This document shows positions 1 through 52,381 of a DNA stretch of 52,381 nt, one piece after another. The notes beneath the pieces are model-generated. The model was not told the origin of the DNA, ran no database searches, and saw only the letters and a program-made list of their open reading frames with translations. The translations under genes were made by a program, and so were the position numbers. This stretch comes from Thiotrichales bacterium (GTDB lineage: Bacteria > Pseudomonadota > Gammaproteobacteria > HK1), in contig JAPOSC010000035.1 of assembly GCA_026709935.1 (NCBI GenBank), forward strand, positions 1 to 52,381, read 5' to 3'. Every line of letters starts with the position of its first letter. Position 1 is the first letter of the stretch.

Positions 1-87
1 GGCGTCCGGCGTCCGGCGTCCGGCGTCCGGCGTCCGGCGTCCGGCGTCCGGCGTCCGGCGTCCGGCGTCCGGCGTCCGGCGTCCGGC
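1..87. repeat. Tandem 7-bp repeat (GGCGTCC)n
   Basis: Twelve perfect copies of GGCGTCC plus a partial copy run from the first base of the window, so the array probably continues to the left. There is no divergence between copies, which suggests recent slippage. The bases after it up to the GST gene contain no convincing gene. Confidence 0.95.
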
Positions 88-398
88 AAACATTATAGCG
101 GCGGACCCGCACGGGCTCGTCAAGCCCCCGCGCGTGCACACTTCGCCCGGCCTGCCGGTGCGGCTCAGCATCGCGCTCAGCGTGTCTATCGCGGGGTTCA
201 TTCTCGCTCGAACTTGCCTTCTGGCCAATCGTTTGGGGCTACGCCTGACGCCGCCCAAGGTAGGACAAGCCCGACCGATACACAAGAGGCTGAGGCGAAC
301 AGAGACTGAGGCGAACACCGGGGCGCTCACTGCCCGACCGTCGCAGCCCCGCCATGGCTGCGACGGTGACCGAACCGCCTCCCGACTGAGGGCATCGC
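88..398. other. Non-coding spacer
   Basis: No credible coding region is seen here on either strand. The only clear structures are the terminator-like hairpin at 337-367 and a short imperfect direct repeat around 290-317 (GAGGCTGAGGCGAACA / GAGACTGAGGCGAACA). Confidence 0.6.
337..367 (-). terminator. Hairpin downstream of the GST gene
   Basis: ACCGTCGCAGCC at 337-348 pairs perfectly with GGCTGCGACGGT at 356-367, giving a 12-bp stem and a 7-nt loop. It lies about 30 bases beyond the stop of the minus-strand GST gene. No clear U-run follows, so it may be a weak or Rho-assisted terminator. Confidence 0.5.
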
Positions 399-1034
399 TC
401 ACTCCGGGATCGGAATCTCGTTCGTCTTTCTCGGCACCTGGTAGCCGCGCTGCACCGCGGGACGGCGCGCGATGTCGATGTACCAGCGCCGGACGTTCGG
501 GAAATCCGCGAAATCGATCTCCTGCCACTCGTAGCGCGAAACCCACGGCCAGGTCGCCATGTCCGCGATGCTGTACTCCGCGCCGGCCAGGTACGGGTGG
601 TCCTCCAGGCGCTCGTTCATCACCCCGTAGAGTCGATCCGCCTCGTTGCGGTAGCGCCGCTCCGCGTACTCGCTCTTGCCGGGGTTGAACTTCACGAAGT
701 GGTGCACCTGCCCGAGCATCGGACCGGCGCCGCCCATCTGCCACATCAGCCACTCCAGCACCCGCCAGCGCCCTTCCCCACTTGACGGCATGAACCGCCC
801 AGTCTTCTCCGCGAGGTAGACGAGGATGGCGCCCGATTCCATCAGCGAGAGACCGTTGTCCCGGTCGACGATGGCGGGGATCTTGTTGTTGGGGGAGATC
901 TTCAGGAAGTCGGGGTGGAACTGCTCGTCGGCGCCGATGTCGATCGAGTGCGTCTCGTAGGCGAGCCCGCACTCCTCCAGCGCGATCGAGACCTTGCGGC
1001 CGTTGGGGGTACTCCAGGTGTAGAAATCGATCAC
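399..1034 (-). CDS. Glutathione S-transferase family protein (YghU/GstB-like)
   Basis: 211-residue cytosolic GST. The N-terminal thioredoxin-like half begins with F-Y-T-W-S-T-P-N-G-R-K (residues 4-14), the TPNGxK signature of the nu/Ure2p-like class, followed by the NKIPAIVD cis-proline loop and ESGAILVYLAEK. The C-terminal helical domain fills residues about 90-200. These enzymes conjugate or reduce electrophiles or disulfides with glutathione. The GTG at 1034 is chosen because it immediately precedes the conserved first strand and has GAGG about ten bases upstream. In-frame sequence further upstream is low-complexity and not GST-like. The gene is monocistronic and divergent from the next lipoprotein gene. 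The substrate is unknown. Confidence 0.9.
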   Translation of the reverse strand: MIDFYTWSTPNGRKVSIALEECGLAYETHSIDIGADEQFHPDFLKISPNNKIPAIVDRDNGLSLMESGAILVYLAEKTGRFMPSSGEGRWRVLEWLMWQMGGAGPMLGQVHHFVKFNPGKSEYAERRYRNEADRLYGVMNERLEDHPYLAGAEYSIADMATWPWVSRYEWQEIDFADFPNVRRWYIDIARRPAVQRGYQVPRKTNEIPIPE

Positions 1035-1393
1035 GGTGACGGGATCCTCATTGGGTAGCGAAACTGAGTGGCGAAGTGGATGGCGAAGCCGAATGGCGGT
1101 CACGGCACGTTCCCCGGCGGCGACACGGCTGGCGGAAGCGCTCGTCTTCCGTGCCGGCACCCCGCAAGACGGCGGCACCGGCCCGGGAGCATCCGGCCCC
1201 CGCATGATACCCCGTCGCTTCGATTCGGACCGTCGCGATCCGTGCGGTCCGGACCGAATACTCGCCTCCATCACCCGGATCACTTTTGGCATTACACTTC
1301 GGATGCGCATCTGCACATGCCCGCGGGAGATGAGCGAGAACCCATGCGGGACGGGGCGGGATCGCATCAATTCATCGAAAGGAGAGATACGTC
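1035..1393. other. Divergent intergenic region
   Basis: A 359-base spacer between two divergently transcribed genes. It should hold both promoters, but no convincing -35/-10 pair, operator or small gene could be identified by eye. The last 15 bases contain the AAGGAGAG ribosome-binding site of the downstream lipoprotein. Confidence 0.5.
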
Positions 1394-1903
1394 ATGATCC
1401 AGGCAGCAAACACGATTCGCCGGCGCGCTGTCGGTATGTGTGCGGGCTTCTCCGTGGCAGTGCTTCTCGTGGGTTGCAGCGGGATGAGCGAGAACGAGAC
1501 CACGGGGACTCTCCTGGGTGGAGCCGCCGGCGCGGTGCTCGGCAACCAGTTCGGCAAGGGAGACGGCAAGACGGCCGCGACCGCAATCGGCGCGATCATC
1601 GGCGCAAGCGTCGGGCGAGAGATCGGCGCCTCTCTGGACCAGACCTCCCGCCGCCAGGCCGGGGCAGCGACCTACCAGGCGCTCGAGACCGCCGATGTCG
1701 GTACCGGGATCACCTGGGACAATCCCGCCAACACCGGCACACCGGCCAGTGGAGCAACCGTGATCACCCGCCAGGGCGCGGACCAGCAGGGCAGGACATG
1801 TCGGGAATTTCAGCAGACGGTCACGATTGGAGGCGAAGAGGTCCAGTCCTACGGAACCGCGTGTCGTGACGGCAACGGGGACTGGCAACTGATATCCGGC
1901 TGA
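1394..1903 (+). CDS. Glycine-zipper 2TM lipoprotein (17 kDa surface-antigen type)
   Basis: 169-residue predicted outer-membrane lipoprotein. A signal peptide ends in the lipobox L-L-V-G-C with Cys28 as the lipidation site. Residues about 37-70 form a glycine zipper (repeated GxxxG: LLGGAAGAVLGNQFG, then AIGAIIGASVG), as in the rickettsial 17 kDa antigen family. The C-terminal part is a small domain with two cysteines in the region CREFQQTV...GTACRDGNG, typical of the surface-antigen module. A strong ribosome-binding site (AAGGAGAG) sits upstream of the ATG. The family is usually linked to envelope integrity, but the exact role is unknown. Confidence 0.85.
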   Translation: MIQAANTIRRRAVGMCAGFSVAVLLVGCSGMSENETTGTLLGGAAGAVLGNQFGKGDGKTAATAIGAIIGASVGREIGASLDQTSRRQAGAATYQALETADVGTGITWDNPANTGTPASGATVITRQGADQQGRTCREFQQTVTIGGEEVQSYGTACRDGNGDWQLISG

Positions 1904-1912
1904 CCCGGCACC

Positions 1913-2491
1913 ATGGACGAGACACTTGCCGGCGCGGCGGAACCCGCCGCGCCCCGCCGCCTGTGGCCGTTCCTGCTGCCGATCGCGATCTTCGCCGGTA
2001 TCGGGGTGTTGCTGTATCTCGGGCTGTTCCGCGATCCGACGCTGGTCCCCTCGCCGCTCATCGGCAAGCCGGTGCCGGAGTTCGAGCTGGGACCGGCACC
2101 GGGACGCACGCTCGGGCTCTCGTCCGAAGACCTGCGCGAAGAGGTCACGCTGGTCAATGTCTTCGCCTCGTGGTGTGTCGCCTGCCGCGACGAGCATCCG
2201 CTGTTCCTGGCCCTCGAACGCGAGGGCGTGGTTCCGATCCATGGCCTCAACTACAAGGACGCGCCCACCGACGCTGCGGCGTGGCTCGATGCCCTGGATG
2301 ATCCCTATACGCGGATCGGTGCCGATCTCGACGGTCGCGTCGGCCTCGACTGGGGGGTCTACGGCGTGCCCGAGACGTTCGTCGTCGATGGCAACGGCCA
2401 CATCGCATACAAGCACATCGGGCCGATCACGCCGCGCGTGCTGGACGAGGTCATCCTTCCGCTGGTGCGCGAACTGCGCACCAATGGCTGA
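1913..2491 (+). CDS. CcmG/DsbE-type thiol:disulfide interchange protein
   Basis: 192-residue membrane-tethered periplasmic thioredoxin. One N-terminal membrane segment (about 18-38) is followed by the motif GKPVPEFEL and a thioredoxin fold with active-site W-C-V-A-C (Cys88, Cys91). The cis-proline loop GVPETFVVD (about 151-159) and GHIAYKHIGPIT are typical of CcmG, which reduces the haem-binding cysteines of apocytochrome c. It starts 9 bases after the lipoprotein stop, so co-transcription is likely. No other ccm genes are nearby, so it is either separated from its maturation cluster or a DsbE-like paralogue with another client. Confidence 0.85.
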   Translation: MDETLAGAAEPAAPRRLWPFLLPIAIFAGIGVLLYLGLFRDPTLVPSPLIGKPVPEFELGPAPGRTLGLSSEDLREEVTLVNVFASWCVACRDEHPLFLALEREGVVPIHGLNYKDAPTDAAAWLDALDDPYTRIGADLDGRVGLDWGVYGVPETFVVDGNGHIAYKHIGPITPRVLDEVILPLVRELRTNG

Positions 2492-2596
2492 CGCGGCAAC
2501 GCGCCGCATGGTCGGCGACGCCGGCGGGTACGATCCATCCATCCACACCACCGACCGGAGGGGGAACGTGATGGCGCTGAAGGGAGAGAGGCGCAC

Positions 2597-3682
2597 ATGA
2601 CGAGCAACCGCCGGTTCCACATTGCGGTGATGCCGGGCGATGGCATCGGTCCGGACGTGATCGACGCCGCTCTGACCGTGCTGGAAGCGGCGGTCGGCGG
2701 CGCCGGATTCACGCTCGACTTCGAGCACCTGACGGCCGGAGCGGCCGCATGGCGCGACACCGGTACCGCGATGTCGCAGGAGACGTTCGAGCGGGCGAAG
2801 GCGGCAGATGCGATCCTGCTCGGCGCGATGGGTCTGCCGGACGTGCGCTACGCCGACGGCACCGAGATCGCGCCGCAGCTCGACCTGCGGTTCCGGCTCG
2901 GGCTCTACGCCGGAGTGCGTCCGGTGCGGGCGTTGCCGGGCGGCGTCCGGCCGCTCGCAGATCCACGCAGCGCGGACATCGACCTCGTCATCGTGCGCGA
3001 ATCCACCGAGGGTCTGTTCGCTTCGCGGGGGAAGGGAGTGGTAGAGGACGACCGGATCGCCCGTGACACCATGGTGATCACCCGCGAGACCTGCGAGCGT
3101 CTGTTCGACACGAGCTTCCGGCTGGCGCGACGACGCAAGGTGCGCGGTGGCCGGGGAAAGGTCACCTGCGTGGACAAGTCCAACGTGTTCGCCTCCATGG
3201 CCTTCTTCCGCCGGATCTTCGACGAGTGCGCGGCCCGGCACCCGGACATCGAGGCTGCGCACCACTACGTCGACGCCGCCGCCCTCGATCTGGTGCGCAA
3301 GCCCTGGGCGTTCGACGTGATGGTGACGGAGAACATGTTCGGGGACATCCTCTCCGACCTCACCGCCGCCCTGGTCGGCGGGATGGGGATGGCGCCGTCG
3401 GCCGACATCGGCGACGGACACGGCGTGTTCCAGCCCGCCCACGGCAGCGCCCCCGACATCGCGGGCCGGGGAATCGCCAACCCGCTGGCCGCGATCCAGT
3501 CCGCGGCCATGATGCTCGACTGGCTCGCCGAACGTCACGGCGTCGAGGCGTGCGCCGAAGCCGGACGGCGAATCGACGCCGCGGTGGCCACGGTACTGGC
3601 CGCCGGCCACCCCCGGCCGGTGGATCTCGGCGGCGAAGACGGCACCGAGGCGATCACGCGCGCGGTGATCGATGCGCTGTGA
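2597..3682 (+). CDS. Isocitrate/isopropylmalate dehydrogenase-family enzyme
   Basis: 361-residue beta-decarboxylating dehydrogenase. It has the N-terminal PGDGIGPDV motif, an arginine-rich substrate region (LDLRFRLGLYAGVRPVR), VRESTEGLFASRGKG, the catalytic Lys in VTCVDKSNV, the metal-binding segment FDVMVTENMFGDILSDL and the nucleotide loop PAHGSAPDIAGRGIANP. The family oxidatively decarboxylates (2R,3S)-3-substituted malates with NAD(P). The sequence looks closer to the tartrate/isopropylmalate-like side branch than to leucine-pathway LeuB, and no leu genes are adjacent. The exact substrate cannot be assigned. A weak GGAGAGAGG region precedes the ATG. Confidence 0.85.
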   Translation: MTSNRRFHIAVMPGDGIGPDVIDAALTVLEAAVGGAGFTLDFEHLTAGAAAWRDTGTAMSQETFERAKAADAILLGAMGLPDVRYADGTEIAPQLDLRFRLGLYAGVRPVRALPGGVRPLADPRSADIDLVIVRESTEGLFASRGKGVVEDDRIARDTMVITRETCERLFDTSFRLARRRKVRGGRGKVTCVDKSNVFASMAFFRRIFDECAARHPDIEAAHHYVDAAALDLVRKPWAFDVMVTENMFGDILSDLTAALVGGMGMAPSADIGDGHGVFQPAHGSAPDIAGRGIANPLAAIQSAAMMLDWLAERHGVEACAEAGRRIDAAVATVLAAGHPRPVDLGGEDGTEAITRAVIDAL

Positions 3683-3684
3683 AT

Positions 3685-3720
3685 CAGCGGCCTCGGGGTT
3701 CTTTCAGCGGCCTCGGGGTT
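3685..3720. repeat. Short direct duplication at the 3' end of the MFS gene
   Basis: CAGCGGCCTCGGGGTT occurs at 3685-3700 and again at 3705-3720, a 20-base period. The second copy encodes the end of the convergent minus-strand MFS gene, and the first provides a spare copy of the same stop context in the gap after the dehydrogenase gene. Confidence 0.85.
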
Positions 3721-4999
3721 CCTGCGGCTCCACCGAGACCGGCGCGCCTCCGTCAAGCCGCCGCAGAGCGGGCTGGGTGATGGCCATGACCACGACGATG
3801 GCCGCGAGCACGCCGGCGTTGAGCGCGGCGGCGAACGGCGGGGACGTCACGGCGGCCACCACCCCGCCCAGGAGCCCCCCGAGCGGAACGAGGCTGAAGC
3901 AGATGGTGTAGATTCCCATCACCCGGCCGCGAAGGGCATCCGGCACCGCGAGCTGAAGCTGGGTCATCGAGGCGACGAAGTACATCGACATGCACACCGC
4001 AGTGAGCATGCCGCAGACGAGGGCCAGCACGTAGCCGATCGAGGCGTCGGGCAGCAGGGCGACGCAGAGGGCGAAACCGACGATCGCAACGGCGCCCCCC
4101 ATCGGTGCCGCCACCATCAGGCGCCCGAGCCGCGGGCTGCGCTGCAACGGGGCTGCGATCAGATTCCCGGTGATCGCTCCGACCCCTGTGGCGGACAGGA
4201 GCAGCCCGTAGCCGGTCTCGCCGACCCCGAGAAGCCGGGCGAATGCGGGCATGAGCTGAACGTAGGAGATACCGAAGAAGGTGGTGGCGTAGGTGAGCAG
4301 GATCAGCACCCAGAAGAGCCGGTGCGAGGCGATGTACCGGATACCGTCCACGAACTGCCGGCCGGAGTGCCCTGTCGCCAGCGGCACTTCCGCCGCCGGG
4401 GTGGGCGTGAAGCTCGCCATCACCCGGGTCATGGCCATGAACCCGATCGCCCCGGCCGCGAAGACGGCCCAGGTGTCGACGAGCGCGATCACCACCCCGC
4501 CGAGACCGGGGAGGACCATGCGCGAGCCCTGCCAGAGCATGGAGTTCAACGCGACCGCGCTCATCATCTGCTCGCGCGGGATCAGGCTCGGGAAGAACGC
4601 CTGCCGGCTGGGGAAGTCCAGGCCCGCAATCAGCGCGATGGCGGCGGCGATGGCGAGGACGTGCCAGACCGCCACCACCCCGGTGCCGTCGAGGGCGGCA
4701 AGGAGGACGAGGAGACCGGCGATGATCGAAGAGGTCACGATCAGCATCCGGCGCCGGTCCACCCGGTCGGCGATCACCCCGCCGGCGAGAGCGGCCGCGA
4801 TGGTGGGAATCGACGAGGCGGCGCCGAGGAACCCGAGGTCGAGCGGGGAGCCGCTCAGCTCGTAGACGAGCCATCCCTGGCCCATGATGAGGAGCTGGAA
4901 CCCCCCCACCGAGGCGGCGGAGCCGAGCCAGTAACGCCGGTACGGCGCGTGATGCAGTGCCCCGAACCGCGTGCTCGCGCCCGCAGGCAGCCGGCTCAT
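3704..4999 (-). CDS. MFS transporter (EntS/MFS_3-like)
   Basis: 431-residue major facilitator protein with about 12 membrane segments. The N-terminal half carries GWLVYELSGSPLDLGFLG and the loop motif GGVIADRVDRRRML (MFS motif A variant); FPSRQAFFPSLIPREQMMSAVALNS is characteristic of the EntS/MFS_3 group, which exports siderophores or drugs. The ATG at 4999 is chosen because MFS similarity begins there; earlier in-frame sequence runs into the divergent modA promoter region. It is transcribed alone, divergently from modA and convergently with the dehydrogenase gene. The substrate is unknown. Confidence 0.85.
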   Translation of the reverse strand: MSRLPAGASTRFGALHHAPYRRYWLGSAASVGGFQLLIMGQGWLVYELSGSPLDLGFLGAASSIPTIAAALAGGVIADRVDRRRMLIVTSSIIAGLLVLLAALDGTGVVAVWHVLAIAAAIALIAGLDFPSRQAFFPSLIPREQMMSAVALNSMLWQGSRMVLPGLGGVVIALVDTWAVFAAGAIGFMAMTRVMASFTPTPAAEVPLATGHSGRQFVDGIRYIASHRLFWVLILLTYATTFFGISYVQLMPAFARLLGVGETGYGLLLSATGVGAITGNLIAAPLQRSPRLGRLMVAAPMGGAVAIVGFALCVALLPDASIGYVLALVCGMLTAVCMSMYFVASMTQLQLAVPDALRGRVMGIYTICFSLVPLGGLLGGVVAAVTSPPFAAALNAGVLAAIVVVMAITQPALRRLDGGAPVSVEPQEPRGR

Positions 5000-5138
5000 G
5001 CGAAGTCCATCGCGACGCTCCCGGGACGCGACGGCATCGCACTCCCGGAGGATCGTATCGGAATATCCATCTCCGCCCGCGCCTTTCCATCTGTGCCAGA
5101 ATCCATCGTACCCCGACACGCGGACGGACTTCGCACGC

Positions 5139-5972
5139 ATGATGCCGAGACCGATGCACTTCGGCGTATTCCGCGCGCTCGCGCCCGTATTCGCGCTCAC
5201 TCCGGCTCTCGCCGTCCTCGCCGTCTCCATCGCGCTCCCGGCCCGGGCAGTAGCAGACGAGCCGCCGCTCGTCGCCGCCGCCGCGAGTCTGCGCCACGTG
5301 TTCCCGGCCCTCAGCCGGGCGTGGGTGGACACCGGCGGGGTCCGGCCCGAGGTGAGCTTCGGGTCGTCGGGCAACCTCTATCGCCAGATCGTGCAGGGCG
5401 CGCCGTTCGACCTCTTCCTGTCCGCTGACGAGGAGCAGGCACAGAAGCTCGTTGCGGCGGGAAAAACCGACGGCGACGGCATCGTATACGGCTTCGGGCG
5501 GCTCGCCCTGCTCGTCCCGAAGCACTCGCGGCTGGCACTCGACCCGACGCTCGCAGATCTCGCGCGCGCCCTCGATGACGGACGCCTGCGCCGACTCGCG
5601 ATCGCGAACCCCGCCCACGCTCCGTACGGGCGCGCGGCGCGCGAAGCGCTGGTCGGAGCCGCACTCTGGCCGCGACTCGGCGATCGACTGCTGTTCGCGG
5701 AGAACGCGGCGCAGGCGGTGCAGTTCGCCCTCGCCCACGCCGCCGACGGCGGCATCGTGCCCTGGGCGCTCGTACTCTCCGAACGCGTATCGCGCAACGC
5801 CCGCCACGCGCTCCTCGACACCGCCATGCATGCGCCCGTCGCGCACCGCATGGTGCTGCTCGCGCCAGCGACACCACCGGCGCGGGCGCTGTTCCGGTTC
5901 CTCGCCGGGCCGGAGGCACGAGCCATCTTCGAGCGCTTCGGGTTCACCGCGCCGGAAGCGACCCCGCAATGA
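5139..5972 (+). CDS. modA: Molybdate ABC transporter, periplasmic binding protein
   Basis: 277-residue substrate-binding protein. A signal peptide ends near A-R-A / V-A-D-E-P-P. The mature protein shows the ModA pattern: AAASLRHVFPALSRAW, FGSSGNLYRQI (oxyanion-binding serines) and GAPFDLFLSADEEQAQKL. It captures molybdate or tungstate in the periplasm for ModBC. The first of two adjacent ATGs is used; an ATG 15 bases downstream is an alternative. It is the first gene of a modA-modB-modC operon, divergent from the MFS gene. Its C-terminal half ends in FLAGPEARAIFERFGF, a family hallmark. Confidence 0.93.
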   Translation: MMPRPMHFGVFRALAPVFALTPALAVLAVSIALPARAVADEPPLVAAAASLRHVFPALSRAWVDTGGVRPEVSFGSSGNLYRQIVQGAPFDLFLSADEEQAQKLVAAGKTDGDGIVYGFGRLALLVPKHSRLALDPTLADLARALDDGRLRRLAIANPAHAPYGRAAREALVGAALWPRLGDRLLFAENAAQAVQFALAHAADGGIVPWALVLSERVSRNARHALLDTAMHAPVAHRMVLLAPATPPARALFRFLAGPEARAIFERFGFTAPEATPQ

Positions 5973-6116
5973 GTGAGCAGCGATTCCCGCGGACGCTCCG
6001 GACCATCGTCGCGCGACACGAATCCGGCCCAAATGCAAGGGCCGACTCCATCCTGGCGGGAACAGCCGGGAATTGCCGATGATTGCGGAACGCTTCGCAC
6101 CAGGGGCCAGGCTCAC

Positions 6117-6779
6117 GTGAACGTCGCCCCCATTCTTCTTTCGCTCCAGCTTGCGGCGTGGACCGCGCTGCTCATGCTGCCGCTCGGTCTGTTCGTGGGT
6201 CGCGCCCTGGCGTGGCGGGGCTTCCGCGGCAAGGCGCTGGTGGAGGCAGCGGTGGCCCTGCCGCTCGTGCTGCCGCCAACCGTCCTCGGCTACTACCTGC
6301 TCGTCGCCTTCAGCCCCCACTCCGCGCTCGGCGGCGCGTTCGAATGGCTGACGGGAGAGGTCCTTGCGTTCAGCTTCCCGGGTCTCGTCACCGCCTCCAT
6401 GATCTTCAACCTCCCGTTCGCGGTGCTGCCGATGCAGCAGGCGTTCGCCGCGATCCCCCACGAGGTCCGCGAGGCGGCGTGGGTCAGCGGCCTCTCCGGT
6501 CCGGCCACGCTCGCCCGGATCGAGCTGCCCATCGCCTGGCCCGGCGTGCTCGCGGCCTTCGTGCTCACCTTCACTCATACCCTCGGGGAATTCGGGGTGG
6601 TGCTGATGGTCGGGGGCAACATTCCGTCCCGCACCCGGACCCTGTCCATCGCCATCTACGACCGGGTACAGGCATTCGACATGGAGGCGGCGGGGCTGCT
6701 CTCCGCCGTGCTGCTCGCCGCATCGCTCGTCGCCACGGCCCTGGTGCGCGCGCTGGCCGGCCGTGCGGTCCGGGTCTGA
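6117..6779 (+). CDS. modB: Molybdate ABC transporter permease
   Basis: 220-residue inner-membrane permease with about five membrane segments. The ATPase-contacting EAA loop is EAAWVSGLSGPATLARIELPIAWPG. LPPTVLGYYLL and THTLGEFGVVLMVGGNIP are highly characteristic of ModB. GTG at 6117 is chosen: it is preceded by AGGGG about ten bases upstream and gives a normal-length N-terminus. A longer in-frame start at 5973 would add about 48 non-conserved residues. It works with ModA and ModC in ATP-driven molybdate import. Confidence 0.92.
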   Translation: MNVAPILLSLQLAAWTALLMLPLGLFVGRALAWRGFRGKALVEAAVALPLVLPPTVLGYYLLVAFSPHSALGGAFEWLTGEVLAFSFPGLVTASMIFNLPFAVLPMQQAFAAIPHEVREAAWVSGLSGPATLARIELPIAWPGVLAAFVLTFTHTLGEFGVVLMVGGNIPSRTRTLSIAIYDRVQAFDMEAAGLLSAVLLAASLVATALVRALAGRAVRV

Positions 6780-6793
6780 GCGGGGGACCGGCC

Positions 6794-7918
6794 ATGACGG
6801 TGCCCCCCGACGTTCGCGGCCTGCGGGTGCGGCTGCGCCAGGACCACCCCGTTGCGCTCGACGTGGCGTTCGAGTGCGGGGCGGGCGAGCTGCTTGCCCT
6901 GGTCGGCCCGTCGGGGAGCGGCAAGACCACGGTGCTGCGATGCATCGCGGGGCTTGCAACCCCTCGGCAGGGCGAGGTCGCATGCGACGGGGAGATCTGG
7001 CTCGACCGGCGCGGCGACGTCGCGGTTTCGCCGCAACGCCGCCGGGTGGGATTGGTATTCCAGCACTACGCGCTGTTTCCGCATCTCGATGCGCTCGCCA
7101 ACGTCACGAGCGCGATGTCCCATCTGCCGCGCGAAGAGCGCGCCGCGCGGGCGCGGGCGCTGCTGGCGCGGGTCAACATGGAAGGGCTGGAAGCGCGCAG
7201 ACCCTCCGCGCTCTCCGGAGGACAGCGCCAACGGATCGCGCTCGCGCGAGCGCTGGCGCGCGACCCCCGGGTCCTGCTGCTCGACGAGCCGTTCTCGGCC
7301 GTCGATCAGCTCACCCGGCGGCGGCTCCGGCTCGAGCTCGTGCAGCTTCGCCGCGAGATCCGCATCCCCATGGTGCTGGTCACGCACGACCTCGAAGAGG
7401 CCCAGCTCCTCGGCGACCGGCTGAGCGTGCTGCACCACGGGCGGACGTTGCAGACGGGAAGGCTCGAGAATGTGATGCGCCGGCCCGCCGGCGCTCTGGT
7501 GGCGCGCCTGCTCGACCAGCGCAACGTGTTCGCCGGAGTCGTCTCGCACCACGACGAAGAGGCGGGAACGACCTGGATCGACTGGGCTGGCACCAGGATC
7601 GAATGTGCGCTCGCAACCCGGTTCGCACCCGGCGACCGGGTTGACTGGGTGGTGCCGGAATCGCACGTGGTGATGCACCGCCGCGAACGGCCGTCGCGCG
7701 GTGAACGCGAAAACCCGGTCCGCGGTATCGTCCGCGATGTCGTCATCCTCGGCGGCGACGCCCGCGTGACCCTCGACGTGCACGGTGTGGACACCCCCCT
7801 CACCTTCGAGGTGTCCGTCCATGTGGCGAAAAGGAACCGAATCGCAGCCGGGGCCGAGGCAAGCGTGTCGCTGCTCGCGGACGGCATCCACCTGATGGCG
7901 ACGGAGGCCACGGGCTGA
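6794..7918 (+). CDS. modC: Molybdate ABC transporter ATP-binding protein
   Basis: 374-residue ATPase. Walker A is GPSGSGKTT (38-46), the Q-loop VFQHYALFPHL follows, the signature is LSGGQRQR (140-147) and Walker B is LLLDEP (161-166), with the H-loop VLVTHDLEEA. The C-terminal part (about 290-370) is the TOBE/Mop-type molybdate-binding domain seen in ModC. The gene starts 14 bases after modB and ends the operon. It energises molybdate uptake, which fits the moeA and moaE genes elsewhere in the window. Confidence 0.93.
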   Translation: MTVPPDVRGLRVRLRQDHPVALDVAFECGAGELLALVGPSGSGKTTVLRCIAGLATPRQGEVACDGEIWLDRRGDVAVSPQRRRVGLVFQHYALFPHLDALANVTSAMSHLPREERAARARALLARVNMEGLEARRPSALSGGQRQRIALARALARDPRVLLLDEPFSAVDQLTRRRLRLELVQLRREIRIPMVLVTHDLEEAQLLGDRLSVLHHGRTLQTGRLENVMRRPAGALVARLLDQRNVFAGVVSHHDEEAGTTWIDWAGTRIECALATRFAPGDRVDWVVPESHVVMHRRERPSRGERENPVRGIVRDVVILGGDARVTLDVHGVDTPLTFEVSVHVAKRNRIAAGAEASVSLLADGIHLMATEATG

Positions 7919-7926
7919 GCCGGATT

Positions 7927-8520
7927 TCACTCCGCCCGATCGAGCTCGAACATCACCAGCCCCGCCCGCCGGGCGACGAACACCCCGCCCCCGACGCAGA
8001 CGAAGGTGGGGGCCAACCGTTCCCGGTACCAGATCCCTTCCCTCACGTAGCCGTTCGAGTCAGTGCGGGTCCAGTCGCAGTTCTCCTCCCAGTCCTCGCG
8101 CGTGAGGGCGCCGAACCAGAGCGCACCGCGGCACAGACGCGCGAGGTTCGCGATCGCCCGCTCCGCCTCGGCGTCGTCGAGGTACTGAAGCACATCCTGA
8201 CAGATGACGAGATCGTAACGGCGCCGGGAATGGAAAGTGGCGACCGAGTCGTGCACCCAACCGAGTTCGGCGCACAGATGCTCGCTCACCTCGACCCCGG
8301 TATAGCGGGCGCGCGGAAAGCGGGCGAGGAGCGGCTCGCGGATCCGCCCCAGTCCGCAACCGAGATCGAGGATCCAGCGCACGTGGAGCTTGAGGTACTC
8401 CAGGTAGCTCGCCAGGAACCGCCCCTGGACCTCGATGTCCTGCGGCCCGGCGACGCGGGTGCGGGGATCGAGGTAGAAACGCTCGTAGTAGGCGGCGTCG
8501 AAGTCGAATCGGGGCGGCAT
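7927..8520 (-). CDS. Class I SAM-dependent methyltransferase
   Basis: 197-residue Rossmann-fold methyltransferase. The SAM-binding motif I is ILDLGCGLGRIREPL (about 49-63), followed by the acidic strand YTGVEVSEHLC and the motif IV-like YDLVICQDVLQYLDD. The N-terminus (RFDFDAAYYERFYLDPRTRV) resembles small-molecule or lipid-type methyltransferases. The ATG at 8520 matches that start; an ATG at 8577 would add 19 residues and overlap the end of hisD by 20 bases, which would suggest translational coupling. The substrate is unknown. Confidence 0.75.
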   Translation of the reverse strand: MPPRFDFDAAYYERFYLDPRTRVAGPQDIEVQGRFLASYLEYLKLHVRWILDLGCGLGRIREPLLARFPRARYTGVEVSEHLCAELGWVHDSVATFHSRRRYDLVICQDVLQYLDDAEAERAIANLARLCRGALWFGALTREDWEENCDWTRTDSNGYVREGIWYRERLAPTFVCVGGGVFVARRAGLVMFELDRAE

Positions 8521-8557
8521 CGGCGTATCGGCGCGCGAGCGGCGGAGCCGCGAAGGC

Positions 8558-9892
8558 TCAGTCGCCGGTGTCGCCATCGTCCGAGCCTCGAAGCTCGGCC
8601 GAGTGCGCGTGCGCGGTCAGCCCCTCGCCGCGCGCAAGCGTCGATGCGATGCCGGCCAGGCGACGGGCACCGCGGGCCGAGCAGCCGATGACGCTGGTGC
8701 GCTTCTGGAAATCGTATACCCCGAGCGGCGACGAGAACCGCGCGGTGCGGGCGGTCGGGAGCACGTGGTTCGGACCGGCGCAGTAGTCACCGAACGCCTC
8801 GGGGGTACGGGTGCCGAGGAAGATGGCGCCAGCGTGGCGCACCCCTTCGATCAGGCACTCGGCATTCGCCACCGCGAGTTCCAGGTGCTCGGGCGCGAGC
8901 CGGTTGACCAACCCGATGGCTTCGTCGAGGTCGCGTACCTCGATCAGCGCGCCGTGGGCGGCGAGGGAGCGGGCAATGATGTCGGCGCGCGCAAGCTCCG
9001 GCAGCATCAACGCGATGGCGGCTTCCACCCGATCCAGGAACTCGCCGTCCGGCGAGATCAGGATCGCTCGTGCTTCCTCGTCGTGCTCGGCCTGCGAGAA
9101 CAGATCCATCGCGATCCACTCCGCCGGGGCGCTCCCGTCGCAGACGATCACGATCTCCGACGGCCCCGCCAGCATGTCGATGCCAACCGCACCGAACACC
9201 TGCCGCTTCGCTGCCGCCACGTACCGGTTCCCGGGCCCGACGATCTTGTCCACGGCCCGGATCGGCCCGGCCCCGAACGCGAGCGCCGCGACCGCCTGCG
9301 CGCCACCGATGGTCCATACCTCGTCGATCTCCGCCAGCCGTGCGGCCGCGAGCACCAGCGGGCTCAGTGCCCCCGATGGCGCCGGCACGGTCATGACGAT
9401 CTCCGCAACCCCGGCCACCCGGGCCGGAATCGCGTTCATCAGCACCGAGGACGGGTAGCTCGCCCTGCCCCCCGGCACGTAGACCCCGACGCGGTCGAGC
9501 GGAGTAATCCGCTGTCCCAGCATCGACCCGTCCTCGTCGAGGTAGTGCCACGACTCCTGGCGCTGGCGTTCATGGTAGCTGCGGATGCGGTGCGCCGCCT
9601 CGGTGAGCGCAGCCCGCTCGGCCGCATCGACCGCATCCCATGCCGCGTCCAGATCCCTCGCCGGAACGCGCAACGAGGAGAGTGTGTCCGCCGTCACCCC
9701 GTCGAACCGACGGGTATACGCGAGCACCGCCGCCTCGCCTTCGCGGCGCACCGCGGCGACGACTTCGCGCACCGCGGCATCGACGTCTGGATCGGTGTCG
9801 GCAGATGCTGCGAGCAGCGACTCGAAACGCTCCGGGAAGTCGCTCTGCAGGGAACGGAGCCGGGCAACGGCAAGGGCGGGACTCATCGGCAT
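8558..9892 (-). CDS. hisD: Histidinol dehydrogenase
   Basis: 444 residues, normal length. It catalyses the last two steps of histidine synthesis (L-histidinol to L-histidine, NAD- and Zn-dependent). Visible signatures: [49 protein letters not shown], the zinc/substrate segment SQAEHDEEA, and GPNHVLPT near the C-terminus. It lies downstream of hisG on the same strand, as in many proteobacteria. The usual next gene hisC is absent; a methyltransferase gene follows instead. Confidence 0.96.
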
Positions 9893-10010
9893 TCGTCATC
9901 GCCCGCCGTCGTGCGGCCCAAGGGCTCGACGAGCCTCGACACCTCCCATCGCGAACGCCGCGGCAAATTGCTCCGCCACGAGCGGAGTCGCACCGCTGCG
10001 ATTGCGGCCG

Positions 10011-10652
10011 TCACCGGCATCCGCCGCCGTTTTCCGCCGCCGCACGGGCGATGCGCTCGACGAGCGCGGAGACCCTCCCGTGCGAAAGCTTCATGGCGGC
10101 CTTGTTCACGACGAGTCGAGCGCTGATCGCGGCGATCTCCTCGCACACCGTGAGACCGTTCGCGGCGAGCGTCACCCCGGTGTCGACGAGATCGACGATG
10201 CAGTCCGCCAGACCGACCGCGGGGGCGATCTCCATCGAGCCGTAGAGGTGGATGATCTCGGCCTGCATGCCCTTGCCCGCGAAGAACCGCCGCGTCGTCT
10301 CCACGTACTTGGTGGCGACCCTTGGTCGCGATCGAGCGGGCCCGGCTTGCGCGGGCTCGGCAAGCACGAGCCGGCAACGGGCGATGCCCAGATCGAGCGG
10401 CTCGTAGAGCCCCACCCCCTGATGCTCCAGCAGGACGTCCTTGCCCGTGATACCGAGGTCCGCCGCCCCATGCTCGACGAAGGTGGGAACATCCTGCGCG
10501 CGCAGCACGAGAATCCGCACATCCGGGAGCGAGGTCGCGATGCAGAGCCGACGACTGTCGGCGGGGTCATCGTCGAGCTCGATGCCGGCGCGCGCGAGCA
10601 ACGGGGTCGCAGCGGCGCAGATTCGGCCCTTCGACAGCGCCACGGTCAGCAT
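10011..10652 (-). CDS. hisG: ATP phosphoribosyltransferase, short form (catalytic subunit)
   Basis: 213 residues, the short HisG type without the C-terminal regulatory domain, so it should need the HisZ partner (not in this window). It starts the histidine pathway by joining ATP and PRPP. Motifs: LTVALSKGRI, LGITGKDVLLE, and the PRPP-binding loop VDLVDTGVTLAANGL. The ATG at 10652 fits the conserved N-terminus; in-frame sequence upstream is not HisG-like. It sits between murA and hisD on the same strand. Confidence 0.95.
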   Translation of the reverse strand: MLTVALSKGRICAAATPLLARAGIELDDDPADSRRLCIATSLPDVRILVLRAQDVPTFVEHGAADLGITGKDVLLEHQGVGLYEPLDLGIARCRLVLAEPAQAGPARSRPRVATKYVETTRRFFAGKGMQAEIIHLYGSMEIAPAVGLADCIVDLVDTGVTLAANGLTVCEEIAAISARLVVNKAAMKLSHGRVSALVERIARAAAENGGGCR

Positions 10653-10749
10653 GGAACCGACAATTCCGGCCGAGCCGAAGCATGCTCTCGCGCTCCTCTC
10701 GTCCGGACGCCCCGAAGATTGAAACCTCCCTGCAATCGCTGCACGCCGC

Positions 10750-12063
<1,314 letters not shown>

Positions 12064-12306
12064 TCACCGGCGGAACTCTTGCCACTGCGCCGGCGTGTAG
12101 GTGCGCAGTGCGAGTGCGTGGAGCATATCGTTGGCGAAGCGATCGCCGAGGGTTGCGTACACGAGACGATGCTGGCGAATCGTCGGCTTTCCCGCGAATG
12201 CCTCGCTCACCACCACGGCTTCGAAGTGCCGGCCATCGCCAGAGACCTCGACGTGGACACAGGCGAGTCCGTCCTCGATCAGACGACGAATTTCGTCCGG
12301 TTCCAT
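12064..12306 (-). CDS. ibaG: BolA-family protein (IbaG/YrbA type)
   Basis: 80-residue BolA-like protein. VHVEVSGDGRHFEAVVVSEAFAGKPTIRQHRLVYATLGDRFAND contains the class II KH-like fold and the conserved His of RQHRLVY used with monothiol glutaredoxins to bind [2Fe-2S] clusters. A good AGGAG lies nine bases before the ATG. Position directly before murA and after mlaC is the typical location of ibaG in gammaproteobacteria. Confidence 0.92.
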   Translation of the reverse strand: MEPDEIRRLIEDGLACVHVEVSGDGRHFEAVVVSEAFAGKPTIRQHRLVYATLGDRFANDMLHALALRTYTPAQWQEFRR

Positions 12307-12388
12307 TTCCGTTCACTCCTGGCGGCGCAGACTCCCGGCTCGGACGATGCATGCGGCACCGGCCAGCGGTTCGCGCCGGATGCGCCAT

Positions 12389-12428
12389 CCGCCGGTTCGC
12401 CGGTTACCGGTTCACAAGTTCACCGGTT
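12389..12428. repeat. CCGGTT microrepeat between mlaC and ibaG
   Basis: Four close copies of CCGGTT(C/A) occur in 40 bases just beyond the mlaC stop. They occupy the place where mlaB is found in many relatives. Possibly remnant or slippage-prone sequence; no function can be assigned. Confidence 0.6.
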
Positions 12429-12437
12429 CAGTGATCG

Positions 12438-13124
12438 TCAGTTCCTCGCGGCGTTCCTCGCCTCCAGGCTGGCGATCAGTCCGTCGATCCCGTTGCGTCG
12501 GAGCTCGGAACGAAACGACGAACGGTAGTTCCTGACGATGCTCACGCCGTCCACCGCGACGTCGAAGACCCTCCAGCCCGCTCCGCTGCCGTGCAGGGCG
12601 TACTCCACCTCGATCGGCTGGCCAGGAAGATCGATCTTCACCGGAACGACGACCTCGCCCTGCTTGCGCTGCTGCGGATCGCGCCAGGTGAGAAGCTGCC
12701 CGCGGTATTCGGTGAGCATCAGAGCGTAAGTCCGTACCAGCATGGTGCGGAACGCCGCGATGAACTGCCCACGCTGCTCCGGGGTCGCCGCCTTCCACCC
12801 CTTCTTGCCGAGCACCCGCTGCGACATGTGCTCGAAGTCGAAGTGGGGAATGACGAGCCGGTCCACCAGCTCGTACACCGCCTGCGGGTCGTTCTGGAGC
12901 ACATCGCGCCGCGCGACCAGATCATCGATGATGCTGGAGGTCACCTGCTGAACGAGCTGCTGGGCGGCGGAACCGTCGCCCGCCGCCGGCCCGGCGGCCA
13001 TCGTCGGTCCGGCGGCCATCGTCATGCCCGCCACCGTGACGATCAGCACCACCTGGCGCAAGAAGCCGGCAACCGGGCTGCGATAGGGAATCTCTCGCGC
13101 GGAACCGCGCCGGATCGGGAACAT
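12438..13124 (-). CDS. mlaC: Phospholipid-binding protein MlaC (Tol_Tol_Ttg2 family)
   Basis: 228-residue periplasmic protein. The N-terminal signal peptide (about 20-43: VVLIVTVAGMTMAAG...) precedes the Ttg2D/MlaC domain: LVDRLVIPHFDFEHMSQRVLGKKGWKAATPEQRGQFIAAFRTMLVRTYALML and VEYALHGSGAGWRVFDVAVDGVSIVRNYRSSF. MlaC shuttles phospholipids between MlaA and the MlaFEDB complex to keep outer-membrane asymmetry. AGGAG precedes the ATG. The expected upstream mlaFED and downstream mlaB genes are not here; the secDF genes lie upstream instead. Confidence 0.9.
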   Translation of the reverse strand: MFPIRRGSAREIPYRSPVAGFLRQVVLIVTVAGMTMAAGPTMAAGPAAGDGSAAQQLVQQVTSSIIDDLVARRDVLQNDPQAVYELVDRLVIPHFDFEHMSQRVLGKKGWKAATPEQRGQFIAAFRTMLVRTYALMLTEYRGQLLTWRDPQQRKQGEVVVPVKIDLPGQPIEVEYALHGSGAGWRVFDVAVDGVSIVRNYRSSFRSELRRNGIDGLIASLEARNAARN

Positions 13125-13282
13125 GGCATCCTCTCCTGTCGGTGCGAGGGCTCGTGTCGGCCCGGAGTTCCGGCGCCCGCCATGCATCGCGGCGCCGGGG
13201 GCGGAAATTGTAGCGAAACCAGCCCGGGCCCAGCCCGGGCGATGCGTTGCGGCCATTGCGACGCCAGCCCTCCGGCGGCCGC

Positions 13283-14221
13283 TCAAGGCTGGGTGTCGAG
13301 CTCCTCCGCGCCCTCTTTCTGTACCGGCATCAGGTCCGCCTTCTGCACCCCGAGCCAGAGCGTGCAGGTGCTTGCCACGTAGATGGAGGAGTAGGTGCCG
13401 ATGAGTACCCCGATGATGAGGGTGGTCGCAAACCCATGGATCAGCTCGCCGCCGAGAAAGAACAGGGCGATGAGCACCAGCAGCGTGGTCAGCGAGGTCA
13501 TCAGAGTGCGCGAGAGGGTCTGGTTCAGCGAGCGGTTGATGATCGACTCGGAGGTGCCGCGCCGCATCCGGCGGAAGTTCTCCCGGATCCGGTCAAAGAC
13601 CACGATGGTGTCGTTGAGGGAGTAGCCGATGACCGCGAGGATGGCGGCGAGCACCGTGAGATCGAACTCGAGCCCCAGCACCGAGAAGATGCCCAGGGTG
13701 ATGAGCACATCGTGGAACAGGGCCGCGACCGCTCCGGCGGAGAACTTCCATTCGAACCGGAACATCACGTAGATGAAGATGGCGCCGAGCGCGATGAGCA
13801 TCGCGAGACCGCCCTGCTCGGTCAGCTCCTCGCCCACTTGCGGCCCCACGAACTCGACCCGGCGCAGGTCGACCGACGAATCCTTCGCGCGCAACGCGTC
13901 GAAGGCCCGATTGCTGAGTTCCGAGCGTTCCATATCGTCGCGGGGCGCGATACGGATGAGCACATCCTGCGCAGTGCCGAAGTGCTGGACCAGCGCGCCC
14001 TCGAACCCTGCGCCCGCGAGCGTCGCCCGCACCGGCTCCAGCTCCACCGCCTGGGGGTAGCCGACCTCGACCAGGGTGCCACCGGTGAAGTCGATCCCGA
14101 ACTCCAGGCCCCGGAACGCGAGCGAGAGCGCCGAGATCACCAGCAGCCCCGCGGAGACCATGACCGCCACCCGGCGCCGGCTCATGAAGTCGAGGTCGAG
14201 TCCCTGCCTGATCAGTTCCAT
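13283..14221 (-). CDS. secF: Protein translocase subunit SecF
   Basis: 312-residue inner-membrane protein with six predicted membrane segments and a periplasmic domain. Signatures: LEFGIDFTGGTLVEV at the N-terminus and the RND-type segment GYSLNDTIVVFDRIRENFRRMRRG. With SecD it uses the proton gradient to help late stages of Sec-dependent export. It follows secD with a 108-base gap. ATG start as drawn gives normal length. Confidence 0.95.
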   Translation of the reverse strand: MELIRQGLDLDFMSRRRVAVMVSAGLLVISALSLAFRGLEFGIDFTGGTLVEVGYPQAVELEPVRATLAGAGFEGALVQHFGTAQDVLIRIAPRDDMERSELSNRAFDALRAKDSSVDLRRVEFVGPQVGEELTEQGGLAMLIALGAIFIYVMFRFEWKFSAGAVAALFHDVLITLGIFSVLGLEFDLTVLAAILAVIGYSLNDTIVVFDRIRENFRRMRRGTSESIINRSLNQTLSRTLMTSLTTLLVLIALFFLGGELIHGFATTLIIGVLIGTYSSIYVASTCTLWLGVQKADLMPVQKEGAEELDTQP

Positions 14222-14329
14222 GGTGCGGTCGTCTTCGGTTGCGGGGGAATGTCGGAGGGTGTCGGCGTCCGTCGGGAATGCTCCGACGAGTATGTGCGTT
14301 CATCGAGCACGGCCGTGTCCATCCGGGAA

Positions 14330-16183
14330 TCAGATCGAGAGCGCGGCCACCCGCCGGCCCCCGTACATCAGGTTGACGACCGCGCGGGTCATCATGATCG
14401 CGGTGAACATCGAAGTGGCAATCCCCAGCGAGAGGGTGATCGCGAACCCCTTGATCGGACCGGTGCCGAACCCGAACAGCAGCACCGCCGCGATGAGAGT
14501 GGTGATGTTCGCATCCGCGATGGTCGAAAACGCCTTGGCGTAGCCAGCGTGGATACTCGCCTGGGGGGTGTTGCCGTTGCGGATCTCCTCGCGGATGCGC
14601 TCGAAGATGAGGACGTTGGCGTCCACCGCCATGCCTACCGTGAGCACGATGCCCGCGATGCCCGGCAGGGTGAGCGTCGCCTGCATCATCGAAAGCATCG
14701 CCACCACCAGCACCAGGTTGACGGTCAGCGCGAGGTTGGCCACGAGCCCGAACCGCCGGTAGTAGAACGCCATCAGGACCAGCACCAGAACGAAGCCGAT
14801 CACCACCGAGCGGAAGCCCTGATCGATGTTCGCCTGGCCCAGACTCGGGCCCACGGTGCGCTCCTCCACGATCTCGATGGGGGCCGCGAGCGCACCGGCG
14901 CGCAGCAGCAGCGCGAGGTTGCGGGCCTCCTCGGTATTGTCGAGGCCGCTGATCTGGAACCGCTTGCCGAGCTGGTCGCGGATGGTCGCGACGTTGATGA
15001 CCTCCTCGACGATCTCCTTGCGGCGCTCGCGCACCCCGTCGACGAGCTCGGTGAACGACTTGTGCTCGATGTACACCACGGCCATGGCGCGGCCGATCTT
15101 GTCCCGGGTGCGACTGGAAAAGAGCCGCGCCCCCTTGCCGTCCAGAGTGATGAACACCGCCGGCGAGCCGGACTGCTGTTCGATGCCGGACGCCGCGTCG
15201 GTAATGTACTCACCGGTGAGCATGACGTTGCGCTGCAGCAGGATCGGCCGGCCGTCGCGCTCACGGTAGAGCTTCGCGGTCCCCGGCACGCGCCCGGTGG
15301 CGAGGGCCGCGGCGGACTCGTCGTGGACCATGCGGAACTCCAGCGTCGCGGTGGCCCCGAGGATCTCCTTCGCCCGGGCGGTGTCCTGAACTCCGGGCAA
15401 CTGGACGACGATCCGGTTCGTCCCCTGGCGCTGGATGACGGGCTCGGCGACCCCGAGCTCATTCACGCGGTTGCGCAGGGTGGTGACGTTCTGCTGAACC
15501 GCAAAGCGCTCGATCTCGCGCTTCGCGTCCTCCCCGAGCATCACGTCAAGCACCGGGTCCCCGACGTTTTCGGTCGATTCGACGATCAGCTCGGGCATTT
15601 GCCGGCGCACGAGATCGTAGGCCAGGTCGCGATGGTCGGAGTCGTCGAACCGGACGATCAGACCGCCATTGGCACGCACCGTGATCGCGCGCTGGCGAAG
15701 CTTCTCTTCCCTGAGCAGGGTGCGAATGTCGCCCGCGTAGCGCTGCTCCGCCTGCCGGACCGCCGCGGCCAGATCCACCTCCATCAGGAAGTGCACGCCA
15801 CCGCGCAGGTCCAGCCCCAGATACATCGGCAGTGCGCCGATCCCGGCGAGCCACTCCGGGGTCGCGGGGGCGAGGTTCAGAGCGACCACGTACTGGCGAT
15901 CGAGCGCGTCTTCGATGATGTCGCGGGCTCTGAGCTGATCTTCCCCGGACGCGAACCGGATGAGGAGCCGGTCGGTGATTTCCGATTCCCGCGCTTCGAT
16001 GCCGGCGGTCTTCATCCTGGCGACGAGCTGGTCGCGCAGCGCCCCGTCGATGGACGCGCCGCGCACCGCCGACACCTGCACCGCGGGGTCCTCGCCGAAC
16101 AGGTTGGGGAGCGCGAACACGACGCCGACCAGGAGCGCCGCCGCGATGAGCGCATACTTCCACGCAGGGTATTGGTTGATCAT
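14330..16183 (-). CDS. secD: Protein translocase subunit SecD
   Basis: 617 residues, typical length. An N-terminal membrane helix (YPAWKYALIAAALLVGVVFALPN) is followed by a large periplasmic domain with LGLDLRGGVHFLMEVD and VNELGVAEPVIQRQGTNRIVVQLPGVQD, then five C-terminal membrane segments with the conserved GMAVDANVLIFERIREE. It forms SecDF(YajC) with its neighbours and improves protein secretion. The gene order yajC-secD-secF is conserved across proteobacteria. Confidence 0.97.
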   Translation of the reverse strand: MINQYPAWKYALIAAALLVGVVFALPNLFGEDPAVQVSAVRGASIDGALRDQLVARMKTAGIEARESEITDRLLIRFASGEDQLRARDIIEDALDRQYVVALNLAPATPEWLAGIGALPMYLGLDLRGGVHFLMEVDLAAAVRQAEQRYAGDIRTLLREEKLRQRAITVRANGGLIVRFDDSDHRDLAYDLVRRQMPELIVESTENVGDPVLDVMLGEDAKREIERFAVQQNVTTLRNRVNELGVAEPVIQRQGTNRIVVQLPGVQDTARAKEILGATATLEFRMVHDESAAALATGRVPGTAKLYRERDGRPILLQRNVMLTGEYITDAASGIEQQSGSPAVFITLDGKGARLFSSRTRDKIGRAMAVVYIEHKSFTELVDGVRERRKEIVEEVINVATIRDQLGKRFQISGLDNTEEARNLALLLRAGALAAPIEIVEERTVGPSLGQANIDQGFRSVVIGFVLVLVLMAFYYRRFGLVANLALTVNLVLVVAMLSMMQATLTLPGIAGIVLTVGMAVDANVLIFERIREEIRNGNTPQASIHAGYAKAFSTIADANITTLIAAVLLFGFGTGPIKGFAITLSLGIATSMFTAIMMTRAVVNLMYGGRRVAALSI

Positions 16184-16260
16184 CGGGGGTTGATCGTCCG
16201 AAGTGAATCGTCAGACATCGTGAAACGGGCCGGCGCGAGGGGGGCGGAGACGGTTGGAGC

Positions 16261-16581
16261 TCAGCCCGACTTGATGGTTCCCTTCGGCATCAGGGCGGCG
16301 ACCGACAGCCGCTGGACCTTGACCTCCATCCCGGTCGCGATCTCGACGGTCACGAAGCTGTCGCCGACATTGGTGATCTTTCCGAGCAGCCCGCCGTTGG
16401 TGACCACTTCGTCGCCCTTCGACAGGCTCGCGACCATCGCCTTGTGCTCCTTCTGCCGTTTCGACTGGGGGCGGATGAGCACGAAGTAGAACACCGCGAA
16501 GAGCGCGATGAGCATGATGAAGCTGAAGGTGGGGTCACCGCCACCGCCCTGCGCGTGCGCATCCCGAATGAAGAAATCCAT
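16261..16581 (-). CDS. yajC: Preprotein translocase subunit YajC
   Basis: 106-residue small membrane protein with one membrane segment (about 19-40), then the hallmark FYFVLIRPQSKRQKEHKAMVASLSKGDEVVTNGGLLGKITNV. It associates with SecDF. A 77-base gap separates it from secD, consistent with one operon. Confidence 0.95.
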   Translation of the reverse strand: MDFFIRDAHAQGGGGDPTFSFIMLIALFAVFYFVLIRPQSKRQKEHKAMVASLSKGDEVVTNGGLLGKITNVGDSFVTVEIATGMEVKVQRLSVAALMPKGTIKSG

Positions 16582-16752
16582 GGTCCCGGATCCTGTTTCC
16601 CGCCCGCGGGGGAGCGTTCTGAGTGAAATATGCCGAGTGAAATATGGAGGGCGCCGAAGCGTAAGCGAGGATTATCGCACGAGTTGCATCCCTCGGCTCA
16701 AGACTGCCTGTCCGGGCTGCCGGTCCGGACCACCGGTCCGAGCCGACAGTCC

Positions 16753-19221
<2,469 letters not shown>

Positions 19222-19454
19222 GGGGCGTGATGGTAGCAGAGCGCCGATACCGCCCGATGCGGCTCCCGCCCATTCTCTCGGCCATTCCCGCCGGTGCTCC
19301 GAGAGGCCGTCACGCGGGGCTCTTGCGACGAGAGATCGATCTCCGCCGTGTCCATAACGCACACCGCGTGCGATGATGCCCGAGGTGATCGGGGCGCCGC
19401 TGGAAACGGGACTTCCACTCCATGCGCTTGCGCAGACGCTGGCCGAATGGAGGA

Positions 19455-19524
19455 GATGCAATACGTGACGAAACGAAGCCGCCGGTTCGGCCCCGGCCCG
19501 TCGAGTGCGGAGGATGACGATTGA
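19455..19524 (+). CDS. Possible tiny ORF in front of the prophage-like gene
   Basis: A 22-codon frame (ATG at 19459, or GTG at 19468 with GGAGGAG nine bases before it) ends in SAEDDD and a TGA that overlaps the TTG start of the next gene. The overlap and the ribosome-binding site suggest coupled translation, but the peptide is very short and matches nothing I recognise. Confidence 0.25.
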
Positions 19525-19913
19525 AGGGTGCCGGCTGGCTTGTCGCCCTGGAAACCCGAACATCGGTCGTTCCGTTGTTTCTGGCGGTGTCGTCGGATGC
19601 CCGCTTCGGGTGGATTCAGGACATGGACGGTGCGATCTTGCTCGCACGGGAGACCGACGCGATCGCGATCGCGCGCTACGCGTCCGCGCGGGTGGGGAAG
19701 GAGGCCACGGTCCGCGCCTGCCAACATCCCGAAGCACAAGACCTTGCCCAGGATGATGCTTCCCGGGAAATCGCCAGGCTCCGTACCCGGGTGGAGGATC
19801 TCGAATCGCTCCTCTCGACTATCCGACGCCTCCGGGAAAAGGACTTCGAGCGCGCGGCGCAAATCGCGCGCGAGGACGCGGCACGACGCGATGCGGAGCG
19901 GCACGAGAGTTAG
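19521..19913 (+). CDS. Phage-like hypothetical protein
   Basis: 130-residue protein starting with TTG at 19521; GGAGG lies eight bases upstream. The N-terminal half (WLVALETRTSVVPLFLAV, then GWIQDMDGAILLARETDAIAIARYA) resembles small phage proteins in which a strand-rich start is followed by a FAR/ADA helix. The C-terminal half (about 80-128) is a charged helix, REIARLRTRVEDLESLLSTIRRLREKDFERAA, predicted coiled coil. It is probably part of the same prophage relic as the lipoprotein at 20254. No function is assigned. Confidence 0.6.
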   Translation: MKGAGWLVALETRTSVVPLFLAVSSDARFGWIQDMDGAILLARETDAIAIARYASARVGKEATVRACQHPEAQDLAQDDASREIARLRTRVEDLESLLSTIRRLREKDFERAAQIAREDAARRDAERHES

Positions 19914-20003
19914 GGAAGGTCTGAACAAGAACAAGCGCCAGTTCCGCGCCGCAGGCGAGCGGGCCAGAATTGGCAAGTTGCCACCGGTGATGACGACAGG
20001 TGG

Positions 20004-20195
20004 TCAGCGAGGTGTCTCGCGCAACCGCACCTCCAGCTCCGCGACGCGCGCCTCGGCGGCGGCAACCCGTGCCTCGGCGACGCGGCAGAGAGCATCGCGC
20101 CGCGTTATGGTGGCGGCTGCGCCTGTGACTGCGGCAGCAGCGACTGCGCTGGCGCCTCCATCAGAACGAGCGCGAGAAACAGGGGGCAAGCCAAG
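20004..20195 (-). pseudogene. Possible remnant of a small coiled-coil (spanin-like) phage protein
   Basis: The minus-strand frame ending at 20004 encodes an Ala/Val-rich stretch (ASAVAAAAVTGAAATI) followed by VAEARVAAAEARVAELEVRLRE, a clear heptad pattern. The same DNA in another frame (stop at 20105) encodes a hydrophobic leader then SQAQPPP. A membrane-helix plus coiled-coil protein with an overlapping proline-rich frame recalls Rz/Rz1 spanins, but there is no good start codon and no lipobox, so this may be only a fragment or chance. Confidence 0.25.
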
Positions 20196-20220
20196 CTGCG
20201 GACTTGTACATTTGCCCCCT
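20181..20220 (+). promoter_or_regulatory. Hairpin upstream of the phage-type lipoprotein gene
   Basis: AGGGGGCAA (20181-20189) pairs with TTGCCCCCT (20212-20220), a 9-bp stem around a 22-base loop, ending 33 bases before the lipoprotein ATG. On the plus strand it is followed by TCTCTGTTTTC, so it could act as a terminator or as a leader structure for the downstream gene. Confidence 0.4.
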
Positions 20221-20253
20221 TCTCTGTTTTCGGTGAAACGAAGGAGCCATACG

Positions 20254-20697
20254 ATGCCAGAGAATGCCAGGAGCCACCGCCACATCGCCGCCAGCGCACT
20301 CGCCACCCTCGCCGCCCTCACCCTGACCGGCTGTGACGATGCGCAGATGGCAAGCCACAACATCTCCAAAGCGGCCGACAATTTCGAGGTGATGCGCAGA
20401 GTCGTCTTCCTGAACGGCATCACCGACAACTACCTGCTGTCGATCGAAGGCCGGTGCTCCATCGAGGACCAGGGGCACCAGCTAGAAGTGACTTGCAAGA
20501 ATGGCCCAGACGCATACAGAAAGCACTTCCTTGGGCTGTCTGACAACGTCACATACTTCGCCGAACAGCTCGGGCCTATCGATGTCAGCACGTTCCACTA
20601 CCGCGTGACGTTCAAGCCCCAGGCGCTCCTGCCCGACCCGGATTTTCGCGGAAGTGCAGACGCACTCCTCGAGAATGCGTCGGAGGCCAACCAGTAG
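20254..20697 (+). CDS. Phage-type beta-sandwich lipoprotein
   Basis: 147 residues. The signal peptide ends in the lipobox L-T-G-C (Cys about 26). The mature part (ASHNISKAADNFEVMRRVVFLNGITDNYLLSIEGRCSIED..., then KHFLGLSDNVTYFAEQLGPIDVS) strongly resembles the small beta-sandwich lipoproteins carried by tailed phages and prophages of enterobacteria and pseudomonads. Their role is not firmly known; superinfection or envelope functions have been suggested. AAGGAG is eight bases before the ATG. No integrase, capsid or lysis gene is present, so it is probably a leftover cargo gene. Confidence 0.75.
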   Translation: MPENARSHRHIAASALATLAALTLTGCDDAQMASHNISKAADNFEVMRRVVFLNGITDNYLLSIEGRCSIEDQGHQLEVTCKNGPDAYRKHFLGLSDNVTYFAEQLGPIDVSTFHYRVTFKPQALLPDPDFRGSADALLENASEANQ

Positions 20698-20807
20698 CCG
20701 CCCCGGGCTCCAATCGCGCACAGGCTACGACCGCGCCCGGGAGTGTTCGAACCAGCTCCAGGCTTCGGGAACAAAGCGCGGTTGAACGACTCGGAGCCGT
20801 CGCCCCC

Positions 20808-21236
20808 GTGCTCTACCTCACGATGTTCGCATCGGCCTTCCTCGCCGCAACGCTGGTGCCGTTCGCGTCCGAAGTCACGCTGGCCGCCACACTCGCGGCC
20901 GGAGGCAACCTCCTCTGGCTGGTGGCGGTGGCGACGCTCGGCAACACCCTCGGGTCGGCCGTCAACTGGGGGCTGGGGCGGTTCATCATGCGTTTCCGGG
21001 CTCGGCCATGGTTCCCGGTCGACGCCGGCCGGATCGAGCGAGCGCAGGCGTGGTTCCGGCGCTTCGGGGTATGGACGCTGCTGCTCGCGTGGGCGCCCAT
21101 CATCGGCGAGCCGCTGACCGTGATCGCCGGCGCGATGCGGGTCGGCATCGTGCCGTTCCTGATCCTGGTGGCGACGGGCAAGGGGTTGCGCTACATCGTC
21201 ATTGCGCTTGCGGCAGCGGAAACGCTGGCGCGCTGA
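20808..21236 (+). CDS. YqaA/DedA-like (VTT-domain) membrane protein
   Basis: 142 residues, GTG start, with about four membrane segments. TLVPFASEVTLAATLAAG, GNTLGSAVNWGLGRFI, and the re-entrant-loop-like RFGVWTLLLAWAPIIGEPLTVIAGAMRVG are typical of the YqaA branch of the SNARE-associated/DedA family, thought to be lipid scramblases or transporters. It stands alone after the prophage relic. Confidence 0.85.
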   Translation: MLYLTMFASAFLAATLVPFASEVTLAATLAAGGNLLWLVAVATLGNTLGSAVNWGLGRFIMRFRARPWFPVDAGRIERAQAWFRRFGVWTLLLAWAPIIGEPLTVIAGAMRVGIVPFLILVATGKGLRYIVIALAAAETLAR

Positions 21237-21450
21237 CTTCCATGCTGATCTCCAGGGGCCATTTCCAAACTCCGGGATCCGTAGGGCTGACCTTGCTCAG
21301 GCGATGCCCGCCATGCGGGAACATGTTCTCGAAGTCCCCCGATTGAACGCCCAGGAGCACAACTTCGCCAGCATTGCGCCGCAGGATGGCCTCTCGGAGC
21401 GCCGACAGGAATTGCCAGGCCGAGCCGAGTTCGCCCCGATTTGCGCCCGG

Positions 21451-21595
21451 TCAACCCGGAATTTCACCGATTCGCGAAGCGAGGACGCGGAGATGGTCAA
21501 GCATCGGCTTGCTTCGCAAGCCTTGTACGCGTTCAACACCGCGAAAACAGTCAGATCCGTGCCCGCAGCCGCGAACTGGTGAGAAATGCGGGTCA
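21451..21595. repeat. Dispersed repeat family 1, copy A
   Basis: Begins CCCGGAATTTCACCGATTCG and ends near GAACTGGTGAGAAATGCGGG. It matches the reverse complement of 36486-36580, except that about 50 extra bases containing the hairpin GGCTTGC-TTC-GCAAGCC are inserted between GATGGTCA and GTCAGATCCG. Ends are related in inverted orientation, as in a small MITE- or REP-like element. Confidence 0.8.
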
Positions 21596-21818
21596 AGTCG
21601 CATATGAAGAAGACGCGCATTCGGCCGCATTTCTCACAGACCCTCGAACCGGAGCCATTCAGGCTTGAGCGGTTCTTCGATCCTTGCCGAGAACAGGCGA
21701 GAAATGCGGGTCAAGCCGCATATGAAAAAGACGCGCATTCGGCCGCATTTCTCACAGACCCTCGAACCGGAGCCATTCAGGCTTGAGCGGTTCTTCGATC
21801 CTTGCCGAGAACTGGTGA
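21574..21818. repeat. Tandem 118-base duplication with internal hairpins
   Basis: Two nearly identical 118-base units start at about 21574 and 21692; a truncated third unit (GAACTGGTGAAATTTCCGGG) follows. Each unit contains an 11-bp inverted repeat: GAGAAATGCGG (21581-21591) pairs with CCGCATTTCTC (21625-21635) in the first unit. The units differ at only a few positions, so the duplication is recent. It ends at the dapA stop. Confidence 0.9.
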
Positions 21819-21828
21819 AATTTCCGGG

Positions 21829-22704
21829 TCAGTTCAGCAGCCCGGTCGAGCGCATCGCGTTCCTCACCTTCTCCCTGGTCGCCTGCGTGGGCTCGACCAG
21901 CGGCAGGCGCACTTCGGGCGAGCACTTGCCGAGCACGCTCGCGGCATACTTCACCGGAGCCGGGCTCGTCTCGGCGAACAGCGCGTCGTGGAGCGGCATC
22001 AGGCGCTGCTGAGCGGCCAGGGTCGCCTTGGGGTCGCCGTCCATCCAGTGTGAGTGCATCTCCGAGCAGAGGCGCGGCGCGACATTCGCGGTCACCGAGA
22101 TGCAGCCGTGGCCCCCTTCGACGAGCAGCGCGAGCACCGCCGCGTCTTCGCCGGAGAGCTGCACGAAGCCCTCGCCGCAGGCGATGCGGGTCTCCAGCGG
22201 CCGGGTCGCGCTGTTCGATGCGTCCTTCACTCCGGCCACGTTCGAAAGCCTCGCGCACCGTGCCATGGTCTCCACCGTCATGTCGACGACCGAGCGTCCG
22301 GGGATGTTGTAGATGAGGATCGGGAGATCGACAGCGTCGTTGATCGCCTTGTAGTGCTGGTAGAGCCCTTCCTGGGTCGGCTTGTTGTAGTACGGGGTAA
22401 CGACCAGTACGGCGTCCGCCCCGGATGCCTTCGCGTGGCGCGTGAGGCTGATCGCCTCCTCGGTCGAGTTCGACCCGGTTCCGGCCACCACCGGCACCCG
22501 CCCGTTGGTGACCTCGACGCATATCTCGGCCACTCGGCGGTGCTCGGGATGGCTCAGCGTCGGCGATTCGCCCGTGGTGCCACAGGGCACCAGCCCGTGG
22601 GTGCCCTCCGAGATCTGCCACTCGATGAAATCGCCGAACGCGCGCTCGTCGATCGCGCCGCCGTCGAACGGCGTGATCAGCGCGGCATAGGAACCATGGA
22701 ACAT
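21829..22704 (-). CDS. dapA: 4-hydroxy-tetrahydrodipicolinate synthase
   Basis: 291 residues, standard length. It condenses pyruvate with aspartate semialdehyde in lysine/diaminopimelate synthesis. Key residues: the Thr-Thr pair in CGTTGESPTLS, the catalytic Tyr in LIYNIPGRSVVD, and the Schiff-base Lys in VAGVKDASN. A GGGGGAGAGG ribosome-binding site is just before the ATG at 22704. It is monocistronic here, without the usual bamC neighbour. Confidence 0.96.
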   Translation of the reverse strand: MFHGSYAALITPFDGGAIDERAFGDFIEWQISEGTHGLVPCGTTGESPTLSHPEHRRVAEICVEVTNGRVPVVAGTGSNSTEEAISLTRHAKASGADAVLVVTPYYNKPTQEGLYQHYKAINDAVDLPILIYNIPGRSVVDMTVETMARCARLSNVAGVKDASNSATRPLETRIACGEGFVQLSGEDAAVLALLVEGGHGCISVTANVAPRLCSEMHSHWMDGDPKATLAAQQRLMPLHDALFAETSPAPVKYAASVLGKCSPEVRLPLVEPTQATREKVRNAMRSTGLLN

Positions 22705-22783
22705 GGCCTCTCCCCCCTTCGCGGCCACGATGGATGCGGCATCTTAGCAAGGCCGGACCGGTGCAGGCGGTGGCTGGTGTGCG

Positions 22784-23587
22784 TCAGTACGGCTCGATGA
22801 TCGTCGCCTGCAGAGTGTATCCGGCGTCTCCGAGGCCGTTCGGGTACGCATCGGTGCGGATCTCACCAGTCACCCACACCGGGTCGAACAGCCCCTGCAG
22901 CGGATAGCTCGCGACCGTCTTCACATAGACGATCTGGTTCGAGGGCGGCGGCGGTACATGAATGCACGCGCCGAAGTAGGGAACGAGCAGGAACTCCGAG
23001 ATCTCGACGCCTTCGAAGTCGAGCGGCACCACGAATCCGGGCAGCCGGACCTTCTGGCCATTCAGTTCGCGGACTACCGGCGCCGAGCGGACCGCTTCCT
23101 GATACGCGTTGAACAGCTCGATGGCGCGCGGGCTGCTATCGGGGAGTGCATCCAGATCGCTCGGATCGTTGCCCCTCAGCGCATCGAGCACGGCCAGCGG
23201 ATTCCAGCCCGGCGGCATCAGTTCCTCCCACACGATCTCGCGCACCTCGTCCGGCGCCGTCATCCTGGAGCCTGCGGCCGTCATCCTTGAGCCTGCGGCC
23301 GCCATCCTTGAGCCTGCGGCCGCCAGGGTTGAGCCTGTGACCGCCAGCGCGGAGCCGGTGGCTCCCGACGCCGAGCCGGCGGCCACCAGGGCCGAGCCCG
23401 CCGCCACCAGCGCGATGGAGAGCGCAAGGAGACGCGCGGCCACGGCCGCTGTCTCGCGCCAGGACCTTTTCGGGCTGCGGATCGCGCTGGACTCGGGGGT
23501 TTGATCCGTGCGGGAGACAGCCTGCGGATTCCCGCCTTCGCGGAGATGACGGCACTGACGCTGGCTCGGCCCACGTGGTGAGAACAT
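22784..23587 (-). CDS. DUF3299 protein, zinc-uptake operon
   Basis: Up to 267 residues. The C-terminal DUF3299 domain (about 115-267) carries VVRELNGQKVRLPGFVVPLDFEGVEISEFLLVPYFGACIHVPPPPSNQIVYV, with the conserved Cys/His (ACIH). ATG at 23587 is two bases after the permease stop, implying coupling. However, the first 40 residues (CRHLREGGNPQ...) look like a translated intergenic repeat, so the true start may be further in. A hydrophobic leader (about 46-65) is followed by seven copies of a 7-residue (x-x-AAGS-x) repeat. Similar genes end the Pseudomonas PA4063-PA4066 type zinc operon. Confidence 0.8.
   Translation of the reverse strand: MFSPRGPSQRQCRHLREGGNPQAVSRTDQTPESSAIRSPKRSWRETAAVAARLLALSIALVAAGSALVAAGSASGATGSALAVTGSTLAAAGSRMAAAGSRMTAAGSRMTAPDEVREIVWEELMPPGWNPLAVLDALRGNDPSDLDALPDSSPRAIELFNAYQEAVRSAPVVRELNGQKVRLPGFVVPLDFEGVEISEFLLVPYFGACIHVPPPPSNQIVYVKTVASYPLQGLFDPVWVTGEIRTDAYPNGLGDAGYTLQATIIEPY
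23253..23423. repeat. 21-base tandem repeat inside the DUF3299 gene
   Basis: About eight diverging units of 21 bases (first ones GCC-GTC-ATC-CTG-GAG-CCT-GCG type) encode consecutive 7-residue repeats rich in Ala, Gly and Ser between the leader and the DUF3299 domain. They probably form a flexible linker whose length can change by slippage without a frameshift. Confidence 0.85.
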
Positions 23588-23589
23588 TC

Positions 23590-24849
23590 TCAGATCCTCA
23601 TCGAGAGGCCATCGGCGAGCGAGAGACGATATGCGCGGAACGCCGGGATGCTGCCGGCCGCGAAGCCCGCCCCGACCACGGCAGCGATGATCCACCAGTC
23701 CGCGGGCGCGGGCATCGCGAGCGGCAAGTGCAGGCCGAACTCGCGCGTGACGATCGGCTGCCCGACCAGCAGGGCCACGTAGAGCAGAACCACCCCGGCC
23801 GCCGCGCCGAGCAGGGCAAGCACTCCCGCCTCGCTCATGAACAGCGCGAAGACATGCAGGGGCCGGGCCCCGACGGAGCGGAGCACCGCCATCTCCCTCC
23901 GCCTCGCCTCCAGGCTCGAGAGGATGACGGTCAGCATTCCGAGCAGCCCCGTCACCACGACCATGGAGGAAACCACGCGCAGCACGTTCTCCGCAACGCT
24001 CATCAGATCCCACAGCTCTTGCAGCGCGACGCCGGGGATGATCGCCAGCAGCGGCTCCTCGCGGTACTCGTTGATCCGTCGCTGTACGCCGAAGATGGCG
24101 ATCTTCGAGTCGAGACCCACCAGAAATGCGGTGATGGTCTCCGGGGTGAGGTCCATCGTGCGCGCCTCCTCGGCAGAGATTCTCACTCCCGGAATCGGTA
24201 CGCCGGCGGCCCAGTCGACATGCATTGCGGTGTAACCCTGCAGGCTGACGTGCACGGTGCGATCGACCGGCGTGCCGGTCGGCGTCAGGATCCCGGCCAC
24301 CCGGAACGGCTTGTCGTCGTGCTCGATGAAACTCACGTCGCCCGTCCCGTGGGCGACGATGAGCGAATCGCCCAGTGCGTATCCGAGCCGTTCGGCGACC
24401 TCCGCTCCGAGCACCGCGTCGAAGACATCATCGAACACGCCACCGACGGCGAACTCGAGGGATTCGGTACGGGCGTAGCGGTAATGCTCGAAATACCCCT
24501 CCGACGTGCCCATCACCCGGAATCCGCGGTGCGAGTCTCCGAGCGCGATCGGCACCGTCCAGCGCACCCTCGGAAAATCCGCGATCTCCCGGTAGCTCTG
24601 CCAGGAGATGTTGTTGGTCGCATTGCCGATACGGAACACGGAGTAGAGCAGGAGCTGGATCGCGCCGCTCCGCGCCCCGACGATGAGATCGGTGCCGGAA
24701 ATGGTGCTCGCGAACGAACCACGCGCGTCGCGCCGCACTTTCTCCACTCCGAGCAGCATCGCGATGCTGAGCGCGATGGCGAGCAGGGTGAGGCCCGCCG
24801 TGACGCGGCGGTTCAAAACGCTCAGGAATGCCAGCCGGACGATTGCCAT
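23590..24849 (-). CDS. ABC transporter permease (MacB/FtsX type)
   Basis: 419 residues. One N-terminal membrane helix (RVTAGLTLLAIALSIAMLLG), a large periplasmic MacB-PCD-like domain (about 40-270) and three C-terminal helices (VVSSMVVVTGLLGMLTVILSSLEARRREMAVLRSVGARPLHVF is the FtsX-domain hallmark). It pairs with the ATPase gene upstream. In the related Pseudomonas PA4063-PA4066 and Vibrio zrg loci this pair accompanies a His-rich periplasmic protein and is induced by zinc shortage. Confidence 0.88.
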   Translation of the reverse strand: MAIVRLAFLSVLNRRVTAGLTLLAIALSIAMLLGVEKVRRDARGSFASTISGTDLIVGARSGAIQLLLYSVFRIGNATNNISWQSYREIADFPRVRWTVPIALGDSHRGFRVMGTSEGYFEHYRYARTESLEFAVGGVFDDVFDAVLGAEVAERLGYALGDSLIVAHGTGDVSFIEHDDKPFRVAGILTPTGTPVDRTVHVSLQGYTAMHVDWAAGVPIPGVRISAEEARTMDLTPETITAFLVGLDSKIAIFGVQRRINEYREEPLLAIIPGVALQELWDLMSVAENVLRVVSSMVVVTGLLGMLTVILSSLEARRREMAVLRSVGARPLHVFALFMSEAGVLALLGAAAGVVLLYVALLVGQPIVTREFGLHLPLAMPAPADWWIIAAVVGAGFAAGSIPAFRAYRLSLADGLSMRI

Positions 24850-24949
24850 CGAGCTTTCACTCCGGGCGAAAACACTGTTTCAGGTCCAAGGGCACGCCTC
24901 TTGCGACGATGTCCGCGGCGCCACATCCGCCACCGGCCGGGGCGACGCT

Positions 24950-25681
24950 TCAGGCGGCCCGACGGTTCGGATCGGATTCGGCCCGATTCAGTTCCGGGAG
25001 GGACACGCGCCGGTCGAAAGCATCGCCGAGCCGGGGGTCGTGACTCGCGAGGAGCAGCGACGCGCCCGCCTCGTCGCACTGCGTGGACAGGAGTTCGAGG
25101 AACCGCCCGCGCGCCCCTTCGTCAAGCGCGGAGGTCGGCTCGTCGGCGACGATCAGCTCCGGCGCTCCGATGAGCGCCCGCGCCGCAGCGACGCGTTGCT
25201 GCTGGCCGATGCTGAGGTCGGTGACCGTCCGCTCGAACAGGCCGTCGCGGTCGAGCCCGAGCCGCGCGAGCAACCGGCGCGCCTCCGCCTCCGGGGTCCC
25301 CGTCTGCGCCCCGGCTCGCTCCCGCCGCCGGCGCGAGAAACGGCACGGCAAGGTGACGTTGTCGACCATCGAGAGGTAGGGCACCAGATTGAACATCTGG
25401 AACACGAAACCGACATGGTCGGCACGGAAGCGATCGCGATGCCGCGACGGCATCCGCACAAGATCGGCGCCGAGAATCCGTATGCTCCCTTCGCGCGGGC
25501 TCGTCACTCCGCCGATCAGGCTGAGCAGGGAACTCTTGCCGCTACCGCTCGGCCCCTCGATGAACACCCGCTCCCCCGCCGCGACGGCGAAGTGCACGAT
25601 GTCCAGAACATCGCGCTGCCCATGCCGCCAGGCGAAGCGGACCCGGTCGATCCCGACCGTCGCCTCCGGCTCGAGGCTCAC
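24950..25681 (-). CDS. ABC transporter ATP-binding protein (LolD/MacB type)
   Basis: 243-residue ATPase. Walker A GPSGSGKSS (about 43-51), Q-loop VFQMFNLVPYL, signature LSIGQQQR, Walker B LIVADEPTSALDE and H-loop LLASHD. GTG at 25681 begins the protein. It is the nucleotide-binding partner of the permease that follows after 100 bases. The context, between a DUF2796 protein and DUF3299, points to metal (zinc) homeostasis rather than lipoprotein sorting. Confidence 0.88.
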   Translation of the reverse strand: MSLEPEATVGIDRVRFAWRHGQRDVLDIVHFAVAAGERVFIEGPSGSGKSSLLSLIGGVTSPREGSIRILGADLVRMPSRHRDRFRADHVGFVFQMFNLVPYLSMVDNVTLPCRFSRRRRERAGAQTGTPEAEARRLLARLGLDRDGLFERTVTDLSIGQQQRVAAARALIGAPELIVADEPTSALDEGARGRFLELLSTQCDEAGASLLLASHDPRLGDAFDRRVSLPELNRAESDPNRRAA

Positions 25682-25883
25682 CCTGTGCGCATCCGTGACT
25701 GGTCACCCCGTCGGCCGGTCATGGTTCGCCGCGGGCTCGGCCGATTCCCGTTCCCGGGACTTCCCGTTCTCGCGACCGTCACGGCGCAAATTCCGGCGAT
25801 GCGTATCCGGGCGAGGACCGGCGGCGGGCGTCTTCACTCCTCCGGCGAACATGGAGGCCCCACCATTGAGCCCCGATCCCGGC

Positions 25884-26627
25884 TCAGGGCGACAGCTCGA
25901 CGACGGTGTCACCAGGATGCAGCTCCATGGCCGTCTGCACAGCCGTGGTCACCACCCGTACGTCGATCTCCTCGGCATCGCGCAGGTGTTCGAACACTCG
26001 CACCTCGATTCGAACGAGCCGCTCCGGCGCATGACAGTGGAAGTGATACGCCGCATGCAGCTCCGAATGAGCCTCGCCGTCGGAGTCCGCCGAGTGCTCG
26101 TCGTGCCCCTCTTTCGCGTGGCCGTGATCATGGTCGTGGTCGTGATCCTCGCCCTCCTCCTTCGCGTGATCATGATCCTCATGCGTTTCCTTCGCATGCT
26201 CGTCCGCGTCATGGTCGTGGTCTTCGCCTTCATGCGCATGGTCGTCGTGCTCCCCGGCGTCCATGCCCACGATCCCGGCCTCGGCTTCTTCCACCTCGCA
26301 CTCCGCCTCCGCCGGCAGTGCGAGCACCGACGCCGGGTCCCGGAACGTCTCCGACACCTTGCGCACCGCCTCGCGCTCTGCGTCGTTGCGCGGGGCATGC
26401 TCGAAACCGACCACGTTCGCCGCGGGGATACGGAACTCGACCACGAGCTCTTCGCCCTCGGCGACGATGTCGAGCATTCCGCGTCCATGCTCGTGGGCCG
26501 CGTGCTCGCGATGCCCGTCATCCGACGCCGCGTACGCAACACCGGCCAGGATCGTGAGCATCGAGCAAGCAAGAACGGTCGCAGCCCGCATCGGCAGTAC
26601 GACCTCTGGTCTTGAAACAGTCTTCAT
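25884..26627 (-). CDS. DUF2796/ZrgA-like His-rich periplasmic zinc-binding protein
   Basis: 247 residues with a signal peptide (about 12-34, ending GVAYA/ASDDG). The middle (about 125-195) is packed with His, Asp and Glu (HDDHAHEGEDHDHDADEH and similar), a metal-binding segment. The flanks (GMLDIVAEGEELVVEFRIPAANVVGFEHAP and ELHAAYHFHCHAPERL) are the DUF2796 fold. GGAG is eight bases before the ATG at 26627; an upstream ATG at 26672 is less likely. In Vibrio ZrgA and Pseudomonas PA4063 the family works in zinc acquisition. Confidence 0.88.
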   Translation of the reverse strand: MKTVSRPEVVLPMRAATVLACSMLTILAGVAYAASDDGHREHAAHEHGRGMLDIVAEGEELVVEFRIPAANVVGFEHAPRNDAEREAVRKVSETFRDPASVLALPAEAECEVEEAEAGIVGMDAGEHDDHAHEGEDHDHDADEHAKETHEDHDHAKEEGEDHDHDHDHGHAKEGHDEHSADSDGEAHSELHAAYHFHCHAPERLVRIEVRVFEHLRDAEEIDVRVVTTAVQTAMELHPGDTVVELSP

Positions 26628-26683
26628 TTCGCTCGCTCCATTCTGTCCGTTCTTTGTCTTCGGCGAATCCACCGCACCACGAA

Positions 26684-26700
26684 ATGTTATGTTATTTCAT
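26684..26700. promoter_or_regulatory. Candidate Zur box
   Basis: ATGTTAT-GTT-ATTTCAT lies 57 bases upstream of the DUF2796 gene in an AT-rich island within GC-rich DNA. It fits the 7-3-7 layout of gammaproteobacterial Zur sites (ATGTTAT-N3-ATAACAT): the left half is perfect and the right half matches 5 of 7. It would repress the zinc operon when zinc is sufficient. Confidence 0.5.
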
Positions 26701-26852
26701 TCGTCGACAACCCATCAAACGGCCGACCCTTACTTGCAGACCGGCCGGCCGCCCTGACCGCGTCAGGCCATGCCCCCCGCGGCAAGCACCGGACGCGGTA
26801 TTCTCACCATGCCATCAAACCGGCCACCGGCTCCGGCTCTTCCCACGCACCG

Positions 26853-28394
26853 ATGACCACCACCACCCGCGAGAGCCTCGCCGACGCCGGGCTGTCGGGA
26901 ATCCAGAAAGCGTTGATCCTGGTCACGGTGTCGACCTGCACGATGCTGTACGCACTCACCGCGACGGTCATCAACGTCGCTCTCCCGCAGCTTCAGGGGG
27001 CGCTCTCGGCCACGCCGGACCAGATCGCCTGGGTGGTCACCCTGAACGTCGTGGCCACCGCAGTGGTCACGCCGATGACGGGTTGGCTGGTGGCAGCGAT
27101 GGGCCAACGGTGGCTGATGCTCTGGTCGGTGGCGGGGTTCGCGGTGACGTCGCTCTTCTGCGCGACCGCGCTGACGCTGGAGTCCCTGCTGCTGTGGCGG
27201 GTGGGCCAGGGGATCTTCGGCGCCCCCATCGTGCCGCTCTCGCAGGCGATCCTGCTCGCGGCCTATCCGGGAAAGGACCGCGCCATGGCGCAGGGCCTGT
27301 TCGGGATGGCGGTGGTCATCGGGCCCGCCGTCGCGCCCACCCTCGGCGGCTACCTCGCCGAAGCCTACGACTGGCGCTGGATCTTCTACCTCATCGTCCC
27401 GTTCTGCGTCGCGGCGTTCCTGCTCTCTCTCGCCTTCGTGCGCGAAGGCGGACGAGACCCGTCCGTGCGCCTTGACTGGACCGGCTTCCTGGCCCTGTCG
27501 GTCACCATCGTATGCCTCCAGCTCATGGTGGACCGCGGAGAGCGGCTCGGCTGGATCGACTCGGGCGAGTTCATCGTCTACGCCTGCGCCGCCGCCCTCT
27601 TCTTCTACGTCTTCCTCGCCCATACCGCGACCGCATCCGCGCCGTTCCTCAATCCGACGCTGTTCACCGACCGCAACTACTCGGTGGGACTGGTGCTGGT
27701 GTTCGTCTACGGCATGCTGAACTTCACCCCGATCACGCTGCTGCCGCCGCTGCTCCAGACCCTCAAGGGATATCCGGACTCGCTCATCGGGCTGCTGCTC
27801 GGCATGCGGGGGATCGGCATGGTCATCGGATTCTTCCTCGCGAGCCGCATGGGCGGATTCGACCCCAGACTGAGCTTCACCCTGGGGATGGTGCTGACCG
27901 GGGTGAGTGGCATCATGCTGGCGACGTTCGAATTCAACATGCCGCCGTCGCTGATCACCGTCGCCTGCGTGATCCAGGGCATCGGAAGCGGCGTGATGTG
28001 GGTGCCGCTCACCGTGATCACGTTCGCGACGCTGCCGCCGCGGTGGCTTCCGGAGGGCGCGTCGATCTTCCACCTCCTGCGGAACTTCGGGTCGAGTCTC
28101 TTCATCTCGGTGAGCTTCATGGTGGTGATACGGAGCGCGAGCGTCAGCTACGCGGGGCTGGTCGAGCAGCTCACGCCGTTGAACGAGACGTTGCGACTCG
28201 CGTTCGTCACCGGCGCGTGGACCCTCGACCACACCCCCGGCCTCGCCCACCTGAGCGCCGAAGCGCACCGCCAGGGCATGATGGTCGGCTACGCCAACGC
28301 CTTCGTGCTGTACGCGGCGGTATGCTTTGCGACACTACCGCTAATGCTGCTGGTCAGAGGCAGGCGCGCGGACACAGGAGCACAACCGAAATGA
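26853..28394 (+). CDS. DHA2-family MFS transporter (EmrB/QacA type)
   Basis: 513 residues with about 14 membrane segments. DHA2 signatures: ATVINVALPQLQGALSATPDQIAWVVT in helix 1, WLVAAMGQRWLMLWSV, motif C-like GMAVVIGPAVAPTLGGYLAEAYDWRWIFYLIVPFCVAAF. It is a proton antiporter usually exporting drugs or metabolites, often with an EmrA adaptor that is absent here. Its stop (ATGA) overlaps the start of the ureohydrolase gene, so the two are translated together and the transporter may move the ureohydrolase substrate or product. Confidence 0.9.
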   Translation: MTTTTRESLADAGLSGIQKALILVTVSTCTMLYALTATVINVALPQLQGALSATPDQIAWVVTLNVVATAVVTPMTGWLVAAMGQRWLMLWSVAGFAVTSLFCATALTLESLLLWRVGQGIFGAPIVPLSQAILLAAYPGKDRAMAQGLFGMAVVIGPAVAPTLGGYLAEAYDWRWIFYLIVPFCVAAFLLSLAFVREGGRDPSVRLDWTGFLALSVTIVCLQLMVDRGERLGWIDSGEFIVYACAAALFFYVFLAHTATASAPFLNPTLFTDRNYSVGLVLVFVYGMLNFTPITLLPPLLQTLKGYPDSLIGLLLGMRGIGMVIGFFLASRMGGFDPRLSFTLGMVLTGVSGIMLATFEFNMPPSLITVACVIQGIGSGVMWVPLTVITFATLPPRWLPEGASIFHLLRNFGSSLFISVSFMVVIRSASVSYAGLVEQLTPLNETLRLAFVTGAWTLDHTPGLAHLSAEAHRQGMMVGYANAFVLYAAVCFATLPLMLLVRGRRADTGAQPK

Positions 28395-29353
28395 ACCATG
28401 ACCACCACTCCAGCGATTTTTCCGAACCGATGATGTGCCCCCGTTACACGGGGATCCCGACCTTCATGCGCACGCCCTTCGCGAACGCGCTCGACAACGT
28501 GGACATCGGCCTCATCGGGGTCCCGTTCGACGGGGGGGTCACCAACCGCACCGGCGCGCGGCACGGGCCGCGCGAGATCCGCAACCAGTCGTCGCTGATG
28601 CGCCGCGTGAACCAGGCGACGAAGGTCGCCCCGTTCGACCTGTGCCGGGTGTGCGATGTGGGCGATGCGATGATCCGCAGCCCCTTCCACCTGGAATCGA
28701 GCCTCGACGAGATCGAGCAGGCGTTCGCCCGCCTGCACGCCGCAGAGGTCGTTCCCATCGCCGCCGGCGGCGACCATTCGATCACGCTGCCCGTCTTCCG
28801 CGCCATCGCCCGGCACCGGCCGATCGGCATGGTGCACTTCGACGCCCACTGCGACACCCACGACGACTACCTCGGCTCCAAGTTCCACCACGGCGCCCCG
28901 TTTCGCCGCGCGGTGGAGGAAGGCCTGCTCGATCCGCATCGCACCATCCAGATCGGAATCCGCGGCGGTGTCGCCGACATCGACGTGTGGAAGTTCAGTC
29001 ACGACAGCGGGATGCGCGTCGTCTACATGGAAGAGCTGTTCGAACGGGGCTGGCGTTCAGTCATCGAGGAGGCGCGGACCATCGTCGGCGACGGCCCGAC
29101 CTACGTGAGCTTCGACGTCGACGGCCTCGACCCGGTGTACGCGCCAGGCACCGGCACGCCGGAGGTCGGCGGGTTCTCCACCATCGAGGCCCAACTCATG
29201 ATCCGCGCGCTCGCCGGTCTCGACCTCGTCGGCGGCGACGTGGTGGAAGTGGCCCCGCCGTTCGACCCCAGCGGCAACACCGCGCTCGTCGGCGCGACCA
29301 TGATGTTCGAGATCCTGTGCGTGGTGGCCGAGGCTCGCGCGCGTCGGAGATGA
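28391..29353 (+). CDS. Ureohydrolase, agmatinase/guanidinobutyrase-like
   Basis: 320-residue binuclear-Mn enzyme. Metal ligands are in AAGGDHS, MVHFDAHCDTHDD and VSFDVDGLDP. The segment YLGSKFHHGAPFRRAVEEGLLDP resembles guanidinobutyrase and guanidinopropionase of Pseudomonas (GbuA/GpuA) more than SpeB. It should release urea from a guanidino compound. The ATG overlaps the transporter stop by four bases. Exact substrate is not determinable by sequence reading. Confidence 0.88.
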   Translation: MNHDHHSSDFSEPMMCPRYTGIPTFMRTPFANALDNVDIGLIGVPFDGGVTNRTGARHGPREIRNQSSLMRRVNQATKVAPFDLCRVCDVGDAMIRSPFHLESSLDEIEQAFARLHAAEVVPIAAGGDHSITLPVFRAIARHRPIGMVHFDAHCDTHDDYLGSKFHHGAPFRRAVEEGLLDPHRTIQIGIRGGVADIDVWKFSHDSGMRVVYMEELFERGWRSVIEEARTIVGDGPTYVSFDVDGLDPVYAPGTGTPEVGGFSTIEAQLMIRALAGLDLVGGDVVEVAPPFDPSGNTALVGATMMFEILCVVAEARARRR

Positions 29354-29498
29354 CCGCAGGGGTTTCGTACTCTCCCGATATCGCGCATCAGGGCGGAACC
29401 GAATGTTCTGACACCGCGTTCCGGGTAACGCCGCAATAGTCTCGTGACGCAGGAGTGACGGGGTGATCGATCCTCGAACCTGCCCCCGGTCGTGTTTC

Positions 29499-29572
29499 AC
29501 CCTGACTCCTGAACTCCCGGGAAAGCTCATGCATGCCGGCCGAGACACCGGACGGAATGTCAAGGTGAGACC
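29499..29572. repeat. Dispersed repeat family 2, copy 3 (inverted)
   Basis: Its reverse complement (starting GTCTCACCTTGACATTCCG, ending GGAGTTCAGGAGTCAGGGTG) aligns along its length with 16763-16848 and 37894-37972, including the central CTTTCCCGGGAGTTCAGGA block. Orientation is opposite to the other two copies. Confidence 0.75.
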
Positions 29573-29603
29573 CGACCCTGTCCCCGGACGTTTGCCCGAG
29601 CGT

Positions 29604-29633
29604 TTGTACGGGGCCGGGCTGGTCTCGTACAAT
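29604..29633 (+). promoter_or_regulatory. Candidate sigma-70 promoter for prs
   Basis: TTGTAC at 29604-29609 and TACAAT at 29628-29633 are separated by 18 bases and match -35/-10 elements well for this GC-rich genome. They lie about 190 to 270 bases before the possible prs starts. Confidence 0.4.
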
Positions 29634-29904
29634 CCCGCGCCGCCGTGAACGCCGCAAGCCGCCGCACGGACGACGCAGGGCGATACGCCTCGACCGGAGC
29701 GCCGCTTGCCCGGCGGCACGTACGGCAGTTCCGGGGCAGTCCCGGAGCGGTAACTCGGCCCAGACTCGCACCCTCACGTCTCCGTCAACCTCATGGGCGA
29801 CAGTCCGGAGCGGACATCCACCGGTGAACGATCGCAGCTACAGCGACGGGCGGGAGAGAGTCGACCGATTCATCGGCGACCCGTCGCACGAGCGACAGGC
29901 CTCG

Positions 29905-30864
29905 ATGATCGTGTTCTCGGGATCCGCCAACCCTCTGCTCTCGAAAGAGATCGTGGGGCACCTGAACATGCCGCTCGGCAAGGCGCTCGTGGATCGCTTC
30001 AGCGACGGCGAGGTGATGGTCGAGCTGATCGATTCGGTCCGCGGCAAGGACGCCTTCGTGGTCCAGCCGACATGCGCGTCCTTCGACGGCAACCAGCGCC
30101 GTTCGGGCGACGAGAACCTGATGGAGCTGCTCATCCTCACCGATGCGCTCAAGCGCGCGTCGGCAAACCGGGTCACCGCCGTCATGCCGTACTTCGGATA
30201 CGCCCGGCAGGACCGGCGCCCCCGCTCCGCGCGCGTGTCGATCTCGGCCAAGGTTGTCGCCGACATCATCTCGGCCGGCGCGGATCGGGTACTGACGATG
30301 GACATTCACGCCGACCAGATCCAGGGCTTCTTCAACATCCCGATGGACAATATCTACGCCTCGCCGGTGCTCCTCGGGGACATCTGGAAACACAAGTACC
30401 CGAACCTCATGGTGGTCTCCCCCGATGTCGGCGGCGTGGTGCGCGCCCGAGCCATCGCCAAGCGGCTCGACGACGCGGACCTTGCGATCATCGACAAGCG
30501 CCGCCCGCAGGCGAACCAGGCGGAGGTGATGAACATCATCGGCGATGTGCGCGATCGGACCTGCGTGCTGGTCGACGACATCGCCGACACCGCCGGCACG
30601 CTGTGCAACGCCGCGACCGCGCTCAAGAACGAGGGGGCGTCGCAGGTCGTCGCCTACTGCACGCATGCGGTCCTGTCGGGCGCCGCGATCGACAACATCG
30701 AGGCATCGGCGCTCGACGAGCTAGTGGTGACGAACAGCATTCCGCTCCACCGCCGGGCCGCTGCGAGCGGCCGCATCCGGCAACTGAGCGTGGCGGAGCT
30801 GCTCGCCGAGAGCATGCGGCGGATCAACGAAGAGGAGTCGATCGGCTCGCTGTTCATGGACTGA
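29905..30864 (+). CDS. prs: Ribose-phosphate pyrophosphokinase
   Basis: 319 residues from the ATG at 29905 ([10 protein letters not shown], the family start); a GTG at 29824 would add 27 non-conserved residues. It makes PRPP from ribose 5-phosphate and ATP. Motifs: [27 protein letters not shown] (ATP/flexible loop), [28 protein letters not shown] and the PRPP loop [13 protein letters not shown]. Odd: an insertion of about eight residues between QPTCA and NLMEL (residues 59-70, [12 protein letters not shown]) relative to E. coli Prs. PRPP also feeds hisG in this window. Confidence 0.94.
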
Positions 30865-31054
30865 TGGTGCGTGCAGGCTCCGCACCTGACGGTGCGTGCT
30901 CGATCCGCATTGAGCAGAACTCCGACCGAAACCGATCTTCAATTTCATGGACCCGGCCCCTTCCGGACAGGATTGGGAAAGCGCGTTGAACGGAAAGATG
31001 ATTCCGGCCGGAGTCCCGACGTAACAGGCAGTTTGAACCCGGAGCCAAGGAACG

Positions 31055-31705
31055 ATGAACGATTTCGAAGTCGTCGCTCAGCCACGCACTGCGCGGGGCA
31101 CGAGTGCAAGCCGCAGACTGCGCCGTTCGGGGCAGATTCCCGCGAATCTCTACGGTGAAGGCAAGGATTCGACCCCCCTCATGCTGGAGGAGAACCGAAT
31201 CCGGAAGCAGATCGAGAACGAAGCGTTCGCCGCCCACATCCTCACCGTCAAGATCGAGGGTGAAGAGAACCAGGCGGTGCTGAAGTCCGTGCACCGGGAC
31301 CCCGTCACCGATCGGGTCATCCACATGGACTTTCAGCGTATCAGCGCACGCAGCGAGATCCACATGCACGTCCCGCTGCACTTCGTCAACGAGGAAGAAT
31401 GCCCGGGCAAGAAAGCCGGCGGGATCGTCACCCATCTGCTGGTCGAGGTGGAAGTCGGTTGTCTGCCGAAGGATTTGCCCGAGTATGTCGAGGTCGACAT
31501 GACCTCGCTCGAGGTGGGCGACTCGGTGCATCTGTCGCAACTCGTACTCCCTGAAGGCGTGCAGGTCATGGCCCTCGCCCACAACCCCGACAACGATCAG
31601 CCGGTGGTCAGCGTGCAGCATCCGCAGAAGGCGGAGGCCGAGGAAGAGGGATCGGACGCGGAGGAGGATTTCGCCGCCCCGGAATCCGGGGCCGCGGAAG
31701 ACTGA
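31055..31705 (+). CDS. rplY: Large ribosomal subunit protein bL25 (CTC type)
   Basis: 216 residues, the long form with an N-terminal 5S-rRNA-binding domain (AQPRTARGTSASRRLRRSGQIPANLYG) and C-terminal CTC domain (VDPVT...HMDFQRISARSEIHMHVPLHFVNEEECPGKKAGGIV), then an acidic tail (AEAEEEGSDAEEDFAAPE). AAGGAACG precedes the ATG. The prs-rplY-pth-ychF order is classical. Confidence 0.95.
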   Translation: MNDFEVVAQPRTARGTSASRRLRRSGQIPANLYGEGKDSTPLMLEENRIRKQIENEAFAAHILTVKIEGEENQAVLKSVHRDPVTDRVIHMDFQRISARSEIHMHVPLHFVNEEECPGKKAGGIVTHLLVEVEVGCLPKDLPEYVEVDMTSLEVGDSVHLSQLVLPEGVQVMALAHNPDNDQPVVSVQHPQKAEAEEEGSDAEEDFAAPESGAAED

Positions 31706-31728
31706 GCCACGACGGTGCCGCGCCGCAC

Positions 31729-32349
31729 TTGAGCGCCTCCTATCAGCTCCTGATCGGACTCGGCAATCCGGGAGCCCGATACGAAGCGACCCGGCACAAC
31801 GCGGGCGTGTGGCTGCTGGACCAGGTGGCGCGACGCCATGCGTCCGGGTTCCGATCCCTGGCCCGGTGCTTCGGAGCGATCGCGGACGCCGACATCGAGG
31901 GCGTTCGAATCCGGCTGTTTCGGCCGGACACGTTCATGAACCACAGCGGCCGGGCGGTAGCGGCGGTGGCGGGGTTCTACAAGGTACCGGTCGAACGGAT
32001 CCTGATCGCGCACGACGAGATCGACCTGCCCCCCGGCGCGGTACGCCTGAAGCGCGGCGGGGGGCATGGTGGACACAACGGGCTGCGGGATGTGGTGCCG
32101 CAGCTCGGGGGGGCCGGGTTCTCCCGCATCCGCATCGGGGTGGGACACCCGGGACACCGGGACCGCGTCATCGGCCATGTCCTCGACTCTCCGCCGGCCA
32201 CGGAGCGCAGCGAGATCGACGATGCGATCGATCGGGTCGTCGGCGACATCGCTCGCATCGCCGGGGGCGATCTGGAGGGCGTGATGAACGCGCTCCACCG
32301 GCGCGACCGAGGCTCGCACGAGGCGAGCCGACCGGCACGAGAGCAATGA
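31729..32349 (+). CDS. pth: Peptidyl-tRNA hydrolase
   Basis: 206 residues, TTG start at 31729. It recycles peptidyl-tRNA released from ribosomes. Active-site segments: LLIGLGNPGARYEATRHNAGVWLLD (with catalytic His), RPDTFMNHSGRAV, AHDEIDLPPGAVRLKRGGGHGGHNGLRDV and FSRIRIGVGHPG. It lies 23 bases after rplY. The C-terminus beyond residue about 190 is a variable basic tail. Confidence 0.95.
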   Translation: MSASYQLLIGLGNPGARYEATRHNAGVWLLDQVARRHASGFRSLARCFGAIADADIEGVRIRLFRPDTFMNHSGRAVAAVAGFYKVPVERILIAHDEIDLPPGAVRLKRGGGHGGHNGLRDVVPQLGGAGFSRIRIGVGHPGHRDRVIGHVLDSPPATERSEIDDAIDRVVGDIARIAGGDLEGVMNALHRRDRGSHEASRPAREQ

Positions 32350-32434
32350 CGCGGGGGCAGCCGCTCCGCATCCCGCTCTGCCTTGTGCCCGTCACCGGCG
32401 CCCTTCGCAGGCTGAACGCGAGAAGCCCGAAGCC

Positions 32435-33526
32435 ATGAACATCCGGTGCGGGATCGTCGGATTGCCGAACGTCGGCAAGTCCACGTTGTACAACGCGCTG
32501 ACCAGCGCAACCGCAGCCGCCGAGAACTACCCCTTCTGCACCATCGAGCCCAACGTCGGGGTCGTGCCGGTGTCCGACCCCCGGCTCGATCGGATTGCGG
32601 CCATCGTCCGGCCCGAACGCACGGTGCCGGCGGCAATGGAATTCGTCGACATTGCGGGGCTCGTGGCCGGGGCGTCCAGGGGCGAAGGACTCGGCAACCG
32701 GTTCCTCTCCCATGTGCGCGAAACGAAGGCCATCGCGCACGTCGTGCGCTGCTTCGAGTCCGGCGACGTCGTGCACGTCTCCGGTCGCGTCTCGCCGCTC
32801 GACGACATCGAGACCATCGAGACCGAGCTACTGCTCGCGGATCTGGAGCAGGCGGAGCGGGCCAGGGATCGAGCCGCCAAGACGGCGAAAGCGGGCGACC
32901 GGGAAGCGCGGGCGCGCGAAGCACTGATGACCCGCGCGCACGCGCACCTCGCCGAGGGCCACCCGTTGCGAACGCTGGAGCTCGGCCCCGAGGAAGCGGC
33001 GATGCTCGCCTCACTCTCGCCGCTCACCGCCAAACCGGTGCTCTACGTCGCCAACGTGGCGGAGGACGGCTTCGGCACCAATGCATTGGCGGAGGCGGTG
33101 GAGGCGCGGGCGCACGCCGAGGGGGCGGCGGCGGTGCGGGTGTCGGCCGCGGTGGAGGCGGAGCTCGGCGGCCTCGACGAGGCCGAACGCGCGGAATATC
33201 TGGCGACGATCGGGATCGAAGAACCTGGTCTCGCCCGGGTGGTCCGTGCCGCCGGGACGCTGCTCGGCCTGCAGACCTTCTTCACCGCCGGCCCGAAGGA
33301 AACGCGGGCCTGGACCCTGCGGCGCGGCTCCACCGCCGCGCAGGCCGCGGGCGTGATCCACAGCGACTTCGAGCGGGGGTTCATCCGGGCCGAGGTCGTC
33401 GGCTACGAGGACTTCGTCGCGCTCGGGGGCGAGCAGGGAGCGAAGGCGGCCGGCCGCTGGCGCCTCGAAGGCCGCGACTACGTCGTGACCGAAGGCGACG
33501 TCATGCACTTCCGCTTCGCGGTGTGA
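32435..33526 (+). CDS. ychF: Redox-regulated ATPase YchF
   Basis: 363-residue Obg-family protein. The P-loop GLPNVGKST (about 9-17) is followed by G2/G3 elements (EFVDIAGLVAGASRGEGLGN), and the base-specificity motif reads NVAE instead of NKxD, the feature that makes YchF bind ATP. A coiled-coil arm (about 130-170) and a C-terminal TGS domain (RGSTAAQAAGVIHSDFERGFIRAEVVGYEDFVALGGEQGAK) complete it. It ends the prs-rplY-pth-ychF group. Confidence 0.96.
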   Translation: MNIRCGIVGLPNVGKSTLYNALTSATAAAENYPFCTIEPNVGVVPVSDPRLDRIAAIVRPERTVPAAMEFVDIAGLVAGASRGEGLGNRFLSHVRETKAIAHVVRCFESGDVVHVSGRVSPLDDIETIETELLLADLEQAERARDRAAKTAKAGDREARAREALMTRAHAHLAEGHPLRTLELGPEEAAMLASLSPLTAKPVLYVANVAEDGFGTNALAEAVEARAHAEGAAAVRVSAAVEAELGGLDEAERAEYLATIGIEEPGLARVVRAAGTLLGLQTFFTAGPKETRAWTLRRGSTAAQAAGVIHSDFERGFIRAEVVGYEDFVALGGEQGAKAAGRWRLEGRDYVVTEGDVMHFRFAV

Positions 33527-33675
33527 GGCGAATGAAAGCAAGGAATCCCTTGACTCCGCTGTTCGTTGCGGATACCCCTCGAACATCGCCGGAGGATTCG
33601 CAATCATGCAGAGCGACCGACCCCAACCTTCAGTCATGATTCCGACGAGCGCAGTCTCGGATCACCTGTCTCCAC

Positions 33676-33858
33676 TTGGATTCACAATATTGGCGGGATG
33701 GAGATATCTGGCTGGGTTACCTCGACGAGTTTCCCGACTACTCGACCCGGGGCGAGTCGACAGCCGACCCGAAGAACCATCTGCTCGGCCTGTATGAGGA
33801 CCTGGCGGGCGGGAAGATTCCGCATGTCCGTCGTCGCGGAATCCCGGATGAGGCGTGA
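33676..33858 (+). CDS. HicB-family antitoxin (short type)
   Basis: 60-residue frame, TTG start tentative. Q-Y-W-R-D-G-D-I-W-L-G-Y-L-D-E-F-P-D-Y-S then TRGES...LLGLYEDLAGGKIPHVRRRG follows the pattern of short HicB-like antitoxins that precede hicA. The open frame extends a few codons upstream, to a TGA at about 33637, without an ATG. Its TGA overlaps the GTG of a hicA-like start by four bases, the normal hicBA arrangement. As the toxin partner is truncated, this is probably a decaying module. Confidence 0.65.
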   Translation: MDSQYWRDGDIWLGYLDEFPDYSTRGESTADPKNHLLGLYEDLAGGKIPHVRRRGIPDEA

Positions 33859-33905
33859 ATCATCGTGAGCTGATTCAAGCTACTGAACGACAGGGGGCGG
33901 TGTTC
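33855..33905 (+). pseudogene. 5' fragment of a hicA toxin gene
   Basis: GTG at 33855 opens V-N-H-R-E-L-I-Q-A-T-E-R-Q-G-A-V-F-M, matching the first helix of HicA mRNA interferases (xxRRDLIRxxExxGCVLxRHGG). The frame then runs directly into moeA, so the rest of the toxin, including the catalytic His region, is gone. The fragment now forms the leader of moeA. Confidence 0.6.
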
Positions 33906-35126
33906 ATGCAGCCCACCATGCTCTCGGTGGAGGAGGCGCGGGCGTATCTGCTCGGTCGGGCTCGTAGGATCGGGGAGACCGAGCGAGTCGCGACGGAGGA
34001 GGCACTCGGGCGGATCGTCGCGGCGGACGTGACCGCGCCCATCGACGTGCCCGGCCACGCGAACAGCGCGATGGACGGCTACGCGGTGCGGGCCGCGGAC
34101 ATTCCGCCCGAGGGCGAGGCGACGCTCCGCGTCACCCAGCGGATTGCGGCCGGGAAAGTCGGCTCGGCGCTTGCGGCCGGGGAGGCGGCGCGGATCTTCA
34201 CCGGCGCGCCGATCCCGGACGGCGCAGACACCATCGCCATCCAGGAGGATTGCCGGCGCGAGGGAGCGTCGGTGACGGTCCCCGGACCACTCACGACCGG
34301 GACCTTTGTGCGTCCCCGAGGCAATGACATCCGGTCCGGGGCGGTGGTGCTCACCGCCGGCACCCGGATCCGACCGCAGGAGATGGGGGTCGCCGCCTCG
34401 GTGGGAATCGAACGGATCGAGGTGCGGCGCCGGCCGCGGGTGGCCATCGTCTCCAGCGGTGACGAGCTGCGGCGGCCGGGAGAGCCGCTCGGACCGGGTC
34501 AGATCTACAACTCCAACCGGTTCACGCTGCTGGGCCTGCTCCGGCGGCTCGGCTGCGACATCGTGGACCTGGGCCTCGTGGCCGACACCTTCGAAGCCAC
34601 GCGCAACGCACTACTCGACGGCGCGGCCCGTGCGGACGTGCTGATCACGACCGGCGGGGTCTCGGTCGGCGAGGAGGACCATGTACGGCAGGCGCTGGAG
34701 TCCATCGGCGAGATCGCGATGTGGAAGGTTCGGGTCAAGCCGGGGAAGCCCATCGTCTACAGCCGTATCGGGGCGTGCGACCTGCTCGGCCTGCCGGGCA
34801 ATCCGGTCTCCGCCCTGGTGACTTTCTGCCTGTTCGTGCGCCCGTTCATCCTGCGCCGCCTGGGGGCCGTCCGTGTGTTCCCTCCGTCGGTTCAGGTCAA
34901 CGCCCGCTTCGCATGGCCGAAGTCGGGGGGGCGGCGCGAGTACGCACGGGCACGGCTCGTGGAAACCGAGGACGGCGACACCGGGGCCGAGATTCACCAG
35001 AGGCAGAGTTCGGACGTTCTGTCCGCGACCTCCTGGGCAACCGGGCTCGTCGAGATCGCGGAGGGGACGACCATCGGCCCCGGCGATCGGGTGCGCTACT
35101 GGTCGTTCGGAGATCTGATCGAATGA
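33906..35126 (+). CDS. moeA: Molybdopterin molybdenumtransferase
   Basis: 406 residues from ATG at 33906 (AGGGGGCGG upstream); an ATG at 33918 is also possible. It inserts molybdate into adenylylated molybdopterin. Motifs: HANSAMDGYAVRAADI, IFTGAPIPDGADTIAIQED, VAIVSSGDELRRPGEPLGPGQIYNSN, ITTGGVSVGEEDHV and LLGLPGNPVSALVTF. The same frame continues upstream through the hicA fragment to 33855. Its stop overlaps the moaE start, so they are coupled. Confidence 0.95.
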   Translation: MQPTMLSVEEARAYLLGRARRIGETERVATEEALGRIVAADVTAPIDVPGHANSAMDGYAVRAADIPPEGEATLRVTQRIAAGKVGSALAAGEAARIFTGAPIPDGADTIAIQEDCRREGASVTVPGPLTTGTFVRPRGNDIRSGAVVLTAGTRIRPQEMGVAASVGIERIEVRRRPRVAIVSSGDELRRPGEPLGPGQIYNSNRFTLLGLLRRLGCDIVDLGLVADTFEATRNALLDGAARADVLITTGGVSVGEEDHVRQALESIGEIAMWKVRVKPGKPIVYSRIGACDLLGLPGNPVSALVTFCLFVRPFILRRLGAVRVFPPSVQVNARFAWPKSGGRREYARARLVETEDGDTGAEIHQRQSSDVLSATSWATGLVEIAEGTTIGPGDRVRYWSFGDLIE

Positions 35127-35578
35127 TGGCGACCGTCCGTATCCAGGAGGCACCGTTCGACGCGGGCGCACTCATCGCGGAAACGCATCGCGCGAACCCG
35201 AAGGTGGGGGCGGTGGCGACGTTCCTGGGGCTCGTGCGCGACATCAACGCGGGCACCGATGTCGCCGAAATGACGCTGGAACACTATCCGGGGATGACCG
35301 AGCGCGCGATCGAGAACATCTGCCGCGACGCAGCCGCGCGCTGGGAAATCCTCGACACGCGCATCGTGCACCGGGTGGGAACGCTGCGACCCACCGACCC
35401 GATCGTCATCGTGGTGGTGGCGAGCGGGCACCGCCGGGACGCACTCGATGCGTGCGCGTTCATCATGGACTTCCTCAAGACCCGCGCCCCGTTCTGGAAG
35501 AAGGAGCGCACCGGCGACGGCGAGCGCTGGGTGGAAGCGCGCGCGAGCGACGACGAGGCGGCGGCGCGCTGGGAGTGA
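35123..35578 (+). CDS. moaE: Molybdopterin synthase catalytic subunit
   Basis: 151 residues. It adds sulfur to cyclic pyranopterin monophosphate with MoaD (not in this window). Motifs: GAVATFLGLVRDIN, MTLEHYPGMTERAIENI, VHRVGTLRPTDPIVIVVVASGHRRDALDAC and the active-site Lys pair region RAPFWKKERT. ATGATG start overlaps the moeA TGA by one to four bases. Confidence 0.95.
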   Translation: MMATVRIQEAPFDAGALIAETHRANPKVGAVATFLGLVRDINAGTDVAEMTLEHYPGMTERAIENICRDAAARWEILDTRIVHRVGTLRPTDPIVIVVVASGHRRDALDACAFIMDFLKTRAPFWKKERTGDGERWVEARASDDEAAARWE

Positions 35579-35703
35579 CGGCGCCGTTCTCCCGCGTGGC
35601 CGCATCTTTGACCGCACGGGACGACTCACGCGAGCCGCAGCCGGAAAATCGCCGGATTCCCGACCGCGCGGAAACACGCGCAGCCGCACCGCATCTGCCC
35701 GGC

Positions 35704-35734
35704 ACGCGGGGCGGCCGGTTCGGCCGCCCCGCGT
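35704..35734. terminator. Strong bidirectional hairpin between moaE and phaB
   Basis: ACGCGGGGCGGCCG (35704-35717) pairs perfectly with CGGCCGCCCCGCGT (35721-35734): a 14-bp GC-rich stem with a 3-base loop, located between the convergent moaE and phaB genes and touching the phaB stop codon. It lacks a U-run but is well placed to end transcription from both sides. Confidence 0.65.
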
Positions 35735-36456
35735 CAGTACATGTGCTGCCCGCCGTTGATCGAAAGCGTCGATCCGGTCATGAAGCCCATGTCTTCATCG
35801 ACGAGAAACAGGACACCCTTTGCGATCTCGCTCGCGTGCCCGAGCCGGCCGACCGGGATGGTGGCGATGATCTTCTCCAGCACCTTCTCCGGGACCGCCC
35901 GCACCATGTCGGTATCGATGTAACCGGGCGCGATCGCGTTCACGGTGATGCCCCGGGCCGCACCTTCCTGGGCGAGCGCCTTGGTGAAGCCGTGGATGCC
36001 GGACTTCGCCGCCGCATAGTTGACCTGACCGTACTGACCGGCCTGACCGTTGACGGAGCCGATGTTCACGATGCGGCCGAAGCCGCGCTCGCGCATCCCG
36101 TCGATCACGCAGCGCGCCATGTTGAAGCACGAGGAAAGGTTGGTCTGGAGCACCGCGTTCCAGCGGTCGAACGACATGCGGTGCATGGTGCCGTCGCGGG
36201 TGATCCCGGCGTTGTTGACCAGAATCCCCACCGGGCCGAGATCCTTCGTGATCCGGTCCACCGCTCCCTGGCAGGCTTCGAAGTCCGAGACATCGAACTT
36301 GTAGGTACGAATGCCGCTGCGCTCCTCGAACCGCTTCGCCGCCTCGGCGTTGCCGGCGTAGGTCGCGGCGACGGTATGTCCGGCGTCGCGCAACGCAACG
36401 GAGATTGCCTCGCCGATGCCGCGGGTCCCGCCGGTGACTATCGCTACATGTCCCAT
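35734..36456 (-). CDS. phaB: Acetoacetyl-CoA reductase
   Basis: 240-residue short-chain dehydrogenase. NADPH motif TGGTRGIGEAIS, NNAGITRDGTMHRM, and the catalytic Ser-Tyr-Lys around NIGSVNGQAGQYGQVNYAAAKSGIHGFTKALAQE; these wordings are typical of PhaB/PhbB. It reduces acetoacetyl-CoA to (R)-3-hydroxybutyryl-CoA for polyhydroxybutyrate. It lies downstream of phaA on the same strand, separated by repeat family 1. No phaC synthase is in the window. Confidence 0.93.
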   Translation of the reverse strand: MGHVAIVTGGTRGIGEAISVALRDAGHTVAATYAGNAEAAKRFEERSGIRTYKFDVSDFEACQGAVDRITKDLGPVGILVNNAGITRDGTMHRMSFDRWNAVLQTNLSSCFNMARCVIDGMRERGFGRIVNIGSVNGQAGQYGQVNYAAAKSGIHGFTKALAQEGAARGITVNAIAPGYIDTDMVRAVPEKVLEKIIATIPVGRLGHASEIAKGVLFLVDEDMGFMTGSTLSINGGQHMY

Positions 36457-36485
36457 GATGTTCGTCTCCTTGCCGGTTCCGGACC

Positions 36486-36580
36486 TTGGCCCGGAAATTT
36501 CACTTGTTCCCGGCTACGGGCACGGATCTGACCATCTACGCGCCCTCGCTTCGCGAATCCGGGAAATTTCCGGGTAGCTC
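36486..36580. repeat. Dispersed repeat family 1, copy B
   Basis: About 95 bases between phaA and phaB, bounded by CCCGGAAATTTC (about 36490) and GAAATTTCCGGG (about 36565) as inverted ends. Its reverse complement matches 21451-21595 across most of its length but lacks that copy's 50-base insertion. It touches the phaA stop. Confidence 0.85.
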
Positions 36581-37754
36581 AACCGCGCTCCACGCACATC
36601 GCGATCCCCATGCCGCCGCCGATGCAGAGCGTGGCGAGGCCCTTCTTCGCATCGCGGCGCCGCATCTCGTGGAGCAGGGTGGTCAGTACCCGCGCCCCGG
36701 AGGCGCCCACCGGGTGCCCGAGCGCGATGGCGCCGCCGTTCACGTTGACCTTGCCGGTATCCCACCCGAGATCCTTGTTCACCGCGCATGCCTGCGCCGC
36801 GAACGCCTCGTTCGCCTCCACAAGGTCGAGATCGTCGGGGCTCCATCCCGCCTTCTCCAGCGCGCGGCGGCTGGCCGGGATCGGGCCGGTGCCCATGATC
36901 GAAGGGTCCACACCCGCGGTCGCCCAGGAGACGATGCAGGCTAGCGGCTCGACGCCGCGCTTCTCGGCGTTCTCCCGGGTCATGAGCACCACCGCGGCGG
37001 CGCCGTCGTTGATCCCGGAGGCATTGCCCGCCGTCACCGTCCCGTCCTTCGCGAACGCGGGCCGAAGTTTCCTCAGCGTCTCGATGGTGGTGCCATGCTT
37101 GGGATGCTCGTCGGTGTCGACAACGGTCTCCCCCCTTCGGGTCCTGATGGTGACCGGAACGATCTCCTCGGCGAACGTGCCCGCCTTCTGCGCCCGCTCG
37201 GCTTTCTCCTGCGATGCGGCGGCGAACGCATCCTGCTGATCCCGGGTGATTTGCCACCGCTCGGCGACGTTCTCCGCCGTGGTCCCCATGTGGTAGCCGT
37301 TGAAAGCATCGAAGAGTCCGTCGCGCAGCATGGTGTCCACGAACTCGGTGGCGCCCATCTTGGTCCCGTTGCGCAGGTGCACGCAGTGCGGGGCCTGGCT
37401 CATGCTCTCGTGCCCGCCCGCGACCACCACGTCGCTGTCGCCAACCCGGATCGCCTGGTAGCCGAGCGCCACCGTGCGCAATCCGGACCCGCAGAGCTGG
37501 TTGATGCCGTAGGCGGTGCGCTCGACCGGAATCCCGGCGTTCACCGCGGCCTGCCGGGCCGGATTCTGCCCCGCGCCGGCGGCCAGGATCTGTCCCATGA
37601 CCACCTCGTCCACCTCCCCCGGCTCGACCGAGGCGCGACGCATCGCCTCCTCGATGGCAATCTGGCCGAGATAGTGCGCGGGCACCAACGAGAGGCCTCC
37701 GTTGAACGCTCCGACGGGGGTGCGGGCGGCGGCGGCGATGACGACATCGTTCAT
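36579..37754 (-). CDS. phaA: Acetyl-CoA acetyltransferase
   Basis: 391-residue biosynthetic thiolase. Nucleophilic Cys in [14 protein letters not shown] (about 89), His in [16 protein letters not shown], second Cys in [13 protein letters not shown]. Joins two acetyl-CoA to acetoacetyl-CoA, the step before PhaB. AGGAG lies ten bases before the ATG at 37754. Co-transcription with phaB is likely despite the repeat between them. Confidence 0.93.
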
Positions 37755-37893
37755 TGGGGGATAACTCCTGCGGAGAATGCTTTCCGCGTCGATGGACAGG
37801 ACACTGCATTGCGGACTTCGCAGACTTCCGATTGCAGATGGATATTGTAGATGGACTTTGTGCGACGCACCAAACCCGATACCCGGTGGGCAC

Positions 37894-37972
37894 TGTCTCA
37901 CTTCGGCATGCCGCCTGGTGTCTCCGGCCTGAATGCGCGAGCCTTCCCGAGAGTTCAGGAATCAAGGTCGAG
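37894..37972. repeat. Dispersed repeat family 2, copy 2
   Basis: GTCTCACTTCGGCATGCCGC at the start and TTCAGGAATCAAGGTCG at the end match copy 1 at 16763-16848 in the same orientation, with about 85% identity by eye. It lies in the 5' region of a small unknown gene, shortly before its start. Confidence 0.85.
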
Positions 37973-37993
37973 CGCTGGCACCGAGTGAACTGT

Positions 37994-38251
37994 ATGCACG
38001 CAAGAGGTTATACGCTGCGCGAAATCGACGAATGCCTCGGTCTTCGCAAGGGGAACGCGTTTCGCGCGTTCAAGCGGCAGCGGCACTTGCTGAGGGAGAA
38101 CATCGACTTCACGGTGCTGGCAGCACGCACCGCGCAGGCCGAGATCGAGCGCCTCCGGGGGCAAGGACGGATCTACCGCTCCAGCATCAATGTGATCATC
38201 CTTGCCGAATCGGGGTTGAAGCGGGTGAGAGCCGCCCTCGACGGAAACTGA
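37994..38251 (+). CDS. Small putative DNA-binding protein of unknown function
   Basis: 85 residues (ATG at 37994; GTG at 37985 also possible). Y-T-L-R-E-I-D-E-C-L-G-L-R-K-G-N-A-F-R-A-F-K-R (about 6-28) looks like a helix-turn-helix with a basic recognition helix, followed by a charged helix and GRIYRSSINVIILAESGLKRV. It has the look of a small regulator, perhaps of phage or plasmid origin, but I do not recognise the family with certainty. It stands alone between repeat family 2 and DUF3750, convergent with the latter. Confidence 0.6.
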   Translation: MHARGYTLREIDECLGLRKGNAFRAFKRQRHLLRENIDFTVLAARTAQAEIERLRGQGRIYRSSINVIILAESGLKRVRAALDGN

Positions 38252-38273
38252 CAGCCGGGACGGGAAATGCGGG

Positions 38274-39029
38274 CTAGATTCGCGGCCCGCCGAATCCGAT
38301 ACGGCCGATGCCGGGGAGCTTGATCGCCGGGCCGAGCGGGTCGACGCCGAAGACCAGACCAAGAACATTGACCTCGATACCTTCCTCCACTCCGACGATC
38401 GCGCCGGCGAGTCCGAACAGGGAGAGTTGGAGTCCCCGCCCGCCCGGGGCGACGGCGGCGACCCGGCCGCCCTCCAGATAGTCCTTGCCGATGGCGATGG
38501 CGGGAAGCTCGGCGCGGAGCTCCGGTACCTGACGCACGACGTAGGCCGTGAACGTGTTGCTGTTCGGACCCGGCCAAAGGCGATATGCGTGGGCGTAGGG
38601 ATAGCTCTGGACTGCGGCGAGGATCTTGGGAATCGCGGCGGCGGCAGCCGGGCCTCGAAGCTCCTTCACGAGATGCGGCGGCTGGCCGTACCAGTGCCGA
38701 TCCGGCAGATCCGACGAAGACACCACGACGCTGCCGCCCCACCGGCCGCGCCATCCGATCACCTGATGGACCTGATAGCCGGGGGCATTCTCCGTCTTGG
38801 TCGCAATCCAGGTGTGCGCCGCGAGCAGGCCCCGCCAGTTGAACGCGCGCGCCGCCCAGACCGAGACGATCGCTTGCGGAGTTTCGCTCGGCACCGGCGC
38901 GATGGCGGCGCTGGATCGGTCCGCCGTCCGCCAGTCCTGTCCCAACCGCGCGGTGCTGCCGGCCAATGCCAGCACCGGGCCGACCAGCACCAGGACGAGA
39001 AGAAGAACCAGCTTGCCGAACCCGCTCAT
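38274..39029 (-). CDS. DUF3750 family protein
   Basis: 251 residues. An N-terminal signal or anchor (GKLVLLLVLVLVGPVLALAG) precedes the domain with WAARAFNWRGLLAAHTWIATKTENAPGYQVHQVIGW, DLPDRHWYGQPPHLVKELRG and the hallmark LWPGPNSNTFTAYVVRQVPEL. The family is widespread in proteobacteria; the WPGPNSNTF region recalls peptidase-like folds, but its function is unknown to me. ATG at 39029. Confidence 0.85.
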   Translation of the reverse strand: MSGFGKLVLLLVLVLVGPVLALAGSTARLGQDWRTADRSSAAIAPVPSETPQAIVSVWAARAFNWRGLLAAHTWIATKTENAPGYQVHQVIGWRGRWGGSVVVSSSDLPDRHWYGQPPHLVKELRGPAAAAAIPKILAAVQSYPYAHAYRLWPGPNSNTFTAYVVRQVPELRAELPAIAIGKDYLEGGRVAAVAPGGRGLQLSLFGLAGAIVGVEEGIEVNVLGLVFGVDPLGPAIKLPGIGRIGFGGPRI

Positions 39030-39288
39030 GACCCTGCCTCAGACCCTTCGTTCAGCGTCCGGTTCAATCGCGGCTTTTCCGGCGCGCGCCCCGGTCGCGG
39101 GGTGCCTCGAACCCTCGACATCCCCCTCGGGCTCCGGATGAATCGGTCTCGGCGATCGGACTCCTTCCATTGCATCCGTGCGTGAGGACGATGGTAATAT
39201 GTTGCGTGCTTGAACCGGATGACAACAGCGTGACAAGCCGGGCGACCGATATCCCCGACACCACTTACGAACCAGAGAGGTTATCTTC

Positions 39289-39600
39289 ATGAATTACAGA
39301 ACTGCCAAGTGGGCCACCGCCGCCGGGGGCGCGGCGATACTGCTGTTCAGTTCGGGATGCGCCCGCATTCAGGACGTAGACTCCATGCAGGCGGAAATCG
39401 ATGCTCTGAAGGGCGAGCTTGCCGCTGCTCAGGGCGAAGCCGCGAGCGCCAGAGCCGAAGCGGCGGGCGCCCTCGAAGCGGCAGGCGCCGCCTCCGCGCG
39501 AGCCGGAAACGCCCTTCGCACCGCCAACACTGCGGCCGAGGGCAGCGCGGACAACGCCGAGAAACTCGATCGCATGTTCGAAAAGGTGATGATGAAGTAA
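39289..39600 (+). CDS. Alanine-rich Lpp/OprI-like lipoprotein
   Basis: 103 residues. Lipobox F-S-S-G-C (Cys about 24) follows a short signal peptide. The rest is an Ala-rich helix (AEIDALKGELAAAQGEAASARAEAAGALEAAGAAS...), the alanine-zipper trimer pattern of Lpp/OprI, ending in FEKVMMK with a C-terminal Lys as used for linkage to peptidoglycan. AGAGAGG precedes the ATG. It sits next to an L,D-transpeptidase, the enzyme class that attaches such lipoproteins. Confidence 0.85.
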   Translation: MNYRTAKWATAAGGAAILLFSSGCARIQDVDSMQAEIDALKGELAAAQGEAASARAEAAGALEAAGAASARAGNALRTANTAAEGSADNAEKLDRMFEKVMMK

Positions 39601-39640
39601 TCGCGCACGATTGCGGCCGGTCGGCGGCAAATTCGCCTTC

Positions 39641-40690
39641 TCAGTCGGCGGACTCGCCCTCGCCGCTGGCCGCCAGCACTATCGGGCGGCTTGCCACCGC
39701 GACCGGGATTCCGTTCGCGGTGGCAAGTGCCTCCTCCACCCGTTTCCAGTCCAGATTCACCGGCAGCCCTGATTCGGGCGTCGCCGCAACAAGCGAAGAC
39801 ACCACCTCGGTCATGCTCGGACGTGAATCCTCGTCCGGGACTCCGGCGACCGGGTGCACTTCCAGATACAGCCTGCCCCCCGACCATCCCGCCTTGACGC
39901 CCTGATGCACCAGGGTGACGGGGGTTCCCGGCTTCACCAGCTCGTAAAGCTCCTCGATGTGTTCGGGATACATGCGGACACATCCGTGGCTGACGCGCAT
40001 TCCGATGCTGAACGGCTTGTTGGTCCCGTGGATCAGGTATTGCGGGAACCCGAGATACAGCGCACGGGACCCGAGCGGATTGTCAGGTCCGGGACCGACC
40101 ACCCGGGGCAGCGGGTTGCCGTCCATGGCGGCCTCTTCACGGATCGACTCGGGCGGATACCAGATGGGATACGCCTTCTTCCGGACGATGCTGGTCTCCC
40201 CGAGCGGAGTGTCCCATCCCACTCGACCGATGCTGATGGGCCACGTCCGCACCACCGAGCCATCACCAGGGTAGAAGTAGACCCGCATCTCGGCCACGTT
40301 CACCACCAGGCCGGAGCGGGAAGTGTCGGGGAGCACGAATCTCGACGGCAGCCGAATCTCGGTGCCCTCCCCCGGGAGCCAGGTGTCCACCCCCGGGTTG
40401 GCGAGCCGTATCTCGGCGAGCCCCATCGAGAAACGCCGCGCGATATCGAGCAGCGTGTCCTGGTGTCGAGCGGTATAGATCTGGTTGCGACCCAGCACCG
40501 AGCCGTCCGCGTCCGCCGACCACATTTCGGCATGAGCCGCGACCACCGGTCTCGGCGCGGAGACGACGGCGGCGAGCATCCAGAGCGCGGCCAGACGCGA
40601 CGCGGCGCGCCACCAACCGCGACTCCCCCTGCTGTTGCCCGAGGTGTTGCTCGGGCTGTCGCTCGGGCTGGTGATGGATACTTTTGTCAT
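39641..40690 (-). CDS. L,D-transpeptidase (ErfK/YbiS/YcfS-type)
   Basis: 349 residues with a signal peptide (about 30-50). A LysM-like module (YTARHQDTLLDIARRFSMGLAEIRLANPGVDTWLPGEGTEIRLP) is followed by the YkuD domain with catalytic motif HGTNKPFSIGMRVSHGCVRMYPEHIEEL (His and Cys present). The C-terminal extension (about 265-349) is typical of YbiS/YcfS homologues that cross-link Lpp to peptidoglycan. Convergent with the alanine-rich lipoprotein gene, a plausible substrate. Confidence 0.9.
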   Translation of the reverse strand: MTKVSITSPSDSPSNTSGNSRGSRGWWRAASRLAALWMLAAVVSAPRPVVAAHAEMWSADADGSVLGRNQIYTARHQDTLLDIARRFSMGLAEIRLANPGVDTWLPGEGTEIRLPSRFVLPDTSRSGLVVNVAEMRVYFYPGDGSVVRTWPISIGRVGWDTPLGETSIVRKKAYPIWYPPESIREEAAMDGNPLPRVVGPGPDNPLGSRALYLGFPQYLIHGTNKPFSIGMRVSHGCVRMYPEHIEELYELVKPGTPVTLVHQGVKAGWSGGRLYLEVHPVAGVPDEDSRPSMTEVVSSLVAATPESGLPVNLDWKRVEEALATANGIPVAVASRPIVLAASGEGESAD

Positions 40691-40884
40691 ATGGAGATGA
40701 TAGCGACTGGCGGCCGGTGTCGTCCACGAACCCACCGTGGCCCCGGAGGCATGAGTTCGACTCGAATCACCGGCGCCTCACCGGGCTTGTCATCCGCCGC
40801 GCGCCATGCCCGGGCCACCGATCGCACAGGTACCGGACGGCATCAGTCCGACGGGAGCAGCCACCACGCGAGCCGCGGCGCCAT

Positions 40885-41256
40885 TCAGGACAGATCGATG
40901 GCGTGGCGCTTGAGATCCTGGAGCGAGACGATCTCCAGCGTCGCGGCGTGCGTTGCGCACAACACGACCCGGGGGGCGACGCCGGCCTCGAACGCTTCCT
41001 GCCAGCGGGCCGCGCACAGGCACCACCGATCACCCGGACGCAGGCCGGGAAAGCCGAATTCCGGGCGGGGCGTGGACAGGTCGTTGCCGCGCGAGCGCGA
41101 GAATTCCAGAAACTCCCGGGTCACGCGGGCGCAGACGGTGTGAAGGCCGATGTCCTCGTTCGAGGTATTGCAGCAGCCGTCGCGGAAGAAACCGGTCATC
41201 GGATCGTCAGAGCACGACTCGATCGGCTCACCGAACACGTTCTTCGCAGGATCCAT
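40885..41256 (-). CDS. DUF2237 family protein
   Basis: 123 residues. KNVFGEPIESCSDDPMTGFFRDGCCNTSNEDIGLHTVCARVTREFLEFSRSRGNDLSTPRPEFGFPGLRPGDRWCLCAARWQEA matches the compact Cys-containing DUF2237 family, whose function is unknown. GGAGG lies six bases before the ATG at 41256. It is transcribed with the upstream hydroxyacid dehydrogenase or alone. Confidence 0.88.
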   Translation of the reverse strand: MDPAKNVFGEPIESCSDDPMTGFFRDGCCNTSNEDIGLHTVCARVTREFLEFSRSRGNDLSTPRPEFGFPGLRPGDRWCLCAARWQEAFEAGVAPRVVLCATHAATLEIVSLQDLKRHAIDLS

Positions 41257-41330
41257 CGTGCCCTCCGTGTGCGCCGTTCCACCCGCGGCGCGGAGCGTAT
41301 CAGACCGCATTCCGGCGCGCCGACGGAACG

Positions 41331-42272
41331 TCACCTGTCTGAGGCGGATGTCAGCGTCCTCCGGACCAGGGACGCAACAAGCACGCCGGTCCGAGCATTG
41401 GCCTCCTCGGTCAGCCCGGCGATGTGCGGGGTCAGATAGAGGTTCGGAACGCCCGCGAGTGGCGAGCCAGCCGGCAGCGGCTCGTCCTCGAAGACGTCGA
41501 GCGCCGCGGCGCCGAGCCGGCCGGACATAAGCGCCTGCGCCAGCGCGGCCTCGTCGAGCACCCCGCCCCGAGCGGTATTGACGATGCAGGCGCCGGGTTT
41601 CATCGCCTCGATCTCGGCCGCCCCGACGAGATGCCGGGTCGCGCCGGTGAGCGGAACGTGCAGGGTCACCACGTCGCATTCGGCGAGCATCGTGGCGAGT
41701 GCGTCGAATCGGCGCACTCCCGGCGTACTCCATGCGGGGTCGTCGGGTGCCAGCACCGGATCGTAGGCGGCGACATCGACCCCGAACGCGACGGCCCGCT
41801 GCGCGACCGCGCGCCCGATGGCACCGAATCCGACGATGCCGAGCGTCTTGCCGCTCGCCTCCCGCCCGACGAGTTCCGTCCTCGGCCACGAGCCCGCCAG
41901 CACCCGATCGGTGGCGTGGTACGCGCCGCGCAGCATCATCAGCATGGCCGCGATCACGTACTCCGCCACCGCGGTCACGTTCGCGCCGGTCGCCGGATGC
42001 ACCGACACGCCGCGTTCGGCGCATGCATCGAGGTCGATATTGTCGAGACCGACCCCGAGCCGGCCGACTGCGACCAGCCGGGGTCCCGCCGCAAGCAGGC
42101 CACGATCGACACGGGTACGGTTGCGAACGATCAGCGCGCGGGCGGAGCCGAGCCGGCCTGCGATGCCCGCTGCATCCTGGTGCAGATCGGGGTCGTAGTG
42201 AACTTCAAACTCGGTGCGCAGCGAATCGACCGCGGGCGCGTCCATGAATTCGGTGATGAGGATGTCGGTCAT
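41331..42272 (-). CDS. D-isomer-type 2-hydroxyacid dehydrogenase
   Basis: 313 residues. NAD-binding motif GIVGFGAIGRAVA (about 145-157), catalytic Arg in VNTARGGVLDE, Glu near DVFEDEPLP and His in YLTPHIAGLTEEA are all present. It interconverts 2-hydroxy and 2-oxo acids with NAD(P). It is divergent from the SDH-like operon across a 212-base gap, so it may oxidise the hydroxy acid formed by the hydratase there. SerA or sulfolactate dehydrogenase-like roles are alternatives. Confidence 0.85.
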   Translation of the reverse strand: MTDILITEFMDAPAVDSLRTEFEVHYDPDLHQDAAGIAGRLGSARALIVRNRTRVDRGLLAAGPRLVAVGRLGVGLDNIDLDACAERGVSVHPATGANVTAVAEYVIAAMLMMLRGAYHATDRVLAGSWPRTELVGREASGKTLGIVGFGAIGRAVAQRAVAFGVDVAAYDPVLAPDDPAWSTPGVRRFDALATMLAECDVVTLHVPLTGATRHLVGAAEIEAMKPGACIVNTARGGVLDEAALAQALMSGRLGAAALDVFEDEPLPAGSPLAGVPNLYLTPHIAGLTEEANARTGVLVASLVRRTLTSASDR

Positions 42273-42484
42273 CGGCGAGTCGTCCGGGATGTCGCACGCG
42301 GGTGGGCGGAGAATCGCTCGGGACGGTCCACAGCCTGCAACATCTCCGAGCCGATACCTTGGCGCATCGCCGGCGTGCTGCGGCCCGACCGTAGTCGGTG
42401 TGAAACGGAGCCATCTCGCGATTTTCGCGGATGCGTCGAGGGATGTACATTCTCGCCATCTTCCCGACTGGAATCACGGACCGA

Positions 42485-43210
42485 GTGAGCGCTTCTCCGA
42501 CCCTGGAAGTACGTATCTGGCGCGGAACCGACACCGGCGCGTTCGCCGCCTACGAGGTGCCGGCGGCGGAGAGCCAGACCGTGCTCGACGTGGTGACCTG
42601 GGTCCAGCGCCATCGCGAGCCGGCGCTCGCGTACCGCTTCGCGTGCCGGGTGGGGGTGTGTGGATCGTGCGCGATGACCGTGAACGGGCGGGCGCGGTGG
42701 ACGTGCCGCAGCCATGTGAAAGACGTCGCCCGCGACGGACGGCTCGTGATCGAGCCCCTGCGCCACCTGCCCCGCATCAAGGATCTCGTGTGCGACCTGA
42801 CCCCGTTCTTCGACAAGTGGCGGCGCGCGGGCGGATGGTTCGAAGGAGAAGCGACCCGGCGCGAGCCGATGCCCGCGCTCGCACCCGGTGCCGAGGCGCG
42901 ACAGACGGTGGATGCGGGCATCGAGTGCATCAACTGTGCGGTGTGCTACAGCGCCTGCGACGTGGTGGGATGGCGGCCCGACTATCTCGGCCCGGCCGCC
43001 CTCAACCGTGCCTGGACCCTGGTCAACGACGCACGGCACGTGCGGACCCGAGAGGTCCTCGACGCGACGGCGACCAGCGACGGCTGCACTGTCTGCCATA
43101 CCCACGGAAACTGCACCGAGCACTGCCCGGTCGGCATCAGTCCCACCGCGGCCATCGCGGGACTGAAGAGAAAGGTGTTCCGCCGGTGGCTGCGGGGAGG
43201 ACACGCATGA
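42485..43210 (+). CDS. Succinate dehydrogenase/fumarate reductase-like iron-sulfur subunit
   Basis: 241 residues from GTG 42485 (an ATG at 42431 would add 18). The [2Fe-2S] ligands are in FACRVGVCGSCAMTVNGRARWTCR, the [4Fe-4S] site in ECINCAVCYSACD, and a third cluster region is TVCHTHGNCTEHCPVGISPTAAI. It passes electrons from the flavoprotein (44057) to the membrane anchors. It is the first gene of the cluster, separated from the anchors by a repeat-containing gap. Confidence 0.9.
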   Translation: MSASPTLEVRIWRGTDTGAFAAYEVPAAESQTVLDVVTWVQRHREPALAYRFACRVGVCGSCAMTVNGRARWTCRSHVKDVARDGRLVIEPLRHLPRIKDLVCDLTPFFDKWRRAGGWFEGEATRREPMPALAPGAEARQTVDAGIECINCAVCYSACDVVGWRPDYLGPAALNRAWTLVNDARHVRTREVLDATATSDGCTVCHTHGNCTEHCPVGISPTAAIAGLKRKVFRRWLRGGHA

Positions 43211-43228
43211 TCAACGCCACCCTGGACG

Positions 43229-43305
43229 CGCAGGCGGGAATAACGCCATCGACAAGGGCCATGGTTACGGCAACAACGTCATTCCCGCGCAGGCGGCCAT
43301 TGAGG
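43229..43305. repeat. Degenerate repeat family 3 copy
   Basis: The sequence from CGCAGGCGGGAATAACGCC through GGCAACAACGTCATTCCCGCG is a diverged version of the 58-base unit at 48634-48780 (GCGGGAAT-ACGCCATCGACA and GGCAACAACGTCATTCCC blocks). It occupies the space between the Fe-S gene and the first membrane anchor, inside an otherwise tight operon. Confidence 0.7.
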
Positions 43306-43313
43306 GGATACGG

Positions 43314-43643
43314 GTGAGCGAGAGCACCCTCTTCGCGTTGCAGCGCCTGTCCGCGAAGTTGCTGGCGCCGCTGGTCGTCGCTCACCTCGCGCTGATCCTC
43401 TACGCGGTGCACGGGGGTCTCACCGCGGCCGAGATCCTCGGCCGGACGCAGGGCAGCGCCACCTGGGGCGCCTTCTACGGACTGTTCGTGGTCGCAGTGG
43501 CGGTCCACGCCCCGATCGGGGTGCGCAACGTGGTGCGCGAGTGGACGCGGTGGCGAGGCCGGAGCCTGGATCTCGCGAGCGCGGGGCTCGCAATCCTCTT
43601 GCTCGCCCTCGGGCTGCGGGCGGTGGTGGCGGTGGTCGGATGA
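43314..43643 (+). CDS. SDH/FRD-like membrane anchor subunit 1
   Basis: 109 residues, GTG start, three membrane segments. LQRLSAKLLAPLVVAHLALILYAVHGG and GLFVVAVAVHAPIGVRNVVREWTRWRG keep the membrane histidines and Arg seen in cytochrome b556/FrdC-type anchors. It likely binds haem and/or quinone together with the next gene. Confidence 0.75.
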   Translation: MSESTLFALQRLSAKLLAPLVVAHLALILYAVHGGLTAAEILGRTQGSATWGAFYGLFVVAVAVHAPIGVRNVVREWTRWRGRSLDLASAGLAILLLALGLRAVVAVVG

Positions 43644-43710
43644 AGCGGTCCCGGATCCGTAGCATCGCCCTGCCCGCGCTCGAGCCGCGCTCGACGGCGA
43701 TGGCGGTTCG

Positions 43711-44055
43711 ATGAAGACCACCCCCGAGTCCCGGCGCGGCGCCGGATACCGAGCGTTCCTCGCGCACCGGCTCTCGGGGCTCGCACTGGCGGTGTTCCTG
43801 CCGGCGCACTTTCTCACGCTCGGCCTCGCACTCGAAGGGGCCGAGGCGCTTGATCGCTTCCTCGCGTTCGCGGAGCTTCCGCTGGTCAAGGCGGCCGAAT
43901 GGAGCCTCGTGGTGCTTCTCGCGACCCATCTCGGGCTCGGCGCGCGGCTTCTGGTGCTGGAACTCGGGCCGTGGCGCGGTCTGCGCATCGCGTGGGTCGG
44001 ATGGGCGGTGGGCATCGCGGCGGTGACCGGCCTCGCGTTCCTGGCGGTTGCTTGA
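43711..44055 (+). CDS. SDH/FRD-like membrane anchor subunit 2
   Basis: 114 residues with three membrane segments. FLAHRLSGLALAVFLPAHFLTLGLAL carries the HR-SG and membrane His pattern of SdhC-type cytochrome b subunits; a second His is in LLATHLGLGARLL. Its TGA is one base from the flavoprotein GTG. With 43314 it anchors the complex and passes electrons to quinone. Confidence 0.8.
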   Translation: MKTTPESRRGAGYRAFLAHRLSGLALAVFLPAHFLTLGLALEGAEALDRFLAFAELPLVKAAEWSLVVLLATHLGLGARLLVLELGPWRGLRIAWVGWAVGIAAVTGLAFLAVA

Positions 44056-44056
44056 C

Positions 44057-45799
44057 GTGAACGTCGAACGCCATCGCACCGACATCCTGATCCTGGGCTC
44101 CGGTGGGGCCGGGTTGCTGGCTGCGCTGCACGCAAAGCAGACGCACCCCGACGCCGAAGTCACCGTGGCGGTCAAGGGGCTGCTCGGCAAGTGCGGCTGC
44201 ACACGCATGGTGCAAGGCGGCTACAACGTGGCGATCGCCCCAGAGGATTCCGTCGAGCGCCACTTCATGGACACCATCGTCGGTGGCAAGTGGCTGCCGC
44301 GGCAGGACCTGGCGTGGCGGCTGGTCGAAGGCGCGGTGGAGCGCATCCGCGAGCTCGAGAACGAGATCGGCTGCTTCTTCGACCGCAACCCCGACGGCAC
44401 CATCCACCAGAAGGCGTTCGCGGGGCAGAGCTTCGACCGCACCGTGCACAAGGGCGACCTCACCGGTATCGAGATCATCAACCGGGTGATGGAGCAGGTG
44501 CTCGCGCGGGACGTGCGCCGGCTGGAGGAGCACCGCGCTATCGAGCTTGTCCCGGACCGGGACGGCTCGGGCATCGCGGGCGTGCTGCTGATCGACGTAC
44601 GGACCGGTGCCTACCGCTTTGTCGCCGCGAAGGCGGTGCTGCTCGCGACCGGCGCCGGCCCCACCATGTACCTCTACCACACCCCCTCCGGCGACAAGTC
44701 GTGCGACGGACTGGCGATGGCGCTCCGCGCGGGCCTCACCTTGCGCGACATGGAGATGGTGCAGTTCCACCCCACCGGACTGCTGGCGGGACCCGACACC
44801 CGCATGACCGGCACGGTGCTGGAGGAGGGGCTGCGCGGGGCCGGCGGCTACCTGCTGAACGGGGACGAAGAACGCTTCATGCTGCGCCACGATCCGGCCG
44901 CGGAGCGAGCGACTCGCGACCTCGTGAGTCGGGCGATCTACGCGGAGATGCGGAGCGGGCGCACGACTGCGATGGGCGGGGTGTACATCGAAATGGCCCA
45001 TCTCGGCCCGGCGGATGTCGCGCGCCGATTCCCGGGGATGGTCAAGCGCTGCGCGGACTGCGGCTTCGACCTGGCGGGCGGCCGGGTGGAGGTCGTTCCC
45101 ACCGCGCACTACATGATGGGCGGGGTCGAGTTCGAGGCCGACTGCACCACCGCCCTGAGGGGCCTGTATGCGGCGGGCGAGGACTGCGGCGGGGTGCACG
45201 GCGCGAACCGGCTCGGTGGCAACGGGGTCGCGAACTCCACGGTGTACGGGGGGATCGCGGGGGAGTCGATGGCGCGAGCGGTTCGCTCCGGCGCATCATG
45301 GACGGAGCCGGACGAGGGCGCGCTCAAGGCCGGGGTCGCGCGGGCCGAGCGTCCGTTTTTGCTGCCCCCGGGGGGCCTGGGGAGACTGCGCGAACGGCTC
45401 TGGCGCACCATGTGGGACGATGTCGGGGTGCTCCGCACCCGCGGAGGGATCGAGCGGGGGCTGGAAAGGATCGAGGCGTGCGGCGAAGAATTGCTGGCCA
45501 CCGGTCTCGCCGACGGCGACCGGGCGTTCAACCTCACGTGGCAAGACTGGCTCAATCTGGATAGCCTGATCGAGGTGAGCCGGGTGATCGCGCGCGCCGC
45601 CCTCGCCCGCGAGGATTCACGCGGCGCGCACTTCCGCGAGGACTTCCCGGAGACCAGCGACCTCGACGAAACCCGCTACATCCGGGTCGCACGGCGCGGC
45701 GACGAATTGCACCTCGACACCGCGCCGGTCGAGTTCTCCATCGTGCGCCCCGGCGAATCGCTCATCGACGGCGATGCGGGCGCGCCTCCGGTAAGCTGA
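44057..45799 (+). CDS. SDH/FRD-like flavoprotein subunit
   Basis: 580 residues from GTG 44057. FAD-binding ILGSGGAGLLAALHA, then KCGCTRMVQGGYNVA: canonical SdhA has H-T at this place for covalent FAD, here the position reads C-T. Substrate and catalytic motifs are kept: MVQFHPTG, MRSGRTTAMGGVY, PTAHYMMGGVEF and HGANRLGGNGVANSTVYGG. It should oxidise or reduce a C4-dicarboxylate-like substrate; NadB-type aspartate oxidase is the nearest alternative, but the Fe-S and anchor genes argue for a membrane complex. Confidence 0.88.
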   Translation: MNVERHRTDILILGSGGAGLLAALHAKQTHPDAEVTVAVKGLLGKCGCTRMVQGGYNVAIAPEDSVERHFMDTIVGGKWLPRQDLAWRLVEGAVERIRELENEIGCFFDRNPDGTIHQKAFAGQSFDRTVHKGDLTGIEIINRVMEQVLARDVRRLEEHRAIELVPDRDGSGIAGVLLIDVRTGAYRFVAAKAVLLATGAGPTMYLYHTPSGDKSCDGLAMALRAGLTLRDMEMVQFHPTGLLAGPDTRMTGTVLEEGLRGAGGYLLNGDEERFMLRHDPAAERATRDLVSRAIYAEMRSGRTTAMGGVYIEMAHLGPADVARRFPGMVKRCADCGFDLAGGRVEVVPTAHYMMGGVEFEADCTTALRGLYAAGEDCGGVHGANRLGGNGVANSTVYGGIAGESMARAVRSGASWTEPDEGALKAGVARAERPFLLPPGGLGRLRERLWRTMWDDVGVLRTRGGIERGLERIEACGEELLATGLADGDRAFNLTWQDWLNLDSLIEVSRVIARAALAREDSRGAHFREDFPETSDLDETRYIRVARRGDELHLDTAPVEFSIVRPGESLIDGDAGAPPVS

Positions 45800-45895
45800 G
45801 CCGGTCTTCGCCGCCGGTCGAGCGTCGCACTGCCCGACGCGCGGAGGCCCCGGTTTCACCAGAGGTGACGCACCGCCGGCAGCGGCACGAGGACC

Positions 45896-46870
45896 ATGCG
45901 AATGATCGCGCACGAATCCATCGAGCAGGCCGCGTACGACGTGATGTGCAAGGCGGCCATCGACATCCCCGAGGACTACCTCGGCGGCATCAAGGGCATG
46001 GTGCAGCGCGAGGAAGGGACGCTGTCCTGCTTCGTGCTGCACTCGATGGTGGAAAACTGGGAAGCGGCGAGCGCGGACCGGCGTCCGATGTGCGCCGACA
46101 CCGGCCTGCCGCGTTACTACGTGAAGGTGGGCAACGAAGCGCGCATCGCCGGTGGATTCGTGGCGGTGGAGCGGGCGCTTCGCTCCGCCACCGCACGCGC
46201 GACCCACGACGTGCCGCTCAGGCCGAACCGCGTGCATCCGCTGTGGCGTACCGATCACGACAACAACGTCGGCATCAACGCGCCGGAGGTCGAATGGAGC
46301 TTCGAGCCCGACGCGGACTGGATCGAGATCACCACCGTGCACAAGGGCGGCCTCTTCGGCACCGACTACCGGATGCTCTTCCCCGGCGACGGCATCGACG
46401 GCATCAAGCGCTTCTACCTGGACACCCTGGTAGCGTTCGGCAAGCGCGGGCTCGCCTGCCAGCCTGCGATTGTCGGGGTCGGGCTCGGCGGATCCAAGGA
46501 CACCTCGATGGTGCTCGGCAAGCAGGCCGCATGCCTGCGCACCGTGGGCAACCGGCATCCGGACCCGAAGATCGCGGCGCTGGAACTGGAGCTGAAAGAC
46601 CTCGGGAACCGCATCGGAATGGGTGCGATGGGCTTCGTCGGCTCGTCCATGGTGGTCGACTGCCACATCGAGGTCGGCTACACCCATACCGGCGGAATGC
46701 CGATGAGCGTGCATACCTTCTGCCTGTCCTCGCGTCGCGCCACGGCGCGGGTGGAAGCGGACGGCGCCATCGGGCTGCGCACGGACCCCGGATGGTTCAC
46801 CCCCTACATGCGGCGGGAGACGGTGGAATGGACGGCCGGCCCGGAAGCGCGCTCGCGGGGGTCGGCGTGA
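45896..46870 (+). CDS. Class I fumarase-like hydratase, alpha subunit
   Basis: 324 residues. TtdA/FumA N-terminal-type domain. Candidate [4Fe-4S] Cys in RRPMCADTGLPRYYVKVG, plus VGLGGSKDTSMVLGKQAACL, and GGMPMSVHTFCLSSRRATARV. GAGG precedes the ATG. It ends with GTGA overlapping a possible start of the beta subunit. It would hydrate fumarate or a fumarate-like acid; the preceding dehydrogenase could produce that acid. Confidence 0.85.
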   Translation: MRMIAHESIEQAAYDVMCKAAIDIPEDYLGGIKGMVQREEGTLSCFVLHSMVENWEAASADRRPMCADTGLPRYYVKVGNEARIAGGFVAVERALRSATARATHDVPLRPNRVHPLWRTDHDNNVGINAPEVEWSFEPDADWIEITTVHKGGLFGTDYRMLFPGDGIDGIKRFYLDTLVAFGKRGLACQPAIVGVGLGGSKDTSMVLGKQAACLRTVGNRHPDPKIAALELELKDLGNRIGMGAMGFVGSSMVVDCHIEVGYTHTGGMPMSVHTFCLSSRRATARVEADGAIGLRTDPGWFTPYMRRETVEWTAGPEARSRGSA

Positions 46871-46905
46871 CCACCGCGTGCGGTCCTCGGGGGGCGTCGG
46901 GGAAG

Positions 46906-47586
46906 ATGAACGAGCCGGGCAGCACCCTCGCCAGGGTCGAATTGAAGATCCCGGCCGCGCCGGAGGATCTCGCGAGGCTCACGCCCGGGAACGTCGTCTA
47001 CCTCGACGGCGCCGTGTACACCGCCCGCGAGGGGGTCTATCGCAAGGTGCTCGACGAAGGAGCGGCGCTGCCCGACGGCCTGGCCGATGTGAGCAACGCC
47101 AACTTCCACTGCTCACCGGCCGCCGCCCGCGCCCCGGACGGGACGTTCAACGTCGGCGGGGTGACCGCGACCGCGAGTTTCCGGTTCTCGAAATGGATGC
47201 CGCGCTGGTTCGAGATGTCCGGCGCGAAGGTGGTCATCGGCAAGGGCGGGATGAGCGGCGCGGACTATCGCGAGCACTTCGTTCCCGCCGGCGCGGTGTA
47301 TCTCACCACCGTCGGCTACGGCACCGGGGCACTGCTCGGGCGGGGGATCCGGCGGGTGCGCAACGTGTACTGGCTCGACGAGCTCGGCATCGCCCAGGCG
47401 ATGTGGGTGTTCGAGGTGGAGCGCTTCGGCCCGTTCCTGGTCGAAAGCGATCTCGCGGGCAACAGCCTCTTCGAGGCGCAGGGCCGACTCGTCAACGAGA
47501 ACCTCGATCGCGTCTACGCCGGGCTCCGGCCTCCGGCGCTGCGCCGTTACGGCGAGACGGACGATCGGGAAGAAGAGCTGATCTGA
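46906..47586 (+). CDS. Class I fumarase-like hydratase, beta subunit
   Basis: 226 residues from ATG 46906 (GTG at 46867, overlapping the alpha stop, is the alternative). TtdB/FumA C-terminal-type domain: LTPGNVVYLDGAVYTAREGVYRKVLDEG, SGAKVVIGKGGMSG, VYWLDELGIAQAMWVFEVERFGPFLVESDLAGNSLF. Odd: the usual substrate-binding T-(S/A)-G-R-M-D motif is replaced around FRFSKWMPRWFEM, so the substrate may be larger than or different from fumarate or tartrate. Confidence 0.82.
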   Translation: MNEPGSTLARVELKIPAAPEDLARLTPGNVVYLDGAVYTAREGVYRKVLDEGAALPDGLADVSNANFHCSPAAARAPDGTFNVGGVTATASFRFSKWMPRWFEMSGAKVVIGKGGMSGADYREHFVPAGAVYLTTVGYGTGALLGRGIRRVRNVYWLDELGIAQAMWVFEVERFGPFLVESDLAGNSLFEAQGRLVNENLDRVYAGLRPPALRRYGETDDREEELI

Positions 47587-47646
47587 AGCGACATCAAAGA
47601 GTTCGTTGTCCGGTATTCGACCAACTTTCATACACGGAGATCCGCG

Positions 47647-48603
47647 ATGTCCAACCCTCTCACCGTCCCGCCCCGCGCCCCGTTCAGGACGTTCCTCGAC
47701 TTCCCGCTCCACACCGACCTCGACACCTTCGACGCTCACGTCGCGATCCTGGGTCTGCCCTACGGCGACCCCTACACCATCGACGAGGTGACGAACGATC
47801 AGACCAACGCCCCCACCGCGGTCCGGCGCGCGTCCTCGCGCCTCTCCATGCATCCGGACCGGTACGACTTCGACTTCGGGGGGCCGTTGCTCGACGGGCA
47901 CGACATCCGCGTGGTGGACTGCGGCGACGTGCCGGGAGATGCCCGCGACCTCACTGCCCACTACCGCAAGGCGGAGGCGGCGGCGCGCAAGATCCTGGAC
48001 GCGGGCGCCATGCTGGTCAGCATCGGGGGCGACCACGGGGTGCCGATCCCGGTGTTCCGGGCCTGCGAAGGCCACGGTCCCGTCACCCTGGTACACGTCG
48101 ATGCGCATCTCGACTGGCGCGACGAGAGGCACGGGATCCGCGAGGGCTACTCCAACCCCATCCGGCGGGCGTCGGAGATGCCCTGGTTCGACCACATCAT
48201 TCAGATCGGCCTCCGTGCGCAAGGCAGTGCGCGGCAGCGCGAGTACGATGACGCCGTCGCCTGGGGAGCGGACATCATCACCTCCTACGAGGTGCTGGAG
48301 CACGGCATTCAGCCGGTGCTCGACCGCATCCCGGACGGCGGCACCTACTACCTGAGCATTGACGCCGACGGCGTCGACCCAACGGTGATGCCGGCGGTGA
48401 ACGCCCCCGCGCCGGGCGGCCTGCTCTACCATCACGTACGGGACCTGATCCACGGGGTGGTGAAGAAGGGGCGCGTCCTGGGCATGGACATCGTGGAGAT
48501 CACCCCGGCGCGCGACCTCAACGAGATCACCTCCATCGTCGCCGGCCGCTTCATCCTGAACCTGATCGGGACGGCGGTACGGGCGGGCCGTTTCGACCGA
48601 TGA
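47647..48603 (+). CDS. Ureohydrolase-family protein (agmatinase-like)
   Basis: 318 residues. Mn ligands in SIGGDHGVPI, LVHVDAHLDWRDE and YYLSIDADGVDP; the family C-terminus GMDIVEITPARDLNEITSIVAGRFILNLIG is kept. The N-terminus (TVPPRAPFRTFLDFPLHTDLDTFDAHVAILGLPYGDPYTIDEVTND) differs from the 28391 enzyme, so it is not a recent duplicate. It follows the hydratase after 60 bases, ending the cluster. It should cleave an amidino group from a guanidino substrate. Confidence 0.85.
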   Translation: MSNPLTVPPRAPFRTFLDFPLHTDLDTFDAHVAILGLPYGDPYTIDEVTNDQTNAPTAVRRASSRLSMHPDRYDFDFGGPLLDGHDIRVVDCGDVPGDARDLTAHYRKAEAAARKILDAGAMLVSIGGDHGVPIPVFRACEGHGPVTLVHVDAHLDWRDERHGIREGYSNPIRRASEMPWFDHIIQIGLRAQGSARQREYDDAVAWGADIITSYEVLEHGIQPVLDRIPDGGTYYLSIDADGVDPTVMPAVNAPAPGGLLYHHVRDLIHGVVKKGRVLGMDIVEITPARDLNEITSIVAGRFILNLIGTAVRAGRFDR

Positions 48604-48633
48604 GCAAAGCGCGGCGGCGTACGGCCCTATGTC

Positions 48634-48780
48634 ATTCCCGCCTGGGCGGGAATGATGCCATCGACATGGCCTTGGCTGCGGCAACAACGTCATTCCCGTC
48701 CAAGCGGGAATGATGCCATCGACATGGCCTTGGCTGCGGCAACAACGTCATTCCCGTCCAAGCGGGAATCCGGGGTTCTC
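48634..48780. repeat. Repeat family 3: 58-base tandem units with dRS3-like palindromes
   Basis: ATTCCC-N8-GGGAAT palindromes lie at 48634-48653, 48692-48711 and 48750-48769, exactly 58 bases apart, joined by near-identical spacers containing ATGCCATCGACATGGCC. The palindrome pattern equals the neisserial dRS3 consensus. The array lies between the ureohydrolase gene and anmK. Confidence 0.9.
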
Positions 48781-48837
48781 GCGACACGGTTTCAGCGGCT
48801 GGGATTCACTTCCAGAAGACGTGAGGCGTAGCGGCAC

Positions 48838-49944
48838 ATGAAGCTTTACATCGGCCTGATCTCCGGCACCAGCATGGACGGCGTGGACGCGGCGCTGGTC
48901 GCGTTTCCAGACGGCGGCGCCACCACCGTCGCGACGCATTCCGTACCGATACCGGACGATCTGACCTGCGAGCTTCACGCGCTGGCGCAGGACCCGTCAG
49001 CCGCCGCGATTCGTTTCTGGACCGCGGATGCACAGCTTGGGTCGGTATTCGCGGATGCGGTGCTGGCGCTCCTCGACATCGCCGGCACCGAGGCCCACAA
49101 CGTGGCGGCGATCGGCAGCCACGGCCAGACGGTGTACCACGCGCCGAAGGCCGCGATACCCATCACCGTGCAGCTCGGCGACCCGAACATCATCGCCGAG
49201 CGCACCGGCATCACCACGGTGGCGGATTTCCGCCGCCGCGACCTCGCCGCCGGCGGCGAGGGGGCACCGCTCGCCACGGCCTTCCACCGGGCCGTGTTCT
49301 CGGCCCCCGGGGTCGAGCGCGGCATTCTCAACCTCGGGGGCATCGCGAACCTGTCGGTCCTGTCCGCAGAGCGCGACCGCCCGCCACTCGGCTTCGATAC
49401 CGGTCCCGCGAACACCCTCCTCGACACCTACGTGCGGCGCCGGTTCGCCACGGACATGGATCGCGAGGCCGCCCTTGCGCGCCAGGGCAAGATGGTCCCT
49501 GCCCTCCTCGCCGAGTTGCTGGCCGAGCCCTACTTCGACCGCGCACCGCCGAAGAGCACCGGGCGGGAGTTGTTCAATGCGGCGTGGCTGGACGCCCGAC
49601 TCGCCAGGCATCCGGGCGTCGATCCGCATGACGTGCTGCGCACCCTGTGCGAGTTGACGGTGGAGACGGCGATGGGGGCGGTCACTCGGTTCGCGCCGCG
49701 CACGCGGGAGCTGTACCTGTGTGGAGGCGGAGCCCGCAATCCGCTGATCGCGGAACGGATCGCGGAACGGATCGCGCCGCTTCGGGTGGACACCACGGAC
49801 CTGCTCGGCATCGCCCCCGACTGGGTGGAGGCAGCGGCATTCGCCTGGCTCGCGATGCGCACCCTCGGAGGCGAGGCCGGCAACGCGCCCTCGGTGACCG
49901 GGGCGGGGCGGGAGGTGGTGCTCGGCGGGATCCACCCCGCCTGA
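48838..49944 (+). CDS. anmK: Anhydro-N-acetylmuramic acid kinase
   Basis: 368 residues, standard length. It phosphorylates and opens 1,6-anhydroMurNAc in peptidoglycan recycling. Motifs: YIGLISGTSMDGVDAAL, AIGSHGQTVYHAPK, GGEGAPLATAFHRAVFS, GILNLGGIANLSVL, GFDTGPANTLLDTY and LYLCGGGARNPLI. It begins right after the family 3 array. Confidence 0.96.
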   Translation: MKLYIGLISGTSMDGVDAALVAFPDGGATTVATHSVPIPDDLTCELHALAQDPSAAAIRFWTADAQLGSVFADAVLALLDIAGTEAHNVAAIGSHGQTVYHAPKAAIPITVQLGDPNIIAERTGITTVADFRRRDLAAGGEGAPLATAFHRAVFSAPGVERGILNLGGIANLSVLSAERDRPPLGFDTGPANTLLDTYVRRRFATDMDREAALARQGKMVPALLAELLAEPYFDRAPPKSTGRELFNAAWLDARLARHPGVDPHDVLRTLCELTVETAMGAVTRFAPRTRELYLCGGGARNPLIAERIAERIAPLRVDTTDLLGIAPDWVEAAAFAWLAMRTLGGEAGNAPSVTGAGREVVLGGIHPA

Positions 49945-50092
49945 GCGGGCCCGCGACCAAACGGCGACATCGCCTCGCGGGACCGGCCCGCGGATCGACC
50001 CGAAGGTCCGCACCGCCTCCGTCGCCCTGCATCGCAGACCGCCGGACGGTCGACCCCGGACCGCACCGGGATCCGGGTCAACGGGTTCCGTA

Positions 50093-50440
50093 TCAGATCG
50101 AGAACGACATCCCGCAGCCGCAGGTGGTGGCCGCGTTCGGATTGCTGATCACGAACCGGGACCCCTGAAGATCCTCTCGGTAATCGATCTCGGAGCCCAT
50201 CAGGTACTGGAAGCTCATGGGGTCGATGAGCAGCTTCGCGCCGTCGCGTTCAATCACGAAGTCGTCCTCGCCCGGAACATCCTCGAAGTTGAACCCGTAC
50301 TGAAAACCCGAGCAGCCGCCCCCTTCGATGTAGACGCGAAGGAGGGGATCGGTGCGGCCCTGACGCAGCACCAGCTCGCCGACCTTGCGCGCCGCCTTCT
50401 GCGAGAAAGCGACGGCGGAGGTGAAGTCAGGATCCGACAT
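50093..50440 (-). CDS. erpA: Iron-sulfur cluster insertion protein ErpA
   Basis: 115-residue A-type carrier. Cluster ligands are in [17 protein letters not shown] and [12 protein letters not shown] (three conserved Cys). [54 protein letters not shown] is diagnostic. It delivers Fe-S clusters, for example to isoprenoid enzymes. The ATG at 50440 is preceded by GGGGCGAG; convergent with anmK. Confidence 0.95.
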
Positions 50441-50645
50441 TTCTCTCGCCCCTTCGATCAGGTTGGTCGAAGCATGGGGGCTGGCGCGTCTCGGATCAAC
50501 TTCCCGAGCCCTTCCCGAGCACTTCTTGGTGCGCATTTCCCTCTCTTCGTCCCTCTCGTAGTCATCCCTCTCGTAGTCATGCAGTCATGGCAGTTTCGTG
50601 TACGGTACTCTCGCCAGTGAACAGCACAAACATCGAGGGCCGGGA

Positions 50646-51173
50646 ATGAACCAACCTTTCAGCCGCCGGCCGGGGCGCGGCGGTCGAGTGTGGTGGGCCG
50701 CGGCGTTGCTCGTGGCAGGTTGTCTGGTGCTGGTATTCACGCTGCGGAACCACGGCAACCTCGAGACATTCCCGCCCGTCTCCATCGCCACCATCGACGG
50801 CCGCCGCCTCGACGCCGCCACGGTCGCGGGCGGCCCGGTGCTCTTCACCTTCTGGTCCACGACGTGCGTGGTCTGCCTGCAGGAAATGCCGGACCTGGAA
50901 GCGCTCTACCGGCGACTCGCCCCGCGCGGATTCGAGATCGTCGCGGTGTCCATGCCCTGGGACCCGCCCGACGAGGTGGTACGGCTTGCGCAGGCCCGCG
51001 CGCTCCCCTATCCGGTCGCGCTCGACGTGACCGGCGCCATCGCGCAGGCGTTCGGCAACGTGTCGGTGACCCCCACCCACATCCTGATCGATCCTGGCGG
51101 CGAGGTCGCATTCCATCGCACCGGTGCGCTCGATTTCGCCGCCCTCGACGACCGACTGCGGTCGATGCTCTGA
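50646..51173 (+). CDS. TlpA/ResA-like membrane-anchored thioredoxin
   Basis: 175 residues. One N-terminal membrane helix (about 15-33), then a thioredoxin fold with TFWSTTCVVCLQEMPDLE (Cys74, Cys77) and the cis-Pro loop VSVTPTHILIDPGG. A periplasmic disulfide reductase, similar to but distinct from the CcmG-like protein at 1913. It is followed 18 bases later by hemJ, so a link to haem or cytochrome biogenesis is plausible. Confidence 0.88.
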   Translation: MNQPFSRRPGRGGRVWWAAALLVAGCLVLVFTLRNHGNLETFPPVSIATIDGRRLDAATVAGGPVLFTFWSTTCVVCLQEMPDLEALYRRLAPRGFEIVAVSMPWDPPDEVVRLAQARALPYPVALDVTGAIAQAFGNVSVTPTHILIDPGGEVAFHRTGALDFAALDDRLRSML

Positions 51174-51191
51174 CGCGGGACAGCGACGCCA

Positions 51192-51632
51192 GTGCTCTGG
51201 ATCAAAGCCCTTCACGTCATCTTCGTGGTGGCCTGGTACGCAGGTCTGCTGTACCTGCCGCGCCTGTTCGTCTACCACGCCCAGACCGACGACGCGATCG
51301 GCGACGAGCGCTTCAAGGTCATGGAGCGCAGACTCTTCATGATCATGACGGTGGGCGGGCTCGGAGCGCTCGTCTTCGGCCTGTGGCTCATCGCCGACTA
51401 CGCATGGGCCGCCTACGCGGCGAGCGGATGGTTTCAGGTGAAGCTCGTGCTCGTCGCCGCGCTCGTCCTGTATCACGTCTGGTGCGGTAGACTTGTCGCC
51501 GACTTCGCGGCGGGGCGAAACCGGCACGGACACCGCTTCTATCGTCTGTTCAACGAGGTACCGGCCCTCGTTCTGATCGCGGTGGTGATCCTCGTGGTGG
51601 TCAAGCCGATCCTGAGCGGTCTCGATGGCTAG
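51192..51632 (+). CDS. hemJ: Protoporphyrinogen oxidase HemJ
   Basis: 146 residues, GTG start, four membrane segments. IKALHVIFVVAWYAGLLYLPRLFVYHA (conserved His8 and Arg), KVMERRLFMIMT, and WFQVKLVLVAALVLYHVWCGRL are HemJ (UPF0093) signatures. It oxidises protoporphyrinogen IX in haem synthesis. It lies just after the TlpA-like gene. Confidence 0.94.
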   Translation: MLWIKALHVIFVVAWYAGLLYLPRLFVYHAQTDDAIGDERFKVMERRLFMIMTVGGLGALVFGLWLIADYAWAAYAASGWFQVKLVLVAALVLYHVWCGRLVADFAAGRNRHGHRFYRLFNEVPALVLIAVVILVVVKPILSGLDG

Positions 51633-51783
51633 CGAGGCTGCATCACAGACACACGAGGAATGTCCGGTGCGCCTGACGACTCTCGAACTCCTGGCGCGCA
51701 GTGCTCGTCGCAGCCTCGGACGGTTCGTGCACGAAACTACTGCCGTAGACCTGAATCAACCGTGAAGACACAGGTCGCTGGGG

Positions 51784-52068
51784 ATGACTAGAACCGTTCA
51801 ATGCGTGGTGCTGAAGCACGAGGCGGAGGGCCTCGACGAGCCACCGCATCCCGGCGAGCTGGGCCGGCGGATCTTCGAGAGCGTCTCAAAGGAGGGCTGG
51901 ACCGAATGGCTCCAGCGCCTGCAGATGATCATCAACGAGAACCAGCTCAGCACCGCCGATCCGGGCAGCATCGATCTCATCGAGCAGCACATGCGCGGCT
52001 TCCTCTTCGGCGAGGGCCGCCTCGGGGGCCTCCCGGCCGGCTTCCGCACCGGCCAGGCCAAGAAGTAG
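51784..52068 (+). CDS. yggX: Probable Fe(II)-trafficking/oxidative-damage protection protein
   Basis: 94 residues. TRTVQCVVLKHEAEGLDEPPHPGELGRRIFESVSKEGWTEWLQRLQMIINENQLSTADPGS is the YggX fold, including the conserved Cys in VQCVVL. It protects Fe-S enzymes from oxidation. It often neighbours mutY; here it follows hemJ after 151 bases without mutY. Confidence 0.95.
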   Translation: MTRTVQCVVLKHEAEGLDEPPHPGELGRRIFESVSKEGWTEWLQRLQMIINENQLSTADPGSIDLIEQHMRGFLFGEGRLGGLPAGFRTGQAKK

Positions 52069-52250
52069 CCGCACCCCGCTCTCCACTCAAACGAACGCCC
52101 CCCGGGGATCCGGGAGGAGAGCCCCTCTTCCCGTCTCGACGCCGACACACGGTGGCGGTGGGCCGGCCTCTCGGAGTATCAGCGGGAACGGCTGACGCCA
52201 CACGCGGGCCCGCGCCTCATCGCCGGCACCCGTGGCCGGTCGCCGCCACC

Positions 52251-52381
52251 TCACCACCTCACGCTGAGTTCGACTCCGACGGTGTGCGCCGGGTCGGTCG
52301 TGTCGCTCTCCCAGCGCGTGGCCCGCACGCCGAGCGTGAGGTCCGGCGCGGTGGCGGCTTGCGGCGTGAGGCGCCAGCCGA
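52251..52381 (-). CDS. 3' end of an outer-membrane beta-barrel protein (partial)
   Basis: The last 42 codons of a minus-strand gene that continues beyond the window. The peptide (GWRLTPQAATAPDLTLGVRATRWESD... ending VGVELSVRW) shows alternating strand residues and a terminal aromatic, the C-terminal beta-signal recognised by BamA. The particular family cannot be told from this fragment. Confidence 0.65.
   Translation of the reverse strand, partial: GWRLTPQAATAPDLTLGVRATRWESDTTDPAHTVGVELSVRW

Follow-up and report, generated by a model that had tools for sequence, protein, structure and literature searches.

A conserved gene unit resembling succinate dehydrogenase and fumarase in a Thiotrichales bacterium as a candidate route for 3-sulfopropionate degradation

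Introduction

Sulfolactate degradation, known from Paracoccus and Chromohalobacter, involves the dehydrogenases SlcC and ComC, the lyase SuyAB, TauE and SuyZ. The known pathway handles sulfolactate, and the papers found describe no step in it resembling succinate dehydrogenase (SDH) or fumarase. 3-Sulfopropionate, which arises from dihydroxypropanesulfonate and homotaurine (in Cupriavidus necator H16, as a by-product of homotaurine), is a sulfonate isostere of succinate, with one carboxylate swapped for a sulfonate. According to PMC11489063, no breakdown of 3-sulfopropionate by bacteria had been reported as of 2024 except in one thesis, and the Roseovarius nubinhibens thesis route cited there leads from 3-sulfopropionate through sulfoacrylate to sulfolactate. 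No description of an SDH/fumarase-like sulfonate unit was found in the open-access literature searched.

Results and Discussion

Gene organization of the locus

The window, i.e., the whole stretch of 52,381 nucleotides analysed, contains at positions 41331–48603 the seven compact plus-strand genes and the divergent 2-hydroxyacid dehydrogenase gene (HADH) of the original prediction (Table 1). All eight reading frames are intact at the positions given, and profile searches assign each to the family named for it. The plus-strand genes either overlap or are separated by 60–105 bp. The same order and orientation, from the dehydrogenase through the ureohydrolase, were found in a related metagenome-assembled genome (L055, 79–92% protein identity); therefore, the array is not a product of chance. 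A search for structured RNA within the cluster gave no hits.

Table 1. Genes of the locus, with window coordinates and the basis of their assignment
Gene product	Position	Strand	Basis and remarks
SlcC-like 2-hydroxyacid dehydrogenase (HADH)	41331..42272	-	PF02826/PF00389; candidate (S)-sulfolactate dehydrogenase; divergent from cluster
Fe-S subunit, SdhB-like	42431..43210	+	TIGR00384 177.9 bits, cut-off 88; Cys motifs for 2Fe-2S, 4Fe-4S and 3Fe-4S in translation
Membrane anchor 1, SdhD-like	43314..43643	+	Sdh_cyt PF01127, 28.6 bits vs cut-off 25.8
Membrane anchor 2, SdhC-like, HRLSG motif	43711..44055	+	Sdh_cyt PF01127, 33.5 bits vs cut-off 25.8
Flavoprotein dehydrogenase subunit, distinct subfamily	44048..45799	+	PF00890 + PF02910
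Hydratase alpha, type A, class I fumarase/tartrate dehydratase superfamily	45896..46870	+	PF05681; TIGR00722 218.3 bits, cut-off 100.65
Hydratase beta, type A	46867..47586	+	PF05683; TATASFRF replaces canonical TTSxRM motif
Arginase-family ureohydrolase, probably outside conserved module	47647..48603	+	PF00491; GGDH, DAHLD and SIDADGVDP intact

Flavoprotein subfamily

In an alignment of 87 members of the cluster whose hydratase type could be assigned, the flavoprotein signatures are C51, R252, which lies in a 6-aa insertion, and E259. The catalytic residues H241, R290, H354 and R388 (His232, Arg287, His355 and Arg390 in FrdA numbering) are retained across the family, but one carboxylate end of the pocket is remodelled. 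The substrate-site Thr (Thr244 of FrdA) is replaced by Glu259, with the insertion preceding it. The covalent-FAD His of the SHT motif is absent throughout types A and B, the position being occupied by Cys51 in CGCTRM. A flavin lacking this His anchor should have a lower potential, a disadvantage in succinate-like oxidation. It should also be noted that the pocket Glu is no obvious sulfonate ligand; both points count against the sulfonate reading proposed below.

Searches of the host's own genome revealed canonical SdhA, SdhB and FumC elsewhere. The host SdhA scores 980.5 with the curated SdhA model, and the window flavoprotein, 34% identical to it, falls far under the SDH equivalog cut-offs (TIGR01816, 334.6 vs 727; TIGR01812, 415.5 vs 567). 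Judging by its signatures, the flavoprotein forms a separate subfamily. The SDH-like catalytic residues, Fe-S motifs and anchors would agree with an additional pair of ordinary TCA enzymes (succinate dehydrogenase and fumarase); however, given these scores, the family-wide replacement of the FAD His and the substrate Thr, and the sulfonate neighbourhood described below, we regard this reading as extremely improbable. Since the host has its own SdhA, SdhB and FumC and the flavoprotein is distinct, a duplicate TCA set was rejected, and the original idea of a dedicated non-TCA pathway mimicking the succinate–fumarate–malate–oxaloacetate sequence is supported. A putative Fe-S subunit and quinone-type anchors are likewise present.

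Conservation and genomic neighbourhood of the unit

The genes for the Fe-S subunit, the two anchors, the flavoprotein and hydratase alpha and beta make up a six-gene unit kept in many proteobacteria, cultured Paracoccus (P. versutus) and Cupriavidus (C. necator N-1) among them; thus, the predicted gene order is conserved in other genomes, the ureohydrolase excepted. The flavoprotein unit occurs in about 8% of the sample of one proteobacterial class and in 2% of that of the window's class. We compared 49 clusters with type A and 29 with type B hydratases, which differ in their active-site motifs; full flanks were available for 33 and 23 of them, respectively. Genes frequently found around the unit encode sulfite exporters of the TauE type, sulfolactate lyases of the SuyAB type and sulfolactate dehydrogenases of the SlcC/ComC type. 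Among loci with full flanks, TauE is a neighbour in 16/33 of type A and 14/23 of type B (binomial p < 1e-12 even with an assumed background of 5%). SuyB accompanies 13 of the 23 type B units with full flanks and 2 of the 49 type A units. Type A loci often carry genes for sulfite export or oxidation, and two of them (L085 and L071) combine the unit with SuyAB-SlcC-ComC. No sulfur gene is seen nearby in 28 of the 49 type A loci, partly because contigs end.

Across whole genomes, SuyB (at least 67% identity) was found in 40 of 45 unit-bearing genomes, among them that of the host and those of both its relatives. In class samples drawn regardless of unit presence, it occurs in 5/6 flavoprotein genomes vs 6/268 others of the window's class (p 2e-7), and in 15/22 vs 10/267 of a second class (p 1e-13). 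In 4 of the 20 co-occurring genomes of the two samples, the distance between SuyB and the flavoprotein gene is about 7 kb or less, and the co-occurrence may mirror large, versatile genomes.

In the host itself, the SlcC-like HADH is the sole sulfonate-type gene around the window; SuyAB, TauE and a ComC-like gene are located on other contigs. Based on its homologs, the HADH belongs to the SlcC-like group: in other loci, proteins of 46–60% identity are encoded beside a ComC-like Ldh gene, as a rule together with SuyAB, and those in L055 and L056 are 79–80% identical to it. The host SuyB (contig C5, about 70% identity to the reference), with SuyA alongside, is by homology a predicted sulfolactate lyase. 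The ComC-like protein (contig C61) shows 51% identity and scores 182 bits vs the cut-off of 500 for the curated sulfolactate dehydrogenase model. The four TauE-family genes of the host are unlinked to the unit, and the family also occurs in 14/14 controls. AprA scores above its cut-off, with AprB adjacent (contig C55).

Proposed pathway

From the gene content, subfamily signatures, conserved neighbourhood and co-occurrence observed, we infer the substrate, the regiochemistry, the electron acceptor and the route as a whole. The unit probably serves the breakdown of small sulfonates, most likely of 3-sulfopropionate. In our judgement, the chances are evenly balanced that the six-gene unit and the HADH serve a route from 3-sulfopropionate through sulfoacrylate to sulfolactate, with the quinone-linked SDH-like dehydrogenase and the fumarase-like hydratase acting on a sulfonate in place of succinate. 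The dehydrogenase would desaturate 3-sulfopropionate to 3-sulfoacrylate, and the electrons would travel by way of FAD and three Fe-S clusters into the quinone pool. Hydration of 3-sulfoacrylate by the hydratase would then give 3-sulfolactate, and the SlcC-like HADH would oxidise (S)-sulfolactate to sulfopyruvate. The remaining steps, which yield pyruvate and sulfite, may fall to the ComC-like dehydrogenase and SuyAB, and the sulfite released could be oxidised by AprBA.

A further indication comes from PMC12421959, according to which sulfofucose induces a 'fumarate and tartrate' cluster of 11 genes, the seventh of which is a TauE homolog. One of our loci (L133, FeS-anc-anc-Fp-hydA-hydB-TauE-LysR-TctCBA) matches that cluster in gene count and TauE position. 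Judging by the gene count and annotation given there, the proteome (P. wurundjeri cluster 3, MDP0926751-761) probably shows this unit. If the sulfonate reading is true, the unit supplies candidate genes and a quinone-linked first step for 3-sulfopropionate degradation, and a role in the sulfur cycle is being masked when such genes are automatically annotated as succinate dehydrogenase and fumarase.

Other sulfonate chemistries have to be weighed against the 3-sulfopropionate route. The substrate may instead be sulfosuccinate or another C4 sulfonate, oxidised to sulfofumarate and hydrated at the sulfonated carbon to an unstable bisulfite adduct yielding oxaloacetate and sulfite. The residues binding both ends of succinate are largely retained, and type A loci carry sulfite export or oxidation genes often, yet SuyB rarely. 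Sulfite adds spontaneously to fumarate, and this would account for induction during sulfite-releasing growth. However, sulfosuccinate by itself needs no SlcC, ComC or SuyAB, though these are found along with type B units and in the lineage of the window, and the literature search turned up no genetic work on it; we consider this substrate unlikely. An improbable variant is that only type B units lead to sulfolactate, while type A units free sulfite directly by hydrating sulfoacrylate at the sulfonate carbon to a malonate semialdehyde bisulfite adduct, which MmsA would carry to acetyl-CoA. The two hydratase types differ at active-site motifs, MmsA genes are found near 9 of 49 type A and none of the type B units, and in Pseudomonas sp. 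MPC6 a genuine MmsA (TIGR01722, 695 bits vs 448.5) lies immediately 3' of hydB. Nevertheless, most type A units are without MmsA nearby, and the window's SlcC-like gene and the SuyAB-SlcC-ComC sets of L085 and L071 fit sulfolactate as the product.

Role of the ureohydrolase

It was originally proposed that the locus may degrade guanidino- or ureido-succinate, a substrate deduced from the ureohydrolase. This is not supported, because outside the window just two loci, both from close relatives, have the ureohydrolase beside the unit, and it is thus not conserved with the rest. Besides the window itself, it directly adjoins a single one of the clusters compared (49 of type A, 29 of type B), that of L055, where, as in the window, it follows the unit tightly at the 3' side; in the third case, the close relative G275 (locus L151), another gene interrupts. 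Elsewhere, the genes around its orthologs include those for amino-acid ABC transporters, and there is no linkage to the unit, whose own conserved neighbourhood consists of sulfonate genes. Within the window's class, orthologs do occur together with the flavoprotein (4/6 flavoprotein genomes vs 0/268 without it), and a functional or ecological link may exist. In Aminobacter, an ortholog adjoins aspartate ammonia-lyase and asparaginase genes, which also speaks for the guanidino proposal. On balance, the ureohydrolase as an enzyme of guanidino- or ureido-succinate degradation is highly improbable. Its distribution suggests that it is most likely a lineage-specific neighbour outside the pathway, and it probably acts on a guanidino acid.

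Taurocyamine is among the guanidino acids that human AGMAT can hydrolyse (PMC9772407); therefore, such chemistry exists in the ureohydrolase family. It is conceivable, though very doubtful, that in the window lineage the ureohydrolase belongs to the pathway and frees urea from a guanidino-sulfonate (taurocyamine or its C3 homologue), the amino-sulfonate then giving the acid oxidised by the SDH-like module. If true, this would join guanidine and sulfonate catabolism. Two other leads were dropped. For an AruI-type arginine route, the TPP enzyme by the ureohydrolase ortholog in L046 is acetolactate synthase (713.7 vs 509 bits); for a sponge-symbiont link, guanidino compounds are not mentioned in the Ianthella basta paper.

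Comparison with known systems

The agmatinase/guanidinobutyrase-type ureohydrolases (GbuA, 3nio; GpuA, 3nip) share the fold family and metal-ligand motifs with the window protein, which differs from agmatinase in scoring below its curated cut-off (TIGR01230, 143.0 vs 174.3). Split class I fumarase and L(+)-tartrate dehydratase (two-subunit fumarase 7xky; TtdAB) likewise consist of alpha and beta subunits, and the three [4Fe-4S] cluster cysteines are kept in the window alpha subunit as aligned to 7xky. The window hydratase differs in the beta-subunit motif, which is the type A consensus (49 sequences), and in scoring below the equivalog cut-offs for fumarase and TtdA (NF004885, 201.8 vs 276; NF006084, 162.5 vs 365) and, for the beta subunit, below that of TIGR00723 (104.5 vs 145.15). 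Complex II (E. coli SdhCDAB and FrdABCD) and the window unit have in common the four-subunit plan, the catalytic His/Arg/His/Arg, the Fe-S motifs and quinone-type anchors; the window unit departs from it in the FAD-His to Cys and pocket Thr to Glu replacements and the Arg-bearing insertion, and adds hydratase genes in one array and, in the family, sulfonate neighbours. With sulfolactate degradation it shares SuyAB in the genome and, as a candidate for SlcC, the SlcC-like gene by the unit, and genes of that pathway flank the unit in many relatives.

Organization and conservation of the gene cluster

All eight genes of the original prediction were found within 41331-48603, and every family match agrees with its assignments. 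In order along the plus strand come the genes for the Fe-S subunit, both Sdh_cyt anchors, the flavoprotein, the alpha and beta subunits of the hydratase and the ureohydrolase, none separated from the next by more than ~105 bp; the 2-hydroxyacid dehydrogenase gene is divergent from them. The array is bordered by L,D-transpeptidase-like and anmK-like genes (named from translations, not by family search). Both array and flanks are kept in L055, the locus of a related MAG.

Scanning with the flavoprotein as query confirmed 590 relatives, the best 80 of which were kept. Among them, the six-gene unit (Fe-S subunit to hydratase beta) has two arrangements. Type A follows the order FeS-anc-anc-Fp-hydA-hydB, with hydratases resembling those of the window; type B follows FeS-anc-anc-hydA-hydB-Fp, with hydratases only ~35% and 28% identical to the window's and with different active-site motifs. 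The haloarchaeon Natribaculum luteum has a plasmid on which genes for the flavoprotein (50%) and the Fe-S subunit occur with TauE, a UxaA-family pair and an argH-annotated gene, the hydratase and anchors being absent from the stretch in view. On Paracoccus pantotrophus pPAN3, the hydratase, YeiH and NIPSNAP are all matched, but the flavoprotein match spans no more than 389 aa, so that this gene may be broken or misassembled.

Among the flavoproteins of both types (56 of type A, 31 of type B, counted by locus, with some loci overlapping), the catalytic His/Arg/His/Arg residues are shared with SdhA/FrdA, but the FAD-anchoring His is replaced by Cys and the substrate-site Thr by Glu, immediately preceded by a six-residue insertion with a conserved Arg. 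The residue numbers and roles of FrdA were placed on these sequences by alignment. Remodelled in this way near one carboxylate, the pocket would suit a different substrate, without indicating which.

Alternative roles of the cluster

The original prediction held that the cluster does not duplicate the TCA set, and the separate enzymes it proposed looking for are present. The host genome (88 contigs, 95.9% complete) encodes a canonical SdhA with SdhB on contig C63 (TIGR01816, 980.5 bits against a cut-off of 727) and a class II fumarase on C55 (TIGR00979, 710.6 against 664.75), and has the Fumerase_C domain only in the window's hydratase pair. The window flavoprotein is 34% identical to this SdhA and scores far under the SDH model cut-offs. 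On these grounds and on the residue changes given above, a TCA duplicate was rejected.

It was also proposed that the ureohydrolase takes part in degrading a guanidino- or ureidosuccinate. Its metal-ligand motifs are intact, and its score is under the agmatinase cut-off. Outside the window it adjoins the unit in a single relative of type A, L055. In a further relative, G275, hydAB and the ureohydrolase gene occur together, with an FkbM methyltransferase gene in between; here the ureohydrolase is interrupted by an in-frame TAG stop and the flavoprotein copy is incomplete. The hydratase and ureohydrolase genes lie ~1.2 Mb along the chromosome, and those for the Fe-S subunit, anchor and flavoprotein at the contig start. 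Several records of orthologs (~60% identity) have amino-acid ABC transporter, M20 deacylase or RidA genes as neighbours, which points to a guanidino acid as the likely substrate; the surroundings of other orthologs are unrelated. Elsewhere in the genome, orthologs occur in several type A genomes and in none of ~17 type B genomes. The best remaining argument for the ureohydrolase-linked pathway is that among the sampled genomes of the window's class orthologs track the flavoprotein, for which shared lifestyle is the sole explanation we can offer. Seven arginase-family matches to this ureohydrolase were found in the host genome, two of them in tandem on C51.

Association with sulfonate genes

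Where plasmid copies are annotated, the genes on either side of the unit encode TauE/SafE sulfite exporters, putative sulfate exporters, sulfite dehydrogenases, paired UxaA-family (SuyAB-like) proteins, Ldh-family and hydroxyacid dehydrogenases, and tricarboxylate or TRAP transporters. Considering loci with full flanks, TauE lies within 11 kb of the unit in 16/33 of type A and 14/23 of type B, and SuyB is near it in 13/23 of type B; binomial values for neighbours used assumed backgrounds of ~2% or, more severely, 5%. A TPP-dependent enzyme recurs beside many units of both types; its nearest models are acetolactate synthase/2-hydroxyacyl-CoA lyase, with scores far below cut-offs. Genes like the methylmalonate-semialdehyde dehydrogenase of Pseudomonas sp. 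MPC6 also lie close to other type A units.

SuyB (at least 67% identity) is present in 40 of 45 unit-bearing genomes, the window's own included. Because these had been selected for carrying the unit, two further samples were drawn regardless of it. The first comprises 274 genomes from the window's class, of which 6 have the flavoprotein (at least 65% identity), 11 SuyB and 5 both (p 2e-7); for the second, 289 genomes from the class to which a Kiloniellaceae MAG belongs, the counts are 22, 25 and 15 (p 1e-13). These p values are too small, since relatedness and genome size are ignored. Neither explains physical linkage: the two genes lie within ~7 kb in 4 of the 20 genomes having both (G055, G263, G361, G444). 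The host AprA/AprB are a possible route for sulfite oxidation.

Coordinates of additional features in the window, host genome and compared loci
Location	Coordinates	Strand	Feature
Window	28421-29323	+	second arginase-family protein, 28-29% identity to cluster ureohydrolase
L179 (host contig C55)	9684-11989	-	AprA and AprB (adenylyl-sulfate reductase)
L059	6891		TPP-dependent enzyme
L135	11717		TPP-dependent enzyme
L140 (Pseudomonas sp. MPC6)	13415-14905		methylmalonate-semialdehyde dehydrogenase, directly 3' of hydB

Proposed pathway and comparison with known systems

3-Sulfopropionate is the sulfonate isostere of succinate, as sulfoacrylate is of fumarate, sulfolactate of malate and sulfopyruvate of oxaloacetate. 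The three window activities would thus convert 3-sulfopropionate stepwise into sulfopyruvate, retaining the TCA-like sequence of the original prediction, with a sulfonate replacing one carboxylate. It is likely that the module is linked to sulfonates of some kind; 3-sulfopropionate by way of sulfolactate has about an even chance of being the substrate. In PMC11489063, bacterial 3-sulfopropionate degradation is described as previously unreported, and a thesis is cited that reports the conversion of 3-sulfopropionate into sulfoacrylate and then sulfolactate in R. nubinhibens.

Sulfonate catabolism is a known kind of system; the SDH/fumarase-like entry module proposed here seems to be new, no description of it having been found in the open-access papers searched. 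Plasmid homologs of the window dehydrogenase (E < 1e-60) number only eight records (54-57% identity); in the five viewed, a ComC-like Ldh gene always adjoins the homolog, and SuyAB is close in four. Among the loci, all homologs of at least 46% have an Ldh neighbour, except the window, its two relatives and L116, where the gene is near a contig end. This setting is the same as the SlcC/ComC/SuyAB arrangement for sulfolactate in PMC12421959, and the window enzyme is by this comparison SlcC-like. The same source describes an 11-gene P. wurundjeri cluster induced on sulfofucose, assigned to fumarate and tartrate metabolism, with gene 7 a TauE homolog. Its gene count and order equal those of locus L133, provided that tctB lies between tctC and tctA, and we infer that it matches the unit as found there.
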